From a bacterium (GTDB taxonomy: Bacteria > Babelota > Babeliae > Babelales > Babelaceae), in NCBI GenBank assembly GCA_021827715.1, contig JAKAUO010000034.1, forward strand, positions 1 through 63,405: a stretch of DNA of 63,405 nucleotides. Reading direction: 5' to 3'. The notes beneath the pieces were generated by a model, which worked only from the letters and a program-made list of their open reading frames with translations, searched no databases and was not told the DNA's origin. The translations under genes were made by a program, and so were the position numbers. Within the stretch, counting starts at the first letter, position 1. Each line of letters starts with the position of its first letter. This document shows positions 1 through 63,405 of this stretch, piece by piece.

Positions 1-1
1 T

Positions 2-187
2 GGTCAATCGTATAGGAGAAAAATTGATTTCAATAATCACCTACAAAAGGTGCATTCAAATGTGCTGGCAGATTCTTTATTTAATCGTGTATTTGATACA
101 ACCTATGAAGATGATGTAGGTCGTTATATAGAAATTCCTGTAGATTCAGAAAGTAATCCTGAAAATGTACTGGATAAAACTTATTAA
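2..187 (+). CDS. C-terminal end of a cut-off gene, unknown product
   Basis: An open frame runs from the window edge to a TAA at 185-187 and encodes about 61 residues ending ENVLDKTY. The segment is hydrophilic and acidic, with no membrane segment or motif I recognise. It ends 11 bases before the next gene, with a GAGG ribosome-binding sequence in the gap, so the two are probably cotranscribed. The start and most of the protein lie outside the window, so no function is proposed. Confidence 0.55.
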   Translation, partial: GQSYRRKIDFNNHLQKVHSNVLADSLFNRVFDTTYEDDVGRYIEIPVDSESNPENVLDKTY

Positions 188-198
188 AGAGGTGAAGT

Positions 199-534
199 AT
201 GGTTTTAAAAAATGGAACAATAAAAAAACGTAGTTTAGTGGGAATGTTTTTTCTGTGTATATTCACCTGCGGGTTATATACACTCTATTGGTGGTATAAA
301 ACCAAAAATGAAATTAATAGTATCGGTGGCACAATACCGCCCTATTGGTTTAGTTTTTTGCCGATACTTCGCCTTTATTTTGATTTTCGCTATGCACAAG
401 ATTTCGTACGTTTTGTCCGTCAGGATAACGATGCAGTTATTGAATGGGGATATTTTTTTCTCATACTCTTTATGCCCTTCTTACGGATTTTTATTATTCA
501 ATATGATTTGAATAAATACGCTAAAATGCAGTGA
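199..534 (+). CDS. DUF4234-type small membrane protein
   Basis: This 111-residue protein has the layout of the DUF4234 family. A short basic N-terminus (KKRSLVGM) is followed by a hydrophobic segment containing the family-like CGLYTLYWWYK stretch, then two more hydrophobic segments near residues 48-60 and 84-100. It is expected in the inner membrane. GAGGTGAAGT precedes the ATG. It follows the truncated upstream gene by 11 bases and ends tail to tail with the DUF4097-like gene, with a gap of one base. The biochemical role of the family is unknown. Confidence 0.6.
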   Translation: MVLKNGTIKKRSLVGMFFLCIFTCGLYTLYWWYKTKNEINSIGGTIPPYWFSFLPILRLYFDFRYAQDFVRFVRQDNDAVIEWGYFFLILFMPFLRIFIIQYDLNKYAKMQ

Positions 535-535
535 T

Positions 536-1285
536 TTATTTTTTGGCGACTATTTTAATGTCGCCATTTTCTGCTTCAAGGGTAATCGGTGCGCCGCCAT
601 CACCTAATGTGCCATGAACTTCTTTTTTAACAAGTTGCCAATAGTCACGATTAAGTAAGGTGGTAAAAGGTTCAAGTGTTACAAAAAGTTCTGAAAAAAC
701 AGATCCTCTGAAGGTGGATGCTGTAAGATGCGCTTGAATTTTCTTGGGTGCAACCAACGTAATAGAGCCTCTTTTATTATGAACAAAAATTGCACTATCA
801 ACCGTGAATTTATCCACGTGTATCTCAATGCGCCCATCACTGCTTGAAATTGATTGGGTAAGCAACCTTTTAGTTTTAATAGGGCCTTGAGTAGAATTGA
901 TAGTAACATTGCAGGTGAAGGGAACTTCTGCAGTAATAGAGACCTCTGCGATATTTTTTTGTGCATCTTTTGCTGAAACGGTGCATGTAAGCTCATGAGG
1001 CAATTTGCTTTTATCAAGCATGACATTGGTGTTTTCTAATTGTTCTTTGGAGCCTTTTTGAACGGTCCGTATCGAAATATATTCTTTATCCCATCCTTTT
1101 ACTTTAACCGGCCCGTATTCTTGTGATATAGTTAATGAAGCAGGTTGCGCAACTCTTTTTATGAGTTCATGGGATTCAACAGACTCATGACGTGCAAATA
1201 AGGTTGCAGGCGAGAAATCTGATAATTGCCATGCATGCATTGAAAAGCACCATACCATTAAACTGATATATATACCTATGTTCAT
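536..1285 (-). CDS. Exported DUF4097-like beta-repeat protein
   Basis: The protein has about 249 residues and an N-terminal signal peptide (MNIGIYISLMVWCFSMHAWQ). The rest is rich in beta-strand repeats of the form xGPVKVKGW, xGPIKTKRL, DGRIEIHVD and NGDIKIVAKK. That pattern is typical of the DUF4097 putative-adhesin family, which folds as a right-handed beta-helix. I chose the ATG at 1285 because AAGGA lies seven bases upstream; a longer reading to 1351 would cover the start of cca. The first eight bases overlap the divergent cca gene. It probably sits in the periplasm or on the surface. The family assignment rests on the repeat pattern only. Confidence 0.55.
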   Translation of the reverse strand: MNIGIYISLMVWCFSMHAWQLSDFSPATLFARHESVESHELIKRVAQPASLTISQEYGPVKVKGWDKEYISIRTVQKGSKEQLENTNVMLDKSKLPHELTCTVSAKDAQKNIAEVSITAEVPFTCNVTINSTQGPIKTKRLLTQSISSSDGRIEIHVDKFTVDSAIFVHNKRGSITLVAPKKIQAHLTASTFRGSVFSELFVTLEPFTTLLNRDYWQLVKKEVHGTLGDGGAPITLEAENGDIKIVAKK

Positions 1286-2666
1286 AGAAAAATCCTTATT
1301 GTTAACTTCGATACCTCCGAAAGTTTTGCCTGAAATTACCGCTCTTGTCAATCTTTTATTGCAGAACCATGGGCGTGTTTACGCGGTAGGCGGCGTAGTA
1401 CGAGATATTTTAATGGGGTGCAGCGGGCATGATCTTGATATCGAAGTGCATGGTCTTACCGCAGAGGCGCTTGAAAAACTATTAGCTCGTTTTGGTACTG
1501 TGCATTACGATGGCAAAAGCTTTGGTGTCTTTCGTGTACATGGTTTGCCTGTTGATTGGTCGCTTCCTCGGCGCGATTCTTCTGGCAGAAAACCTCTGGT
1601 GGAAGTTGATCCTGCTATGGATATCGTGCAAGCACTTAAAAGGCGAGATTTGACCATAAACGCGATGGCGATAGATTTCGCAACGGGTGAATTGATTGAT
1701 CCATTTGGCGGTTATCAAGATTTACAAAATAAGATACTTGCCACACCAGATGCGGCATTTTTCGTACAGGACCCGCTTCGTTTTTATCGTGTTATGCAAT
1801 TTATAGGCCGCTTTGAAATGCGCCCAAATGCAGAGCTTGATTCTTTATGCGCAACCATGGACATAAGCGCGATCTCTGTAGAGCGCATTCATGCAGAATT
1901 TGATAAATTATTTACGCTCAGCAAGCGCCCTTCATTGGGTATCCGTTGGCTGAATGATATTGGGCGCCTTGCGCTATTGTTACCTGAAGTTGCTGCGTTA
2001 ATAGGCGTTCCCCAGCAGCCTGATTGGCATCCGGAAGGTGACGTATTTGAGCACAGCATGCAAGCAATGGATGCTGCCGCGCAACGGCCCTTTGATGATA
2101 GGCGCTTATTGGTATGCGCTGCATTATGCCATGATTTGGGAAAAGTGAGCACTACAAAAGTGATTGATGGTCGTTGGCGAAGTTTTGGCCATGAAGCTGC
2201 AGGCGTTGAACCGGCAAAAAAATTAATGAAACGTTTAACAGGAAATAAAAAACTGCAAGAACTCGTTGCAACACTCGTCAGGCACCATATGGCGCCCGGG
2301 CAGTTGGTTGCACAGAATGCAAGCGCGAAGGCCTATAAAAAATTAGCCTATACATTAGCTCCGGATCTTAATCTTTTTATTCTTTCAGAGCTTGCCTATG
2401 CTGATAAATCGGGAAGAAACCCTAAAAAGTATTATCCGCTTTCAGGGCCACTTCCTGCTCTTGATGAGTTTATAGCGCGTGCCAAAGAATATGGCGTGCT
2501 CTATGGGCCAGAAAAAGCACTGGTAACAGGAGCTGATCTGATGCCGCTAGGATTAGCAGGGCCCGCATTAGGACGAGCGCTCGAAAAAGCTTATAGGTAT
2601 CAGATCGAGCAAAAAGATGCTACACGAGAAACTGTTTTACGTTACCTAGAACGTATGATAAACTAA
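1278..2666 (+). CDS. cca: CCA-adding tRNA nucleotidyltransferase with HD domain
   Basis: The 462-residue protein belongs to the class II nucleotidyltransferase (poly(A) polymerase/CCA enzyme) family, which builds or repairs the CCA end of tRNAs. The G-G-V-V-R-D signature (YAVGGVVRDILMG) is near residue 40, followed by the metal-binding HDLDIEVHG and the KRRDLTINAMAID motif. An HD phosphohydrolase domain follows, with CHDLGK near residue 286 and RHH near 338. Both tRNAs in this window encode their CCA, so repair is the likelier role. The ATG at 1278 lacks a good ribosome-binding site and overlaps the divergent gene by eight bases; a TTG slightly downstream is possible. Tol genes follow after 28 bases. 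Confidence 0.9.
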   Translation: MFIEKSLLLTSIPPKVLPEITALVNLLLQNHGRVYAVGGVVRDILMGCSGHDLDIEVHGLTAEALEKLLARFGTVHYDGKSFGVFRVHGLPVDWSLPRRDSSGRKPLVEVDPAMDIVQALKRRDLTINAMAIDFATGELIDPFGGYQDLQNKILATPDAAFFVQDPLRFYRVMQFIGRFEMRPNAELDSLCATMDISAISVERIHAEFDKLFTLSKRPSLGIRWLNDIGRLALLLPEVAALIGVPQQPDWHPEGDVFEHSMQAMDAAAQRPFDDRRLLVCAALCHDLGKVSTTKVIDGRWRSFGHEAAGVEPAKKLMKRLTGNKKLQELVATLVRHHMAPGQLVAQNASAKAYKKLAYTLAPDLNLFILSELAYADKSGRNPKKYYPLSGPLPALDEFIARAKEYGVLYGPEKALVTGADLMPLGLAGPALGRALEKAYRYQIEQKDATRETVLRYLERMIN

Positions 2667-2694
2667 ACAGGCTTAATAAAAAGGAAACTATCTT

Positions 2695-3447
2695 ATGAGT
2701 ATTTTTTCAGGAAACGCCGTAGCGCATCTTATTCTTCAATCAGATATGGTCAGTAAGGCCGTCTTGCTGATTCTTCTTTCTCTTTCTGTTTTATGTTGGA
2801 CCGTTTTTTTACAACGTTATTTTTTGTTGCGTGTAAAAATTAAGCAATTGGCGCATGCGCGTTCTGCTCTTGCTTCAGTTAACACCTTTGATCAGCTTAA
2901 ACTTACCGTTTCAACGCTTAAAGATACTTATCCGGGACTTTTTTTGGTGCCTGCGCTTGCTTTGGTACATGATCGAATACAAGGAAAAATAGAAAATTCT
3001 TTGCAAGAAAAAGAATTTTTTTCACAACAAATTTTTTCACTTTTTGATGATTTAGTAAAGCAGGAAATGAAATTTCTTTCACTGTTTACTGCTACTGCAG
3101 AAATAGCAACCTTATTAGGGTTATTTGGCACCATTTGGGGGCTTATACATTCTTTTATTCGTATTAGCGAACGTCAATCTGCCGATATTATAACCGTTGC
3201 TCCGGGTATTGCTGAAGCGCTTATCACGACATTGGCGGGGTTATTGGTTGCAATTCCTACGATAGTATTATATCACGCATTGTTAACCAAAATGCGTCAA
3301 GCAGAAGATAGTTTAATGGTGGTTGCAGATCGCTTTGAAATGGCGGCAAAGAAATTATGGGAAAAGGAGTTTACGCATGCGCATGCACAAGTATCGTCAA
3401 CAGAAAAACCAGAGCCTGCCGCGGGTAAACCTTACACCGCTTATTGA
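2695..3447 (+). CDS. tolQ: TolQ/ExbB/MotA-family proton channel protein
   Basis: This 250-residue inner-membrane protein has the TolQ/ExbB layout: an N-terminal membrane helix (residues 21-45), a long cytoplasmic stretch, and two more helices around residues 130-160 and 175-200. The typical LGLFGTIWGLIHSF and GIAEALITTLAGLLVAIPT signatures are present. With the ExbD/TolR partner it forms the proton-driven motor that energises an envelope protein. AAGGAAACT precedes the ATG. It is the first gene of a compact operon with the TolR-, TonB/TolA- and TolB-like genes, and its end overlaps the next gene by 71 bases. The TolB-like gene favours TolQ over ExbB. Confidence 0.85.
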   Translation: MSIFSGNAVAHLILQSDMVSKAVLLILLSLSVLCWTVFLQRYFLLRVKIKQLAHARSALASVNTFDQLKLTVSTLKDTYPGLFLVPALALVHDRIQGKIENSLQEKEFFSQQIFSLFDDLVKQEMKFLSLFTATAEIATLLGLFGTIWGLIHSFIRISERQSADIITVAPGIAEALITTLAGLLVAIPTIVLYHALLTKMRQAEDSLMVVADRFEMAAKKLWEKEFTHAHAQVSSTEKPEPAAGKPYTAY

Positions 3448-3808
3448 TACGGCACTGACTCTTTTAGTTATTTTTATGGTGACCACACCATTGATTCAAA
3501 ATGGTATTAAAGTAGAATTACCTAAGGGCCAGGTAAGCGAAATTGATCTTGCTCAACAACCCAAAGAATGGATTGTCTCTATCGATGCTCAAGGTATCTT
3601 GTATCTTAATGGTCAATCATACTCGTCTGAGGATCTTTTGCAGCAATTACGATACGCTAGTGAAAATAGTGGTGTTGAGTCGGTGGTAGTACGGGCCGAT
3701 GCAGGGGCAAGTTTTGGAACCATTATTGAACTTGTTGACGCAATAAAAAATATTGGGAAAATACACTATGTTGCGTTTGCTACAGAAAAAATTCATTCTC
3801 GATCCTGA
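3377..3808 (+). CDS. tolR: TolR/ExbD-family biopolymer transport protein
   Basis: This protein of about 143 residues has a short basic cytoplasmic N-terminus, the family hallmark PRVNLTPLIDTALTLLVIFMV, in which the Asp of LID is the proton-carrying residue, and a periplasmic domain. I chose the ATG at 3377 because AGGAG lies seven bases upstream; a longer frame from 3323 has no such site. The gene lies inside the last 71 bases of tolQ and overlaps the next gene, which indicates translational coupling. It is expected to form the TolQ-TolR motor in the inner membrane. Confidence 0.85.
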   Translation: MRMHKYRQQKNQSLPRVNLTPLIDTALTLLVIFMVTTPLIQNGIKVELPKGQVSEIDLAQQPKEWIVSIDAQGILYLNGQSYSSEDLLQQLRYASENSGVESVVVRADAGASFGTIIELVDAIKNIGKIHYVAFATEKIHSRS

Positions 3809-4469
3809 ACACATACGCTACCTTTTTTTTGTACTTGTAATGCACATCATCGTGATGCTGATACTGTTTATGGGTTCGTTAACCACGAACCCCTTAATTT
3901 TTTCGATAAAGCACTATCCACAAGCATCATCGGTTATTGTACAATGGCGATCTACTCCGGCACGTTTGCCCAATGCTTTGAAAAGCGCTGTAGTGGAGTC
4001 TGATCCTAAGCCAGATAAAAAAGTTAAAAAGAAAATGGTTCAAAAACCTGTAAAACGGGCTTTTACTATTATGGATTTAGGGCCAAAGAAAAAGAAGAAG
4101 CTACTTCCAGCAAAGATTGTTGAGCAAACTCAGCCAATCTCAAAACCTCAAGAACCCAAACCAGTTGTTCCAACAGAAAAGGAAGCCCCAGTCGAGCCCT
4201 TACTGCTGGGTATACAAGAATATACTCAAGAAAAAGAACTAGCAGAAATTATCGAGGCAGTCCGTCGCTGGTGGCAGCCGCCATTAGGGGTCGGCACTTC
4301 TTTATGCTGCACTATTAAAGTGAAAATATCGGTGAGTGGCGCAGTAGAAAGTATTGCCGTTGAGCATAGTTCAGGAATTCCCTTGTATGACATCTCAGCA
4401 AAAACCGCTTTGGTAAAAAGTAATTTTCCAAAAAAAATATGGGGGAAAGAATGCGTATTTCAATTTTAG
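3768..4469 (+). CDS. TonB/TolA-like energy transducer
   Basis: The protein has about 233 residues: one N-terminal membrane anchor (IRYLFFVLVMHIIVMLILF), a lysine- and proline-rich periplasmic linker (KKKVKKKMVQKPVK, then KPQEPKPVVPTEKEAP), and a C-terminal domain with the TonB/TolA-type CCTIKVKISVSGAVESIAVE strand pattern. It probably couples the TolQR motor to an outer-membrane or periplasmic partner. The ATG at 3768 is preceded by GGGAAAA; a TTG at 3753 is the alternative. The gene overlaps both neighbours. Position between TolR and TolB supports TolA, while the short C-terminal domain resembles TonB; the sequence does not settle this. Confidence 0.7.
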   Translation: MLRLLQKKFILDPEHIRYLFFVLVMHIIVMLILFMGSLTTNPLIFSIKHYPQASSVIVQWRSTPARLPNALKSAVVESDPKPDKKVKKKMVQKPVKRAFTIMDLGPKKKKKLLPAKIVEQTQPISKPQEPKPVVPTEKEAPVEPLLLGIQEYTQEKELAEIIEAVRRWWQPPLGVGTSLCCTIKVKISVSGAVESIAVEHSSGIPLYDISAKTALVKSNFPKKIWGKECVFQF

Positions 4470-5701
4470 TGCTCGTCATGCTTGCATATGTCTTGGAGAT
4501 ACATACAGAAGAATTTAAAATCAACAAGCCTCAATCGGTGCATATTGCATCACTTGCTCTGGTGTATGATCAAGAAGTATTGCATAATGATGCGGTTTTG
4601 TTACAAAAAATGCTTGCAAGCACGGGGGTAATGGAGGCAACACTTTTTGTTGGCTCCATGCCCATTACTAAAAAACAGATTACTGATTATTTACCTAAAG
4701 GTTTTTCGACGGTTCTTTTTATTCAACAGGATCATGACCATATACGGTGGAGATTGTATGATACTACTCAAGCAGAAATGCTTCTAGGAAAACAAACCGG
4801 TAGTTCATCATCTGCGTTAACGATACGTCTTATTGCTGATGCGGTATATACCTATCTTTTTAATCATGAATCTTATTTTTTAACAAAATTAGCTTATATA
4901 AAAAAGACGCCTACGGTACGCAATAAAAAAAGAACCGAATTATGCCTGCTTGATCCCGTGGATGGCCACAGTACCACGATTTTAAAGGATGCTCGAATTC
5001 TTGTGGCGCCAGAATGGGCCGCATTTTCAGAAGATAATGCTTCTAAAATATGGCTGACAGTTTCTGAATTTACCCCAGGGAACGTTCGCCTTTTGGGTTT
5101 AGATATGAAAGGGCGCACCTGGCCGATTATTGATGTGGAAGGCACCTGTGTGGGGGTTGCGCAGTATAATGATTGCACATTTGCCTATAGTAAATCGGGC
5201 ACTATCTGGTTGTATTCCTATGATAAAAAAAGTAAAAAAGGGGTGCATCGCCGTTTAACCAAGGCGCATCAGACCTGCGGGTGCCCCTCTTTTTTAAAAT
5301 CGGGTGATATTATTTATTCGAGCAATGGAAAGATATACCGTTATGCTATGAATGCTCAGGAAAGTTTACCGCTTCCTCTTGTAGGCAATTGTATGGGCCC
5401 TGATGTCCATGCAGCGACTGACCGAATTGTTTTCTCACGTTCAATAAATGGTGTTTTGCAGATTCATGCATGTAATAGCCAGGGCGAAGCGGTTAAACAG
5501 CTTACTTTTGGTCCAGGAAATAAGGTTGACCCCTGTTGGTCAGCATGCGGTAATTATATCGCCTATACCCGTTGCCATGAAGGGCGCGAGCAAATTGCTC
5601 TCTTAAATTGTCTTAATGGAGTAGAAAAAATAGTTACTCCGGCAGAGGAATATTGCGGATATCCAGCATGGTCAGACAAAAGTTCTCGGCTTTATGCATA
5701 A
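4451..5701 (+). CDS. tolB: TolB-like periplasmic beta-propeller protein
   Basis: This protein of about 416 residues starts with a signal peptide (MRISILVLVMLAYVLEIHT). It has a TolB-like N-terminal domain, in which SIALVYD-type strands and an MLxxTGV segment resemble the canonical protein. PD40/WD40-like blades follow, with motifs such as DPCWSACGNYIAYTR and YPAWSDKSSRLYA. GGGGAAAGA precedes the ATG at 4451; an upstream ATG at 4439 is possible. The protein ends inside a blade motif, so the propeller looks slightly shorter than usual. As the last gene of the tol-like operon it should act in the periplasm with Pal, but no Pal/OmpA gene follows here. Confidence 0.75.
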   Translation: MRISILVLVMLAYVLEIHTEEFKINKPQSVHIASLALVYDQEVLHNDAVLLQKMLASTGVMEATLFVGSMPITKKQITDYLPKGFSTVLFIQQDHDHIRWRLYDTTQAEMLLGKQTGSSSSALTIRLIADAVYTYLFNHESYFLTKLAYIKKTPTVRNKKRTELCLLDPVDGHSTTILKDARILVAPEWAAFSEDNASKIWLTVSEFTPGNVRLLGLDMKGRTWPIIDVEGTCVGVAQYNDCTFAYSKSGTIWLYSYDKKSKKGVHRRLTKAHQTCGCPSFLKSGDIIYSSNGKIYRYAMNAQESLPLPLVGNCMGPDVHAATDRIVFSRSINGVLQIHACNSQGEAVKQLTFGPGNKVDPCWSACGNYIAYTRCHEGREQIALLNCLNGVEKIVTPAEEYCGYPAWSDKSSRLYA

Positions 5702-5782
5702 TATATTTTATTATTTAATGGTAATTTTTGGGTAGAAATGATAGAATGAGAGTAAGTGATAGATTTTTTTAGGTATACTTTT

Positions 5783-6961
5783 ATGATTTTTTTTAAAAAA
5801 AATACAATAAATCTGCTTTTTTTAAGCGCTTTTGCTCTCTTTTGCCAAGAAGAGCCATCTACTCCACCGCGTAAGGCCAAATCTGGTTTTTTTCACACGG
5901 GAGATAGTTCCAGTGAATCAGAAGCTTCATCAGCTGCTTCCAGTGCTTTTACTTCACCGGCGGGTAAAATGTCTGGGGGTAGGGCAGTATTAGCAAGCCC
6001 CGTAAGAAGAGGCTTAGAGGCTTTTTTATTAACATCCCCAGAAAAACGCCCGTTTAATGAAGTTGAAAACCAAAGTTCACCGGAAAATTTCCCTAAAAAG
6101 CGCAAAATTGCGCTATCTTTTAATGACGTTCTTTTACAAAGTCTTGAAGTCGATCAACCAAAAGATTTAGTAAAAGAACTGAAGGATGAATTAGAGAGTC
6201 TAGACTCTTTGGAGGAATTAAAAAGACGTTATCAAATATTTCAGCAGGTAGTTTTTAACGCTGATCCGGTCAAAAGTCACGATAGCGGTAATTATGACGA
6301 TATGATAAGAAAACCCCTTTTGGTTCACTTCTTTAAAGTTGCACGTTCAAAAAACTGGGATACCGCCTTTTTAAACTTGCCTATTTTTTCACTTTTACAT
6401 TTTACAGAACCTGATGCAAGTGGTGGGTACCATAAAGAAAATATTCATTTTCCGGTAACAAGAATGTTAGAAAATCCCAAAACGCAGGTATATGGCGGGA
6501 AATTTACTCTGGCCTCTCGAAAAGCCGGAGAAAAATTCTCATGCATGGTTCCTAAAAAAATGGCTCTTGAAGAAGTTGTTGAAGAAGTGCCTCAGGCATT
6601 TCAACATATCTTGGCAAGTAGACAAAATAAGCGCTTGGGTATTTCAAACTCAGGGATTCCTTGGGAAATATATTTACAGCCGGATGGCGCTGAAGCTACC
6701 TCAGCCTTTCCGTTAGTAGCCTATGTTGATGCAACCCAAGGTACTGGGACATTGCAGCTGAATATACAAAAGAGTTCGCTTATTAAAAAAGAATTTACTC
6801 AAAAGCAGCTTATTGAGCTTGGTGTTTGTGCTCATGCAAAACCTGCCAGCGTATTATATACATTCAACGATGCTGAGATACTGGAGATCGCACCAGAAAT
6901 TACGGGTGACCCAGATGCACGTGGTGTGTATATAAAAGTATTAAAATCAGATCTTCAGTGA
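5783..6961 (+). CDS. Exported protein of unknown function with Ser-rich linker
   Basis: The protein has about 392 residues. A signal-peptide-like N-terminus (MIFFKKNTINLLFLSAFALFC) may be a lipoprotein or Sec signal. A low-complexity Ser/Glu/Ala linker follows (residues 35-55), then a basic patch (FPKKRKIALSF), a charged helical region around residues 125-160 and a globular C-terminal part. I do not recognise a family. The ATG at 5783 is preceded by AGG at suitable distance. Its last 15 bases overlap the end of the convergent LigD-type gene. It follows the tol-like operon by 81 bases and may be transcribed separately. The KKRK patch in an exported protein of a host-associated bacterium could mark an effector, which is speculative. 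Confidence 0.6.
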   Translation: MIFFKKNTINLLFLSAFALFCQEEPSTPPRKAKSGFFHTGDSSSESEASSAASSAFTSPAGKMSGGRAVLASPVRRGLEAFLLTSPEKRPFNEVENQSSPENFPKKRKIALSFNDVLLQSLEVDQPKDLVKELKDELESLDSLEELKRRYQIFQQVVFNADPVKSHDSGNYDDMIRKPLLVHFFKVARSKNWDTAFLNLPIFSLLHFTEPDASGGYHKENIHFPVTRMLENPKTQVYGGKFTLASRKAGEKFSCMVPKKMALEEVVEEVPQAFQHILASRQNKRLGISNSGIPWEIYLQPDGAEATSAFPLVAYVDATQGTGTLQLNIQKSSLIKKEFTQKQLIELGVCAHAKPASVLYTFNDAEILEIAPEITGDPDARGVYIKVLKSDLQ

Positions 6962-7834
6962 TCGAGCTTTAAGAAATATTCCTTTCCAAACATCACCTTT
7001 TTTTTCTAAACGGTCAAAGATAGTCTTTATCATGTAACTATTTGATCGTAATGCTGTATCATCAAGCTCGTCCCATTCTAAGGGCGTGGCAACCGGTGCA
7101 TGTTCTTGTGCCCGCACTGCATAGGGAAGTACAGCTGTTGCACTAAAGCCATTGCGCATGATATCAATAAGTAATTTTTTGCCTCGTTTTTCTTTGCGTG
7201 ATTCAAGAGTATATTCTTTGGGGCTTTCTGCAACTACTTGCTCGGCGATATGTTTTGCAAAGCCACGAACTTCATCAAAGGTATGTTGCGGTTTAAGAGG
7301 AACCCGCACATGTAATCCGCGTGAACCGGTGGTCATGACCCACGCGGTAAGCCCATGATCTTCAATTAATGCTTTAATCATACGCGCAGCAGTACTAATC
7401 GGTTTAAAGTTTTTTACTGTTTCTCCTGCGGGGTCAAGGTCAAAGATCAGCGTATCTGGATAGTTTAAATGGTCGATGGTACTGAGCCACACATGCGGGG
7501 TGATGCAACCTTGGTTTGCAATATATACCAATGTTGCAGCATCTTGGCATACAACATAGTGCGTAGTTCCTGCTGATTGGCTTTCTACTTTTTCAAGCTT
7601 TATCCAACTTGGAAAGTAATCTGATGCATTTTTTTGAAAAAATGATTCACCCGTTATCCCTTCAGGATAGCGTACCATAGTGAGCGCTCTATTTTTGCTA
7701 TAGGGTAATAAGTGGGGTGCTATTTGTTGATAATAATCAATTATTTCACCTTTAGTAATGCGCGATTTGGGAAAATATAATTTTTCTTTATGCGTAATGG
7801 GTATTTTGTGCTTATTAATTATTTTTATCGTCAT
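6947..7834 (-). CDS. Stand-alone LigD-type primase-polymerase
   Basis: This protein of about 295 residues matches the polymerase domain of LigD (archaeo-eukaryotic primase superfamily), which adds nucleotides at broken DNA ends. The metal-binding D132 and D134 sit in FDLDPAG, the nucleotide-binding H175 in SRGLHV, and a third acidic residue D224 in LLIDIMRN. It opens with the usual KLYFPKSRITKGEIIDYY segment. The protein carries no ligase or nuclease domain, and no Ku gene lies in the window. The ATG at 7834 is eight bases after AAGAGAA; an ATG at 7840 is also possible. It may act in end joining with separately encoded partners or in repair synthesis. Confidence 0.85.
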   Translation of the reverse strand: MTIKIINKHKIPITHKEKLYFPKSRITKGEIIDYYQQIAPHLLPYSKNRALTMVRYPEGITGESFFQKNASDYFPSWIKLEKVESQSAGTTHYVVCQDAATLVYIANQGCITPHVWLSTIDHLNYPDTLIFDLDPAGETVKNFKPISTAARMIKALIEDHGLTAWVMTTGSRGLHVRVPLKPQHTFDEVRGFAKHIAEQVVAESPKEYTLESRKEKRGKKLLIDIMRNGFSATAVLPYAVRAQEHAPVATPLEWDELDDTALRSNSYMIKTIFDRLEKKGDVWKGIFLKARSLKI

Positions 7835-8009
7835 ACACATTTCTCTTTTCAGCAGCCCTTTATTCCTACGTTATAAAAAATTGTGTTTAAAGGTAAAGAA
7901 AAATAGTTTTAAAGAATTTCTTGATTTTGCTATTTTTCTTAGTTTATTATCAGCTCATAACATAAGAGTACGCGTAGTTGATATATTTGTTTAATTTTAA
8001 GGAGACGTG

Positions 8010-8429
8010 ATGAAAAAGATAGCATTATTTTTAGTAACATTGGCTGCAGGTCAACAGCTTATTGCTAAACCCAGCTCTGCTGCAGAACAATTAATTGCCT
8101 TTAAAAACATGGAAAAAGGCCATAAGGCAGATTGGCTTGGCTTTATGGGGAAAAATGCCGTTACAAAAACAGATTTAATTAAAAAGCAGCATGGTGATTG
8201 GGTTGAGTTTGGCAACCGTCATATACAAGATTTAGATGCTATAAAAGACTGGTCCAATGCTTCTAAACAAGAATTTTTTAGCAAACACTTGCGTGATGCG
8301 ATCTCATTACATAAATCTCATATGGCTGCTTGGAAAGCATGGGCAAGAAACAAAGAAGATGCAGCAAAAAAACTTTGCGAGAAGCATGAAGCTGAACTTG
8401 CGAAATTTGAAGCAAGCTTGGGTAAATAA
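8010..8429 (+). CDS. Small exported helical protein, unknown function
   Basis: The 139-residue protein has a clear Sec signal peptide (MKKIALFLVTLAAGQQLIAK) and a mature part that is almost wholly amphipathic helix, rich in Lys, Glu, Ala and Trp. Repeated HxxW-type spacings occur (HKADWLGF, HGDWVEFG, HMAAWKAW). AAGGAG ends five bases before the ATG at 8010; a GTG at 8007 is the alternative. A strong terminator follows, so it is probably a single-gene unit. No family is recognised. The repeated H/W spacing suggests internally related helical hairpins in a periplasmic or secreted protein. Confidence 0.65.
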   Translation: MKKIALFLVTLAAGQQLIAKPSSAAEQLIAFKNMEKGHKADWLGFMGKNAVTKTDLIKKQHGDWVEFGNRHIQDLDAIKDWSNASKQEFFSKHLRDAISLHKSHMAAWKAWARNKEDAAKKLCEKHEAELAKFEASLGK

Positions 8430-8454
8430 CTTTATTTATCTTTAAGAAAGTCAG

Positions 8455-8489
8455 GCCGGGAAAAGAGATATTTCTTTTCCCGGCTTTTT
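8455..8489 (+). terminator. Rho-independent terminator after the small exported gene
   Basis: The arms GCCGGGAAAAGA (8455-8466) and TCTTTTCCCGGC (8473-8484) form a perfect 12-base-pair stem with a six-base loop, followed by TTTTT. It lies 25 bases after the stop codon at 8429. Confidence 0.9.
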
Positions 8490-8521
8490 ATATAAATTAG
8501 AATGCACTCTTTCAGGTTTAA

Positions 8522-8581
8522 TGCAACAAAAATGCAACAGCTGCGCAACGCCCTATGCAACACCTGCAACATTAAAGCAAC
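8522..8581. promoter_or_regulatory. Array of six GCAAC hexamers at helical spacing
   Basis: TGCAAC or a one-base variant (CGCAAC, AGCAAC) starts at 8522, 8533, 8544, 8556, 8565 and 8576. The intervals are 11, 11, 12, 9 and 11 bases, about one helical turn each. The array lies in the gap between a terminator and the start of the glycine/alanine-rich exported gene at 8649. It is a candidate cooperative protein-binding site; the function is inferred from spacing and position only. Confidence 0.4.
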
Positions 8582-8648
8582 CAGTTACAATAAAAAAATT
8601 ATGACGTATGCTTGTTTTTAGACCAATTACCTTAAGGAGTACTTATTT

Positions 8649-9419
8649 ATGTATCAAGTCACAAATAAATCGATAGTCCTATTTTCAATAGCATCTTTAT
8701 TTTCATACAATGTTTTTGCTTTAAATGAAAGCCTATTAAATATTGATAGATCTTCTTTAATGGTGCCAGAACGTTTAGGTAAACTCTCATTAGTACATGA
8801 TGAAGAAGGGTTTCATATAGTAAAGGGCGATGAAGTTCATCCAATAAAAAAATATTGGGTGGATAAAAAAATACGAAATATGAAAAGAGAGCAACTAAGT
8901 GCATTCTTGGCAGGAGGATATTTGGCAGTTAGTCAGTTTAATGATGGCGACTATAAGATTGAAGCCAAAACCCGTGGCCTTGGTGGTGGCCCAGTCCTAG
9001 GTTGGATACTTTATACCGTTACAAAAGGGACATGCTATGGAACGGCTGCGGCGGCTATTGGCGGGGCAGTGGTAGCTACAGGTGGAGCATTGGCAGGTGC
9101 TGGTTCGGTTTTAGCGGCAAGCGCATCTGCAGGTACTATTGCAGCAGCTGGGACGACAACTGCTGCGTCTCTAGCTGTAACTGGTGCAGCGACGGGGACT
9201 ATAGCAGGAGCTGCCGCTTTAACGGGGGGAACTGCGATTGGTGTAGCTGCCGCCACTTCAGCTACTATTGGTGCAACTGCAGGGGCCGCAAGCACCGCAG
9301 GTCTTGTGACTGCGGGAGCAGTTAGTGCGGGTGGAGGGATTGCTGGCGCTGTTGCAGCAGTTGAATCGGTATCTGTCGGGGCATGGTTAGTAGGTAATGC
9401 AATCTGGTTTCTTCCTTAA
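8649..9419 (+). CDS. Exported Gly/Ala-rich protein with long glycine-zipper region
   Basis: The protein has 256 residues: a signal peptide (up to SYNVFA), a hydrophilic domain of about 90 residues, and from residue 115 a long hydrophobic Gly/Ala/Thr-rich tract (GGAVVATGGALAGAGSV, AATSATIGATAGAA) ending in GAWLVGNAIWFLP. The tract resembles glycine-zipper membrane segments that pack or oligomerise in bilayers. AAGGAG lies upstream of the ATG. The hexamer array at 8522-8581 lies about 70 bases before the start. The family is unknown; a membrane-inserting or pore-like role is a guess from composition. Confidence 0.6.
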   Translation: MYQVTNKSIVLFSIASLFSYNVFALNESLLNIDRSSLMVPERLGKLSLVHDEEGFHIVKGDEVHPIKKYWVDKKIRNMKREQLSAFLAGGYLAVSQFNDGDYKIEAKTRGLGGGPVLGWILYTVTKGTCYGTAAAAIGGAVVATGGALAGAGSVLAASASAGTIAAAGTTTAASLAVTGAATGTIAGAAALTGGTAIGVAAATSATIGATAGAASTAGLVTAGAVSAGGGIAGAVAAVESVSVGAWLVGNAIWFLP

Positions 9420-9445
9420 TCAATGTAAACATTTAAAATTCTATT

Positions 9446-9721
9446 ATGGAAAATTGTAAAAAAAATTATCTTTATTATGTAAAAAAACTATTATTTCCCT
9501 ACACAATAATGTTGATAACTTATTGTTTAATGTATACAGTTCAAGTTTTTTTTGGGTATAAATCCTTAATGACTTTTCAAGACCTTTCCCTTGAATCATT
9601 TGAGGCTTTTTTGTATTTTACGATCGGATCACTATTTGTAGCTGCGATGCTATTTCGATTCTTGCGTATTGATGGATGCGAATCAGATATGTGCTTAGGG
9701 CATGTTTTTTGCGATAAATGA
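9446..9721 (+). CDS. Small membrane protein, unknown
   Basis: This 91-residue protein has two hydrophobic segments, near residues 16-35 (LFPYTIMLITYCLMYTVQVF) and 53-70. A Cys-containing tail follows (CESDMCLGHVFCDK). It starts 26 bases after the preceding gene and has no strong ribosome-binding site. No family is recognised. Its position suggests cotranscription with the glycine/alanine-rich protein. It could still be a spurious frame, though the two clean membrane segments favour a real gene. Confidence 0.4.
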   Translation: MENCKKNYLYYVKKLLFPYTIMLITYCLMYTVQVFFGYKSLMTFQDLSLESFEAFLYFTIGSLFVAAMLFRFLRIDGCESDMCLGHVFCDK

Positions 9722-9804
9722 TCGCCAACTTGTGAATAGTGAATAATTTGTAGTACTCTCTGAGTGAATATTCTTGAATAACATTCTTATAGGAAGGTTA
9801 ATAG

Positions 9805-10263
9805 ATGAATAGTTTTTTATGGTATATTCTGATTCCCGGAAATTGTGATTTTATAGAATTAGTAGTTGCTGGTTTAAGAATTGCCATTGGCATAATTATG
9901 ATGTGCCATGGTATTGAAAAATTTTATGGCGGCATTGATACCTGGCGATGGTTAGGCAAAGCTATGGAAAATTTTGGTATTTATAGATTGCCGGCAGTTT
10001 GGGGTTTTCTTGCTGCCTGCGCTGAATTTTTTGGAGGGTTTTTTCTGATGCTTGGCTTAGGGATACGCATAGCTACAATTTTTCTTTTAGCGGTGATGGC
10101 AGTTGCCTATACTATGCATAGAAAAAATGGTGACCCCTTTCAAGTGTATTCTCACACGTTAACCCTTATTGTGCTATTCTTAAGCTTCCTGGTTATGGGC
10201 GGTGGTCAGTGGTCAGGTGATCATGCTATTATTAAACAATGCGTTCATAAGGTCCATAAGTAA
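9805..10263 (+). CDS. DoxX-family membrane protein
   Basis: The 152-residue protein has four hydrophobic segments and the DoxX layout: RIAIGIIMMCHGIEKFYGG at the start, then AEFFGGFFLMLGLGIRIA, and a conserved-type MGGGQWSGD near the C-terminus. DoxX proteins are inner-membrane proteins, some linked to quinone or thiol redox chemistry, with no single agreed reaction. AGGAAGG lies upstream of the ATG. The methyltransferase gene follows after 11 bases, so the two are likely cotranscribed. Confidence 0.8.
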   Translation: MNSFLWYILIPGNCDFIELVVAGLRIAIGIIMMCHGIEKFYGGIDTWRWLGKAMENFGIYRLPAVWGFLAACAEFFGGFFLMLGLGIRIATIFLLAVMAVAYTMHRKNGDPFQVYSHTLTLIVLFLSFLVMGGGQWSGDHAIIKQCVHKVHK

Positions 10264-10274
10264 TTAATACAAAC

Positions 10275-11036
10275 ATGAGAGAGCCGTTAAAGACTTACCG
10301 TGCATTATGCACAGAATTTTACGAAAGAGAATCCCATCTTAATCATCAAGAAGCGCTTGATTTTTATCTTAACTATGCAAGACATGCAAAAGGCTTAATA
10401 CTTGAACCGATGTGCGGAACGGGCCGATTTCTTATACCCATTGGACAGGCAGGCTTTGCCATAGAAGGTTTTGATGCATCAGAGCAAATGCTTGAGGTTT
10501 TAAAGCAAAAAGAACCTTCAGCGCATGTTTGGCAAGAATTTATGCAAGATTTCAACCGTGACGACAAGCGTTACTCATTAATTTTTGTTCCTTATGGATC
10601 CTGGGGGTTAATGGATAACATTGAAGATTCAAAAAAAAGTTTAAAGATCATGTATGATCACGTGGCTCCTGGTGGGAAATTTGTGGTTGAAATTGAAACG
10701 GTAGCCTCAGCGCCCAAGACCGTGAATATGTGGCACCGTGCGGTGCAGACAAGAAATGACGGCTCATATATTGCCTTAAATACGTATCCTACCTATTCAC
10801 CTGAAACCCAAATTTTTACTGCGATATGCCGTTACGAATCTATTGTTAAGAATCAGATTAAAACAACTGAAACAGAAGATTTTAAGATGTATTTGTATCA
10901 CTACGATGAATTTGAAAGGTATCTGCATGATGCTGGATTTAGTGATATAAAGAAATATCAGGATTATAATAAGACGGTTGCTTTTGATAACAAAGCGCCG
11001 CTTCTTATCTATGAATGTAGTAAGAAGCGGCTATAA
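10275..11036 (+). CDS. Class I SAM-dependent methyltransferase
   Basis: The 253-residue soluble protein has a Rossmann methyltransferase fold. Motif I is LEPMCGTGRFLIPIGQAG (near residue 42), the acidic ribose-binding residue lies in IEGFDASEQML, and a later strand reads LIFVPYGSWGLM. The C-terminal beta half ends FERYLHDAGF..I, as in small-molecule methyltransferases of this fold. The substrate cannot be told from the sequence. It follows doxX by 11 bases and ends tail to tail, two bases from the HdeD-like gene. Confidence 0.8.
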   Translation: MREPLKTYRALCTEFYERESHLNHQEALDFYLNYARHAKGLILEPMCGTGRFLIPIGQAGFAIEGFDASEQMLEVLKQKEPSAHVWQEFMQDFNRDDKRYSLIFVPYGSWGLMDNIEDSKKSLKIMYDHVAPGGKFVVEIETVASAPKTVNMWHRAVQTRNDGSYIALNTYPTYSPETQIFTAICRYESIVKNQIKTTETEDFKMYLYHYDEFERYLHDAGFSDIKKYQDYNKTVAFDNKAPLLIYECSKKRL

Positions 11037-11037
11037 A

Positions 11038-11601
11038 TTATTTTAAGTGTTTTAAAAGATAGTAGATCATCAGCCATGACCAGCCAGTAAGCAGGGCGTT
11101 AATACCCACAAAAACACCGATAATCCATAACCCAGATTCTGGCCATTGTATCCAAATGAGTACCCCAAGAATGAAGGTTATAATACCATTTAATATCTGC
11201 CAATTTTTATGAATGATATGGTGCTGTGTAAACGCAAAGATAGCTTTTACCAAGCCAGAAAGGATAAAAAAGAAGGCCAAAAGCAGGGTTAAATTAATCT
11301 CGCTTACCAATGGGTGAGCAACAATAATACCACCGCCTACGCTATAAATAATACTTAAAAAAAGATGTGAAAAGAGATTTTTCCATTTTCTAACATTAAG
11401 TGATTGTACTCCTTCTATGGCGCCCATAACCATCAGTAGAGCACCCAACATAAAAACAGAGATCAATGTGCTAAAAAATGAAAAATAGAGTGCGAGTGAT
11501 CCAAGAACCAACGCACCAATTCCCAGCCACAAGAACAATGGGGCGCTTTGATGCAGTTCCTTTTTATCATGCGCATCAAGATCTTTTGTAGAAAAATACA
11601 T
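11038..11601 (-). CDS. HdeD-like (DUF308) membrane protein, second of a pair
   Basis: The 187-residue protein has six predicted membrane segments in paired repeats, typical of the HdeD/DUF308 family: AFFFILSGLVKAIFAF, then NGIITFILGVLIWIQWPESG and GWSWLMIYY. It is a paralogue of the gene just upstream at 11611-12168, with the same length and matching end motifs (WPE.. and GW.W.M). The gap between them is nine bases, so they form a tandem-duplicated operon. HdeD is linked to acid resistance in enteric bacteria; no such role can be claimed here. Confidence 0.75.
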   Translation of the reverse strand: MYFSTKDLDAHDKKELHQSAPLFLWLGIGALVLGSLALYFSFFSTLISVFMLGALLMVMGAIEGVQSLNVRKWKNLFSHLFLSIIYSVGGGIIVAHPLVSEINLTLLLAFFFILSGLVKAIFAFTQHHIIHKNWQILNGIITFILGVLIWIQWPESGLWIIGVFVGINALLTGWSWLMIYYLLKHLK

Positions 11602-11610
11602 ACGTTTCCT

Positions 11611-12168
11611 TTACTTGTTTTGTAATTTCCTGCCTTCATACGAAAGCATAATCCATGTCCAACCCGTCATAATCGCATCAGTGCCAATAAGGGCCCCGAT
11701 AACCCAGAATTCTGGCCATTTATAGGCAATACACAACCCAATGATACATGTCAACGTACCATTGAGAAAGAGCCATGGTTTATGAAGTGTTTCCTGCTCA
11801 AACGAAAAAATGATTCGCAATATTCCACTAATGATAAAAAAGAAAGCATGTAGCAAGGTTGCGAATGCTTCATCGGTTATGGGATTAAAAGCTATAAATA
11901 AACCGCCAATTATATAGAGAATGCTCATAAACTCATGTAAAAAAAAGTGGCTCCATTGAGTAATCTTAAATGAATGTATTCCTTCGAAACAGCCTAAGAT
12001 ACTAACAAAGCCCCCCAGATATTTTAATTGAATATGTGAACTATATGAGGAAAATAAAATGGCTAATAATCCAATGCCAATAAGTCCTATGCCTAGAGAA
12101 AAAATCCAGGGAACCGCATGGAGCATTTGTTCCATATTTTCAACAGAAATTGAGTAATTCTTCTTCAT
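11611..12168 (-). CDS. HdeD-like (DUF308) membrane protein, first of a pair
   Basis: The 185-residue protein has six predicted membrane segments with the DUF308 pattern: HAFFFIISGILRIIFSFEQE, NGTLTCIIGLCIAYKWPEFW and GWTWIMLSYEG. It is the first gene of a minus-strand pair and is transcribed divergently from the ftsH-like gene across a 107-base gap. The paralogues have diverged but align over their whole length. Both are expected in the inner membrane; the function is unknown. Confidence 0.75.
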   Translation of the reverse strand: MKKNYSISVENMEQMLHAVPWIFSLGIGLIGIGLLAILFSSYSSHIQLKYLGGFVSILGCFEGIHSFKITQWSHFFLHEFMSILYIIGGLFIAFNPITDEAFATLLHAFFFIISGILRIIFSFEQETLHKPWLFLNGTLTCIIGLCIAYKWPEFWVIGALIGTDAIMTGWTWIMLSYEGRKLQNK

Positions 12169-12209
12169 AGGTTTTAATCTACTTAAGTGTCTTTAAAAAA
12201 AGCAATAGC

Positions 12210-12238
12210 TTGAGAAAATTACAAAAAAGGCTTATAAT
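12210..12238 (+). promoter_or_regulatory. Sigma-70-type promoter of the ftsH-like gene
   Basis: TTGAGA at 12210-12215 and a perfect TATAAT at 12233-12238 are separated by exactly 17 bases. Transcription would begin near 12245, giving a leader of about 30 bases before the ATG at 12276, with AAGG as ribosome-binding site. Confidence 0.8.
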
Positions 12239-12275
12239 CAATAAATATTCATTTACATCTCTAGATAAGGTCTTT

Positions 12276-14906
12276 ATGAAAAAAAATAGATTTAAGCAAT
12301 TTCCTGTCGATCCTCGTATTGTCGCTTTCGCATTAATCACCTGCGCTGTTATACTGTTTGTTTTGTCTCCGCTGGTTGATTCTATTCGTGCAGTTAAAAT
12401 TATGCCATTTTCAGAATTTGTGCATAATACGCATACTAAACAAATAAAAACTATTGATATTAATGGACAAATAGCGACTGGTGAATTGGTTACAGGTGAA
12501 GCGTTCCGCACAACCTTGCCACGAGATTATCAAAAAGAGATCGAAGAGCTTATCAATAGAGACAATGCTATTAAAGTCTCCATTGCTGAAGAAAATCAAT
12601 CCTATTGGTGGCAATTTATGGCCTTCGTCTTTTTATTTTTATGTCTTCCTCTTGGGTTATGGTTTGTCTATCGCAAAATGTCTTCCAAGGATTCTGGGGG
12701 CGGCATTTTTGGCTTAAGTAAGAATAAAGCACGTCTTTTTATGCCTCAAGAAATTAAAACGCGCTTTAGTGACATTGCCGGTGCCACTGAAGCTAAAGAT
12801 GCCTTACAGGATATCATTGATTATCTTAAGTACCCTGAAAAATATAAGCGTTCCGGTGCCCATGTTCCACGCGGAATTCTTTTCATTGGAGAGCCGGGAA
12901 ATGGTAAAACGTTGCTGGCAAAAGCTTTGGCCGGTGAGGCGCATTGCCCATTTCTTTCCACTAATGGATCAGATTTCATTGAGGTATTTGTCGGTGTTGG
13001 AGCCGCTCGTGTGCGTGACCTTTTTGCGCAAGCGCGTAAGCTTTCCCCATGCATTATATTTATCGATGAGATAGACGCTGTCGGAAGAGAACGTGGTGCT
13101 GGAATAGGCGGGGGCAATGATGAGCGTGAACAAACATTGAACCAGTTGCTCACTGAATTAGATGGTTTTGATTCTGCGGGTGTGCCGGTCATTGTAATTG
13201 CCGCTACAAATAGACCCGAAGTGTTAGATAAAGCGTTATTGCGTCCAGGAAGATTTGACCGTCGCATTGTGATACCTTTTCCGGACTATCAAGCTCGTAT
13301 TGATATTTTAAAAGTGCATGCGAAAAATTTAAAAATTGATGAATCGGTAGATTTTGCCTTAATAGCGGGGGAAACGGCAGGATTCAGCGGGGCCGATTTG
13401 GCTCATTTAATGAATCAGGCGGCTTTATTGGCAACTCGTAATGATAGAAGTTATATTACGGCGCAGGATATGGAGGCTGCTCATAGGCATATTCTTGCTT
13501 CCCGTAGCACCGAAAGTGCCGAAGGTAACGCCCAAGTTACTATGTTTATGCCGGTGCAGGTAAAAACAAAGTTTGGCGATGTTGCTGGCGCTTATGAAGC
13601 CAAAGAAGAATTACAAGAAGTTGTCGAATTTCTTTTAAGGCCAGAAAAATATACACGCCTTGGCGCTCAAATCCCTAAAGGGGTTCTCTTAACGGGTGAC
13701 CCGGGAAATGGTAAAACGTTACTGGCTCGTGCAGTTGCAGGAGAATCGGGTAGGCCCTTTTTTGCCGTCAGTGGTTCTTCATTTATCGAGCAATATGTAG
13801 GTGTAGGCGCTAAGCGTGTTCGTGAGCTTTTTGCCCAGGCGCGTAAGCATGCCCCAAGTATTGTCTTTATTGATGAAATTGACGCGATTGGTGGTAAACG
13901 TGTTGATAGTTCAGGTGGCGGCGATCGTGAATATGCTCAGACTTTGAACCAGTTATTAACTGAGATGGACGGTTTTGCTACGGCGCGCTCTTCTGTTATT
14001 GTTATTGCGGCAACAAACAGGGCCGATATCTTGGATAAAGCGTTGTTACGCCCAGGAAGGTTTGACCGTCAAATTCAGGTTCCGTATCCTACAATCAAAG
14101 CCCGTGAGGAGATCTTACAGGTTCATTTACGTAAAGTATCCTATGACCCTTCTGTTCGCTTAGATGTTCTTGCGCGTGCCACGATAGGGTTTTCTGGTGC
14201 TTCGCTTGCTAATTTGGTTAACGAGGCTGCTATTATGGCCGCCCAGCAAGGAAAAGATCAGGTGGATATTAATGATTTTAATGAAGCGCGTGATAAAATT
14301 ATCATGGGTAAGCAGATGCATTCTATCCAAATGTCACCTGAAGAATTGAAGATGACCGCTTATCATGAAGCGGGCCATGCATTGGTCCTTTTGATGCAGC
14401 CTGAAGATACTGACCCATTGTATAAAATGACCATACTTCCACGTGGCCAGAGCTTGGGGAGCACCCATTATATTCCTGTTTCTGAGGACTATATGAGCTC
14501 CAAGGAAGAGTTCCTTGCTAAGATCGCGGTCTGTATGGGGGGGCGCATAGCTGAAGAGATGGTATTTGGTAAGATGGCAACCGGTGCATCAGGTGACTTT
14601 GCCACGGCAACTAAAATTGCTCAGAATATGGTACGTCAATATGGCATGTCTGAGCGCTTGGGCCAGGTATTTTATGATAAAAATACAACCGGGTTTTCCT
14701 ATTCAGAAGGGACGGCAGAGATTATAGATCAAGAGGTTAAAAGGATCTTATCAGAGCAATATGCGCGTGCTACTCAGATTATTAAAGATAATCGGGACAA
14801 GCTTGAGTTGCTCGCTGAAACGGTATTGGCTCAAGAGACCTTGTATGCTGACGAGATCTATGCATTACTGGGGATAACACCCCGAGAAAGCCATCGACTT
14901 GTATAA
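12276..14906 (+). CDS. ftsH: FtsH-type membrane zinc protease with two tandem AAA+ modules
   Basis: The protein has 876 residues against about 610-650 for usual FtsH. Membrane segments lie at residues 14-34 and 112-133 around a short periplasmic part. AAA+ module 1 (about 158-410) has Walker A GEPGNGKT (205-212), pore FVGVGA (238-243), Walker B IIFIDE and arginine-finger region RPGRFDRR. Module 2 (about 424-680) repeats all of these: GDPGNGKT (474-481), pore YVGVGA (507-512), IVFIDE and RPGRFDRQ. The M41 protease domain follows with HEAGH (697-701) and the likely third zinc ligand D774. Both modules look catalytically intact and are preceded by similar F/MFMPQ-type linkers, so the extra module arose by internal duplication. 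It should degrade membrane and unstable proteins. AAGG precedes the ATG. Confidence 0.95.
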   Translation: MKKNRFKQFPVDPRIVAFALITCAVILFVLSPLVDSIRAVKIMPFSEFVHNTHTKQIKTIDINGQIATGELVTGEAFRTTLPRDYQKEIEELINRDNAIKVSIAEENQSYWWQFMAFVFLFLCLPLGLWFVYRKMSSKDSGGGIFGLSKNKARLFMPQEIKTRFSDIAGATEAKDALQDIIDYLKYPEKYKRSGAHVPRGILFIGEPGNGKTLLAKALAGEAHCPFLSTNGSDFIEVFVGVGAARVRDLFAQARKLSPCIIFIDEIDAVGRERGAGIGGGNDEREQTLNQLLTELDGFDSAGVPVIVIAATNRPEVLDKALLRPGRFDRRIVIPFPDYQARIDILKVHAKNLKIDESVDFALIAGETAGFSGADLAHLMNQAALLATRNDRSYITAQDMEAAHRHILASRSTESAEGNAQVTMFMPVQVKTKFGDVAGAYEAKEELQEVVEFLLRPEKYTRLGAQIPKGVLLTGDPGNGKTLLARAVAGESGRPFFAVSGSSFIEQYVGVGAKRVRELFAQARKHAPSIVFIDEIDAIGGKRVDSSGGGDREYAQTLNQLLTEMDGFATARSSVIVIAATNRADILDKALLRPGRFDRQIQVPYPTIKAREEILQVHLRKVSYDPSVRLDVLARATIGFSGASLANLVNEAAIMAAQQGKDQVDINDFNEARDKIIMGKQMHSIQMSPEELKMTAYHEAGHALVLLMQPEDTDPLYKMTILPRGQSLGSTHYIPVSEDYMSSKEEFLAKIAVCMGGRIAEEMVFGKMATGASGDFATATKIAQNMVRQYGMSERLGQVFYDKNTTGFSYSEGTAEIIDQEVKRILSEQYARATQIIKDNRDKLELLAETVLAQETLYADEIYALLGITPRESHRLV

Positions 14907-15012
14907 ATAAGGGAATTTGGTAAAATAATAGAGTGTCTAACTGTTTTGATGAAAAAGTCTAAAAAAAATAATAACCACGTGTTATATACTCCTGGTGAAA
15001 GGAACTTTAAAA

Positions 15013-15216
15013 ATGTCACGTATATGTTCTGTATGCGATAAACGTCCCCATGTTGGTAATATTGTGAGCCATGCGAACAATAAAACAAAAAAATGGATCT
15101 ACCCAAACGTTCATACCATGCGCTACACAGTGCCAGCTTCTGGAAAAACTGATGTACATCGTGGAAGCGTATGCACCAAATGTGTTAAAGCAAGAAAAGT
15201 ACAAAAAGTAATTTAA
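15013..15216 (+). CDS. rpmB: 50S ribosomal protein L28
   Basis: This 67-residue basic protein starts [23 protein letters not shown], the L28 signature, with a C-x2-C pair near the start and another (CTKC) near the end that together could bind zinc. GAAAGGAAC precedes the ATG at 15013. The longer frame from 14995 would include the ribosome-binding site and is rejected. It lies about 100 bases after the ftsH-like gene and 23 bases before rpsT. L28 belongs to the large ribosomal subunit. Confidence 0.93.
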
Positions 15217-15239
15217 TTTTAGAGTGAAAGATAGAACGC

Positions 15240-15518
15240 ATGGCTAATACTAAGTCAGCTAAAAAAAATGCATTACAAAACATCGCGCGTGCAAAAAGAA
15301 ATTTAGCGCGTAGAACGGCAATTAAAACAGCTACCAAAAAAGTTATGTTAGCCGTGGAAGCGGGAGCGCCTGAGCAGGAATTGCAAACGCTTTTAAAAGA
15401 TGTTGCAGCTAAGCTTTATCGTGCGCGGGGGAAAAATATTCTTCACCCAAATACGGCCTCACGTAAATTGAGCAGATTATCAAAACATGTTGCTAAAGCT
15501 TCACAGGCTTCAAAGTAA
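15240..15518 (+). CDS. rpsT: 30S ribosomal protein S20
   Basis: This 92-residue lysine- and alanine-rich protein starts MANTKSAKKNALQNIARAKRN and ends with the S20-type HPNTASRKLSRLSKHV segment. S20 binds 16S rRNA early in small-subunit assembly. It follows rpmB by 23 bases and is followed by a terminator at 15551-15586, so rpmB and rpsT probably share a transcript. The length is normal for the family. Confidence 0.93.
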   Translation: MANTKSAKKNALQNIARAKRNLARRTAIKTATKKVMLAVEAGAPEQELQTLLKDVAAKLYRARGKNILHPNTASRKLSRLSKHVAKASQASK

Positions 15519-15550
15519 TTGATAATTAATAACAAGGATAAAGATAAACA

Positions 15551-15586
15551 AGAAGGTGGCTTAAAAGGTCACCTTTTTGTTTTTTA
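15551..15586 (+). terminator. Terminator after rpsT
   Basis: AAGGTG (15553-15558) pairs with CACCTT (15570-15575), with extra A-T pairs outside, followed by a long T-rich run (TTTTGTTTTTT). It lies 35 bases after rpsT and just before the Nudix gene at 15598. Confidence 0.75.
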
Positions 15587-15597
15587 TAAAAGAAACT

Positions 15598-16107
15598 ATG
15601 ATAGATATACAAGATGAATTATTAGATATCGTGGATGTCCGTGATATCGTTATTGCAACTGAGCTTCGCTCGGTTGTTTACCAACAAAATATGCGCCATA
15701 TCCGTGTGGTTAATGGCTTTATTATGAATGATGCCGGGCAATTGTGGATCCCTCGACGTACCGCGTCCAAACAACTTTTTCCCTTGGCTCTGGATACCAG
15801 TATTGGCGGCCATGTGCAGAGTGGCGAATCGTATGATGAGGCGTTCAAGCGAGAGCTTTTAGAAGAGACAGGGCTGCGCCTAGCTGAGGTTGATTGCCAA
15901 GTGAAGGCATATCTTACGCCTATAGAGCATAATGTTTCTGCATTCGGTACGGTGTATGAAATTAAAAGTAATAGTGCACCTGATTATAACCCCGATGATT
16001 TCTGCGAATATTTCTGGATCACCCCTGAAGATCTGATTAAAAAGATAGAAGCGGGCGAACCGGCAAAATCTGACCTGATAAAATTGGTTAAAATTTTATA
16101 TACCTAG
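15598..16107 (+). CDS. Nudix hydrolase (isopentenyl-diphosphate-isomerase-like layout)
   Basis: This protein of about 169 residues carries a complete Nudix box, reading GGHVQSGESYDEAFKRELLEETGL in overlapping pieces, with the metal-binding REL.EE core. Preceding segments such as HIRVVNGFIMNDAGQLWIPRR and a late YFWITPEDL segment resemble small YfcD/IDI-like Nudix enzymes. Such enzymes cleave nucleoside-diphosphate-linked compounds; the substrate is not predictable. The ATG at 15598 sits just after the rpsT terminator, so some readthrough is likely. An ankyrin remnant follows on the same strand. Confidence 0.85.
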   Translation: MIDIQDELLDIVDVRDIVIATELRSVVYQQNMRHIRVVNGFIMNDAGQLWIPRRTASKQLFPLALDTSIGGHVQSGESYDEAFKRELLEETGLRLAEVDCQVKAYLTPIEHNVSAFGTVYEIKSNSAPDYNPDDFCEYFWITPEDLIKKIEAGEPAKSDLIKLVKILYT

Positions 16108-16111
16108 GCCT

Positions 16112-16303
16112 TTGTCCACTTTGGGCGCTCTCTTGATAATATTCTTTGTTTCTCAACCGATTTCTGCAAAAAATGCTGCGGCTCAGGAAAGGCTCTATGA
16201 AGCTTGTTATAAATGTGATATCAAAGAGATCAAAAAGGCTATTAATGATGGCGCTGATGTAAATTTAATTGATAAAACAAATTGTACCCCTCTTTTGCTT
16301 TAG
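16112..16303 (+). pseudogene. Truncated exported ankyrin-repeat protein
   Basis: The frame from TTG at 16112 gives a signal-like segment (LGALLIIFFVSQPISAK), then AAQERLYEACYKCDIKEIKKAI followed by NDGADVNLIDKTNCTPLLL and a stop. This is the opening of an ankyrin repeat (GADVNxxDxxxxTPL) cut off after one unit. There is no ATG and no ribosome-binding site, and the stop abuts the end of the convergent PBP2 gene. It is best read as the 5' remnant of a secreted ankyrin-repeat protein, although a short expressed protein cannot be excluded. Confidence 0.55.
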
Positions 16304-18025
16304 TTATTCGCTTTGAGTTTCTTGCTTATCCATGAGTTTTCGATATTGTTTTAGATAGTTTAATGCTACAGCAGTAACCACGGCAGATGATCCGACGTGT
16401 TCCATAAGGATCACCATGGTAAATGGAGGGTAATCTTTATACGTAACATGGGCCACGAACCAGCCCTGTTCAAGAAATTCTTTAGAAAGTTCCCGCTTTT
16501 CAAAAGAGCTTACCTGCCCGGTACCCGTTTTTGCAAAGATCTCAAAGTTTTTAAGATGACGAAGTTGAGAGCCTGTTCCGTGAGCTTGAATACTTTGTTT
16601 CATGGACCGTTTTAAAAACTCACGTGTCTCGGTTGATAACTCAACCTCCTGTTTTACAACGGGTTCATCGGTAAGTATCCGTGGTGTCACCAGATAACCT
16701 TGGCATATTGCATTAATCATGCGGGTAATCTGTAAAGGCGTTACCAATAAAAATGATTGTCCAATGGCCGCAGAAAGTGTCTCGCCTGGCCACCAAGATT
16801 CCCCTTTCACTTCCCGTTTCCATTTCCGTGTAGGGATGAGCCCCGGCTTTTCCGGCAATATACTATTAGTTGGTTGTCCTAATCCTAATTTAGCGGCAAA
16901 TTCAGCCAATGTATCAATTTTAATTTTTTTTCCCACTTCAAAAAAAGGTATATTACATGATTGTGCAATGGCAGAAAGCGTCGTCATAATGCCATGTCCT
17001 TTACGTTGCCAGCAGTGATAGTCTCTGCCGACAAAGGTGGTATGTCCATGGCATACCCAAATATCAGATTGCTGGATAATACCCGTTTCAAGGCCTGCAG
17101 CCATTGAGACCAGCTTAAAGATAGATGCTGGTGGGTAACAGGCGTTTGATGCACGATTTAAAAAAGGTTGATCTGTTTGGATATCGTTCCATGTTTTCAT
17201 AGAAAGGTGATCAAGAAATACATTAGGATCAAAAGATGGCCGTGAAAGCAGTACTAACAGGTCGCCACTTTGAGAGTCCATAATAATCATTGCGCCCCGG
17301 GCGTCTTCAGGGAATACAGAATCTGCAATTAAGCTTAAATCAAGATCAAGCGTGGTACTAATAGTGCCCCCTAAAAGCGAATCTTTCTGCTTTTGCGTGG
17401 CAAGGTATTTTCCGCGTGAGTTCACTGTCTTTGCAATTTGCCCAGGCTGGCCCTTGAGGACCCCTTCGCATATCTTTTCAAGCCCCATTTTTCCTGAATG
17501 TTCATAATGAATACCTCCTAAATAACCAACAATATGGCTGGCAATTTCTTTGTGGGGGTAGTAGCGCTTAAAATCGGTAGTATATACCAGGTTAGGGTGT
17601 TGACCATATTGTTCAATAAGAATACTGAGTTTTTCAAAAGGGACATCAGTATGCAAAAGAATTGTTTTATTTAATTTTTCTGCATTCAGGAGTTCAGTGG
17701 TATTAATGGTTGCTTCAGGAACATGAAGTGCTATGGTTTGCAAGAGCGCACGCTGCTGTTGTGTTAATTCTTTGCCCCCCGTTCCTTGCCAATAGAGTGA
17801 AATAACCGGACGATTGGTAGCAAGTAATTTATTATTGCGATCAACAATATTGCCGCGAGGAGAAAGTATTTTTTCAAAGCGTAAAAAATTTCTTTGACTC
17901 AGTTTAAAAAAAGTAAGTGTTTGAAAAACTTGTAAATAGGCCAACCGAGCTATAATAAAAGAGAGACCCACAAAGAAACTTATAAAAAAAATTAAGATCT
18001 TTTTTGTTGAAAGACGATGTTGCAT
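16304..18025 (-). CDS. mrdA: Penicillin-binding protein 2, elongation transpeptidase
   Basis: The 573-residue class B PBP has an N-terminal membrane anchor (residues 9-28), a dimerisation domain containing the RGNIVDRNNKLLA box, and a transpeptidase domain. The active-site S301-x-x-K304 (PPASIFKL) is present, with SCN at 356-358 and KTG at 499-501. It cross-links peptidoglycan during side-wall growth and should pair with the RodA polymerase at 42325-43416. It lies 21 bases after the Xer gene, so it is the last gene of an operon with that gene and the NtrC-like regulator. The length fits PBP2 and is shorter than typical FtsI. Confidence 0.88.
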   Translation of the reverse strand: MQHRLSTKKILIFFISFFVGLSFIIARLAYLQVFQTLTFFKLSQRNFLRFEKILSPRGNIVDRNNKLLATNRPVISLYWQGTGGKELTQQQRALLQTIALHVPEATINTTELLNAEKLNKTILLHTDVPFEKLSILIEQYGQHPNLVYTTDFKRYYPHKEIASHIVGYLGGIHYEHSGKMGLEKICEGVLKGQPGQIAKTVNSRGKYLATQKQKDSLLGGTISTTLDLDLSLIADSVFPEDARGAMIIMDSQSGDLLVLLSRPSFDPNVFLDHLSMKTWNDIQTDQPFLNRASNACYPPASIFKLVSMAAGLETGIIQQSDIWVCHGHTTFVGRDYHCWQRKGHGIMTTLSAIAQSCNIPFFEVGKKIKIDTLAEFAAKLGLGQPTNSILPEKPGLIPTRKWKREVKGESWWPGETLSAAIGQSFLLVTPLQITRMINAICQGYLVTPRILTDEPVVKQEVELSTETREFLKRSMKQSIQAHGTGSQLRHLKNFEIFAKTGTGQVSSFEKRELSKEFLEQGWFVAHVTYKDYPPFTMVILMEHVGSSAVVTAVALNYLKQYRKLMDKQETQSE

Positions 18026-18046
18026 GTACCACCCCAGATACTTTTT

Positions 18047-18976
18047 TTAAAGTATTTTATTTTTTTTTGCAATCATGAGCTTCCGCTCACCAAGCTCTCG
18101 GGGCTGTAGGTGGGCTTCTGGAGAAATATGTGTATATCGTTCGGTGCTTGCCAACGTTGCATGGCCCAAAAGCTCTTGTACGCTTTTAAGATCAGCACCT
18201 TGTTGTATAAGATGCGTAGCAAAAGAATGGCGCAACACATGGGGAGTAACCGGTTTTTTTTTTTCGAGAAAGGTACTAAAAAGTGAGCATATGCGCTGAA
18301 TTGACCGGGTAGTAAGCGGTTCATTTTTGTAATTTAAAAAGAGAAACTCTGTACTTAATTGTGGCTTAACCCGTTCATGTGTGATGTATAAATCAAGCTT
18401 TTTTTTACATTCAGAGCCAAAAAGTACCAAGCGTGATTTTTTACCTTTTCCGCCAATAGTAATAGTCTGTTCAATTGGGTCGATATCTTTTAACTGAATA
18501 TTAACAAGCTCGGAGCAGCGAATGCCCGTTGCATACAACATTTCTAAAATCGCTTTATCTCGGTGGGGAAACTGGGTGTTTTCTTGCGTTAAATTTATTT
18601 TATCAAGGAGAAAAAATATTTCATCCAAGCTGAGTATGCTCGGTAATTTCTGTTCAATACGTGGACGCACTAATGCCAAAGTTATCGGAATATTTTTGAC
18701 GCGGTTGAGATACCGTTCAAACGATTTAAAGCAAGAAATTTTGCGAGCAATAGACGCCTTAGATATTTTTTTGTGATACAGTGCCAAGAAATAACGGTCA
18801 AGAGCTGTTTTAAAAGAGAATGGATGGGGTTCTCGGAGGTTAATGTCGTGCCAAAAAAGGTTTACTTGATCAAGATCACTTTCATACGCACGTAAAGTAT
18901 GTGTTGAAATATTTCTTTCAACGCGGATAGTGTCTAAAAATGGTTTAATTTCGTTAATAAATTCTGTATGTTTCAT
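18047..18976 (-). CDS. XerC/XerD-type tyrosine recombinase
   Basis: The 309-residue protein has the SAM-like N-terminal core-binding domain (residues 5-95) and a complete catalytic domain: R153 in ATGIRCSEL, Lys in GGKGKKSR (near 178), H246-x-x-R249 in HVLRHSFATHL, H272 in LLGHA and the nucleophile Y281 in STERYTHIS. XerC/D enzymes resolve chromosome dimers at dif. Only one is present here, so C or D cannot be assigned. The start overlaps the stop of the upstream regulator in an ATGA, indicating translational coupling, and mrdA follows. Confidence 0.9.
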   Translation of the reverse strand: MKHTEFINEIKPFLDTIRVERNISTHTLRAYESDLDQVNLFWHDINLREPHPFSFKTALDRYFLALYHKKISKASIARKISCFKSFERYLNRVKNIPITLALVRPRIEQKLPSILSLDEIFFLLDKINLTQENTQFPHRDKAILEMLYATGIRCSELVNIQLKDIDPIEQTITIGGKGKKSRLVLFGSECKKKLDLYITHERVKPQLSTEFLFLNYKNEPLTTRSIQRICSLFSTFLEKKKPVTPHVLRHSFATHLIQQGADLKSVQELLGHATLASTERYTHISPEAHLQPRELGERKLMIAKKNKIL

Positions 18977-21369
18977 TGAGCCTGCTCATCAATGAGATTA
19001 AATTCCTTGCACCGGCGATTAACCGATGATCTATTCACATTGAGCAGTTTAGCAATTTTTGTTTGATTTTTAAATTTATTCCATAAATAGGTCATAATTT
19101 GTTGATCTTTGAGCGCATTCTTACCCAAGCGTGCAACATTATACATATCGGGCGTTGTTATGGAATAAGCACCATCGATAACATCTTCCTGTTTTACCTG
19201 TTTCTTTTTTGCTTTATTAATAAGCATATAATAAACACGGTCCTTATATTCTTGTAAACTTATTGGTCTATCGTTGAGAATTTTTTCTCGCTCTTTGGGT
19301 GATAAATCGACACCATGAGCAGAATTTTTTTCAGAAATAATATGTTGAATAAATCCGGCAGTCAGATCACTTAATTCAGTAGGCGCCAACGTTAAAAGCG
19401 AAGGAAGTGTTGCCGATGTTTTTATCAATTCATTATAGAGTTTAGGCAAAAAAGTACCATGCTGGCACAAATGGCTTAAATTTTGGTTTGAAGAACATAT
19501 AATGCGGGCTGAACTTGAGCGTTTTCTATCGCTTTTAAGCTGAGTAAAGACCCCGGTGTGTAAAAAATGCGCCAGCAATTCTTGGGTTTGAATGCTTAAA
19601 AGGTGAATGTTTTTAATAAATATGGTACCGTTTAGATCATTTCTTTCTAAAAGTCCAGCAGAATCGTTCGCACTAAAAAGGGGGTTGATCCCAAATAATT
19701 TTAAAGCGATTTCATGATTTTTTTCAGTTGCTTGCAGTTCTATGGTTTCAAGATGATCACGCAAACTAATATGATGAAGCAGTTCTACGGTAGGCAAAAT
19801 ATCTTCCTCGGGCAAGTTCAGCAAGACTGCCTTTTTGCTTAAAGCAGCCTTAAGTAGATTAATTTTAAAGTCTAAAATCTGCATGCCGGTACCGGGAATA
19901 AGCTTATTAATAAGTTTGCCCGAATGCGTGGTTTCAAGAAAAAGCATATAATCCCAATTTGAAGGATCTTTAAGGGTATGGGTATTAAGTTGCTGAGCTT
20001 CAGGAGCAAGCTTATTTTTTTGTAAAAATTCTCTGATGGTCTCTTTGCAGTGGCGCAACTCCTGATGCTTATGGTACAGCTCTTCCTTAAGCTCTTTTTC
20101 TTGTTGGATAAGTGACTCAAGATTACGATTTTTAAGTAAGTGTATTAATGCGCCTAAGTAACTGGTAAATACGAGCATTTCATCATATTCCACCTTACTG
20201 AAAAGCATATGGGGACGTGCATTTCTTTCTATTATTATAAAGGCATTTATAGACTTTTTTTCATAAATGGGGATAAAAACATCCGCTTGGACCAGCTCTA
20301 GAAATTTGAGCGCCTGTTTTTGTTCTTCTTTTTCTTCATAAAAGTAAGAAAATTCTAACTCATCTTTTACCAGCAGTGCATTATTGAGCATAAAAGGCTC
20401 GTTGAGATAGGGTTCTACTAGATTGTTGATCCTGGTGTCTTCTGCTGTATCTAATGATTTGATGTACAATTTTGTTTTTTCGCTCGGAATAGAAAAAGCG
20501 ACCTTATAGAAATTGCTGATGATATTTTGAAGTTCATTAAGAGAGGTTACGTGTCCTAACTGCGTAAGTACATCCTTGAAGTCTTTCACAAAGCTGAAGT
20601 GCACATCACCTTCTACATGTTCTGTCATGTTTAAAAAGCGCATCCCGATAATCTTTTTATAGCAAAAATATATAGCATACGTTAACAATAACGATGATCC
20701 TGTTGCTAAGTAAAATGCGCTATGCTTAAAGGCGTGGTGAAAGAGGTTAAATGGATCATTCGTGATTATTTCCAAGAAAATATGGGGTAAGACAATATAC
20801 AAGAGAAAAGTCTTTATTTGCTTAATAAGTATAGAGGGTGCCTGTGCATTTTTAATACTTATTAATGATAGGTAAAGAGTAGGTGCAAATAATACTATGA
20901 TATGCAAATTAGTTATTTTTTTAATGAATTTTTCAAGGGGTAAGATATGGTCGTCTTGAGCAAAAAAAGCCAAAAATAAGAAATATGCTATTCCTATTAA
21001 GCCTATTATGCCAAATATTATGTTATGCAGCCTGATGGTGGGCTTCTTTTTTTCAAGTGATTCTACAAACATAGCAAGCGCGTAGCATTGTACTATATAC
21101 GTTGCGCAAACTATACGAATTAAAAAGATTATCGTCGAGCGTGAAATATCGGGGAAAAGAGTCCCGCGTAAAAGGTTCGTGAACCAGGTAGCATCACTGA
21201 AGGCACTTACAAAAAGAATAATTGAAAGAAAAAGCCATAATATTTTATTTTTGGATTTAAAGGTTAAATTCAATATACTTACAAGAAAAAAAGATTTAAC
21301 GGCAATACAAAAGAGTTGCAGCCCCAGTAAAATATGTAAAGGATCGAAACTGTTATAAGAAATATCCAT
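18973..21369 (-). CDS. Membrane-bound NtrC-like regulator with degenerate AAA+ domain
   Basis: The 798-residue protein has about seven hydrophobic segments in residues 8-235, a GAF-like region (about 255-405), a coiled coil (410-445), and a domain aligning with sigma-54 activator AAA+ domains (about 460-700). LFG is kept at 548-550, but Walker A is replaced by NLPEEDIL (508-515), no GAFTGA motif exists, and Walker B reads GTIFIKNI (571-578) where GTLFLDEI is expected. The sensor-like ARIICSSNQNL (611-621) and FLPKLYNEL (630-638) confirm the alignment. A Fis-type helix-turn-helix lies at 746-785. It probably binds DNA but cannot hydrolyse ATP. It is coupled to the Xer recombinase gene. Confidence 0.7.
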   Translation of the reverse strand: MDISYNSFDPLHILLGLQLFCIAVKSFFLVSILNLTFKSKNKILWLFLSIILFVSAFSDATWFTNLLRGTLFPDISRSTIIFLIRIVCATYIVQCYALAMFVESLEKKKPTIRLHNIIFGIIGLIGIAYFLFLAFFAQDDHILPLEKFIKKITNLHIIVLFAPTLYLSLISIKNAQAPSILIKQIKTFLLYIVLPHIFLEIITNDPFNLFHHAFKHSAFYLATGSSLLLTYAIYFCYKKIIGMRFLNMTEHVEGDVHFSFVKDFKDVLTQLGHVTSLNELQNIISNFYKVAFSIPSEKTKLYIKSLDTAEDTRINNLVEPYLNEPFMLNNALLVKDELEFSYFYEEKEEQKQALKFLELVQADVFIPIYEKKSINAFIIIERNARPHMLFSKVEYDEMLVFTSYLGALIHLLKNRNLESLIQQEKELKEELYHKHQELRHCKETIREFLQKNKLAPEAQQLNTHTLKDPSNWDYMLFLETTHSGKLINKLIPGTGMQILDFKINLLKAALSKKAVLLNLPEEDILPTVELLHHISLRDHLETIELQATEKNHEIALKLFGINPLFSANDSAGLLERNDLNGTIFIKNIHLLSIQTQELLAHFLHTGVFTQLKSDRKRSSSARIICSSNQNLSHLCQHGTFLPKLYNELIKTSATLPSLLTLAPTELSDLTAGFIQHIISEKNSAHGVDLSPKEREKILNDRPISLQEYKDRVYYMLINKAKKKQVKQEDVIDGAYSITTPDMYNVARLGKNALKDQQIMTYLWNKFKNQTKIAKLLNVNRSSVNRRCKEFNLIDEQAQ

Positions 21370-21481
21370 TGAATTTACAGCCGTTATTGTTTTTTTTTAA
21401 AAAATAATTATTCTTAAATACTAGCCTATGAGTATCCAGTATATCTTGAAAATTAATTTTTTAAAATCAGTTAGGTAAATT

Positions 21482-21673
21482 ATGAAAATGTCATTATTAA
21501 TGTTGTCTTTGTTGACTGTTAGTCTAACTATGAAAGCTGCGCCTGAGGTAGGTCCGGATGAACCACTTGATCCGCCATCAACAACTACCACTGAGACAAC
21601 CAGTTCAACAGCATCTTCTGGTAGCGATTCTGGATCATCATCATCATCATCGAATGATACTGGCGCTTACTAA
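21482..21673 (+). CDS. Small exported Ser/Thr-rich peptide
   Basis: The 63-residue product has a convincing signal peptide (MSLLMLSLLTVSLTMKAAP) and a mature part made only of low-complexity Pro/Thr/Ser/Asp sequence (DPPSTTTTETTSSTASSG, then a run of serines). The ATG at 21482 follows AGGTAAATT. No family is recognised. It may be a secreted peptide, a linker remnant of a larger surface protein, or a glycosylation-type stalk. It ends 17 bases before nth. Confidence 0.4.
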   Translation: MKMSLLMLSLLTVSLTMKAAPEVGPDEPLDPPSTTTTETTSSTASSGSDSGSSSSSSNDTGAY

Positions 21674-21690
21674 TCTCTTAGGGATATTGA

Positions 21691-22362
21691 TTGGTCGACA
21701 AGAATCTCACAGAATATGGCCAGAGGGTTTTGAAGATTTTAGAGTCGGCTCTGGTAGGTAAAGTACCCGAGCCGATGTCTTTAACCCTCATTAAAGAATT
21801 TGGTAAGGACCCGTTTCTTATTTTAATAGGCTGTCTTTTAAGCCTGCGTTCAAAAGACAGTGTCACGTATGGTGTCTGCAAAGAGCTTTTTTCTCGGGCG
21901 CGTACCCCTGAACAATTACTTACTATCCCCCAGCATAAGCTGGAGGCTCTCATTCATAAAATTGGTTTTTTTAGACGTAAGGCAGCCATCCTTAAGGAGG
22001 TCAGCCAAGAAATTATTGATCAGTTTGGTGGCCATGTGCCTGACACGCAAGCCGATTTACTTAGTATTAAAGGGGTAGGCCGCAAGACAGCAAATTTGGT
22101 ATTAGCGCTTGCCTTTGACAAACACGCTATCTGTGTTGATGTACATGTTCATAGACTCTCCAATATGCTTGGCCTTGTTGCTACCAAAACACCCGAACAA
22201 ACAGAGTTTGCTTTACAAAAAATCTATCCTTCTCGGCAATGGGCGTCCATAAACCGTCTTCTTGTTATGCTTGGACAAAATAGGTGCACGCCGAGCACCC
22301 AGAACAGTTTAACCTGTAAGCCTTTGCGCGGCCTAACTATTCCAATTGGCATTAAGCAGTAA
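21691..22362 (+). CDS. nth: Endonuclease III, with incomplete iron-sulphur ligands
   Basis: The 223-residue DNA glycosylase/AP lyase removes oxidised pyrimidines in base-excision repair. The helix-hairpin-helix LLSIKGVGRKTANLVLAL contains the catalytic K132, and D150 lies in ICVDVHVHR. Where E. coli Nth has four cluster cysteines spaced C-x6-C-x2-C-x5-C, this protein keeps C199 and C209 but has S206 and L215, so it probably lacks the 4Fe-4S cluster. The start is a TTG preceded by AGGGA. Its last 11 bases overlap the convergent exported gene. Confidence 0.85.
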   Translation: MVDKNLTEYGQRVLKILESALVGKVPEPMSLTLIKEFGKDPFLILIGCLLSLRSKDSVTYGVCKELFSRARTPEQLLTIPQHKLEALIHKIGFFRRKAAILKEVSQEIIDQFGGHVPDTQADLLSIKGVGRKTANLVLALAFDKHAICVDVHVHRLSNMLGLVATKTPEQTEFALQKIYPSRQWASINRLLVMLGQNRCTPSTQNSLTCKPLRGLTIPIGIKQ

Positions 22363-22945
22363 GCATTTTTTGTTTACAGCGGTTACGTGTTTCGGCTGAA
22401 TGGTTAAGAAGGGCAACTTTAAGTAAGTATAAATTTTCTAATTTCTTATCTAACGTAACAATCTCGCCAGCAATCAGCCATCCCAGCTGTAAGTTATTCA
22501 AGGTGTTAAACATAGAGCGCACCGTTAAACATTTCTGAACTTCTAATTCTAAAGCATGAGTTAACGCAAATACAGCAGTTAATGGATGTATTTCTTCTAA
22601 ATGAGCATATTTTGAATGTACCAGTTCTTGAAGATCAAGCGTATCAACAACGCCGTCTTTAAGGTGGTTCATTGCCCACAGCCATAAACTACCATTATTT
22701 TTAATATCATTATTTAAATAGACCGCATACCCTAAATAGCTGAAGGCTGCAGCGGCAACCCCCAGCCCGGTGACTAAAAATCTGTTCTGGAAAAAAGTAT
22801 ACTCATCGAACCAACTACGCGGTTTTGCTGGCTTATGAAGTTCTCTAAATGCCTGCATTTTTGGTAATTGAAGAGCTTCTGATTGTAATGCTGCTATATT
22901 GAGTAAGCAACTTAACGCAATAAGGGGAGTTTTTAGTGAAATCAT
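22352..22945 (-). CDS. Exported/membrane protein of unknown function
   Basis: The 197-residue protein has a signal peptide (MISLKTPLIALSCLLNIAALQSEA), a central membrane segment (residues 57-76, VTGLGVAAAAFSYLGYAVYL) and a helical remainder. The family is unknown. It shares layout with the upstream neighbour at 22976-23842 and with the gene at 51259-52083: signal peptide, one Gly/Ala-rich membrane helix with G-Y/aromatic residues, then a long helical domain. AAGGACTG lies upstream of the ATG. It is 30 bases downstream of its neighbour, so they are likely one operon. Confidence 0.6.
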   Translation of the reverse strand: MISLKTPLIALSCLLNIAALQSEALQLPKMQAFRELHKPAKPRSWFDEYTFFQNRFLVTGLGVAAAAFSYLGYAVYLNNDIKNNGSLWLWAMNHLKDGVVDTLDLQELVHSKYAHLEEIHPLTAVFALTHALELEVQKCLTVRSMFNTLNNLQLGWLIAGEIVTLDKKLENLYLLKVALLNHSAETRNRCKQKMLTA

Positions 22946-22975
22946 CGAACAGTCCTTTTTTAGGTTAATGAACCA

Positions 22976-23842
22976 TTAAATAACAATAGCTGATTGTAAG
23001 AATATATTTTTATAATAATGAATACGAGATATTCGCTCTTGGATACTTTTTTTAAGCGGAATATCAATAAAAAATATATTGGATAGATCAAGACTTGGTA
23101 AGTAAGGTAACACCATGCCGCTTAAAGGAATCATATAATTAAGGGCATAACCGCAGGCGGTTGCACCTTTTTGGGTAACTTGAGAAACGGTTTCCAGGCG
23201 ATTGATAAAGCCCTGATAGGCAGTAAGGCAACTCAGCTCTTCTTCAAGATCTTGTATAAATGCATGGATACTATCTTTTAATGTTTTTTGGTCATTAACC
23301 TGATAGAGGGTAATAAATTCTTGTATTAAAAGATTTTGCATAGCATGCGGTTCAAGCATAAGTAAGGTATTAAGGGGTATTTCATAAAACCATAGGCTTT
23401 TCCGTTGGGGGGCGTTAAGGTACTTTTGGGTACGGAAAATAGTATACACCAAGTATAGATACGCAGATCCTGTTGCCAAGAGTGTCATTTTTGCATAATC
23501 AGTAACCGTTAATGATTCAAAAAAATTTTCAGCCATCTGCTGCGGCGTCCCATAAGCACCGGGGTAAAAGGGGTTGATAAAATGTACCGTGCCGCCGCCT
23601 GAGTTAGTAATAGTATTAGTAATATGGGTTATAGGGATAGCTTTAGATGGATTCTCGAATTTTTTGGATACCCACTGAAACCCTATATAACCTATTGCAC
23701 CTAAACCAGCTGCTAGTGCGCCTCCCATTTTCATGCCGAGCTTTAAAAGCGCTTCTTTGTCATCATCCGCTGAAATTCTCTGGGGCGAAAGGATTAAAGC
23801 TATGCATAAAATAGCGAATATTTTTACAGAGATAGGTTTCAT
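22976..23842 (-). CDS. Exported/membrane protein of unknown function
   Basis: The 288-residue protein has a signal peptide (MKPISVKIFAILCIALILSPQRISA), a first membrane segment (GGALAAGLGAIGYIGFQWV), an N-rich linker, a second hydrophobic segment (MTLLATGSAYLYLVYTIF) and a helical C-terminal part. The start at 23842 places the signal peptide at the N-terminus; the longer frame to 23917 runs through a terminator hairpin and is rejected. The family is unknown; see the related layout of 22352-22945 and 51259-52083. Confidence 0.6.
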   Translation of the reverse strand: MKPISVKIFAILCIALILSPQRISADDDKEALLKLGMKMGGALAAGLGAIGYIGFQWVSKKFENPSKAIPITHITNTITNSGGGTVHFINPFYPGAYGTPQQMAENFFESLTVTDYAKMTLLATGSAYLYLVYTIFRTQKYLNAPQRKSLWFYEIPLNTLLMLEPHAMQNLLIQEFITLYQVNDQKTLKDSIHAFIQDLEEELSCLTAYQGFINRLETVSQVTQKGATACGYALNYMIPLSGMVLPYLPSLDLSNIFFIDIPLKKSIQERISRIHYYKNIFLQSAIVI

Positions 23843-23867
23843 GATATTTTTCTTTGAAAAAAGGCGC

Positions 23868-23904
23868 AAAAAATGGGCACGCTCGAGATGTCGTATGTGC
23901 CCAT
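23868..23904 (-). terminator. Terminator after the H1-like gene
   Basis: ATGGGCAC (23873-23880) and GTGCCCAT (23897-23904) form an eight-base-pair stem. On the minus strand the stem is followed by TTTTT. It lies about 40 bases downstream of the H1-like gene's stop. Confidence 0.65.
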
Positions 23905-23944
23905 TAATAACCAACAAATTTGGCTACCTAGAGTGTACCAATAA

Positions 23945-24277
23945 TTAAAGGCCCGGAATAACCGATTTGACAGCTTTAACTACTTTCATAGGTACCGTTG
24001 CTTTACGTTTAGCAGCTTTTTTAGCAGCTGCTTTACGTTTAGGAGCGGCTTTTTTAGCGGCTACTTTACGTTTAGGAGCAGCCTTTTTAGCAGCTACTTT
24101 TCTTTTAGGAGCAGCTTTTTTAGCAGCTACTTTACGTTTAGGAGCAGCTTTTTTAGCGGCTACTTTGCGTTTAGGAGCAGCTTTTTTAGCAGCTACTTTT
24201 CTTTTAGGAGCAGCTTTTTTAGCGGCTACTTTACGTTTAGGAGCAGCTTTTTTAGCAGCTACTTTTCTCTTTGCCAT
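23945..24277 (-). CDS. Histone H1-like lysine/alanine-rich repeat protein
   Basis: The 110-residue protein consists of about eight copies of KRKVAAKKAAP (11 residues, 33 bases), then KRKATVPMKVVKAVKSVIPGL. This matches the composition of bacterial histone H1-like proteins such as the Hc1/Hc2 type of Chlamydia, which bind and compact DNA. The ATG at 24277 follows AAGGAGAGACGT; a longer frame to 24424 includes a terminator-like inverted repeat and is rejected. Copy number may vary between strains because the repeats are near-identical at DNA level. A role in nucleoid packing is inferred from composition. Confidence 0.8.
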   Translation of the reverse strand: MAKRKVAAKKAAPKRKVAAKKAAPKRKVAAKKAAPKRKVAAKKAAPKRKVAAKKAAPKRKVAAKKAAPKRKVAAKKAAPKRKAAAKKAAKRKATVPMKVVKAVKSVIPGL

Positions 24278-24405
24278 ACGTCTCTCCTTGTATGAAAAGG
24301 TTATACATGATTGTACATTCTTATCGTAACCGATCTTGTTTTTAATTAGCAATATATTGGTCAAATAAAAAATAAAATCATTATAGAGAAAAATATTCTG
24401 ATACA

Positions 24406-24456
24406 AATAGACATGCAAAAACAATGCGGCCGAGCGCGCTTTTTTGCATGTCTATT
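24406..24456. terminator. Long inverted repeat between thrS and the H1-like gene
   Basis: AATAGACATGCAAAAA (24406-24421) and TTTTTGCATGTCTATT (24441-24456) form a perfect 16-base-pair stem with a GC-rich 19-base loop. It lies about 20 bases after the end of thrS and could end transcription in either direction; the better T-run is on the plus strand. It separates thrS from the H1-like gene. Confidence 0.6.
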
Positions 24457-24474
24457 TTTTTATTTGAAAAAAAA

Positions 24475-26184
24475 TTAAAGAGAAGATTCTTGAATTTTTT
24501 TATATAAGTTTTCTAACAAAACGGCAGGTTCTTGCTTGCCATCATGGTAACGCACCGTAACGGTTTGAGACTCGGCCTCTTTTTTACCAATAATAAGCAT
24601 CCATGGTATACGGTCCTGTTGTGCTGTTTTAATTTGGCCAGAAAGAGGATCAGAGCTGCTATCCAGCTCAACACGCACACCCGTCTTTTTTAACGTATGG
24701 TACAGCTGGGTCGCATATGGCTTTTGAGCATCCGTGACGGTTAATATTTTTATTTGTACCGGAGCCAACCAGAAAGGGAGGTTTCCTTTGTAGTGTTCCA
24801 AAATAATAGCAAAGAACCGCTCCAGTGAACCGAATATTGCCTGATGGATAATAACCGGACGTTGCTTGGTTCCTTGAGCCGTGACATATGAAAGATCAAA
24901 ATTTTGAGGCTGGAAAAAATCAACTTGTATAGTGCCGCATTGCCAACTTCTTCCCATAGAATCCTGGATAACCACCTCTATTTTAGGGCCGTAAAAAGCG
25001 CCCTCGCCGGCCTTAACGGTATACTGTGCATTTGATTTTTCTAATGCATCCGTTAATGCCTTTGTGGCATTCTCCCAGAGAATATCACTGCCCATATATT
25101 TTTCAGGACGGGTAGAAATAGCAAAGCGAATATCATGTAAATCAAATTTTGAAAGCATCTTAAAGACCATAGTGATGATCGTAAGAATTTCATGTTCAAG
25201 CTGCTCCGGTGCGCAATAAATATGCGCATCGTCCTGGGTAAAGGCGCGCACACGCATGAGCCCATGCAGAACGCCTGAAAGTTCATGGCGATGGCAATGG
25301 CCATACTCGGATAATTTTAAAGGAAGTTCACGATACGAGCGTGGCCGGGTTTTGTACACTAAAATAGAGCCTGGACAGTTCATGGGCTTAATGGCATAAC
25401 TTTTTTCATCAATCACAGAAAAATACATCTTATCATGATAAAATTCATAATGTCCTGATTTGCGCCACAGCTCATCACTGAGCATAGTAGGAGTAGAAAT
25501 TTCTTGATAATCATTTTTTTCCTGGAGTTTTCGCATATAAGCAGTAAGCACATTGATAACGGTCTTCCCTTTTGGATGAAAAAAGGGAAACCCAACGCCT
25601 TCATCATGAAAAGAAAAAAGATCCAACTGTTTACCTAAACGACGATGATCATACAGGTGAAGTTCTAGTTGATGTTTTTCATAAGCCTCAAGTTCTTGCT
25701 GGGTAAAAAATACTACTCCTGAAATGCGTTGTAATGGTTGGTTGTTGCGATCGGCCCGCCAATAAGAACCGGAAATAGATTGTAATTTAAAATGGCCCAA
25801 TAAGCCGGTGCTTGCTATATGGCCACCTCTGCAAAGATCATAAAAATCACCTTGAGTAGCAAGGCCCACGGTGTCACCAGGAATTTGCTCAATAAGCTCA
25901 AGTTTAAAGGGGTTCTTTGCAAACAGCTTACGTGCGGTTTCTTTGGGGATTTGAGTATGCTCCAAAGGATAGTTTTTTGTTACGATTTCTTGCATGCGTG
26001 CAGTAATAAGGGGAAGATCTTCTTCTTTAAAGTTTTTTTCTGGCAACATATCATAGAAAAAACCTTCAGGTGTTGCCGGGCCGATAGTAAGCAACGTAGT
26101 TGGATAAATTTCTGAAACGGCATGCGCAAGAAGATGTGCAGCCGAGTGACGTAATGCGTTAAGATCGTTTGATTGATTACTCAT
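24475..26184 (-). CDS. thrS: Threonine-tRNA ligase lacking the TGS domain
   Basis: The 569-residue enzyme (about 640 in E. coli) charges tRNA-Thr. It begins directly in the editing domain, with HSAAH (H13, H17) and C118 in DLCRGGH. The class II catalytic core follows with MNCPGS, HRHELSGVLHGL.R and RPVIIHQAIFGSLERF; its Cys and two His ligands bind zinc. The C-terminal anticodon-binding domain is complete. The N-terminal TGS/ubiquitin-like domain of about 60 residues is absent. AAAGGG precedes the ATG at 26184, and the upstream region shows no in-frame extension, so the short form looks genuine. Confidence 0.93.
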   Translation of the reverse strand: MSNQSNDLNALRHSAAHLLAHAVSEIYPTTLLTIGPATPEGFFYDMLPEKNFKEEDLPLITARMQEIVTKNYPLEHTQIPKETARKLFAKNPFKLELIEQIPGDTVGLATQGDFYDLCRGGHIASTGLLGHFKLQSISGSYWRADRNNQPLQRISGVVFFTQQELEAYEKHQLELHLYDHRRLGKQLDLFSFHDEGVGFPFFHPKGKTVINVLTAYMRKLQEKNDYQEISTPTMLSDELWRKSGHYEFYHDKMYFSVIDEKSYAIKPMNCPGSILVYKTRPRSYRELPLKLSEYGHCHRHELSGVLHGLMRVRAFTQDDAHIYCAPEQLEHEILTIITMVFKMLSKFDLHDIRFAISTRPEKYMGSDILWENATKALTDALEKSNAQYTVKAGEGAFYGPKIEVVIQDSMGRSWQCGTIQVDFFQPQNFDLSYVTAQGTKQRPVIIHQAIFGSLERFFAIILEHYKGNLPFWLAPVQIKILTVTDAQKPYATQLYHTLKKTGVRVELDSSSDPLSGQIKTAQQDRIPWMLIIGKKEAESQTVTVRYHDGKQEPAVLLENLYKKIQESSL

Positions 26185-26248
26185 AGAGCGCCCTTTATGA
26201 AAAAGAATTACTTATTCCCTACTATAGCAAAGTTATTGGGATTTGAAT

Positions 26249-26269
26249 ATCGGGGGTATAATCCCCGAT
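26249..26269. other. Hairpin in the thrS/exported-gene divergent gap
   Basis: ATCGGGG (26249-26255) and CCCCGAT (26263-26269) form a perfect stem with a seven-base loop, 65 to 85 bases upstream of thrS. It could be a thrS leader structure; no T-box consensus is visible. The rest of the 223-base gap shows no gene. Confidence 0.35.
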
Positions 26270-26335
26270 CACGTCTTGGCCCTAGGTGTGCAACTACTGC
26301 ATGATGCGTGAATTTGCAAAAAAATAGATAATGGT

Positions 26336-26378
26336 TACACTTTCAGGTGCTTTATAGGTAAAGATCTATAAAAGTGTA
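26336..26378. other. Imperfect hairpin before the exported pair
   Basis: TTTATAG (26351-26357) pairs with CTATAAA (26366-26372), extended by TACACT (26336-26341) with AGTGTA (26373-26378) around a one-sided bulge. It ends 30 bases before the start at 26408 and could act in the leader or as an operator. Confidence 0.3.
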
Positions 26379-26407
26379 GTAGAAAAATAACCAGAAAGGG
26401 TTTTTGT

Positions 26408-26809
26408 ATGATCTTAGTTCGTAAGTATTTTCTTATTGCTTTATTAACGGTCTCTTGTGTGTATGCCGGTCCTAAAGTGAATGTTTCAAGCGACGATGCA
26501 GAATATGTAAGAAAACAAAATAGTGAGGCAGCAGAAGAATTTTATAATACTAATGCACTAACCGGATTTATAATGGGTGTTGCGCTAGCAGCGGGAGCAG
26601 GCTCATTTAAAATAGAGCCGGATGCAGCTCAAGGTCTCTTTGCTTCATGTGCTGGTGGCTTAACAGCAAGCTCTATCGTTTATTATCAACGAGACAAAGA
26701 AAATCCTGGTAGAAAGCATGCTTCGCAAGTAAGAAGTGTAGGAACTGCAATGTTCGCCACCGGAGTAGGCTTCGGCTTAACGTATTGGCTCTTAAGCTTG
26801 AGAAAATAA
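26408..26809 (+). CDS. Exported two-helix membrane protein, unknown (pair member 1)
   Basis: The 133-residue protein has a signal peptide ending SCVYAG, an acidic stretch, and two Gly/Ala-rich membrane segments (TGFIMGVALAAGAGSF and FATGVGFGLTYWLLSL). AGAAAGGG lies upstream of the ATG. The next gene also encodes exactly 133 residues with the same order of signal peptide, charged region and two membrane segments, although sequence similarity is low. The family is unknown. Confidence 0.6.
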   Translation: MILVRKYFLIALLTVSCVYAGPKVNVSSDDAEYVRKQNSEAAEEFYNTNALTGFIMGVALAAGAGSFKIEPDAAQGLFASCAGGLTASSIVYYQRDKENPGRKHASQVRSVGTAMFATGVGFGLTYWLLSLRK

Positions 26810-26848
26810 ATAACAAGGATTTTTTTATCTTTAATTAGGAGAGTACTT

Positions 26849-27250
26849 ATGAAGAGATTGTCTTGTGTATTTGTTTTTCTCACCAGCAGCCTTATTTGCT
26901 TCGCGCCAGACTTAAAAGAGGTGCGCGAGGTTAAAAAATTACATGAGCTTATTGAAAAGCAGCGCCATGAAACACGCTATTACAGAAGATTGGCACTTGC
27001 GCAGGCAACAACGGGCGCTTTGCTTGAGTATATAGTCAGTGAACATATGGGCGATTTTTCAGGCAACGAGTTCTTGGTAAAAGGGTCAATAATTGCCCTT
27101 CTTGTGGCTGCCGGCTTAGCTACTCATTATTGTTCTAAAAAAGAGGAACGTGCCGAGTCGAATATACCTGAAAGTATTATGGTTGGAGGACTAAGTGCCG
27201 TCGGTGCAGCAGGATTTACGGCCACACTATTAAACCAGGCAAAGTCGTAG
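26849..27250 (+). CDS. Exported two-helix membrane protein, unknown (pair member 2)
   Basis: The 133-residue protein has a signal peptide (MKRLSCVFVFLTSSLICFA), a strongly charged helical stretch (residues 22-45), and two hydrophobic segments (VKGSIIALLVAAGLATHY and MVGGLSAVGAAGFTATLL). TAGGAGAG precedes the ATG. It lies 39 bases after a same-length gene of the same layout and is probably cotranscribed with it. No family is recognised. Confidence 0.6.
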   Translation: MKRLSCVFVFLTSSLICFAPDLKEVREVKKLHELIEKQRHETRYYRRLALAQATTGALLEYIVSEHMGDFSGNEFLVKGSIIALLVAAGLATHYCSKKEERAESNIPESIMVGGLSAVGAAGFTATLLNQAKS

Positions 27251-27369
27251 GGTACTATGAATTGAGCAATCGGCATCGAATATTGTTTCTCTATTAAAAA
27301 CTATGCTACGGTGTTCATGAAAATAGCCGTTAAGGACTATCCTTTACGTGCAAAATGCAAGGGAGCAGT

Positions 27370-28788
27370 ATGTCAAAACAGAAGATGTATATACTTGACA
27401 CTAATATCCTTATTCACGACCCAGAAGCCTTTTTTGAATTTTCCCCTGAAATTGTTGGCATTCCCACGATGGTTCTTGAAGAATTGGATCATTTTAAAAC
27501 AGAAAATTCGCAGCGAGGAAGAAATGCCCGCGAAACCATACGACATCTGGATATTTTGCGTCAACGGGGTTCATTAAGTGCCGGAGTAAAACTTGATAAG
27601 GGAGGTATCGTACAGATTCTTTTTACTCCCGCATCAGACACTTGTTCGCGCATAGATTGGCCCGAAACGCCCGATAATAAAATTCTTGAAACTGCTGTAT
27701 GCATGCAAGAAAAGGGGTTCGAAGTAACCTTTATTACTAAAGATATTAACATGCGGGTAAAGGCAGATGTTTTGGGACTTCCCACACAGGATTATCTTAA
27801 AGATGTTGTCTCGCATGATGAATTTTATAAAGGGTGGGTAACGGTACAAGTGCCTGCTGTTCAGCTCAAAAAAGATATGCAGGGACTTTTGAATGAATTG
27901 GCACAAGATTATACGTTTATTTTAAATGAATACATTCTTACAGAAAGCCAGCATAACCCTTACAATTATAGACTTTTTAGATATGTCGGCAGTAAAAATT
28001 TTAAAGAAATTTTTCCGCCCGATTTGAAATGGAACATTAAGCCACGCAATCCCCAACAACTGATCGCTCTTGATCTTCTTTTTGATGATTCAATAAAATT
28101 AGTTTCTCTTTTAGGGCCTGCAGGAACGGGTAAAACATTTTTAACGCTTGTTTCAGGGTTGCATAAAATAATGGTTGAGCAAAATTACAATAAGATGCTT
28201 ATTTCAAGACCGGTGGTGCCATTGGGGCCCGATATTGGGTATCTTCCGGGAGATTTGCAAGAAAAATTACACAGCTGGATGCAGCCGATCTATGATAACA
28301 TGGATTTTCTTGTTCATACTGCCAACAGTAAAATAAATAGTTCCGTCTATTATGATGAAGAGCCGCAAGAAGATTCTGAAAAAAATTGGAGCAAAAAAGA
28401 ACGAAAAAATAAATATAAAGAAAAAAAATCAGAAAAATCACGTCACGGGTTCCCTTCATTGGATGAACTCATTCGCCAAAATAAAATGAGTCTTGAGGCA
28501 ATCACCTATATGCGTGGTAGATCTATACCGTATCAATATATATTCATCGATGAGGTCCAAAACTTAACCCCCCATGAAGTAAAAACTATTATAAGCAGGG
28601 TGGGTGACGGCAGTAAAATTGTGCTTGCTGGTGACCCGTATCAAATCGATTCTCCTTATTTAGATTTCACAAGTAATGGTTTAATGGTTGCAAGCCAACG
28701 GTTTAAAAACCATTCTATTTTTGGTACAGCCTTCTTGACGGTTAGTGAACGAAGTGAGTTAAGTAAGCTGGCAGGCGAATTATTATGA
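27370..28788 (+). CDS. PhoH-family ATPase with N-terminal PIN domain
   Basis: The protein has about 472 residues. An N-terminal PIN nuclease domain (MYILDTNILIHDP with the first catalytic Asp, later LEELD and FITKDINMR) precedes a PhoH/YlaK ATPase with Walker A GPAGTGKT, the conserved RPVVPLG..IGYLPG segment and Walker B FIDEVQN. Between them is an unusual Lys/Glu-rich insertion (KKERKNKYKEKKSEK). Such PIN-PhoH proteins unwind and cleave RNA. The ATG at 27370 follows AAGGGAG. Its TGA overlaps the ATG of the next gene, and its last 45 bases recur at the end of that gene. Confidence 0.9.
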   Translation: MSKQKMYILDTNILIHDPEAFFEFSPEIVGIPTMVLEELDHFKTENSQRGRNARETIRHLDILRQRGSLSAGVKLDKGGIVQILFTPASDTCSRIDWPETPDNKILETAVCMQEKGFEVTFITKDINMRVKADVLGLPTQDYLKDVVSHDEFYKGWVTVQVPAVQLKKDMQGLLNELAQDYTFILNEYILTESQHNPYNYRLFRYVGSKNFKEIFPPDLKWNIKPRNPQQLIALDLLFDDSIKLVSLLGPAGTGKTFLTLVSGLHKIMVEQNYNKMLISRPVVPLGPDIGYLPGDLQEKLHSWMQPIYDNMDFLVHTANSKINSSVYYDEEPQEDSEKNWSKKERKNKYKEKKSEKSRHGFPSLDELIRQNKMSLEAITYMRGRSIPYQYIFIDEVQNLTPHEVKTIISRVGDGSKIVLAGDPYQIDSPYLDFTSNGLMVASQRFKNHSIFGTAFLTVSERSELSKLAGELL

Positions 28789-29483
28789 ACTATACGCTTA
28801 TCAGTCAAATATTTTTTATAGGGGCAGTAGGGTTGTGGGTTGTATGCGTAGCTGCCCAAGAAGATGTCGATGGGGTCACGCGCTATATTCTCCATAACCT
28901 AGTGGCCTTTCAGCAAATACCTCAAGAGCCATTTATGGTTGAGTTAGAAAAGATTCCTGAAGTGGGCGTTGAAACATGCTATACACTCAAACCTTCGTGC
29001 AAAAATCCTTGTTCTATCTCATTGCATGTTAATGAACACGCAGATACGAGTGACCCAACGTCATTGGTCGCTCGACTTTTGACCATTGCGCAGGATAAGT
29101 TTCCCGATCAACGTGCCTATAAAAGCAACAGGATTGAAAAAATGCGTGCTTTGCTGAATAAGCGCAAGGTGCATGCTGCTAAAGAATTGATCGCATTAGA
29201 CACATATACAACGTTAAGACATGTCACTAAATCTGATGGGAGCTTATTTATTTTTGAAACAAAACTTGCAAAACATCTGCTTGCTTTCTATCAAGAGGAA
29301 TATAAAAAAAGGTATGAACAGGAAGTTCCGCAGACGGATGATGAAAAAAGTGTATCATATGACTCGGATAACGCCGAATGGTCAATGTTTTCAACAAGTA
29401 ATTCAAGCGCCTATTCATTCTTAACCGTCTTAACCGCCAGTGAACAAAGCGAGTTAAGTAAGCTGGACAGAGAATTGTTATGA
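28785..29483 (+). CDS. Exported protein carrying a copied PhoH C-terminus
   Basis: The 232-residue protein has an N-terminal hydrophobic export signal, then a domain shared with the next gene: NLVAFQQIPQEPFMVELEKIP here against GLLSFQHMPQYNGFRIDLKQLP there, and further matches in a FETK.. segment. The last residues (SEQSELSKLDRELL) are not part of that domain. They match the end of PhoH (SERSELSKLAGELL), and the final 45 bases agree at 38 positions. The gene is coupled by ATGA overlaps to phoH upstream and its paralogue downstream. The function is unknown. Confidence 0.65.
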   Translation: MNYTLISQIFFIGAVGLWVVCVAAQEDVDGVTRYILHNLVAFQQIPQEPFMVELEKIPEVGVETCYTLKPSCKNPCSISLHVNEHADTSDPTSLVARLLTIAQDKFPDQRAYKSNRIEKMRALLNKRKVHAAKELIALDTYTTLRHVTKSDGSLFIFETKLAKHLLAFYQEEYKKRYEQEVPQTDDEKSVSYDSDNAEWSMFSTSNSSAYSFLTVLTASEQSELSKLDRELL

Positions 29484-30025
29484 GGTATATAATTTTTTTG
29501 TGCGGTATATACTGGTCTGTATCTGCCACACCAGACGCTCCGGTAACTACTGCCATTTTCCAGGGCCTTTTATCTTTTCAACATATGCCACAATACAACG
29601 GATTTAGGATAGATCTTAAGCAGTTGCCGGGTATACACGTGCAAAAAATTCATAAGCAACCCCTTAAAGAAAATCCTGATACCATAGTTTTAACGCTCGT
29701 TCAACCATGCGATGCACCTCAAGGCCAAGATGCTTTTTTATACACAACATTACTTGCTCTTGCGCAGCAGCAGAGTTCTTCAAAAGATCCTTATACCAAA
29801 ATTAAACGTAATCAAGATTTTTTTACGCAGACGATTGTTTTTGAAACAACTGTTACGCCTGAAATGCTCGATACTTATAAAAAAGAAAGTATCGCGGATT
29901 ATGAAGAAAAGAAAAAAAATAACCCAAGACTATCTTTGCTTTCAGAACTTATCACGGCAGTTAAGGAATTACCACGCAACCCCAGCGGGTATGATGAATA
30001 TAAATATGTTAAACAAATACATTAA
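29480..30025 (+). CDS. Exported protein, paralogue of the preceding gene
   Basis: The 181-residue protein starts with a signal peptide (MRYIIFLCGIYWSVSA) and contains the same domain as 28785-29483, but lacks the PhoH-like tail, ending in EYKYVKQIH. The C-terminal third is strongly charged and helical (KKESIADYEEKKKNNPR). Its ATG overlaps the upstream stop codon. It meets dnaE tail to tail with a four-base overlap. The family is unknown; likely periplasmic or secreted. Confidence 0.6.
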   Translation: MRYIIFLCGIYWSVSATPDAPVTTAIFQGLLSFQHMPQYNGFRIDLKQLPGIHVQKIHKQPLKENPDTIVLTLVQPCDAPQGQDAFLYTTLLALAQQQSSSKDPYTKIKRNQDFFTQTIVFETTVTPEMLDTYKKESIADYEEKKKNNPRLSLLSELITAVKELPRNPSGYDEYKYVKQIH

Positions 30026-33000
30026 ATTTCAAGGTGCAGTTGCAGTTCGTGACGGTCAATCAGCTCAAGCATCGGCTCAGTGATGGCTATTTTTTGACGT
30101 GTTGCCAGTTTCAAGCGTTTATGGTTATCGGTTAAGATAAAGTTTAAACTTACTTTACCTGCTTGTAAACAATTTTTAAATGATTCCAGGAGTTCCAATT
30201 GACGCTCTTCGGGAAGGGTGATCGTTGCAGAAATAAGAACGTTATCTTCAAAGAGCTTATCAAGAGGAATAAGCTCCTGCGCTTTGATTTTGCAGGTGCC
30301 GGTGCCGTCATCAACAAACCCTTTTATTGCAAAGACCGTACTATCCTCTAATAATGAGGCAACACGTGTGTACACTTTAGGAAAAAGTATAATTTCTGCC
30401 GTAGTAGTGGCATCCTCTAAAAAAAGAAAGGCCATTTTATCACCTTTTTTAGTAGTGATTACTTTTTGCGATTTAAACGTGCCGCAACAGGTAACAAGCC
30501 CTTGTTTTTGTGCAGCGTGCGCAAAGGTGATTGCCTGCAACCACTGGGTCTCTTTTTTGTATCTATCAAGAGGTTGTGCACTTATATATACTCCGACAAC
30601 CTCTTTTTCTTTTTCTAATTTTTCTTTGTCAGAAAGTTCTTCGCGATCAGTAAACGTATAATAATGGTTGATGTCGACAAACTGTTCTGTCGGGCAACCA
30701 AAAAGGCCCAATTGCCCGGTGGCAAGTGCCTCTTTTGCTTCTGATGCAAGATCCATAAGCGTCGAAAGTTCTGCTAGTTTCTGGGCGCGGTTACCCGGCA
30801 TGGTGTCATATGCGCCTGCGTAAATAAGGCTTTCAATAACTCGTTTATTTACGGTGCGTAAGTCTACCCGTAGGCAGAAATCATACAAATCTTTGTAGGG
30901 CTTTGATGTCCGTTCTTTGATAATACTTTCAAGCGCGGCATGCCCCACGTTTTTAATACCCTGTAACCCAAAACGTATTGCGGCTCCTTGAGCAGTGAAC
31001 ATATTTTCAGACTGGTTAATATCCGGCGGTAAAATAGTGTTACCCATATCGCGTGCCTCTGCAATATAAAAAGCCATTTTTTCTGCGTCACTTGATTCCA
31101 GCGAGATAAGGCAGGCCATGAACTCAGCAGGGTAATGAGCTTTTAAATATGCTGTTTGATACGCAATAAGCGCGTAAGCGGCAGAGTGTGATTTATTAAA
31201 ACCGTAACCGGCAAAATAGGCCATTAAATCAAACAGTTCACCCGCTTTTTTCCCATTAAAATTTCGTTCAATGGCGCGGTTAACAAAAATATTTTTTTGC
31301 TCTGCCATCACATCGGCCTTTTTCTTGCCCATGGCTCGCCGCAAAATATCAGATTCACCCAGGGTAAATCCGCCGATGGTAGAGGCAATTTTCATAACTT
31401 GTTCTTGATATACAATAACGCCATAGGTTTCTTGTAAGATCTCTTCGAGTTCAGGGAAAAGATAGGTTATTTTTTGTCGACCATGTCTGCGTTCAATAAA
31501 ATCATCGACCATCCCTGACCCCAGTGGTCCTGGGCGATAGAGTGCATTAACGGCGATAATGTCTTCAAACTTTGTCGGTTGAAGGCGGCGTAAGGTATCT
31601 TTTAGACCATCAGATTCAAGTTGGAAGACACCCGATGTTTTTCCCGCGCACAAGAGCTTAAAACTTTTTTCGTCTTCTAGCGGAAGCTGAGTAATATTAA
31701 GCGTGATTCCGTGATTTTTCTGTATCAATTGTAAGGTGCGTTGGATGAGGGTTAAGTTTTTAAGACCCAAGAAATCCATTTTTAAAAAACCGAGTGTTTC
31801 CAGTTCAGTCATCGCATACTGGGTTACCAAATCATTCGTTTTTGGGGGGATATAGACCGGCAGCACTTCTTTAATGGCCTCAGGAGAAATTACTATACCT
31901 GCAGCATGTTTAGAGGCATGCCGTGTGAGCCCTTCAAGGCGCAAGGCAATATCAAACAGTTCACCGATCCGAGGATTTGAGCTACGCAGTTCTTGCAGCT
32001 TGGGTTCTTGTTCACAAGCTTGTGTTAAGGTAATTTTTAATTGATCCGGTATCAGATCGGTCAATGCATTAGAGTCTTCAAACGGGAAATTTAATACACG
32101 AGCCACATCTTTAATAACCCCTTTTGCAAGCATGGTACCAAAGGTTATAATCTGACATACTTTATCATGGCCATATTTGCTGCGCACGTAATCGATCACT
32201 CGTTCGCGCCCTTCAATACAAAAATCGATATCAATATCGGGCATGGATACCCGTTCAGGGTTTAAGAATCGTTCAAAAAGCAAGTTGTAGCGCAACGGGT
32301 CAATATCAGTTATTTGCAATGCCCATGCCACCAATGACCCGGCAGCTGATCCACGTCCAGGGCCGACAGGTATATCATTTTTTCGGGCCCATTGTATAAA
32401 ATCACTCACTACCAAAAAGTAACCGACAAAACCCATCTTGCTAATAAGAGATATTTCTAAATCGAGCCGTTTGCGATAGTCATCAAGGCGCTCAGAGGGG
32501 AACCGTTTATGGGAGCATAACTCATTAAGGCCCGTATGGCACAACTGGCTAAAATATTCTTCGTGCGAGATGCTGCTGGGTACTTCAAACTGAGGAAAAA
32601 AGAGTTTACCCGTTTCGTACTCAAAATTACATCGGTCTGCAATCGTGCCGGAGTTCCAGAGAGCATCCTCGTGTCCTTTAAAAATATCGAGCATTTCTTG
32701 CTGCGTTCTTATATGTACACGGCAGTCGCCAAAGGTAAACCGTCCCGGGTCAGTAATTTTATGGTGAGTTTGAATAGAAAGCATTATTTCATGGGCATAT
32801 TTGTCTTGGGCAGTGGTATAGTGGCAATCACCGGCAGCGAGTAGTTGAATGCCTTTTTCCTTGCTTATTTCAAAGAGCTTTTCATTTAATATTTTTTGAT
32901 CTTGTTGGTCGTCTGGCTGCACTTCAAGATAAAAACGTTCCGGCCCAAATACTTTTAAAAACCAATCAATACGTTCATCAGCGACAGCTCTATTGTTTTC

Positions 33001-33441
33001 CATTAATAAAGAAGGTACATGGCCACCAAGACAGGCGGTGGTGACGATCAAGCCTTCACGATATTCCTCTAATGCTGCGTAATCAATGCGCGGCTTAAAA
33101 TAAAAACCTTGAGTATATGAATAATGGATCAGTCGACATAAATTTTTATAGCCGATTTGGTTTTCTACCAAAATAATAAGATGGTAATATTTATCATCTG
33201 CCTTTTTTATTTTTATATCTTGCGTTAAGTAGGCTTCCATGCCTAACACGGGTTTAATGCCCGCTTTTTTGGCAGCTTGAAAAAACTTTACGCCGCCAAA
33301 AATGTTTCCATGGTCACTTATGGCAAGCGCTTTAAAATTATTTTTTTTACCAAAATCAACTAATGTATCTATAGTGATTGCTCCATCAAGGAGTGAGTAA
33401 TCGGTATGAAGATGTAAGTGGGTAAAATGTTTTTCTGACAT
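30022..33441 (-). CDS. dnaE: DNA polymerase III alpha subunit
   Basis: The protein has about 1139 residues and is the replicative polymerase core. The PHP domain begins at once (FTHLHLHTDYSLLDGA). The polymerase motif PDIDIDF occurs in VSMPDIDIDFCIEGRE, followed by the family-typical GYGFNKSHSAAYA. A C-terminal OB-fold region (FLFLEDATTTAEIILFPK) follows. The PHP metal-binding residues look largely retained, so intrinsic proofreading is possible but not shown. The ATG at 33441 places HLHTDYS near the N-terminus; an upstream ATG at 33495 adds residues without family similarity. Confidence 0.95.
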   Translation of the reverse strand: MSEKHFTHLHLHTDYSLLDGAITIDTLVDFGKKNNFKALAISDHGNIFGGVKFFQAAKKAGIKPVLGMEAYLTQDIKIKKADDKYYHLIILVENQIGYKNLCRLIHYSYTQGFYFKPRIDYAALEEYREGLIVTTACLGGHVPSLLMENNRAVADERIDWFLKVFGPERFYLEVQPDDQQDQKILNEKLFEISKEKGIQLLAAGDCHYTTAQDKYAHEIMLSIQTHHKITDPGRFTFGDCRVHIRTQQEMLDIFKGHEDALWNSGTIADRCNFEYETGKLFFPQFEVPSSISHEEYFSQLCHTGLNELCSHKRFPSERLDDYRKRLDLEISLISKMGFVGYFLVVSDFIQWARKNDIPVGPGRGSAAGSLVAWALQITDIDPLRYNLLFERFLNPERVSMPDIDIDFCIEGRERVIDYVRSKYGHDKVCQIITFGTMLAKGVIKDVARVLNFPFEDSNALTDLIPDQLKITLTQACEQEPKLQELRSSNPRIGELFDIALRLEGLTRHASKHAAGIVISPEAIKEVLPVYIPPKTNDLVTQYAMTELETLGFLKMDFLGLKNLTLIQRTLQLIQKNHGITLNITQLPLEDEKSFKLLCAGKTSGVFQLESDGLKDTLRRLQPTKFEDIIAVNALYRPGPLGSGMVDDFIERRHGRQKITYLFPELEEILQETYGVIVYQEQVMKIASTIGGFTLGESDILRRAMGKKKADVMAEQKNIFVNRAIERNFNGKKAGELFDLMAYFAGYGFNKSHSAAYALIAYQTAYLKAHYPAEFMACLISLESSDAEKMAFYIAEARDMGNTILPPDINQSENMFTAQGAAIRFGLQGIKNVGHAALESIIKERTSKPYKDLYDFCLRVDLRTVNKRVIESLIYAGAYDTMPGNRAQKLAELSTLMDLASEAKEALATGQLGLFGCPTEQFVDINHYYTFTDREELSDKEKLEKEKEVVGVYISAQPLDRYKKETQWLQAITFAHAAQKQGLVTCCGTFKSQKVITTKKGDKMAFLFLEDATTTAEIILFPKVYTRVASLLEDSTVFAIKGFVDDGTGTCKIKAQELIPLDKLFEDNVLISATITLPEERQLELLESFKNCLQAGKVSLNFILTDNHKRLKLATRQKIAITEPMLELIDRHELQLHLEI

Positions 33442-33553
33442 AGTTGCATCAGTATACCCATATCTGAGTAAAATGTCTTTGCTCTTGACGCACATTTTTT
33501 ATCATGGTATTAACTTCCAAATAAGAGAGATTTTTAAAAAAGAGGGAGCGTGG

Positions 33554-34390
33554 ATGAAATCGTTTTGTTATTACCTATTTTTTTTAGCTTTCCTATGTAC
33601 TGGCATACAAGCAGAGATTTCTCACGTTATCTTACTCTTGGAAAAATTAACGCTGATTCAGCGCGAACAACCAGATCTTTTTGGTGATGAAGTTATTGGG
33701 GGCATGTTGAATGATCTTGAACTTGCTGTTGAAATGCTCAACCCACCATTGGATAACGTTGTCCGTCAAGAGGTCAAAAAAAAGATTCTTGATTTTCAGG
33801 AGTTACATACCCTGTACCAAAAAAAAGCACCGCGCTTAAATGCGCCTTCTGAATCCGGCCCTATATATGTTGATACTACTTATTTTACTTTGCGTGATGA
33901 ATATCTGCGCAATCTTATTGTTACTGGGTCATTAATCGCGCCCAATTTTCACGGTGGCGGTAGCGGAAGTTCCTGTGATTGTAGCCTCTATGTTTTAAAA
34001 GCCGGTGATACTATGACTGGTAATTTAACCTTTGCCGACCAGCATGGTGTTGTTTTTGATGATGGTGGCGTAGGGTCTGTGCTTATTCAGGCGCCTGCTG
34101 TAGTTTTGTCTTCCTACACATTGCAATTGCCCGTAAATAGTGGAAGCTCGGGTCAAGTGCTAGCAAGCAGTGGTACCGATCCGGATCAATTGTATTGGAC
34201 ATCGGTTGAGGCTGTCGTTACCAGTACAATACAATTATATGGTGACGTTATCGGTTCATCGTCTGCTAATAGGGTAAAGACCGTGTGTGGCATCCCTGCA
34301 TGTAACTTGGCACAAACCTATTCTTTAGTACTCAGTGCAACGTCAGCAAATGTGTGTGGCACGCTCGTCTTACGTGATACTATAGCATGA
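33554..34390 (+). CDS. Tail-fibre-like exported surface protein, C-terminally truncated
   Basis: The protein has about 278 residues: a signal peptide (MKSFCYYLFFLAFLCTGIQA), a helical N-terminal region, a Gly/Ser/Cys linker, then the phage-fibre-like motifs LKAGDTMTGNLTF, LQLPVNSGSSGQVLASSG and DPDQLYWTS. It stops abruptly after VLRDTIA. Nine bases further, in another frame, lies a segment resembling the end of an S74-type intramolecular chaperone (34399-34590). The full-length gene therefore probably lost its middle. GAGGGAG precedes the ATG. It may still be expressed as a short surface protein. Confidence 0.6.
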   Translation: MKSFCYYLFFLAFLCTGIQAEISHVILLLEKLTLIQREQPDLFGDEVIGGMLNDLELAVEMLNPPLDNVVRQEVKKKILDFQELHTLYQKKAPRLNAPSESGPIYVDTTYFTLRDEYLRNLIVTGSLIAPNFHGGGSGSSCDCSLYVLKAGDTMTGNLTFADQHGVVFDDGGVGSVLIQAPAVVLSSYTLQLPVNSGSSGQVLASSGTDPDQLYWTSVEAVVTSTIQLYGDVIGSSSANRVKTVCGIPACNLAQTYSLVLSATSANVCGTLVLRDTIA

Positions 34391-34398
34391 TCCACTAA

Positions 34399-34590
34399 GA
34401 CATTCTCAGGTCAGGGCAACAAGAGACAATTCGCTATCAACATCTACCTATTATGATGCTTAATGAACAACAAAAAGATCATAAACTTCTTCTTGATTTG
34501 AAAGAACAAAATGCGCAGTTGCAACAGGCTATAACGGCGCTTATGCAGCGCATAGAGACCTTGGAATCTTCTATGCCCACAGTGCACTGA
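34399..34590 (+). pseudogene. Remnant of an S74-type chaperone C-terminus
   Basis: In a different frame from the preceding gene, and after a TAA at 34396-34398, the translation runs LRSGQQETIRYQHLPIMMLNEQQKDHKLLL and on to LQQAITALMQRIETLESS, split here into parts. A YQHLPIMMLNE segment followed by a coiled coil is typical of the end of tail-fibre proteins with a peptidase-S74 chaperone. There is no start codon or ribosome-binding site of its own. Its 3' end overlaps the convergent DUF4143 gene by 20 bases. Confidence 0.6.
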
Positions 34591-35788
34591 TCGGCAGAGC
34601 GCATAACCGTGAACCAAAAGGGATATATTCGGTTCCGGTATATACAATAATACCTTGAACAAAAGCATCTTTTTCTGTCTCCATAAGATGCCTTAATCCC
34701 TTAAAATCGTGTGCCGTTACCGTAGCGCTTTTTTTAATTTCAAGCGCTACGATTTTGCCAGCGCTATTTTCTAAAATAAGATCAACTTCTATACCATTTG
34801 AAGTTCGGTAATGAAACATGTTCGCACGGGCTCTACACCAGGTGAGCTGCTTTTGAAGTTCATTAACGACAAAATTTTCTAAAACAGAACCAAGAATTTT
34901 ACTATCTGTGGTAGGGTCCTGTAAGTCTAAGCCTAATAAATATCCGATAAGCGCTGAATCGATTAACGTAATTTTGGGAGATTTAACTAAACGTTTTCCA
35001 CGATTAACGCTCCACGCGGGTAAAAAATGAATGAGAAAAATAGTTTCAAGTAAGATGAGGTACCTGCTTAAAGTGCTTGTGCTGAGTCCACTGGTGCGGG
35101 AAACTTCAGCGCTATTCATGAGGTTGCATGTGCGGGTGGCCAAAAGATATAAAAGTCGTGGGAATTCAGCGATGCCGGTTATGTGGGCTAAATCTTTTAT
35201 ATCACGTTGTAATAATAAGGTGATATAGCCATTAAACCATGATTCACGCGATTCAAAATCACCCTGTTGTACCAGAGGATACCCGCCCTTTGCCAGGCGA
35301 GAATAGAGTTCTTGAGTACTCAGTTTATCAAAAGCCTGTGGTAGTCGATTATCAAAAATAGTATCAATAAAAGATTCTTTTACGCCTTCAATTTCACCCT
35401 GACTTAAGGGAAAGAGATTAATAATGGCCATTCTACCAGCCAAGGAATCACCCAATTGCGGTATTAATAAAGGATTAGCCGAACCTGTTAAAAGATATCT
35501 GCCAGGATGACGATTCTTATCAACATCATATTTAATGGCTAAAAAAAGTTCCGGTACCCGTTGTATTTCATCTAAAATGACCGGATGCTTAAGGCCTTCT
35601 ATAAAACCAATAGGATCACTTTGAGCTGCGGACAAAAAACGAAGATCATCAAAGGTAATATAGGTATAATCAGGAGCCACATGCTTTACTAAAGTCGATT
35701 TCCCTGTTTGTCGCGCACCATTCACCAATACAACAGGGTGTTGCCCAAGCGCTTTTTTTAATTTTTCTGCACTATTTCTTGCTATCAT
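34571..35788 (-). CDS. DUF4143 AAA ATPase (AAA_14 family)
   Basis: This protein of about 405 residues has Walker A GARQTGKST near residue 25, Walker B HPVILDEIQ, an R-rich sensor region (LLTGSANPLL), and a C-terminal DUF4143 part with nuclease-like E-x-K residues (EVDLILENSAGKIVALEIKKS), reminiscent of PD-(D/E)xK folds. Family members are common in host-associated and anaerobic bacteria, with no settled role. I chose the ATG at 35788 because AAGGA lies five to six bases upstream; the frame extends to 35833. A second member of the family lies at 41044-42252. Confidence 0.82.
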   Translation of the reverse strand: MIARNSAEKLKKALGQHPVVLVNGARQTGKSTLVKHVAPDYTYITFDDLRFLSAAQSDPIGFIEGLKHPVILDEIQRVPELFLAIKYDVDKNRHPGRYLLTGSANPLLIPQLGDSLAGRMAIINLFPLSQGEIEGVKESFIDTIFDNRLPQAFDKLSTQELYSRLAKGGYPLVQQGDFESRESWFNGYITLLLQRDIKDLAHITGIAEFPRLLYLLATRTCNLMNSAEVSRTSGLSTSTLSRYLILLETIFLIHFLPAWSVNRGKRLVKSPKITLIDSALIGYLLGLDLQDPTTDSKILGSVLENFVVNELQKQLTWCRARANMFHYRTSNGIEVDLILENSAGKIVALEIKKSATVTAHDFKGLRHLMETEKDAFVQGIIVYTGTEYIPFGSRLCALPISALWA

Positions 35789-35855
35789 AACATTCCTTGG
35801 TTGATATTCTACCATGATATGGTTGATTTGCATGGAATGTCAAGAAATAGAGCCA

Positions 35856-36746
35856 TTACACAATATTTTGTACTTGTTCACGCGCTTTTTCTAATTCAAC
35901 TTTGATAGAAATCGCCTGTTGATTAATGTGTGAATCATTGCATTTTGCGTTCATGGTATTAATTTCACGAAACATTTCTTGCAAGATGAAATCGAGCTTC
36001 TTGCCTTTTTCAAGCTCACTAGTATGAAGCACCGTATCAAAGTGTGCCAGATGCGTTTTGAATCTAAAAATCTCTTCGTGGATATCTAATTTATCAAGTT
36101 GGCCATAGAGCGTGAGCATATGCTGCTCTTTGTTTTCTGTTTCTTGATAGGGTAGCGATGCAAGCATGGTTGCTATAGCTGTCTTTTTTTCTTGTAATAC
36201 AACAAGCGACCGCGGCTCGATCTGTGAGATAAGTTCTTGCATGACACGTACCCGTTGTTCAAGATCAGAAAGTAATGATCTGCCTTCTTGTGCACGTGAT
36301 TCATTCACCGTTTGAATAAGGCGGTTAACTTCCTGAAGAATTATTTCAACACTTTCTTTAGGGAGCATTTCTTCCGGGATTTCAAAAATATGAGGTAAGT
36401 TAATAAGCTCATGCAGGGTGATAGAACCCTGTATATTCGTTTCATCTTTTATACTTTGAATTGCCTGCAGATATTGTTTGATCATGGCCAAAGATGGGGT
36501 AACGCAGCCCTTTAGCAAAGAAGGGTTATGCGCATGTATAGAAAAAAATATCGTGCCACGCAATAATTTGGCTTTAAATAATTTTAATACTACCGTTTCA
36601 AGCTCGTTTAAACTATACGGTAGTTTGCAGGTGCTTTCAAAAAAACGAGAATTGAGTGTTTTTAAGCTCAAGGTAAGATACAAAACATTATTTTTAATGG
36701 GAATTGATAGTGTTGAGGTACCGAACCCGGTCATACTCATGAGCAT
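35856..36746 (-). CDS. yicC: YicC-family endoribonuclease-like protein
   Basis: The 296-residue protein begins MLMSMTGFGTSTL, the YicC signature, and ends with the family-type EMFREINTMNAKCND and the closing VELEKAREQVQNI helix. The middle is coiled-coil-rich. YicC proteins have been reported as endoribonucleases affecting RNA turnover; that role is from the family. The gene starts three bases after the stop of yebC, so the two are cotranscribed. Confidence 0.88.
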   Translation of the reverse strand: MLMSMTGFGTSTLSIPIKNNVLYLTLSLKTLNSRFFESTCKLPYSLNELETVVLKLFKAKLLRGTIFFSIHAHNPSLLKGCVTPSLAMIKQYLQAIQSIKDETNIQGSITLHELINLPHIFEIPEEMLPKESVEIILQEVNRLIQTVNESRAQEGRSLLSDLEQRVRVMQELISQIEPRSLVVLQEKKTAIATMLASLPYQETENKEQHMLTLYGQLDKLDIHEEIFRFKTHLAHFDTVLHTSELEKGKKLDFILQEMFREINTMNAKCNDSHINQQAISIKVELEKAREQVQNIV

Positions 36747-36749
36747 ACG

Positions 36750-37466
36750 TTACTCCATGTTGGTGTAGACATTTTGTACATCTTCTAATTCTTCAAGCGT
36801 TTGCAAAAAAGTCAATACTTCTTCTGCGTGCGTTTGGCTCAAGGCTGTTTTATTCTGTGCTTCCCACCCGAGTTCTGCTTCATCGACATGCAACCCTAAT
36901 TGTTTGGTAAGAATCTCTTTAACCGGTTCAAGTGCTTTTGGTTCACCGATAACTTCAAAAGCATCGCTATCGACAGTCAGATTAATAATAGGATATTCAA
37001 GCAGATGTTCTAAGAGTGTGTCCTCAGTAGTTTTACCGGTGCCTGAAATAATACCCGCGCGTTGAAACATCCAGCCTACAGCACCTGCTTCTGCAATGCG
37101 GCCACCGTTACGGGAAAATGCATGGCGCAGTTCTGCAATAGCTTTATTTTTATTATCGGTTAACACATCGATCATCATCGCAATGTTATGCGGACCGTAG
37201 CCTTCGTAGGTTTGTGCTTCATATGCTTGGCCTGGTAGTTCGCCGGTTCCTTTTTTAATAGCACGTTGTGCGTTTTCCAAAGGCATATTAATTTCTTTTG
37301 CTTTTTCAAGTAACAAGCGTAAACGTGGATTCCCGCTTGGGTCACCACCGCCTAAGCGTGCCGATACGGTTATCTCTTTAATAAGTTTTGTAAATTTTTT
37401 ACCACGTTTAGCGTCAAGGAGAGCCTTTTTATGCTTAATGGTTGACCACTTGGAATGCCCAGACAT
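36750..37466 (-). CDS. yebC: YebC/PmpR-family protein
   Basis: The 238-residue protein begins MSGHSKWSTIKHKKALLDAK and contains GNPRLRLLLEKAKEINMP and YEGYGPHNIAMMID, hallmarks of the YebC family. Members act as DNA-binding regulators or help ribosomes through difficult stretches; the sequence does not distinguish the two roles. The length is normal. It is the first gene of the pair with yicC. A palindromic repeat lies between it and the end of the ABC-F gene. Confidence 0.92.
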   Translation of the reverse strand: MSGHSKWSTIKHKKALLDAKRGKKFTKLIKEITVSARLGGGDPSGNPRLRLLLEKAKEINMPLENAQRAIKKGTGELPGQAYEAQTYEGYGPHNIAMMIDVLTDNKNKAIAELRHAFSRNGGRIAEAGAVGWMFQRAGIISGTGKTTEDTLLEHLLEYPIINLTVDSDAFEVIGEPKALEPVKEILTKQLGLHVDEAELGWEAQNKTALSQTHAEEVLTFLQTLEELEDVQNVYTNME

Positions 37467-37506
37467 GAGTGCCCTTATGAAAAATGGGAATAAAATTTTT
37501 GTTCAT

Positions 37507-37540
37507 GTGTCATCCCAGACGAGATCTGGGATCTATACTG
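37507..37540. repeat. Small palindromic element, type GTCATCCCAGA
   Basis: TCATCCCAGACGAGATCTGGGATC contains the inverted arms ATCCCAGA and TCTGGGAT around a short centre (given here as 24 bases at 37509-37532 in two halves). It resembles short mobile palindromes seen in many bacteria and lies in the gap after the ABC-F gene. Related elements occur near 43430 and 48553. Confidence 0.6.
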
Positions 37541-37573
37541 ATGCTATTTAGCGTAGCGTAAAGACAGATTTTT

Positions 37574-39349
37574 TCAATGCTTACTCTGATACTCATCCCA
37601 TTGCTGCAATAACTTTGGTTCTTCCTGGTCAATCTTTTGTAACCGATCATACCGAGTTTTAAATTCAGGTGTTCCGTAAGTAAACTGCTCAAGCTCAGCG
37701 GTGAGCTTAATCCGTTCTTTGGTGAGTCTATCAATAGCCTGTTCTAATTTCCTGATCTGTTTTTGTTCGAAAAATGATATAACTCGCGTAGCTGGCGCCG
37801 GAGTCGCAGAAGTTTCTTGTTGCGGACCATTCATGTGCCGGCTCTGATACTCTTTTTGCTGAAGATATGAATCGTAATTGCCCGGATATAAGAGTGCCGA
37901 GTAAGGGGTAAGTTCAATAATAGAGGTGGCAAGTTGATTGACAAAATCATGGTCATGCGACACAAACAAAATCGACCCGGTATACTGTTTAAGTGCTTTA
38001 AGAAGTATATCTTTAGAAGGTATATCTAAGTGGTTGGTCGGTTCATCAAGCAGTAAAACATTGGTTTGCTGCAATAATACTTTGATCATCCCCACACGAC
38101 TTTTTTCGCCACCGCTTAATACCGCTATTTTTTTGTGAATATCGTCATTAGAAAAAAGAAAGCATCCAAGCATGGTGCGTATCTGCGCATCAGTATACAC
38201 GATCCCGGAAGTATTCTGAGAAACTTCTTCCCAGATAGTAAGATTCGGGTTAAGAATCAACGATTGTTCTTGATAAAAAAGGGTGGTGGTGACTTGATTC
38301 CCAAATTCAACGCTGCCGGTATGCGGCTTTAACGCACCCGCAATGGTATGTAATAGCGTAGTTTTTCCTACTCCGTTGGGTGCCACCAAAGCAATTTTTT
38401 CACTGCGTGTTAAAGAAAATTCTAATCCGGAAAAAATATCGTGTGCGTCATAACGTGCGCTGAGGTTCTTGACCGTTAAGACATTATTACCGCAGGGCTT
38501 GATTGGGGGCAAGGGAATATGCACCGTTGCCTTTTTGGTGGGTGGAACCACGAGTTCAAGCTTTTCAAGCTCCTTTTTCATACTTTGTGCTTGTGATGCA
38601 CGGGAAGCCGATGCACCAAATCGTGCAATGGTTTCTTTTTTCTGTTTAATCATTTTTTGTTGTTGCACGTAGGCAGCCTCAAGAGCTAAGGCATCAGATT
38701 CATACCGTTGGCAATAGGCGTCATAGTTCCCTTGGTACAGTTTGCCGGCAGGAGTATCAAGCGCAAAAATTTTGGTACATAATTTATTTAAAAAATATTT
38801 TTCGTGGCACACTAACAAAAATCCAAAATCGGCACGCTTTAAAAAGTGCATGAACCAATCTTTAGCGACAATGTCTAAGTGGTTGGTTGGTTCGTCAAAG
38901 AGATAAAAATCTGCTTTTTGGACCAGTAGCTGCGCTAAGAGCACGCGCATTTTCCATCCGCCACTTAAAGTGTTTACGGGCGCGGTAAGTAATTTTTCTG
39001 AAAGACCTAAGCCGCGTAAAATTTTGTCTGCATGGCCACGCAGTTCAGCGTGCGAACTATATAAGATCTCTGCATACTCTTGAGCGCCATCAACCACATG
39101 TTCAAGCACCGGTTTTTCAGCATTAAGAACAATCTCTTGGCTTAGGTAAGCAATCCGTTTGCCGCCAATGATGGTGACGGTTCCACTTTCAATATCTTGT
39201 TGTTTGGCGATAACTTTTAAGAGCGTAGATTTACCATAGCCGTTTCTGCCGACAAGGCCCACGCGGTCATCTTGTTGGAAGGTAACGGTCAGTTCATCAA
39301 AGATAGGTCGGGTGCCAAAAGCAAGGCACAGGTTTGTTATATGTATCAT
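37574..39349 (-). CDS. ABC-F family ATPase (Uup/EttA group)
   Basis: The 591-residue soluble protein has two ABC ATPase domains. The first has Walker A GRNGYGKST and signature LSGGW, the second APNGVGKTT and LSGGEKS, each with LLDEPTNHLD-type Walker B (YLFDEPTNHLDI and LLLDEPTNHLDI). A linker near residues 240-270 is arginine- and lysine-rich, and the C-terminus is a coiled coil (IRKLEQAIDRLTKERIKL). There are no membrane segments. ABC-F proteins act on ribosomes as translation factors or protect against antibiotics. The coiled-coil tail suggests the Uup-like branch. HicB's stop lies nine bases upstream. Confidence 0.88.
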   Translation of the reverse strand: MIHITNLCLAFGTRPIFDELTVTFQQDDRVGLVGRNGYGKSTLLKVIAKQQDIESGTVTIIGGKRIAYLSQEIVLNAEKPVLEHVVDGAQEYAEILYSSHAELRGHADKILRGLGLSEKLLTAPVNTLSGGWKMRVLLAQLLVQKADFYLFDEPTNHLDIVAKDWFMHFLKRADFGFLLVCHEKYFLNKLCTKIFALDTPAGKLYQGNYDAYCQRYESDALALEAAYVQQQKMIKQKKETIARFGASASRASQAQSMKKELEKLELVVPPTKKATVHIPLPPIKPCGNNVLTVKNLSARYDAHDIFSGLEFSLTRSEKIALVAPNGVGKTTLLHTIAGALKPHTGSVEFGNQVTTTLFYQEQSLILNPNLTIWEEVSQNTSGIVYTDAQIRTMLGCFLFSNDDIHKKIAVLSGGEKSRVGMIKVLLQQTNVLLLDEPTNHLDIPSKDILLKALKQYTGSILFVSHDHDFVNQLATSIIELTPYSALLYPGNYDSYLQQKEYQSRHMNGPQQETSATPAPATRVISFFEQKQIRKLEQAIDRLTKERIKLTAELEQFTYGTPEFKTRYDRLQKIDQEEPKLLQQWDEYQSKH

Positions 39350-39358
39350 AGTGTAAGT

Positions 39359-39685
39359 TTAGCGATTATCTTTACCAGTTAACTTTTGAACAATAAAAGA
39401 ATCAAGATTCATATTGCGTTCAAATGCTTCTTGTGCCAATTGTTCATGCGCTTTTTGTGAGAGTTTAATATGCAAGTCCCCTGAAAATGGTTTTTCTGGT
39501 TGAATATTTCGACTTTTGCACCAATCAATATACGTATCTATAGAATCTTGAAATGCCTTTTCAATCTCATCAACTGTTTTTCCTTGAAAGGTAATAACCG
39601 CTTTTATGCCGATTACATCCCCATGAAATATGCGAGCTTCATCATCATAAACTACCTGTCCTGTATAACCTTTATATTTCATCAT
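39359..39685 (-). CDS. hicB: HicB-family antitoxin
   Basis: The 108-residue protein has the HicB core: KYKGYTGQVVYDDEARIFHG, then DVIGIKAVITFQG and the GKTVDEIEKAFQDSIDTYID helix. A C-terminal helical part (IKLSQKAHEQLAQEAFERN.NLDSFIV) is a ribbon-helix-helix-like DNA-binding segment. It should neutralise HicA and repress the operon. It overlaps hicA by 14 bases, with hicA first. Confidence 0.88.
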   Translation of the reverse strand: MMKYKGYTGQVVYDDEARIFHGDVIGIKAVITFQGKTVDEIEKAFQDSIDTYIDWCKSRNIQPEKPFSGDLHIKLSQKAHEQLAQEAFERNMNLDSFIVQKLTGKDNR

Positions 39686-39935
39686 TATGTATTCCTGCTT
39701 TTTCTAAAAATCTTCTTACTGATTTTATTGAACCCTTATCAGTTTCTGGACTTGGATGCGGTCTATGGAAAACTGCTTCAGCATCATTAAGTTCTATAGC
39801 TACTCGAGATCCTCTGCCCTCACTGACATCAGCACCAAGATGTATAAACAGATTTTCTATGTCATTCCATCGAATATTAGGTTGAATTGGATCTTTAAAA
39901 ATTATCTTTAAGATTTTTCGGTGCTTTTGGTTCAT
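39672..39935 (-). CDS. hicA: HicA-family mRNA interferase toxin
   Basis: The 87-residue protein shows the HicA fold pattern: an N-terminal helix with PIQPNIRWNDIENLF, then GADVSEGRGSRVAIELN, VFHRPHPSPETDKG and VRRFLEKAGI. HicA toxins cleave mRNA; the FHRPHP subfamily to which this belongs replaces the GSHH motif of E. coli HicA. It is the first gene of the hicAB pair and overlaps hicB by 14 bases. A promoter should lie in the 105-base gap before ruvB's end; no clear one was found. Confidence 0.85.
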   Translation of the reverse strand: MNQKHRKILKIIFKDPIQPNIRWNDIENLFIHLGADVSEGRGSRVAIELNDAEAVFHRPHPSPETDKGSIKSVRRFLEKAGIHNDEI

Positions 39936-40040
39936 TTTTTTCCCAAAAATATTATTTCATTCTTAATAATGCCATACATAGATGAAATGTTCAAGTTGAT
40001 AATTTTCAAATATGCTTTATGTGGAATTGGTTGTTCTATT

Positions 40041-41057
40041 TTAAAAAAGGGTACTTTGGCCCGTTTTTTGCAGAATCAGTGTTTGAAACTTTTTCTGCGG
40101 AATCTGTCGGCCACGGGGAGTGCGTTCAAGAAACCCTTTACGCATTAAAAAGGGCTCATATACTTCTTCAATGGTCTGGCTATCTTCACCGACCAGGCTT
40201 GCAAGCGTTTCAAGCCCCACCGGCCCGCCATTATTATCCAGTAACGTGGTAATAATTTTATGATCAAGCTGGGTCAGCCCCTCGGGATCGATACCCAAAA
40301 AGGTAAGAGATTCTTCTACTAGTGTATCGGTTGCATGGTTTTGGTTATGTATCTGGGCAAAATCGCGCACCCGGCGCAGAAGTTTTTTTGCAATACGGGG
40401 TGTGCCGCGGGCACAACGTGCAATGCGTAAGGCAGATTCTGCTGAAAGTACCAGATGTAAAAAATGGGCGCTTTGTAAAATAATTGCTTGAAGATCTTCT
40501 TCAGAATAATAATCGAGCCGTTCATTGATACCGAACCTGCTTTGCAAGGGCGCTGAAAGCATGCCACTTTTAGTGGTTGCGCCAATCAGCGTAAAAGGGT
40601 GCAGCGGTAAATTAATTGATTTTGCTCCCGGTCCCTGACCCACGATAACATCTACTCTAAAATGCTCCATGGCGTTATAGAGCACTTCTTCGACGGGCGT
40701 TGCCATGCGATGTATTTCATCAATAAATAAGATATCCCGTGGTTCAAGGCTGCTTAAAAGAGCGACCATGTCACCCGTGCGTTCAAGCATAGGGCCATTG
40801 CATATTTTGATGCCCACTTTCATAACCTGTGCCATGATCAGAGCAAGGGTGGTTTTGCCAAGCCCTGGCGGGCCAAAAAGCAATAAATGGTCTAAGGGCT
40901 CATTGCGCAATTGAGCCGCCTGACAATAAAGTTGTAATTTGGTTTTAAGTTCTTTTTGCCCTAAATAATCTTCAAAAGCTTTTGGGTGGAAATCGTACGT
41001 GCTTTCTTCTGGTGCTTGCTGTAATGAAAAGGTCATTAACGGTTTATCTATTTCCAT
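40041..41057 (-). CDS. ruvB: RuvB Holliday-junction helicase motor
   Basis: The 338-residue AAA+ ATPase drives branch migration with RuvA. The N-terminal FHPKAFEDYLGQ segment is followed by Walker A GPPGLGKTT, Walker B ILFIDEIHR and the family-typical sensor region LIGATTKSGMLSAPLQSRFG. The C-terminal winged helix has TPRGRQIPQK. It is of normal length. No ruvA or ruvC lies in the window. Its start overlaps the end of the DUF4143 gene by 14 bases, so it is probably cotranslated. Confidence 0.94.
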   Translation of the reverse strand: MEIDKPLMTFSLQQAPEESTYDFHPKAFEDYLGQKELKTKLQLYCQAAQLRNEPLDHLLLFGPPGLGKTTLALIMAQVMKVGIKICNGPMLERTGDMVALLSSLEPRDILFIDEIHRMATPVEEVLYNAMEHFRVDVIVGQGPGAKSINLPLHPFTLIGATTKSGMLSAPLQSRFGINERLDYYSEEDLQAIILQSAHFLHLVLSAESALRIARCARGTPRIAKKLLRRVRDFAQIHNQNHATDTLVEESLTFLGIDPEGLTQLDHKIITTLLDNNGGPVGLETLASLVGEDSQTIEEVYEPFLMRKGFLERTPRGRQIPQKKFQTLILQKTGQSTLF

Positions 41058-42252
41058 GGGATCCCTGTTTTTTTATATCTGCAATAAGATTTCCTGCTGT
41101 TACCCAGGAGCGGAGAGAGCCGATTTGAGTGTTAAGTGATTGAGCGCCTCCATAGATAACAAAATTATGCGATAAAGGGTTTTGAGCAATAGAGCCCCAT
41201 TTAGTGAGATTATCAAAAAAATGTTTATCAAATGTTTCCCCAGATTTAATTTCAAGTGCATAACATTGAGTATTGTATTCAATCAGAGAATCTATTTCAA
41301 GCGAACCATTTTGGTCCCGCCAAAAATAAAGGGGTGCAGGAAGACCCTGATTGAAATATTGTTTATAAAGATCGGCAATAATAAAATTCTCAAAAATAGA
41401 ACCGTAATAACTATTAAGTCGAAGGCTTTGCGGTGAATCTATTCCCAAGAGCGAACAAACTACCCCGGTGTCATAAAAATATATTTTTGGTGTTTTAGTA
41501 ACCCGCTTATTAAAATTATTATAATGGGGCCGAAGTAAAAAAATAATATAACTTGCTTCTAATAGTGAAAGCCATTGATGTACCGTAGGAACACTTATAG
41601 TACAATTAACTGCTAAATCTGAATAATTAAGTAATTGTCCGATGCGCGCGGCGCATAATTTTATGAATTTTTGAAAGGTTGCTATGTTAGTGACATTAAT
41701 CAGTTGTCTGACATCTCTTTCAATATAGGTTTGTATATAGGATGGGTATATCTCCTGAGGTGTAAAATTGTTATATACACGGGGATAACACCCTTTAAAA
41801 ATAGTTTCTTCTGGTTTTGCAGAATTTAAAAGATTATTTTTTTCTAGTTCATGCGTAGAGAAGGGCAACAGGGTAAGAATTCCTACGCGTCCTGCAAGTG
41901 ACTGTGATATGGCCTGGTTCATTAAGAAGTTCTGAGAACCGGTTAATATAAAATAACTGGGCCTGTCATGCGCATCTGCAATAACTTGAATATAAGAAAG
42001 TAAATCGGGACAGTTTTGAAATTCATCAAGAATAATACCATGAGGGTTTTCATAAGCACGTAAAAAACCTTTTGGGTCTTGGAGCGCAAGCGTACGTAAT
42101 TCTAAATCTTCTAAGTTAAGAAAAGTGTGTTTTTTAAAAAAATGTTTCGCAAGCGTACTTTTGCCCGATTGTCGTGGACCTAAAAGAGCAATCACGGGAA
42201 ATTTTTGAAAGGTATTAACTATTTTTTCTAATTCTCTTGTATAATAAACCAT
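41044..42252 (-). CDS. DUF4143 AAA ATPase (AAA_14 family), second copy
   Basis: The 402-residue protein has Walker A GPRQSGKST near residue 25, Walker B IILDEFQN, TGSQNFL sensor, and a C-terminal part with E-x-D and E-x-K (EIDSLIEYN and YALEIKSGE). It is of the same family as 34571-35788 but clearly diverged. GGAGG precedes the ATG at good spacing. It overlaps ruvB by 14 bases, which is odd for an accessory gene and suggests insertion upstream of ruvB. The function is unknown. Confidence 0.82.
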   Translation of the reverse strand: MVYYTRELEKIVNTFQKFPVIALLGPRQSGKSTLAKHFFKKHTFLNLEDLELRTLALQDPKGFLRAYENPHGIILDEFQNCPDLLSYIQVIADAHDRPSYFILTGSQNFLMNQAISQSLAGRVGILTLLPFSTHELEKNNLLNSAKPEETIFKGCYPRVYNNFTPQEIYPSYIQTYIERDVRQLINVTNIATFQKFIKLCAARIGQLLNYSDLAVNCTISVPTVHQWLSLLEASYIIFLLRPHYNNFNKRVTKTPKIYFYDTGVVCSLLGIDSPQSLRLNSYYGSIFENFIIADLYKQYFNQGLPAPLYFWRDQNGSLEIDSLIEYNTQCYALEIKSGETFDKHFFDNLTKWGSIAQNPLSHNFVIYGGAQSLNTQIGSLRSWVTAGNLIADIKKQGSHGNR

Positions 42253-42324
42253 TTTTGAGCCTCCGTGCTAATCTTAAAGTCGATTTAAAGATTAGCATAG
42301 ATAAAGCGCAAAAGTCCAGTGCCA

Positions 42325-43416
42325 TTAAAATCGTCGCGCAGCAATGCTGTTGAGCCACCCTAAGCTTGCAAAGGTGATCCAGGAATGGGTAATGCCATAA
42401 CTCATCAGAGGCAATGGTATGCCCACAATGGGCAATAATCCCAGAACCATAGCGATATTCACTAAAGTTGAAAATATAATATGACTCATAAGCCCCAACG
42501 CAAGAAGTTGCGTGCTGCCTTGCTTAAGTGACAAAATGAGCAATAAAAACCGATAAAACAAGAGACAATAGAGTGAAAGAGTAAAAAGTGCCCCGACAAA
42601 TCCAAATTCTTCACACAGTACTGAAAAAATAAAATCAGTACGTCCTTCAGGAAGAAAACGCAACCTGTTTTGTGTGCCATGCACATAGCCTTTTCCCCAC
42701 ATACCACCAGAACCTACGGCAATGCACGATTGTTCAATTTGATATCGTTCTTTTCTAGAATCGCCTTCACCTAAAAAAGTAAGTATTCGTTGCCGTTGAT
42801 AAGGTTTTAAAAAATGCCATAACACCGGCCCACACAGTGCGCTGGTACAAAAAACAATAATAAAAAAGGTGCGTGATAACCCCGCCATATACAATAAAAT
42901 GGTCCCTGAAAAAAGAATAATGATGGCGGTGCCTAAATCGGGCTGTTTTTGAATGAGTAATGCACTGGTAATAAGCGTTATCACTATGGGTAAAAAATCA
43001 AAAAAGGTGGTGAGTGATCTTTTTTCTGAGGTAACAAAATAGACAAAAAAAGCGGGGAAAAAAAGTTTAGCTAATTCCGAAGGTTGAAACTTAATAAATC
43101 CAATAGAGATCCACCGCTGGGCACCCATGCCAATTGATCCTTTGATTATCGTAAAGAGCAAGAGTGCTATAACGACAAAATAAAGAAAATAACCCCAGCG
43201 AGTCATGACGCGATAATCTATGCTACAAAATAATGCATATAGCAATAATCCTGAAATGATACCCACTAATTGTTTTTTAAAAAAAAGAGAATAGGGTTCT
43301 TCTGGTGTATAGGTAGCGCTTAATACCAAAGCAAGGCCAATAGCTGAAAGAATCAGTGTAAGCAAAAGACTATACCAATCAAAAAAACGAAAATAACGGC
43401 GATCGAGGCTGAGCAT
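42325..43416 (-). CDS. rodA: RodA peptidoglycan polymerase
   Basis: The 363-residue SEDS glycosyltransferase has about ten membrane segments. Family motifs include AQRWISIGFIKFQPSELAKL, the LGTAIIILFSG segment, and the C-terminal GLLPIVGIPLPLMSYG. It makes glycan strands for side-wall growth and should work with the PBP2 at 16304-18025. The start at 43416 lacks a strong ribosome-binding site, and a palindromic repeat (43430-43463) lies just upstream. The length is close to E. coli RodA (370). Confidence 0.9.
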   Translation of the reverse strand: MLSLDRRYFRFFDWYSLLLTLILSAIGLALVLSATYTPEEPYSLFFKKQLVGIISGLLLYALFCSIDYRVMTRWGYFLYFVVIALLLFTIIKGSIGMGAQRWISIGFIKFQPSELAKLFFPAFFVYFVTSEKRSLTTFFDFLPIVITLITSALLIQKQPDLGTAIIILFSGTILLYMAGLSRTFFIIVFCTSALCGPVLWHFLKPYQRQRILTFLGEGDSRKERYQIEQSCIAVGSGGMWGKGYVHGTQNRLRFLPEGRTDFIFSVLCEEFGFVGALFTLSLYCLLFYRFLLLILSLKQGSTQLLALGLMSHIIFSTLVNIAMVLGLLPIVGIPLPLMSYGITHSWITFASLGWLNSIAARRF

Positions 43417-43429
43417 ATAATAATAAGGA

Positions 43430-43463
43430 TTAGATCCTGAAACAAGTTCAGGATGACACTGGG
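43430..43463. repeat. Small palindromic element, TCCTGAA..TTCAGGA type
   Basis: ATCCTGAAACAAGTTCAGGAT (arms ATCCTGAA and TTCAGGAT) then GACACTGGG. It overlaps the end of the next gene on the minus strand, where it supplies the last residues and the TGA stop (S-P-V-S-S). The same core with G for A recurs at 48553-48625. Confidence 0.7.
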
Positions 43464-44356
43464 CTTACAAATGAAAGTTGGTCTAAAAGTTCGTTTGGTT
43501 GGGGAAAATTAATACATCGTGTTGGATATTTTTTTTCAAGCGCATTAAAAAGTTCTTGATAGTGCACCGCATAATAATGAGCACGCGGAATTTCAATAGC
43601 GTCCCATATCATATTGCTTACTTTTTGACTTTCTAAATATGCCATTAAACATCCTTTGCTACTTGCGGTGTATCCGCGGTCAAAGGTAACAAAAGCTTTA
43701 ACCATATACTGTGGGATATAATGCCACAGCAGTTGGGTCATCGGACGGATCACACGATGTCCGCCTTTTATATGGCTTTCTTGTGCAAAGAAATCTGCCG
43801 CTTGGGTAAGTGCCTCTTTTGCCTTTTTAAGTTCTTCTTCGATCTGAGCCATAATTTCTATTAATGATTCTGCGATAATAATACGTGCTTGACTACGTAA
43901 CGTATCAATAAATGATTTTACTTTTACAAATTTTTTAGGGCCATCTTCGATTAAGCGTGCTACCGTATCGATATATTTTTTTTGAGAAGTGCAATGGTTT
44001 AAAAATAATGCAAGATGTTCCTGCGCAGCTTCATCAGGCAAAAAAGAAGGGGCATCGAAATCAGCATCTTTGCTGGGGTCAAGCCGAGTACTGAGTATAT
44101 GGTTCCACCCTGAACCGACCTTTTCAACAAATGCGATATAATCATGTTGTACGGTATGCGTCATGTATGAGCGAAGATAGGAATGGTGCACAAGGGTAAG
44201 AAGCTCGCAGAGAGCGTCGCCGCTTTCTATTGAATAAACAACATCGCTGGCCCATTGTTGTGCATGCGGAGCATATTTCTGGATCAGCTGATGATTAAAA
44301 GAAAAAAGATGTGTTGAAAGAACAAGTAAAGAAAATAAAGGTAACGATATCTTCAT
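43448..44356 (-). CDS. Exported helical protein of unknown function, 3' end altered by a repeat
   Basis: The protein has about 302 residues: a signal peptide (MKISLPLFSLLVLSTHLFSF) and an all-helical mature part with a coiled coil (ESLIEIMAQIEEELKKAKEAL). The start at 44356 follows GGAGAG; the longer frame to 44479 runs through a repeat and the tRNA-Pro gene and is rejected. The final residues VSPVSS and the stop come from the palindromic element at 43430-43463, so the original C-terminus is probably lost. No family is recognised. Confidence 0.6.
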   Translation of the reverse strand: MKISLPLFSLLVLSTHLFSFNHQLIQKYAPHAQQWASDVVYSIESGDALCELLTLVHHSYLRSYMTHTVQHDYIAFVEKVGSGWNHILSTRLDPSKDADFDAPSFLPDEAAQEHLALFLNHCTSQKKYIDTVARLIEDGPKKFVKVKSFIDTLRSQARIIIAESLIEIMAQIEEELKKAKEALTQAADFFAQESHIKGGHRVIRPMTQLLWHYIPQYMVKAFVTFDRGYTASSKGCLMAYLESQKVSNMIWDAIEIPRAHYYAVHYQELFNALEKKYPTRCINFPQPNELLDQLSFVSPVSS

Positions 44357-44372
44357 TGGGTACTCTCCGACT

Positions 44373-44435
44373 TTGCCCGTAGGCTGGCCCGCCATCCGAA
44401 GCTTGCCAAGCCGGGAGGCGTGGATAAGCGTAGGA
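44373..44435. repeat. GC-rich repeat-like segment next to tRNA-Pro
   Basis: The 60-odd bases between the exported gene and tRNA-Pro are GC-rich (GGCTGGCCCGCC, AAGCTTGCCAAGCCGGGAGGCG) and contain GCTTG..CAAGC inverted arms. They resemble the GATACGCGAAGCCTGGGTCGACG part of the element at 48553-48625. The similarity is partial. Confidence 0.4.
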
Positions 44436-44511
44436 TGGTCGGGGTGGCCAGACTCGAACCGACAACCCCTCGCTCCCAAAGCGAGTGCGCTACCAATTGC
44501 GCCACACCCCG
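44436..44511 (-). tRNA. tRNA-Pro (anticodon UGG)
   Basis: On the minus strand CGGGGTG pairs with CACCCCG as acceptor stem, followed by A and an encoded CCA. The anticodon arm is CTCGC-TTTGGGA-GCGAG, giving anticodon TGG. The T loop reads GGTTCGAGTC. The 76-base length is normal. Confidence 0.95.
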
Positions 44512-44562
44512 ATACAATTTTTACTCAGTGTATAGATATTTTTAGAAGAATTCAAATTAATG

Positions 44563-44639
44563 TGGGGTGAATGGTGGGTCTCGAACCCACGACCCTCGGA
44601 ACCACAACCCGATGCTCTGCCAACTGAGCTACATTCACC
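44563..44639 (-). tRNA. tRNA-His (anticodon GUG)
   Basis: On the minus strand G at position -1 precedes GTGAATG, which pairs with CATTCAC, then C and an encoded CCA. The extra G-1 opposite C is the tRNA-His identity feature. The anticodon arm loop TTGTGGT gives GTG. It lies 52 bases from tRNA-Pro in the same orientation and is transcribed first. Confidence 0.95.
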
Positions 44640-44683
44640 ATATTTCTGTTAAAAGTATACGCACCATATAAGAAAAATCAATA

Positions 44684-45445
44684 TTATAAAGCAAATTCAA
44701 AGCATTCATCGGGTGAGGTAATAACACGGAGTAACGTTGGCAAGCATTTCTTTTTGTCGGCAACAAGATCAACCACCGTATCATACACCTGTTGAAGTGT
44801 TCCTATTTCATCAATTAACCCCACTTCCAGAGCCTGAGTGGCAAGAAGAACTTTAGCTTCAAGGTTTCGTATAGTTTCAACAGGGATATTGCGTAGCTGA
44901 GAAATATTTTCACAAAAAATATCAAAGGTCAGATTAAGGCGTTCCTGTATCACTTGAGCATCTTCTGGGTCTATTACCCCTTTTGCAAGATAATGGGGGC
45001 GCTTGAATCTGCCTGCAGTAAAGGTGATTGCGGGATTTTTTTTAGGGAGTTCTGACACCACGCCGATGCTGCCAATAAGCGCCGTTTCAGGTGCTATAAT
45101 AGTCGAGCATGCAGCAGCAACCCAATAAGCACCGGAAGTTCCAGAGCCTGAGACAAAAGCAATAACGGGCTTGGTTTCACGAGCCCAGAGAATAAAATCG
45201 GCAATAATTTGGCTATTGCCCGGCGAGCCGCCTGGTGAATCTATTTGAAGAACTATACAATCTATAGCAGGGTCGTCACTATATTTTTTAAGGAGTTTAA
45301 CCGTTTCATTAAAATCTTCTATAGGTTTTATTAATGCAATATACCCAATAGTAATAGCTGCTTGTTCGTCAGGTTGTTTTTTTACCATTTTTATTTCACC
45401 TTGTAAGGCAACTACTGCTGCAATAAGTAAAAAATGATATTTCAT
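44684..45445 (-). CDS. S49-family signal peptide peptidase-like protease
   Basis: The protein has about 253 residues, with a short N-terminal hydrophobic signal (FLLIAAVVALQG) and a ClpP-like S49 domain: VLQIDSPGGSPGNS, the serine nucleophile in SGTSGAYWVAAA, the IGSIGVVSE strand and a probable catalytic lysine in GRFK. S49 enzymes degrade leftover signal peptides in the membrane. It is short, like the single-domain SppA form. The ATG at 45445 is seven bases after AGGAG. It is 19 bases downstream of the barrel-protein gene, so they share a transcript. A paralogue lies at 47594-48466. Confidence 0.82.
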   Translation of the reverse strand: MKYHFLLIAAVVALQGEIKMVKKQPDEQAAITIGYIALIKPIEDFNETVKLLKKYSDDPAIDCIVLQIDSPGGSPGNSQIIADFILWARETKPVIAFVSGSGTSGAYWVAAACSTIIAPETALIGSIGVVSELPKKNPAITFTAGRFKRPHYLAKGVIDPEDAQVIQERLNLTFDIFCENISQLRNIPVETIRNLEAKVLLATQALEVGLIDEIGTLQQVYDTVVDLVADKKKCLPTLLRVITSPDECFEFAL

Positions 45446-45464
45446 GATCATGCTCCTTTCTGTC

Positions 45465-46100
45465 TTAGTTGAATCTATAGCCAACGCCAGCACCAAAAAT
45501 AGCCCCGCTGACATTTGCTTTATGTGGTTGTACATAGCCTGCGGGCACGACTGAATTTTTAAACGGAACTTTTACAAATGAATAATCGACAAAGAAATCT
45601 AAAAAGAAATGGTGCGGCAAATCAACAAAAGCGCCTATTTTTGCTATGCCACCAAAGCCCCACTTATTTTGATTTTTGGCAACGTAAGGTGAACAATTTT
45701 CTAGCATTACATAGACCGGTTGAAAACCGAGCCCTGCATAAAATTGTGAATAATCATTCATACACCAAAGATATTTTAAACCTATCCCGAGCGGCAGCAG
45801 ATTAACGTGAGTTGATGTGCGCAGTCCGAGTGATTTGCCATTTTTCGTTAGGTAATCCACACTTGCAAAGCCATACCACTGGTTTTTCAGTTTAAAGGTC
45901 ACTTCCGGTCCGAACAGCGCACTACCGCCATAGATATGCCTGAAGAGGCTTCCCGTTGGCTGAAAATAGGCTGCCTTGAATTCTAACAAAATGTCTCTCT
46001 CTTGTTCTCTACTTATCAGCAAGCTCGGTAGAATCAAGGCAAGACTACAGAGTATAAATGCATTTTTTCGTTTTAAAAAAGTACATAATAACATCTTCAT
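45465..46100 (-). CDS. Small outer-membrane beta-barrel protein
   Basis: The 211-residue protein has a signal peptide (up to LLISREQ) and alternating hydrophobic/aromatic beta strands, such as FFLDFFVDYSFVKVPF and AIFGAGVGYRFN. It ends in aromatic-rich GYRFN with a terminal N, not the usual terminal Phe of barrel signals. The layout resembles eight-stranded barrels of the OmpW/OmpA type. An internal start at 46094 has better spacing to AAGG. It is upstream of an S49 protease gene and downstream of the YVTN propeller gene. Confidence 0.6.
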   Translation of the reverse strand: MKMLLCTFLKRKNAFILCSLALILPSLLISREQERDILLEFKAAYFQPTGSLFRHIYGGSALFGPEVTFKLKNQWYGFASVDYLTKNGKSLGLRTSTHVNLLPLGIGLKYLWCMNDYSQFYAGLGFQPVYVMLENCSPYVAKNQNKWGFGGIAKIGAFVDLPHHFFLDFFVDYSFVKVPFKNSVVPAGYVQPHKANVSGAIFGAGVGYRFN

Positions 46101-46120
46101 TCCCTTCTTATGTGTAAAGA

Positions 46121-47443
46121 TTAACAGGCCACTAAGGCAGTAACGGCAGCAGAAGACGAGACATTGCCTAATCCATCAATAGCCACAATGTAATAGGTAT
46201 AGGTAAAGCCTGGTATTCTATTATGATCAGCGTAGCTTAGTGTAGTTGCCGATAGGGTTGCCACTAATTGAGTCAACGCGGCATCGCGATATATCTTATA
46301 GGTAACGGGCGTTCCTGTAGTTGGCGCTTGCCAATAGATGACATTGATATAATCTGTCTGGTTAAGAAAGACATTTTTGCCTTTGCAGACAGTCAATTGC
46401 TCGGGTGCTGTTATCGGCTCTTCTATAAAAATTTGATTCACGGTATTGTTGCTGAAATTGGCAACATAAGCATACTCGCCATTGGGCGTAATCGCTAGTG
46501 AAAAAGGATCAGCGCCTAAAGCCAAATTAATGGTTGCAGTGATAGTATTATCTGAAAGCTGTATTACATTCACGGTATTGGTGCCTTCATTAGCAACATA
46601 GGCATACTCGCCATTGGGCGTAATCGCTATACTGTTTGAAAATGCTAGCGATTCAAGGTCAATGGTTGCAGTGATAGTATTATCTGAGAGCTGTATTGCA
46701 TTCACGGTATTGGTGTTGAAATTGGCAACATAGGCATACTCGCCATTGGGCGTAATCGCTAGTGAAGAAGGCCCAGCGCCTAAAGCCAAATCAATGGTTG
46801 CAGTGATAGTATTATCTGAGAGCTGTATTGCATTCACGGTATTGGTGTTGAAATTGGCAACATAGGCATACTCGCCATTGGGCGTAATCGCTAGTGAAGA
46901 ATGCCCAGCGCCTAAAGCCAAATCAATGGTTGCAGTGATAGTATTATCTGAGAGCTGTATTGCATTCACGGTATTGGTGTTGGAATTGGCAACATAGGCA
47001 TACTCGCCATTAGTCGTAATCGCTAGTGAAGAAGGCCTAGCGCCTAAAGCCAAATTAATGGTTGCAGTGATAGTATTATCTGAGAGCTGTATTGCATTCA
47101 CGGTATTGTGTTCAAAACTGGTAAAATATAAGTACGTACCATCGGGAGTAAAGGCGAAAGAACTTGGTAAATTAACATTAGTAATAGGACTGATATAGGT
47201 ATTGGCTGGAACATTAAATATATCAATAAATCCTGTAGTGTCCTCACTATAATGATTAGCAACATAAGCATAGTCCCCATTGGGTGTAATCGCTATAACA
47301 GTGGGCTGATAAAAGGGAGGCTGTCCTGTAAGAGTAGCAGTAATAGTATTAGAAAGTGAGGACATGCTCTGTAGAGGTTGTTGCCACCAACCTGCGCTGA
47401 TAAATGCAAGAAAAAATTGATAAAAAGAGTTGCGTGAAATCAT
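46121..47443 (-). CDS. Exported seven-bladed YVTN propeller with fibronectin-like tail
   Basis: The 440-residue protein has an N-terminal signal-like segment, then seven blades of the YVTN type (AITPNGEYAYVAN with NTVNAIQLSDNTITATI between). The inner blades repeat every 44 residues (132 bases) with near-identical sequence. A C-terminal fibronectin-III-like domain follows (VIYWQAPTTGTPVTYKIYRD and YTYYIVAIDGLGNVS). Such propellers are surface or secreted binding proteins. Seven blades give a closed propeller, so the array expansion was functional. A terminator-like hairpin lies upstream. Confidence 0.75.
   Translation of the reverse strand: MISRNSFYQFFLAFISAGWWQQPLQSMSSLSNTITATLTGQPPFYQPTVIAITPNGDYAYVANHYSEDTTGFIDIFNVPANTYISPITNVNLPSSFAFTPDGTYLYFTSFEHNTVNAIQLSDNTITATINLALGARPSSLAITTNGEYAYVANSNTNTVNAIQLSDNTITATIDLALGAGHSSLAITPNGEYAYVANFNTNTVNAIQLSDNTITATIDLALGAGPSSLAITPNGEYAYVANFNTNTVNAIQLSDNTITATIDLESLAFSNSIAITPNGEYAYVANEGTNTVNVIQLSDNTITATINLALGADPFSLAITPNGEYAYVANFSNNTVNQIFIEEPITAPEQLTVCKGKNVFLNQTDYINVIYWQAPTTGTPVTYKIYRDAALTQLVATLSATTLSYADHNRIPGFTYTYYIVAIDGLGNVSSSAAVTALVAC
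46439..47110 (-). repeat. Tandem 132-base repeats inside the propeller gene
   Basis: The marker CACGGTATTG starts at 46439, 46571, 46703, 46835, 46967 and 47099, exactly 132 bases apart each time. The units between are almost identical, showing recent duplication or ongoing gene conversion. Confidence 0.92.
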
Positions 47444-47491
47444 ACGGTTCCTTTACACGAGTTACATGCGCAAAAGTTCATGCGCTGTTGT

Positions 47492-47525
47492 AAAAACTAT
47501 TCAATGCAAGGATCGCATAGTTTTT
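47492..47525 (-). terminator. Terminator-like hairpin after the second S49 gene
   Basis: AAAAACTAT (47492-47500) and ATAGTTTTT (47517-47525) form a nine-base-pair stem around a 16-base loop. It is in the 150-base gap between the S49 gene at 47594 and the propeller gene. The stem is A/T-rich and the T-run is part of the arm, so strength is uncertain. Confidence 0.4.
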
Positions 47526-47593
47526 CAGGCAAGGTAAAGACTATCCCTATTTTTTTCATGTAGGTATATTAAATAAGGGGCAAAAATAAATAC

Positions 47594-48466
47594 TTAGTGT
47601 ATGGTGGTAAACGTGGTCATGACTTTAGGTTGATGGTTTTCTATTTCTAGAAACGTAATTTTTTCGTAAACGTGATTGTTTTTTGTCTCAATTTCAGAGG
47701 TTATTTTCTGAATCACTGCTTCTATGGTGCCTACTTCATCAATCAGGCCCATTGCTAATGCCTGCTTGCCATTAAATTTCTTTGCTTGAAAATTTCTTAT
47801 GGTTTCTACGTTGATAGGGCGACAGGAAGCAACAGCAGAGAAAAATATTTCCGCAGTAGCATCTATACTGTCTTGTGCGTATTCAAGAAATTTTTCATCA
47901 AGTACGCCTTCTTCTTTATAGATGGGGGCTTTATAGGGCGCTGAAGTGATGTACAGGTATTGTGGCTTGTAGTCAAACGCGATAAGCGCGCCAAGGGCGC
48001 CAATTTGTGCGGATGCCGGGGCAATAATATATGATGTAGCTGATGCTATCAAATAAGCAGCAGAACAGCCCATGTCAGATATAAAACATATGACGGGCTT
48101 TGTGACCTTTATGTTTTTGATACGTTCAGCAAGAATTTCTGCTGTTGCTATTGATCCGCCACCTGAGTTGATATCAAGAAGTATGTAATCAATTTCTGGA
48201 TTGTCGGCAAATTTTTTAAGAGTGAAAAAGTACTGGTCATAGTCAGTAATGGTGTTCTTGATAGGAAGATAACCGACATTAATTGAAAGAATTTTTGTTT
48301 CAGAGGCACCAATGGATGAGGTTTCTTGTTCTTGAGCGACTGATTTTTTAAATAAATATTTTATGCTGGTAATAAGTTCTTGCGCACGCTCAGATACTGT
48401 TTTTTGTGCATGTATAGGTGCCAGAGATAGGATAATCAAGGTAAGAAAGAATGGTATTTTTTTCAT
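47594..48466 (-). CDS. S49-family signal peptide peptidase-like protease, second copy
   Basis: The protein has about 290 residues with a signal peptide (MKKIPFFLTLIILSLAPIHA), a linker, and an S49 domain: LLDINSGGGSIATAE, the probable nucleophile in DMGCSAAYLIASA, GALGALIAF, and a lysine in the APYKAPIY position. It matches the protein at 44684-45445 through the domain. The start at 48466 follows GAGG; the longer frame to 48667 reads through a palindromic element (VTLNLIQGP) and is rejected. Confidence 0.78.
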   Translation of the reverse strand: MKKIPFFLTLIILSLAPIHAQKTVSERAQELITSIKYLFKKSVAQEQETSSIGASETKILSINVGYLPIKNTITDYDQYFFTLKKFADNPEIDYILLDINSGGGSIATAEILAERIKNIKVTKPVICFISDMGCSAAYLIASATSYIIAPASAQIGALGALIAFDYKPQYLYITSAPYKAPIYKEEGVLDEKFLEYAQDSIDATAEIFFSAVASCRPINVETIRNFQAKKFNGKQALAMGLIDEVGTIEAVIQKITSEIETKNNHVYEKITFLEIENHQPKVMTTFTTIH

Positions 48467-48552
48467 GGTAAAATCCTCTATTGTTTTTCTATTATTATTT
48501 TCTAATAATATATATTTAATAATATTTGTCAAAAAAATGATGGGTCTTATTG

Positions 48553-48625
48553 CTGGACCCTGAATCAAGTTCAGGGTGACACAGAGGTGGCCAAGACTGT
48601 AGGCCTGGATACGCGAAGCCTGGGT
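48553..48625. repeat. Composite palindromic element upstream of uvrA
   Basis: CTGGACCCTGAATCAAGTTC then AGGGTGACA, with arms CCCTGAA and TTCAGGG, is followed by GGCCTGGATACGCGAAGCCT and GGGTCGACGAAGTGCC. Its first part matches the element at 43430. Translated on the minus strand it reads VTLNLIQGP, a phrase that such mobile palindromes commonly give. It lies between the divergent S49 and uvrA genes. Confidence 0.7.
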
Positions 48626-48685
48626 CGACGAAGTGCCAAATATATGGTAAAATATACAAATATTCAATCATAAAGGGTGATTATT

Positions 48686-51262
48686 ATGAAAGCGAAGCGT
48701 TTTATAAAGATTATCGGTGCCCGTGAGCATAATTTAAAAGATATTACCGTTGAGATTCCTAAAGAATCACTTACGGTGGTAACAGGTCCTTCTGGCTCGG
48801 GTAAAAGTACCCTTGCGCTTGATGTTTTATATGCTGAAGGCCAACGCCGTTATATGGAATCACTCTCTTCTTATGCCCGACAATTTTTGGGCATGCCCTC
48901 AAAGCCTGATGTCGATAGTATAGAGGGACTTTGTCCGGCAATTGCTATTGAACAAAAAACGGTGGGGGCAAACCCGCGATCCACGGTGGGGACCATCACC
49001 GAATTATATGACTATTTGCGGGTGCTTTTTGCGCGTATAGGCACCATACATTGCCCACAGTGTTATAACCCCATAGAATCTGCCAGCGCAGAGCAGATAG
49101 CCGAAAGGCTCATTAAAGAGTTTGCCGGGTTAAATATTACCATTGTAGCTCCACTTGCCCAGGAAAAAAAGGGAACGTTTGTTGCTGAATTAGAAAAATA
49201 TTTTTTGCAAGGGTATTACCGTTTTTTAATTGATGGTAATCGTATAAGTTTTAAATCATTAGATGAAATCCAGGCCCTTAATCTGAAAAAAACGTTTAAA
49301 CATACTATTGATATCATACTTGATACGGTTGAGGTAAGTGCAGATGAATCTACCCGAATTCAAGAAGATCTTGAAAAGGCATTCAGTCTTTCTGGACAAC
49401 AGGTAAAAATTATAGTGGGTGAAAATTCTTTTAGTTATTCTTCCGCACGGATGTGCGTGCCCTGTAACAACTCTATACCTGAATTAGAACCGCGCCTTTT
49501 TTCTTTTAATTCGCCTATTGGTGCCTGTAAAAAATGTCATGGGCTCGGGGTAGAGATTATCGTGCCTTGGCAGGCTAAAAATTCGACCATGGCAGGTTTA
49601 GAATTTGCTGACAAAATGGGAGTGTACCACGAAATTACCTGTTCTGCTTGTCATGGTGAACGATTAAATCCGCTTGCACTAGCAGTTACTATACGAGCGG
49701 AGGCTCTAGAGGGCAAAAATATATTCCAGGTGGGACAGCTTTCAGTTGCTGATGCATTGCATTTTTTTAATACGTTATCACTTACAGAGGTTCAGGCAGA
49801 GATTGCCAAGCGGCTTCTTCATGAAATAAAGCAACGGTACCAATTTTTATTTGACGTGGGCCTGAGTTATTTAACACTCAATCGAACCGCACGAACTCTT
49901 TCAGGTGGCGAGGGGCAACGAATTCGCCTTGCAACCCAAATAGGCTCGGCACTCAGTGGCGTGGTCTATGTCTTGGATGAGCCCAGTATTGGGCTTCACC
50001 AGCGCGATAATGATAAGCTGATCTCTATGCTGTTGAAATTACGCGACCAAGGAAATACGGTTGTTGTGGTTGAGCATGATAGTGACACGATGAAAGCAGC
50101 TGATTATATTATCGATATGGGTCCAGGGGCAGGTACCTTTGGAGGGAAAGTGGTTGCCACCGGAACACCGGCACAGATCATGAAAAATAGTAATTCATTA
50201 AGTGGCGCCTATCTTTCGGGTAAGCTTACTATTGAGCGTTTACACCCGTTGCGAACCCCGACTGGCTTTATTACCTTACATAATGCAACTGCGCATAATT
50301 TACAAGATATCTCAGTAGATTTCCCCTTGGGTATACTTTGTGGTATTTCAGGAGTTTCCGGCTCAGGAAAGAGTAGTTTAATTATGGATGAGCTGGTGCC
50401 TGCCTTGCAAAAAACCTTAACGTCTGGGCGCGCTGCGTACGAAGTTGATAAAATCACGGGCGTTCAGCAATTAGAAAATTTAGTAGTTATTGACCAAAAA
50501 CCTATTGGGCGCACTTCGCGCTCTAACCCGGCAACCTATCTAGGTATTTTTGATGATATTAGAAAGCTTTATGCTAGTTTGCCAGAAAGCAATGCGCGCG
50601 GGTACACTGTGGGCCATTTTAGCTTTAATGTCGGTGCTGGCAGGTGTCCTGAGTGCGCTGGAGAAGGTATTATAACCGTTTCTATGCATTTCTTGCCTGA
50701 TGTAGTTATGGTATGTAATCGGTGCAAAGGTAAGCGGTACACTAAATCAGTATTAGAAGTTACCTATAAAGGTAAATCAATTGCCGATATCCTAGAAATG
50801 ACGGCTATAGAGGCTGCTGAATTTTTCGCGGCACATACCAGCATTGCAAAGCGCATTAAACTGATGTGTGATGTCGGGCTTGATTATCTTGCTCTGGGCC
50901 AATCTTCTACCACACTTTCTGGCGGTGAAGCGCAACGTATTAAGTTAGTTGATGAGCTTGCAAAGCGCGGTACTAAAACATTATACATCCTTGATGAACC
51001 AACCACCGGGTTACATGCCCATGATATAAAACGGTTATTAGGAGTCTTTGAGCGGCTATTGCAAAAGGGTAATTCGCTGATAGTCATAGAGCATAACTTA
51101 GATGTTTTAAAAGTTGCCGATTATATTATCGATCTTGGGCCAGAAGGTGGCGATAAAGGTGGCCAGGTTATTGCACAAGGAACGCCTGCAGAAATAGCTG
51201 CGCATAAAAAAAGTTTTACGGGCAATTACCTTAAGGCCCTATTATCAAAGGAATTATCATGA
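48686..51262 (+). CDS. uvrA: UvrA excision-repair ATPase lacking the insertion domain
   Basis: The 858-residue protein (940 in E. coli) finds bulky DNA damage and loads UvrB. ABC domain 1 has GPSGSGKST (34-42) and ABC domain 2 GVSGSGKSS, each with LSGGE.QR signatures and zinc-binding CxxC pairs. Between C284 and C319 there are only 35 residues where E. coli has about 125; this gap is where the DNA-contacting insertion domain normally sits. The third zinc motif ([16 protein letters not shown]) is present. AAAGGGTG precedes the ATG at 48686. Its stop overlaps the next gene in ATGA. Confidence 0.93.
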
Positions 51263-52083
51263 ATATAAAAAAACGCATAGTGGCAATTGTAGTTTTAATG
51301 TGCCTGCTTTCGTGCGAGCTTACTGCAGTCACGTTAGATACCGCGGTAATTAATAGTCATAAAACAGCATTGAAAGCACAACAGGGAAAACGTAAGGTGT
51401 TGTTGGATGCGGGCATCGTTGCCGGTGCATCGGTGATTGGTTTATACTTGGCGTATGTTGGATATAGTAAAATGTACGGAGATTCTCCGGCACATAATGG
51501 ATCTGATATGTATCAGTTCTTACAAGAAAATAGAGCGGTTATTTTTCCTGCTATTGAATTATATAAAGAACAGCAACAATCATGGTGGAATTCAACGCCA
51601 GCATGGCTTGTAAAGACAGCAGGCTCTATTATTTTGCAATCGCTTGTTTTAACTACGCTTGAACCTTTTTATTCCCATATCAGAAATTATTTAGTTTCAG
51701 AAGTTGTATTACCCGTTAAGCGGTTTTGGTTTTTGTCTGAGCAATTTAATATTTTGGATACCAGTGATCGAAAAGTTAAGGTGACACAGGAACTTGCGAA
51801 ATTTATTATGAACATTGACGCTGTTGAAGTTACCTATAAAGAACATCAGGCACTCTTATTAAAAGAGGCGGCTGAATATATTATAAGCCATATTTTGTTT
51901 GTTAAGGAACAGGTGCCTGCGTATCAAAAAGTGATTGCTGAAAAAATTGCTCAAAAGCTTGATACTCTCTTTCAACAAATGCTTGATGAATCACAAGATG
52001 AAATTTATAATACTCAACATCTTGAGGAATTTAAAGATACTATGCGCACATTGCGCGTTATTAATGCATATTGTATAAGTTAA
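51259..52083 (+). CDS. Exported/membrane helical protein, unknown
   Basis: The 274-residue protein has an N-terminal signal ([23 protein letters not shown], with a Cys that could be lipidated), one Gly-rich membrane segment (AGASVIGLYLAYVGYSKMYG), a second hydrophobic stretch (AGSIILQSLVLTTL) and a long helical C-terminal half. The pattern matches the proteins at 22352-22945 and 22976-23842. Its ATG overlaps the uvrA stop codon, so translation is coupled to uvrA, an odd pairing for an exported protein. Confidence 0.6.
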   Translation: MNIKKRIVAIVVLMCLLSCELTAVTLDTAVINSHKTALKAQQGKRKVLLDAGIVAGASVIGLYLAYVGYSKMYGDSPAHNGSDMYQFLQENRAVIFPAIELYKEQQQSWWNSTPAWLVKTAGSIILQSLVLTTLEPFYSHIRNYLVSEVVLPVKRFWFLSEQFNILDTSDRKVKVTQELAKFIMNIDAVEVTYKEHQALLLKEAAEYIISHILFVKEQVPAYQKVIAEKIAQKLDTLFQQMLDESQDEIYNTQHLEEFKDTMRTLRVINAYCIS

Positions 52084-52139
52084 GCTATACTATTGATTGA
52101 GTAGAATTATATTAAAAAAATATTTACCCACTATCTGCT

Positions 52140-54671
52140 ATGACAACTGATTCATCATTAACGCCGCTTATGCGCCAATATTTTGATATAAAAAATCAAT
52201 TTCCTGATGCCTTACTTTTTTTCCAAGTGGGCGATTTTTATGAATTGTTTTTTTCAGATGCCCAAAAAGCTTCTGCCTTTTTAGGTATTGTACTCACGCA
52301 ACGCGGGACGTTACATAATGAGCCGATCCCTTTGTGTGGCGTGCCGCGCCATACTGTTGAGCATTATATTGTAAAGCTTATCAAAGGCGGTTTTCGTATC
52401 GTTATCTGCGATCAACTTGAAGCACCACAACCAGGAAGGATTGTTGAGCGTGGCGTAACACAAGTTTTTACTCCCGGCACTTTAGTTGACAGCAAGTTGC
52501 TTGAAAGTAAATCTGCCCACTATTTAAGCTCATTAATTATTCATGAAGGTAAAATGGCAGTAGCCTTTTATGAGATCTTAGCCTCATCGATATATCTTAC
52601 CGAATTTGATTATGACGAAAAAAAATTAGATGCCGAACTGATCGCTTTTATGCCGCAAGAGGTGCTTATTAAAGCAACAGAAAGCGGCAAACAATTAGAA
52701 AACCTATGCAAACAGCGCGCATTGATTACCACCGTTGTCCATGAACCATTTTTACCGAGAGCATCAGAGCAATGGATTGAAAGTCTTTATCGCATAGATA
52801 GTTCAATAACTCTTACTCCGGGCCATGTGAAAGCACTTGAACTTATGGGTGCTTATATCCAAAAAAATGCGCCGCATTCATTTGATGTCCGTAAGCAGCT
52901 GTTGCTCTACAAAGCAGAAGATTTCTTACAACTTGATGCCGTAACTCAGAAAAATTTGGAACTAGTACAGAATAACCATGATCATTCTGATAATCATACG
53001 CTTTTTCACGTAGTGGATCAAACGGTGACCGGGATGGGCGCGCGTTTATTAAAAAAATGGTTATTAAGACCTCTTTTGGATCAAGCACCTATTGAAAAGC
53101 GGCTTGATCGAGTAGAATTTTTTATCAAGCATAGTTTTGACCGTAATGAACTGCGTGCAAGTTTAAAAAAAATTGGTGATCTTGAACGCGTCGTTGGCCG
53201 TTTAATGGTGCGTAAAGCTCAATTAAGCGACTATCGCAGTATACTTGAAAGTATTGCCGAAATTTCTTTGTTACAAAAATTTATTTCATTTGATAAACCA
53301 TTGTTGGCGCAACTCAATGACCTGTTAACGCGCGCTATTAATATTGATGCGCACACGCAATGGAAAATTGCTGCAGGGTACCATTCTGAGCTTGATCGCC
53401 TGCGTGCGCTTTCAACGCAAGGGATGCAGGCGATCTTTGAACTTGAACGCAAAGAGCAGCAAAAAAGTGGCATTAGCACTCTTAAAATACGTTATTCACA
53501 AGCAGCCGGGTATGCTATAGAAGTAACCAAGGCACACAGTGAATCAGTGCCAGGCTATTATACTAAGATGCAAAGTTTAACAAATCGAGATAGGTTTACT
53601 ACTCAAGAACTTAAAGATCTTGAATATGATATTAATCGTGCTGAAAGCAGCGGCCTTGAGCTGGAAAATCAACTTTTTTCTGCCGTGGTCAAGCAGGTGG
53701 AACAGTATGTCCCAATGCTGAGAAAAATTGCTCAGGACCTTGCCGAACTAGACCTTTTTGCAGGTTTGGCGCACGTTGCCACCTTATATCATTGGACACG
53801 GCCAGCCTTTACGCATGACCGCGGTATTTTTATACAGCATGGACGTCACCCAGTTATTGAAGCACGTATGCGTATGGCAGCCAATATGCACACATTTGTT
53901 CCGAATGATACGAATCTTACTTTGGAGCAGCGCACTTGGATTATTACCGGCCCTAATATGGGAGGTAAATCAACGTTCTTACGTCAAACAGCGCTTATTA
54001 CTATCTTGGCTCATATGGGCAGTTTTGTTCCGGCAGCACGCGCGCGTCTTTCATTGGTTGATCGGATCTTTACGCGTATCGGCGCCGGGGACCATTTGGC
54101 TGAGGGAAAAAGTACTTTTTTAGTAGAGATGGAAGAGACAGCACTTATTTGCCAGAATGCAACTGAGCGCAGTTTAGTTATTTTAGATGAAGTGGGCCGC
54201 GGAACGAGCACCTATGATGGCTTAGCTCTGGCTCAAGCTATTGTAGAATATCTTAATCAAAAGGTTCAGCCTTTGTGCTTATTTGCAACCCATTACCATG
54301 AACTTACCTACCTTGCAGATACGTTGCCTGGGATTATCTGTTACCATGCTGCAAGTAAATCGCAGGGAGATACTGTCATCTTATTGCATAAGATAGTGCC
54401 TGGTGTTGCCGAAGGTTCATTTGGTATTCAGGTGGCGTGTGCCGCACAGTTGCCTCAGCCGATTATTGCACGGGCACGGACATTGTTGGCACACTATAGC
54501 CAGACATCAATAACCAGCGTTTTTATAGATAAAGAGTCTAATTCCAATCAGCAATGCCTACCGGAATTAGACCCCTTATATAAAAAATTTGAACTACTCA
54601 ATACGCTTGATCTTGATACGCTTTCTCCACGCCAAGCATATGACGTGTTATGCAAGCTTAAAGAGTGTTAG
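52140..54671 (+). CDS. mutS: MutS mismatch-recognition ATPase
   Basis: The 843-residue protein has the mismatch-binding motif FFQVGDFYELF (Phe and Glu of FxE) near residue 30, connector, lever and clamp domains, and an ABC-type ATPase with Walker A GPNMGGKST and Walker B VILDEVGRGTST, then ATHYHEL. The length is normal (about 850). No mutL is present in the window. It begins 56 bases after the helical exported gene. Its TAG overlaps the end of the convergent Cys-rich gene by four bases. Confidence 0.95.
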   Translation: MTTDSSLTPLMRQYFDIKNQFPDALLFFQVGDFYELFFSDAQKASAFLGIVLTQRGTLHNEPIPLCGVPRHTVEHYIVKLIKGGFRIVICDQLEAPQPGRIVERGVTQVFTPGTLVDSKLLESKSAHYLSSLIIHEGKMAVAFYEILASSIYLTEFDYDEKKLDAELIAFMPQEVLIKATESGKQLENLCKQRALITTVVHEPFLPRASEQWIESLYRIDSSITLTPGHVKALELMGAYIQKNAPHSFDVRKQLLLYKAEDFLQLDAVTQKNLELVQNNHDHSDNHTLFHVVDQTVTGMGARLLKKWLLRPLLDQAPIEKRLDRVEFFIKHSFDRNELRASLKKIGDLERVVGRLMVRKAQLSDYRSILESIAEISLLQKFISFDKPLLAQLNDLLTRAINIDAHTQWKIAAGYHSELDRLRALSTQGMQAIFELERKEQQKSGISTLKIRYSQAAGYAIEVTKAHSESVPGYYTKMQSLTNRDRFTTQELKDLEYDINRAESSGLELENQLFSAVVKQVEQYVPMLRKIAQDLAELDLFAGLAHVATLYHWTRPAFTHDRGIFIQHGRHPVIEARMRMAANMHTFVPNDTNLTLEQRTWIITGPNMGGKSTFLRQTALITILAHMGSFVPAARARLSLVDRIFTRIGAGDHLAEGKSTFLVEMEETALICQNATERSLVILDEVGRGTSTYDGLALAQAIVEYLNQKVQPLCLFATHYHELTYLADTLPGIICYHAASKSQGDTVILLHKIVPGVAEGSFGIQVACAAQLPQPIIARARTLLAHYSQTSITSVFIDKESNSNQQCLPELDPLYKKFELLNTLDLDTLSPRQAYDVLCKLKEC

Positions 54672-55141
54672 GCAGCAGGGCAAGACAATGCTGTGGCTGC
54701 TTTAGGGTTTGCTTTCATAACGGTGGTATATTTACAACAACCTTTATTGAGCGCACTTTTGCCAAGAGCAGGTACACCTTCCAGGGCACCGCCGGCTAAT
54801 GCGATAAAACTACATGCATCTTCCAAGGCGATGGAGTTGTTAGCATCTATTCCATTGCAGCCATCCAAAGCTTTTTTTACAACATTTGGGTTTTTACTTT
54901 TGAAATCTGAAAGTTTGCAGCACGTTTTTTTAGCAGCATCTTTGAGCCCCGGTATTGTACTATTAAGAACTTGTGCGCCAAAAGCGGTTGAACCATAGGT
55001 ACTACATATACCAAGAGCTATTTTTTTAGTTGCGGTATCGGCAACTTCTTTTGCTTTGGTAACCACATTGGCAGCATTGAGTGACAATGTTGTAAGTGCT
55101 ACAAGAGCTACGGTTATTTTTAAAGAAAGAGTCGTTTTCAT
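54668..55141 (-). CDS. Exported Cys-rich protein with paired Cys-Cys motifs
   Basis: The 157-residue protein has a signal peptide (up to LSLNAAN) and a helical mature part with eight cysteines, including two CC-K motifs (KTCCKLSDFK and KGCCKYTTV) and single cysteines at CSTYG, DGCNG, DACSF and LSCPA. Regular spacing suggests two related disulphide-bonded helical halves in the periplasm or outside the cell. No family is recognised. A 232-base gap without visible genes separates it from the next, divergent gene. Confidence 0.6.
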   Translation of the reverse strand: MKTTLSLKITVALVALTTLSLNAANVVTKAKEVADTATKKIALGICSTYGSTAFGAQVLNSTIPGLKDAAKKTCCKLSDFKSKNPNVVKKALDGCNGIDANNSIALEDACSFIALAGGALEGVPALGKSALNKGCCKYTTVMKANPKAATALSCPAA

Positions 55142-55373
55142 TTTTTTCCTTTTTTTATTTTTAAAACAGTTTCGTATCTCTCTACTATTAAGAATGGCTA
55201 AAAAATATCTTTAAAGTCAAGGTTTTTTAAAAAAATTGAAGCTTTAGGTTTCTGTTTTTGTGCGGCGCGAATGGATTTTAAAATTTCTTATTTGAAATTA
55301 TTGACTTTGGCTGTTTATCCCGCGTACGCTGAAGGTAGATAGAGTATAATGTTATGTAAGAATTAGGAATTTT

Positions 55374-55757
55374 ATGAAAAATATAAAAATTTTGGTGATA
55401 CTCGCACTCTCTAGTGCGCTATCCCTGACCTTGCAAGCTTCAGAGGCTGCAAGTGATGTAACAGAAATAGCAAGCGGTCTTAATGGGGAATATGGTACGG
55501 GTAAATATGCTGATTATTTTAAAGAACGTGAAAAAAAGAGTCCGTTTAGACCGAGTCCTACTAAAGAAGGCGTATGTCTTCTAGGCGGTGTTACGGAGTA
55601 CCGCTTTAGTGATTGTGCAGGTCTTGATGGTGCTGCATTGCATGATTGTTGTGTTTCAAAAGACAAAACTAATGTTACCGTTTCGAGTAATTTAGGCTTT
55701 GGAACCACTCCTTCATGGATGAAAAACAATAATTTTCTTTCACAATATGCTAAGTAA
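55374..55757 (+). CDS. Small exported Cys-containing protein
   Basis: The 127-residue protein has a signal peptide (MKNIKILVILALSSALSLTLQA) and four cysteines in the mature part, including a CC pair (LHDCCVSK) and one in EGVCLLGG. A TATAAT-like box lies at 55345-55350 without a matching -35. AGGAATTTT precedes the ATG. It is followed after 39 bases by another exported Cys-rich gene, so they are probably cotranscribed. The family is unknown. Confidence 0.55.
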   Translation: MKNIKILVILALSSALSLTLQASEAASDVTEIASGLNGEYGTGKYADYFKEREKKSPFRPSPTKEGVCLLGGVTEYRFSDCAGLDGAALHDCCVSKDKTNVTVSSNLGFGTTPSWMKNNNFLSQYAK

Positions 55758-55796
55758 CAATGAAATATGTATTTTTTTTATAAAAAGGGGATAACG

Positions 55797-56321
55797 ATGA
55801 AGAATATTTTAAAATTAACACTCATAACGGCAGCATTAATTTCTGCAAATTTAGTTGAAGCTGCAGGTCGTGACGTTGTGACCAATACTTATTCTTGTTG
55901 TGTCGGTAACTGTCAACAAATTAACTGTCAATCAGGGACAGCAAACGCAGTAGGTGATACACGCAAAATAGATACAAGCGCTATTAAATTTACAAATCTT
56001 GGTACTATTTCGTCAACAAAATTTGTTACTCTTAATGTTCCTACAGACAATGCGCCTATAGGATATACCATAACATTTGCATCTGGTGCTTATGCTAATC
56101 AAGCTATTCAGTTTGTTGCCTTATATGTAATGGAAGGAAATGAACATGTGTATAAATTTTTCCGTAAGGCGCCAAAAGCTACTTTATTTACCGAAGTAGG
56201 TTCATTACATGCTGGTGGTACTCTTACACAAATACAACCGGTTATTACTCCAGATGGTAAAATTGTAACTGTTGATCAAGGCAAACCAGGTATTATGGAT
56301 ATTGCTACAAACAAATTATAA
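55797..56321 (+). CDS. Exported Cys-rich beta protein, unknown
   Basis: This protein of about 174 residues has a signal peptide (MKNILKLTLITAALISANLVEA), then a Cys cluster (YSCCVGNCQQINCQSG) and a beta-rich domain. The ATG at 55797 is preceded by AAAAGGGG at good spacing; the frame extends to 55767 without a site. A strong terminator follows at 56331. The CC motif is shared with the neighbouring exported proteins. Confidence 0.6.
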   Translation: MKNILKLTLITAALISANLVEAAGRDVVTNTYSCCVGNCQQINCQSGTANAVGDTRKIDTSAIKFTNLGTISSTKFVTLNVPTDNAPIGYTITFASGAYANQAIQFVALYVMEGNEHVYKFFRKAPKATLFTEVGSLHAGGTLTQIQPVITPDGKIVTVDQGKPGIMDIATNKL

Positions 56322-56330
56322 TAAACTTTT

Positions 56331-56371
56331 AAAAAGGGTTCACGGGGTATCAGACGCTTGAACCCTTTTTT
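56331..56371 (+). terminator. Terminator after the Cys-rich pair
   Basis: AAAAAGGGTTCA (56331-56342) pairs perfectly with TGAACCCTTTTT (56359-56370) and the T-run continues one base. The 16-base loop is unpaired. It ends the transcript of 55374-56321. Confidence 0.88.
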
Positions 56372-56392
56372 ATTCACCAGAAAGAAGCGTGC

Positions 56393-56872
56393 GTGAAATG
56401 GTTTAAAACTTTGATTCTAATCATTATTCTTTTTTTATCACACTATAGCTGCTATGGCTATGCGCGGGTGCTGTGTAATTACGGCACGATACCATTAAAT
56501 GCAACATTACATTATGCTGCATGCGGGGATGATACCAGGACCATTAAAATCCTTAAAGAGAGTAATAATCAGTGCATTTTGATTGATTCTGGGGGCTGCT
56601 GCTTAACCGGTATTACCTTAAGTGATCCACAAGGAAGTTATCAAAGCCTTTATTGCCCGACAGATAATTTCGATAAACGGCCCGATTTACATATCATGGA
56701 AGGCACCGGGCTGGGCATGGCCTGTGCCGATACTAAACTGAGCTTCTGGAACGATTTAAGTACCCATACCCTTGAAACAGCTGCAACTACCTATGCCAAA
56801 GCTCAAATGGCAGCAATTACAAGCACTTTACAACAATCACCCTTGTTTAAAAACTTATTTCCCAAAAAATAA
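56393..56872 (+). CDS. Exported Cys-rich protein, unknown
   Basis: The 159-residue protein starts at a GTG and has a signal peptide (WFKTLILIIILFLSHYSCYG), then about seven cysteines, including CC in SGGCCLTGI. AGAAAG lies upstream of the start. It resembles its neighbours only in the CC motif and export signal. It is the first gene after the terminator, 21 bases on, and opens a run of same-strand exported genes. The mature part includes DNFDKRPDLHIMEGTG; no family is recognised. Confidence 0.55.
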   Translation: MKWFKTLILIIILFLSHYSCYGYARVLCNYGTIPLNATLHYAACGDDTRTIKILKESNNQCILIDSGGCCLTGITLSDPQGSYQSLYCPTDNFDKRPDLHIMEGTGLGMACADTKLSFWNDLSTHTLETAATTYAKAQMAAITSTLQQSPLFKNLFPKK

Positions 56873-56951
56873 CTTTTTTCTTGCTAACTTTTTTGAACGT
56901 ACAGTATGGTCTGTGTAGAATGGATTTTTACCCATAGATCATAGGATTTTC

Positions 56952-57371
56952 GTGTTAAGAAAAAGAGCCTTTGCTCATATAATTTTTATCTTTGTTTTAC
57001 ACTGCACCGCTTCTACCCATGGCGCAACGATTATATATGCTTCATCTCTTGGGTGCGCTTCAAACTTATTGGTAATAGACCCGACAGGAACTGAAGTAAT
57101 TCTTGATATTAATCTTACTATTTCTCCCAGTTGTCCCTTAACGTTAGTGGGTAATGCGGGAAACTTAACGTTTAGCGCAACCGGCAATCAACAACTTATT
57201 ATCTCATCAAGCACTCAATGGAACATATCTTCTTTACAAAAACCGAATACACTTTTTTTTACCGGTAATGCGCAATTTATCATGCAGCCAGGCGCACAAC
57301 TTTTAGCTGACCAGGCAACAGGGGTAACTATTGAATTTCAAGACAATGCACTCTGGGGCGTGGTTCCATGA
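56952..57371 (+). CDS. Exported beta-helix-like protein, coupled to an outer-membrane protein
   Basis: The 139-residue protein starts at GTG and has a signal peptide (to STHGA), then a beta-repeat region with GNAGNLTFSATGNQQLIISSS, TGNAQFIMQPGAQLL and TIEFQDNALWG. These short repeating strands suggest a beta-helix. The end overlaps the start of the outer-membrane barrel gene in an ATGA, so they are translated together and may act as a pair. The repeats resemble those in the C-terminal half of the esterase at 59066. Confidence 0.6.
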   Translation: MLRKRAFAHIIFIFVLHCTASTHGATIIYASSLGCASNLLVIDPTGTEVILDINLTISPSCPLTLVGNAGNLTFSATGNQQLIISSSTQWNISSLQKPNTLFFTGNAQFIMQPGAQLLADQATGVTIEFQDNALWGVVP

Positions 57372-59056
57372 ATATACGTGTACTATGGTTGTTGATTCTT
57401 GTTCCTCAGCTTGTAAGCGCGCGTGTCTTTGTGCCACAAAAAGTATACTGGCGTTATCAAGCCTTCCAAGAGCCTGAAAACGCTACTCTATGGGCCTATT
57501 ATTCTGGTGCATCTTCCAAAAAGGCTTTCGGATGCGGTGGTAAAAAAAGTTGTGCAAATCTTGCCGATATTTTTTTTAATAAAGCAGATTTTTATACCTC
57601 AGATGTTTTTCAATTTTCAAACCCACTGCTGGGTAATGCACTTTTTTCTCCGCGATTTAAATATAGTGAAGATGGTGTAGATATTGGGTATTATACCACC
57701 AAAAGAATTAATAATTCCTGGTCATGGGGATTTTTAGCTGAGCTTCCTATTAAACAGATACGGGTAAAAACAACTCAGATAGTAAACCCCAATAATCCCG
57801 GAACTATACAATTTTTTGGAGCGCCTCTCAGTTCTATGTTTCAAGAAGCAGTTGCCTCAACGGGTGATCAAACCTATACGACATTTGCCTATCGTTTAGA
57901 TTTTCTTTTCAAATTACCCTATGCATGTTCTGGCATCGGGCTTGATTATCCCCTTGCGGTTTATCAGGATACGGATTTTGTAAATTTACCCATTACCTTT
58001 TCAAATATTGATGCAACGTCGATGAATAATAACCCGGTAACATTACTCTATGCAACTCCCGGTACAGTGCCACAACAGCCATACGCACTTGCTCAAGCGC
58101 AAGCAACTTTGTTGCCGCCGCTTAATGCCGATGGTTCTCAAACAGGTAGTGATCAACGTGAACGTTTTGCCAATGGAGTTGATTATACGCCTTTAAGTGG
58201 ACTACCGCAAAATCAACAAGAATGGTGGGTTGTTCCTACGCTTGTTCCCGTGCCAGGAGGTCAAACAACGGTTTTTCCTGCGCGTGTTATTCGAACGCAT
58301 GTTGATGAAGTGGTAGGGTGCTTGACCAGCCAAGCAGAGAATATTTTTTGCCAAGCCGGTATTAATTTTGGTAGCCAGAAAATGAGCGGCATTGGCGATT
58401 TAATAACACAACTTTTTTTGACCTATCATACTGATTCATGGTGGGGATTACGTATACGTGGTGGTGTTGTATTCCCAACCGGAAAAAAAGCGTCACATAT
58501 AAAAAATATATTTCAGCAGCCTCTTGGGAATAATGGCCATTTTGAGTTGCAACTGGGCGCAGAATTTTTGGTCGATGTTCCTACGAGCGAAGGCTCTCAT
58601 TTTTCTGCGATGATCTATTTTCTTGAAAGTCATGCCTTTAAAAGGCGTGAATCAGTAGCGCCAGCATTTGTAGGAAATTACATAAAAAATATCGGGCTTT
58701 GCTCAACAGCAGATATCAGCTGGGACGGCGTTTCTGCCGGTATTCTTACTGATATTAAAAATCTGGGCTATTGTGGAAAGTTTGACCTGCTTTTAGGCTA
58801 TAAAGCAGATATAAAATCGCATGACTATGTGAATTATTCAGGCACTCAAGCAAAAAATGTTCTGGGAAATTTTCAAACACTTGATGCGCATGTTTTAGCA
58901 TTAAAATCACAACGGCAAACGCATACGTTCCAGGCGCAGCTGCAGTATAGATTTTGGCGCGCTCTGCGGCTTGATGGCGGTGTTGAATATACGTTTGCTG
59001 GTAAAACAGCGCCGGTTGTGTGCAGTGGAAACATTGGCCTTTCGGCACTTTTTTAG
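57368..59056 (+). CDS. Large outer-membrane beta-barrel protein
   Basis: The 562-residue protein has a signal peptide (MNIRVLWLLILVPQLVSA) and many alternating beta strands with aromatic residues. Its C-terminal region has barrel-like strands (TFQAQLQYRFWRALRLDGGV and SGNIGLSALF, ending in F). Terminal Phe is the classic signal for outer-membrane barrel assembly. Between strands it has a long loop region rich in Pro and Gln. I do not recognise a named family; barrels of this size serve as porins or receptors. It is coupled to the beta-helix-like gene and followed by the esterase gene 10 bases on. Confidence 0.7.
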   Translation: MNIRVLWLLILVPQLVSARVFVPQKVYWRYQAFQEPENATLWAYYSGASSKKAFGCGGKKSCANLADIFFNKADFYTSDVFQFSNPLLGNALFSPRFKYSEDGVDIGYYTTKRINNSWSWGFLAELPIKQIRVKTTQIVNPNNPGTIQFFGAPLSSMFQEAVASTGDQTYTTFAYRLDFLFKLPYACSGIGLDYPLAVYQDTDFVNLPITFSNIDATSMNNNPVTLLYATPGTVPQQPYALAQAQATLLPPLNADGSQTGSDQRERFANGVDYTPLSGLPQNQQEWWVVPTLVPVPGGQTTVFPARVIRTHVDEVVGCLTSQAENIFCQAGINFGSQKMSGIGDLITQLFLTYHTDSWWGLRIRGGVVFPTGKKASHIKNIFQQPLGNNGHFELQLGAEFLVDVPTSEGSHFSAMIYFLESHAFKRRESVAPAFVGNYIKNIGLCSTADISWDGVSAGILTDIKNLGYCGKFDLLLGYKADIKSHDYVNYSGTQAKNVLGNFQTLDAHVLALKSQRQTHTFQAQLQYRFWRALRLDGGVEYTFAGKTAPVVCSGNIGLSALF

Positions 59057-59065
59057 GAGGCTTTA

Positions 59066-61372
59066 ATGATAAGAATTAGTATAGTAATAAGTATGATTTG
59101 TATGCAACTTGGTCTTTTTGCAATGGGGCAAACGATAACTGATGGCTTTGTAACAAAATATTTACCACCATCGATAACCAGTATCCCTGCTCGTCCTGGA
59201 CAGCGATTATTCAATGTTTATTTACCGGCAGGGTATGACCCTGCAGGGACAACCCGTTATCCGGTGGTCTATTTTTTACACGGGCTTGGTGGTGATTATG
59301 AAACCTATTCAGCGGTTTTGCAAATAATACTTGATCAAGCAATAGCAATGGAGCTTATTGTGCCCATGATAGTGGTCCAAGTTGATGGTAGCTTTGAACC
59401 GCTTGCAGATGGTGCTGGCCTTAATGGGTTTTGGTACGTCAATGCCTATGCTCAAGATGGCACACCTATTGCCATGCAGCAATTTGAGGACTATCTTTTT
59501 GCATCTGACGGATTATTAGCCTATGTTGATGCCAATTTTAATACCATTTCGAATCAATCCTATCGTGCCATAATGGGGCAATCTATGGGCGGCTATGGAA
59601 GCCTACTTCTGGGTATTAAATATCCTGATACGTTTAGTGCTTTTTGTAGTGATAGCGGATCGGTTCCTTGGGTGCTTTACACTGATTTGGCAAATAGTAA
59701 TACGATGTTTTTTTGTAACCTGGTGCTTACCGAAACGTCCAATAATGTTCCCCCGAGCAGCTTAATAGAACCGGGCGCTGCCATCCCCAAGGCAAACACC
59801 AACACAATTTATTCTCAGATGAATGCATGGTCGGTGCTCGGTACTGATACGAGTGATTATCCTTATGATGTGACGCTGCCCTTTCTTATGACCAGTACAC
59901 AACTACCGGCAACTGCGGTCGTTGATGCTCAGGATTCATTACTATCCAATACACTGACGTTAGCACGGATTGCAGTCTATGACCCCTATAATTATATTGT
60001 TTCCCAATCCCCGAGCTTATTAAAACAGACAGTTTATCTTGATGCCGGTGATAGTGAGCCATATAATGCTGTTGGCGCAGCATATTTTTCCGATAAATTG
60101 ATAGCGAATCTCTTGGATCATGAATATGTTTTGATAGCAGGGGGCCATACGACCTGCTTGAGTGATAATCTTGAATGCTCGCGGTTTTTAACAAATTTCC
60201 AGCGTATTTCAGCATCATTTGCCGCTGCAGGCAAATACGCTGACGATATCCGTGCCAAACTTCAGGGCGTTATGGATATTACACTCGCAGGCAATAGCCA
60301 GTTGACTATCGCTCAAGGTGCTATTTTAGGTGTTGAAACAAGCAATAGTAACAATAGTGTGGTCAATACGCAGGTAGCGCTGACTGTGCAAGATGCCGCC
60401 CAGGTTATTATCGGCACCGATACAACACCGGGTGGCGCGCTGCAAATTGGTGACCGTACTACCAAGGCGCGTCTTGTAGACATGCCTTCATTAGGTGACC
60501 ATACCATTACCTTTTCTTTAATACTGAATGGCCCTGGGGCACAGGTACAAGTAGGCACAGAAGGATTTTTAGGATTTGGGGTGGGCATAGATGGTCAGGC
60601 GCCGGCACAACCTAATTTTTGGGGCGTAAGCACATTAATAAATGTGCAAAAAGTTTTCATACAGGGTTTACAGGGAACCCTTAAACATACGCACATTGAA
60701 CCGGGTGATAACGTGGATGCGTCACTTATTTGTTTTGGGTCTTCACAATCTATTAAAACTATCGATTGCCCTGATAATCCCGAGCAAATAACCACCGGAA
60801 CATCGATTGCCTATACCTGGATTTTTAATCCGTATACTGCGCGTATTTTGGGAGGCGGTAATATCCTGCAAATAGTAGATGGTTTGGTGATGCATCCGAC
60901 CATTTTAACAGCAACAGGAGTTACTCCGGCTATTGGCGCGCGAACGATTATGGACACCTGCACGTATATCCCCGATACATTTTATGATCAAAACCAAGCA
61001 TCGCGCACGTACTATACGAATCAGCTGAGCACCGGTATTTTATCATCTGATATTACGTTACAGGATCTTACTAAAGTAGCGCAGTTGCCCCTTGAGAATG
61101 TTCCCGTATCACAACTTTTTAACTATCTGGTACTTATTGATTATGAAGAGCAAGGAACAAAAAGCACTGATTTTTCAACCTTTATCACCCCTGCTCAAGA
61201 TTGCTATGTTGATCAAGCCACTATTCAACGTGCACCTCTGACTGCGCTGATACCGATACCTGCAGAAACCTTGGCACGGATAGAAACACGCGGTGGCGCA
61301 GGCATAAAACTTATTACGTTAAATGGCCAACGCCAAATATTACGTATGTATGATTTAAATCCATTACCATGA
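59066..61372 (+). CDS. Secreted esterase with beta-helix-like C-terminal region
   Basis: The 768-residue protein has a signal peptide (to LFAMG) and an alpha/beta-hydrolase domain (about 40-375) of the esterase D/antigen 85 type: oxyanion YFLHGLGG, nucleophile S173 in GQSMGG, acid D326 or D329 in LDAGD, and H361 in GGHTTC. From about residue 395 the protein is a beta-repeat region (NSQLTIAQGAILGVE, AAQVIIGTD, GALQIGD), probably a stalk or surface attachment. The substrate is unknown. AGGAGGC precedes the ATG. Its stop overlaps the next gene in ATGA. Confidence 0.75.
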   Translation: MIRISIVISMICMQLGLFAMGQTITDGFVTKYLPPSITSIPARPGQRLFNVYLPAGYDPAGTTRYPVVYFLHGLGGDYETYSAVLQIILDQAIAMELIVPMIVVQVDGSFEPLADGAGLNGFWYVNAYAQDGTPIAMQQFEDYLFASDGLLAYVDANFNTISNQSYRAIMGQSMGGYGSLLLGIKYPDTFSAFCSDSGSVPWVLYTDLANSNTMFFCNLVLTETSNNVPPSSLIEPGAAIPKANTNTIYSQMNAWSVLGTDTSDYPYDVTLPFLMTSTQLPATAVVDAQDSLLSNTLTLARIAVYDPYNYIVSQSPSLLKQTVYLDAGDSEPYNAVGAAYFSDKLIANLLDHEYVLIAGGHTTCLSDNLECSRFLTNFQRISASFAAAGKYADDIRAKLQGVMDITLAGNSQLTIAQGAILGVETSNSNNSVVNTQVALTVQDAAQVIIGTDTTPGGALQIGDRTTKARLVDMPSLGDHTITFSLILNGPGAQVQVGTEGFLGFGVGIDGQAPAQPNFWGVSTLINVQKVFIQGLQGTLKHTHIEPGDNVDASLICFGSSQSIKTIDCPDNPEQITTGTSIAYTWIFNPYTARILGGGNILQIVDGLVMHPTILTATGVTPAIGARTIMDTCTYIPDTFYDQNQASRTYYTNQLSTGILSSDITLQDLTKVAQLPLENVPVSQLFNYLVLIDYEEQGTKSTDFSTFITPAQDCYVDQATIQRAPLTALIPIPAETLARIETRGGAGIKLITLNGQRQILRMYDLNPLP

Positions 61373-62745
61373 ATAACAGAGTACACTTTTTTCTAATTTC
61401 TCTTTCTGCGGTTTTGTATGGAAGCGCCTATGTGTGCCCTGTATATCTTTGGTGGACAGTACTTATTTTTTTGGTACCACTTTATTATCTGGTATTACAC
61501 AATAAAATAGGATGGATCGATGGGATCTTGTGGTCATGTATCGCCTTTTCATTGCATTTAAGTGGTGTTTTAGAAGGGCTTTTTGCTACTGCGCAAGGGC
61601 CCCTGGCGCTTCGTATACTTGTGCCGCTATTGGTTCTTCTTTTAGCAGTTGCTTATGGCGTTATCTGGTTTATCATTACCCAGTGGTTGATGCATCTTGT
61701 TGGTTATCACTATCGATTGGGTACTTGCATAGTTACCACTTGGCTCTTTTTCCTGTGGCTCGAGCATGGTTGTATCTTTATGCTGGGAGCATGGGAAGGA
61801 TATATTCTATGCAATCCCTTAATACCATTGGTTCAATACCCTCCATTACTCTATTACATGCCCATAATTGGACCGGCAGTATTCCTATTATTTTTTATCG
61901 TAACCCAGGTGGCAATTGCAGCATGCGTTGCTCAGCGTTTGCATGTGATGTGGCCATTTTTCTTGTTGAGCATGTGGGGTAGTGGAGTAGTACTTTGGTA
62001 CACAGAAAAAAGAGTTGGATATACGTGCCCTCCATTAACGTGCGGCACTGCTTTTTTTAGGTCTTTTGATAATATCACGCTTAATGGCAGGGTTGTGCGC
62101 GATTATAGTAAAGAGCTTTTGCACATGTATCCAGAAACAGAGATTATTTTATTTCCAGAGACCGCTTTGCGTTGTCCGCTCGTGCCCGGAGAACCAGATA
62201 TTATAGCATTATGGGGCAGCGATCACTTAGACAAACCGGTTACATTTCTTATAGGTGGTTTTAGATGGGATAATGATATTTATCGCAATACGGTGTATTG
62301 GATACATGATGGCAAAGTTATTGATCTTTTTGATAAGCGTCATACCATGGCATTAACAGAGCGTGCACCAAGTGAATTTTTGTTGGGTAATGTACCTTTA
62401 ATTAAAAAGGTTTATTTTGAGAAATTTCCCGGCATTGTTCCGCATAAACAGCCCCGCCCGGTATGGAACATTACCCCTTATTTAACCATTATCCCTTATA
62501 TTTGTTCGGAACTCTTTTTTAATAATAAGCCTGATCACCAGCCGGTAGACGGCGCCATTATTATGGCATTATGCAATGACCATTGGCTCGCGCGTGACTA
62601 CATGCGGTACCAGATGTTTATGGGGGCGCGGTATCGCGGGATACAATGGCAAATACCCATTATCTATGTAGCGCATTTCTATCAAGGGTTATGTGAACCG
62701 GATGGTAACTTGGTACCGTTAGCGGTATTTCGTCATAACCTTTAA
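61369..62745 (+). CDS. lnt: Apolipoprotein N-acyltransferase-like membrane enzyme
   Basis: The 458-residue protein has about six membrane segments (residues 1-215) followed by a nitrilase-type domain with E264 (FPETAL), K323 (FDKRHT), E331 and C379 (YICSELFF). These match the order and spacing of Lnt E267, K335, E343 and C387 in E. coli. Lnt adds a third acyl chain to lipoproteins. The C-terminal membrane helix of typical Lnt is absent. It is coupled to the esterase gene by an ATGA overlap. It ends four bases into the convergent gene at 62742. Confidence 0.78.
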   Translation: MNNRVHFFLISLSAVLYGSAYVCPVYLWWTVLIFLVPLYYLVLHNKIGWIDGILWSCIAFSLHLSGVLEGLFATAQGPLALRILVPLLVLLLAVAYGVIWFIITQWLMHLVGYHYRLGTCIVTTWLFFLWLEHGCIFMLGAWEGYILCNPLIPLVQYPPLLYYMPIIGPAVFLLFFIVTQVAIAACVAQRLHVMWPFFLLSMWGSGVVLWYTEKRVGYTCPPLTCGTAFFRSFDNITLNGRVVRDYSKELLHMYPETEIILFPETALRCPLVPGEPDIIALWGSDHLDKPVTFLIGGFRWDNDIYRNTVYWIHDGKVIDLFDKRHTMALTERAPSEFLLGNVPLIKKVYFEKFPGIVPHKQPRPVWNITPYLTIIPYICSELFFNNKPDHQPVDGAIIMALCNDHWLARDYMRYQMFMGARYRGIQWQIPIIYVAHFYQGLCEPDGNLVPLAVFRHNL

Positions 62746-63263
62746 CGGTAATCACGTTCGCTTACTTTTACCCAATCTGTATGTGGATCTTTTAGTTCGT
62801 CACTATATTTTTGATTAAATGTTTTTTGACCATACAGTGCAAGAAGACGCTCTTTTGCAGCATCCTGCGCAACTTGAGCAATTTGCCTATTTTTTGTATT
62901 AAATGGATTTGCCTGTATTCTATTAACAAATTCTTCAAGTTCAGCAGGATTTTTTTCCATCATGACCCTTTTTTCATTTTCAATATCTAAACTCTGTAAT
63001 TTTTTGATAAATTCGTCATCTTCTTTTTCTGAACTTGTTGAAGCTGTCGAGCTTTTTTTACTTGTTTTTATTTCTGGCTCTTCTTCAGAAGCGTTACGTC
63101 TTTTTTTTGAGGGAGCTGAAGTTTCTTCTTCTACCTCTGATTGTTCACGATATCTTGTGAATTTTGGACCGCTTGTATCCATGGCCATAGAAAAAATAGT
63201 TTTTTCTATACTTATTCCTGATAAAAGAACAATCAAGAGAGTATAGTGTTTGAGTTTAATCAT
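62742..63263 (-). CDS. Exported charged protein, unknown
   Basis: The 173-residue protein has an N-terminal hydrophobic signal (HYTLLIVLLSGISIEKTIFS), then a highly charged region (EVEEETSAPSKKRRNASEEE) and a helical part with SLDIENEKRVMMEKNPAELE. The KKRR patch and acidic runs resemble the exported protein at 5783-6961 in style. AAGGATAAGGT lies before the ATG. No family is recognised. Confidence 0.55.
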   Translation of the reverse strand: MIKLKHYTLLIVLLSGISIEKTIFSMAMDTSGPKFTRYREQSEVEEETSAPSKKRRNASEEEPEIKTSKKSSTASTSSEKEDDEFIKKLQSLDIENEKRVMMEKNPAELEEFVNRIQANPFNTKNRQIAQVAQDAAKERLLALYGQKTFNQKYSDELKDPHTDWVKVSERDYR

Positions 63264-63405
63264 ACCTTATCCTTAATATTTTTATTCAAAACGCCCCAGA
63301 AAACCGCGCGCCTTTTAAGGCCGGGGATGAATGGGCGACCGATTGGCCGAGCAAGCGAAAAAATGTATCGTTTTTGAGACGCGAGGCCTAAAAAAGTTGT
63401 GATAT
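63264..63405. other. GC-rich end segment, possible mobile element or gene edge
   Basis: Positions 63290-63400 are visibly richer in G and C than the surroundings. The plus strand has an open frame reading FKAGDEWATDWPSKRKNVSF then LRREA and a TAA, without a start codon. Small arms GCCTT..AAGGC lie near 63310. No gene could be assigned; no second copy is in this window. Confidence 0.35.

Follow-up and report, generated by a model that had tools for sequence, protein, structure and literature searches.

A predicted membrane-tethered, NtrC-derived regulator that has lost its ATPase motifs, and its divergent small peptide gene, in the Babelota

AgrC and ComD are polytopic membrane sensors for a self-encoded peptide, and both are histidine kinases that work with a separate response regulator. 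TyrR, DhaR, HupR and VpsR, in turn, are soluble proteins that have kept most of their nucleotide-binding motifs. The first three are EBP paralogues without GAFTGA that work with sigma70, and VpsR carries the same kind of deletion (PMC3162934). In the Rgg/SHP systems, genes for short hydrophobic pro-peptides lie beside the regulator gene, the SHP genes being divergent from it (PMC13361665, PMC10075063). Regulation in the Dependentiae is almost unexplored; for the published Chromulinavorax genome, the regulators listed are of the merR, yebC and fmdB types only (PMC6561590).

Here we describe a regulator gene from a 63,405-nucleotide stretch of Babelota (Dependentiae) DNA, referred to below as the window, which belongs to a genome of 1.0 Mb that is 94% complete. 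The reading we favor, and consider probable, is that this gene encodes a sigma54-independent, membrane-tethered one-component regulator which arose from an NtrC-type EBP and is paired with its own exported peptide, either as a ligand or as a membrane partner. The parts of the regulator described in a first-pass annotation of the window were confirmed, but the divergent peptide gene directly upstream had been missed. This peptide gene is new here, and the loss of motifs is broader than first described, being family-wide and not limited to one gene. The features of the locus are collected in Table 1.

Table 1. Features of the regulator locus in window coordinates, with residue numbers of the regulator where they apply
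Feature	Position	Strand	Basis
Penicillin-binding protein 2 (mrdA)	16304..18025	-	TIGR03423 best match, 4.4e-128
XerC/D-type tyrosine recombinase	18047..18976	-	Pfam, NCBIfam
Membrane-tethered pseudo-EBP regulator, 798 aa	18973..21369	-	Open ORF; Pfam Sigma54_activat; order-wide family
Seven-TM domain, residues 1-243, predicted N-out/C-in	20641..21369	-	Family hydropathy; least conserved (mean 0.40)
Linker and GAF-like region, residues 244-414	20128..20640	-	Weak GAF_2 match
Probable coiled-coil linker, residues 415-462	19984..20127	-	Alignment
Pseudo-AAA+ domain and lid, residues 464-740	19150..19980	-	Profile match, NtrC-family AAA+ structures
Former Walker A, residues 518-525, NLPEEDIL	19795..19818	-	Alignment with 3dzd GESGTGKE, family alignment
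Former GAFTGA loop, residues 559-569, FGINPLFSAND	19663..19695	-	Alignments, motif survey
Former Walker B, residues 581-588, GTIFIKNI	19606..19629	-	Alignments, motif survey
Fis-type helix-turn-helix, residues 745-792, VNRSSVNRRCKEF	18994..19137	-	Position, conservation, weak HTH_8/HTH_50 matches
Divergent small exported peptide gene (predicted), 63 aa, MKMSLLMLSLLTVSLTMKAAPEVGPDEPLDPPSTTTT...	21482..21673	+	Translation; survey and controls
Endonuclease III-like gene (nth), downstream of peptide, same strand	21691..22362	+	PF00730, 1.7e-22

An AAA+ domain without its motifs in a membrane protein

The first-pass annotation had traced a degenerate AAA+ fold of the sigma54-activator type in the regulator, and this assignment held. 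Pfam and NCBIfam both assign residues 530-660 to the sigma54 activators, the Pfam Sigma54_activat match (residues 530-648, 2.8e-11) passing its cut-off. Furthermore, a profile built from 21 relatives matched the AAA+ domain of 3dzd, a solved NtrC-family structure, at 1.1e-19 over ~220 positions that take in the lid (5.2e-23 for the full-length regulator profile), and the AAA+ ancestry of the regulator is therefore not a matter of chance. When the two are aligned, Walker A (GESGTGKE in 3dzd) is replaced by NLPEEDIL, GAFTGA by NPLFSAND, the LFLDE of Walker B by IFIKN and FREDLYYRL, which holds the arginine finger, by FLPKLYNEL. The loss of Walker A, GAFTGA and Walker B, originally read from the window, is general: in an alignment of 24 full-length members, every AAA domain lacked the P-loop, GAFTGA, the Walker B DE pair and the arginine finger. 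A single P-loop-like string, found in the L061 copy, falls in the PAS-like region described below and not in the AAA domain. The old P-loop position is now marked by an Asp that does not vary within the family (D523 in the window). Judged from these alignments, the motif-less AAA+ domain is a conserved state of the family and not the product of one decaying gene. With sigma54 activators the regulator shares the NtrC-homologous AAA+ domain and the C-terminal Fis-type helix-turn-helix (HTH), and it lacks Walker A and B, the GAFTGA loop and an RpoN in the same genome; with TyrR/VpsR-like EBPs it shares the missing GAFTGA and the retained HTH.

The HTH, also recognized in the first pass, is the best conserved part of the regulator (mean 0.75), followed by the segment just before the AAA domain (0.73), and its NRSSVNRR motif is invariant in the family alignment. 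It was also the sole part modeled by AlphaFold at a pLDDT of 70-81, with three close sequences as input; the models of the full regulator and of its C-terminal 344 residues had values of 41.5 and 47.5, respectively. The seven-helix membrane part likewise found support in the family hydropathy profile, which has exactly seven TM segments with a positive-inside pattern. From the N-terminus onward, Lys plus Arg per loop averages 0.2, 3.4, 2.8, 3.8, 1.8, 4.8, 0.5 and 4.8 in the family alignment, and this alternation between loops indicates that the C-terminal part is cytoplasmic. Between membrane and AAA domain, the GAF-like region is weakly assigned (GAF_2 in three of 24 members, best E 0.009), and the same applies to a PAS-like domain of ~100 residues (PAS_8/MEKHLA matches at E about 0.06 only) that is inserted after the coiled-coil linker in most relatives and has been lost in the genus of the window.

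Distribution and gene neighborhood

Of 101 Babelota genomes, 67 encode the regulator, and these belong to 12 of the 19 families; the copies number 99, and no genome has more than four. Their frames are open and about 900 codons long, with 45-55% identity across families, and duplications occur. RpoN was absent from all 101 genomes, including that of the window, in a search with PF04552 and PF04963 whose controls were positive, in keeping with the earlier proposal that the protein no longer activates sigma54. The other two PF00158 matches in the genome of the window are ClpB and YifB, which leaves the regulator as its sole EBP-like protein. In the viral contigs searched, no relative was found. 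A full-length, intact EBP with GAFTGA (L045 in G008:C6; 741 or 725 aa) was set aside as probable contamination: its contig is 5.9 kb long, and the MAG to which that contig belongs has 4% contamination and lacks RpoN.

Three families (f10, f11 and f17) have neither the membrane regulator nor RpoN, and encode instead a soluble NtrX-like response regulator (loci L036-L044) with a receiver, an AAA domain that keeps its P-loop and a Fis-type HTH, but with the GAFTGA region deleted. At most of these loci the gene adjoins GspC/PilQ-like secretion genes. No genome had both the NtrX-like protein and the membrane regulator, an exclusion that is not an independent statistic because one or two old replacements could explain it.

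The order of regulator, Xer recombinase and PBP2 genes noted in the first pass is conserved: in 54 of the 60 genomes having both, xer comes after the regulator, at most 6 kb away and in the same orientation, and xer precedes mrdA in 57 of 58. In the window, the regulator stop overlaps the xer start by 4 nt (ATGA), an overlap confined to this genus. In other genera the two genes are separated by anything from 0 to several kb, in some cases with other genes in between, and the proposed translational coupling is not a general feature. The xer-mrdA order also occurs in 11 genomes without the regulator and is an old gene pair, and several regulator copies (L052, L053, L061 and L068) stand alone, away from it. 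Because the pair is kept without the regulator, the suggested link between chromosome resolution and wall growth reduces to old gene order and is not supported. Further along the window (23945-24424, minus strand) lies a gene for a histone H1-like Lys/Ala/Pro repeat protein with KRKVAAKKAAP repeats.

In the upstream regions of the regulator, AGTATA is present in 40 of 63 (8.3 expected) and AGTATAAT, a sigma70-type -10 element, in 18 of 63 (0.9 expected). No shared operator palindrome was found there, and only AGTATAAT and ATCAA/GCAA words in the start region stand out. In most genomes one of these words, ATCAA or GCAA, is conserved ~6-12 nt before the start codon, in place of a Shine-Dalgarno (SD) sequence.

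The divergent peptide gene

In the operator search, an excess of the words ACTCCT and TGGAGG upstream of the regulator turned out to be the SD sequence and the Pro-Pro codons of a divergent ORF. This small, unannotated gene begins about 90 nt upstream of most regulator copies. Its product follows a simple plan: the N-terminus is basic, a hydrophobic segment comes next, and in the tail Pro-Pro (PP) usually stands 1-3 residues from the C-terminus, as in 45 of 50 short PP peptides. Lys and Arg before the hydrophobic core number 91 versus 19 after it, and so the predicted topology is N-in/C-out, with the tail outside. In the window, 112 nt separate the start of this gene, likewise previously unannotated, from that of the regulator. 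The peptide encoded there has a signal-peptide-like leader, PP at residues 31-32 and a Ser/Thr-rich tail, with 31 residues beyond PP; it matches no known family.

Using fixed criteria (a start 60-170 nt upstream, a length of 20-110 aa, an SD and a hydrophobic leader), we found a passing ORF at 64 of 94 regulator copies, whereas Markov shuffles gave 2.4, the regions upstream of 173 other genes gave 8 and the wrong strand at the 94 copies gave 2. The additional demand for PP in the last nine residues left 47 of 94, versus none in the shuffles, 0/173 and 0/94. These counts should not be read as probabilities, since the first examples were already known when the criteria were set and the copies are related by descent. 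With the start rules relaxed, 68 PP peptides were recovered in 54 of the 65 genomes examined, representing all 12 regulator-bearing families. A scan of 634 kb returned 56 such ORFs at the regulator and seven elsewhere, two of the seven being tandem copies at a regulator. In all nine close peptide pairs compared, dS exceeded dN (e.g., 1.65 versus 0.21).

Several paralogous regulators within one genome can each have a distinct peptide of their own, as in G051 (three) and G081 (three). Tandem peptide genes, two or three at one regulator and diverging from one another, were also seen (three in G007, at L121 in G007:C22; also L059). Longer peptides repeat the PP unit in the manner of pheromone precursors, with three copies of DDFPPMG in L050, five PTPPxRY units in L066 and a further case in L122. 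About a quarter of the regulator copies are without a detected peptide, and these are mostly second copies of tandem pairs, which may share the peptide of the first copy. No clear PP peptide was seen at L109, L111, L112, L118, L119, L126-L130 and L132, where the AGTATA promoter element is mostly kept. The peptide gene is followed by nth in the same orientation in 45 of 68 cases and by no nth in the other 23, so that its association with the regulator is closer than that of nth. The evidence for the pairing of peptide and regulator is strong; that the regulator senses the peptide is what we infer from it.

Alternative readings, mechanism and known systems

The main alternative, which we regard as possible but doubtful, is that the peptide is retained in the membrane and modulates the sensor, in the manner of MgrB and PhoQ and of small connector proteins, rather than being released as an intercellular signal. 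The 50 PP peptides of 45 residues or fewer would suit this role, as they have little more than the basic N-terminus and the hydrophobic segment, followed by only a few tail residues, but the signal-peptide-like leaders and the repeated or Ser/Thr/Pro-rich tails of the longer members (L050, L066, L087, L122 and the window) suit an exported product. The peptides might also be translation-arrest peptides of the C-terminal RAPP-like class that control the downstream gene; nth does follow on the same strand in two-thirds of cases, and the arrest peptides already described are short proteins, secretory or membrane-bound, whose C-terminal part carries Pro-Pro and whose genes lie upstream of the gene they regulate (PMC10951233, PMC12992588). 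Nevertheless, we judge this reading quite unlikely because no peptide has the RAPP/RGPP core (PMC12992588): a search for R[AG]P[PG] found RAPP, RGPP and RAPG in none of 72 peptides. Moreover, the residues preceding PP are variable, the PP of the window peptide lies half-way along the chain, and the cases without nth leave the divergent regulator as the sole constant neighbor of the peptide.

Two other readings concern the regulator itself. The conserved order of regulator, xer and mrdA would fit a membrane-bound repressor or nucleoid-type DNA tether that acts on the xer-mrdA operon and couples wall growth to chromosome resolution. This is unlikely, given that the gene pair persists without the regulator, that a shared operator was not found and that regulator copies stand alone or as tandem duplicates, both classes often having a peptide of their own. 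Finally, with RpoN and every ATPase motif gone, the regulator could be a decaying, functionless NtrC-type relic left after the loss of rpoN. Open frames of ~900 residues, identity of 45-55% across families, a near-invariant HTH in 67 genomes and the duplications make this scarcely credible, and it was rejected on the conservation of the regulator across the phylum.

Under the preferred reading, a sigma54-independent regulator paired with its own peptide, the peptide would be anchored or released at the outer face of the inner membrane and would act on the seven-TM domain as its ligand or as a partner in regulation; this domain would sense either the peptide or a condition that the peptide reports. 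The signal would then travel by way of the GAF, coiled-coil and PAS-like segments to the motorless AAA module, which may act in oligomerization or relay, setting the oligomeric state. The HTH, in turn, would act at promoters of the sigma70 type, among them probably the divergent promoter region of the regulator itself, where the AGTATAAT element is the obvious candidate target region. Regulator and peptide together would form a self-contained peptide-sensing switch. Tentatively, and with less confidence than in the pairing, we suggest a signaling system specific to the Babelota, in which exported, pheromone-like PP-tailed peptides would be sensed by the divergently encoded, seven-TM, motorless NtrC-derived receptor-regulator as a measure of cell number or confinement in the protist host. 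If the peptides are signals, these obligate intracellular bacteria of protists would have peptide communication of an undescribed type. With this locus the phylum gains a conserved sensor-regulator and an example of what can become of an NtrC-type activator once sigma54 is lost, together with defined peptide-receptor pairs open to laboratory testing.

The combination of one such membrane protein, an RpoN-less phylum and PP-tailed peptides was not found in the open-access papers searched. Like TyrR, DhaR, HupR and VpsR, the regulator has an NtrC-type AAA+ domain and a Fis-type HTH, has lost the sigma54 contact loop and is sigma54-independent; unlike them, it is also without the P-loop, Walker B and the arginine finger, has seven TM helices and belongs to a phylum that lacks RpoN. 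The resemblance to ApdA and ApdP, the RAPP-type arrest peptides (PMC10951233, PMC12992588), lies in small size, a secretory or membrane nature and a C-terminal Pro-Pro, whereas the Babelota peptides lack Arg-Ala/Gly ahead of PP, have no downstream target gene in common and include variants in which PP is repeated or internal. With Rgg/SHP and other RRNPP pairs the locus shares an adjacent gene for a short hydrophobic pro-peptide, its secretion here being predicted from sequence, and peptides that differ between paralogues. The receptors of RRNPP systems are cytosolic, contain TPR repeats and come from Firmicutes; the candidate receptor here, in which Pfam scans matched no TPR repeats, has instead seven TM segments and occurs in intracellular bacteria of the Gram-negative type, with a PP-tailed peptide. 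As in AgrC and ComD, a polytopic membrane sensor would be joined to a self-encoded peptide, but in the Babelota regulator, unlike in these, sensor and HTH are carried on one chain.
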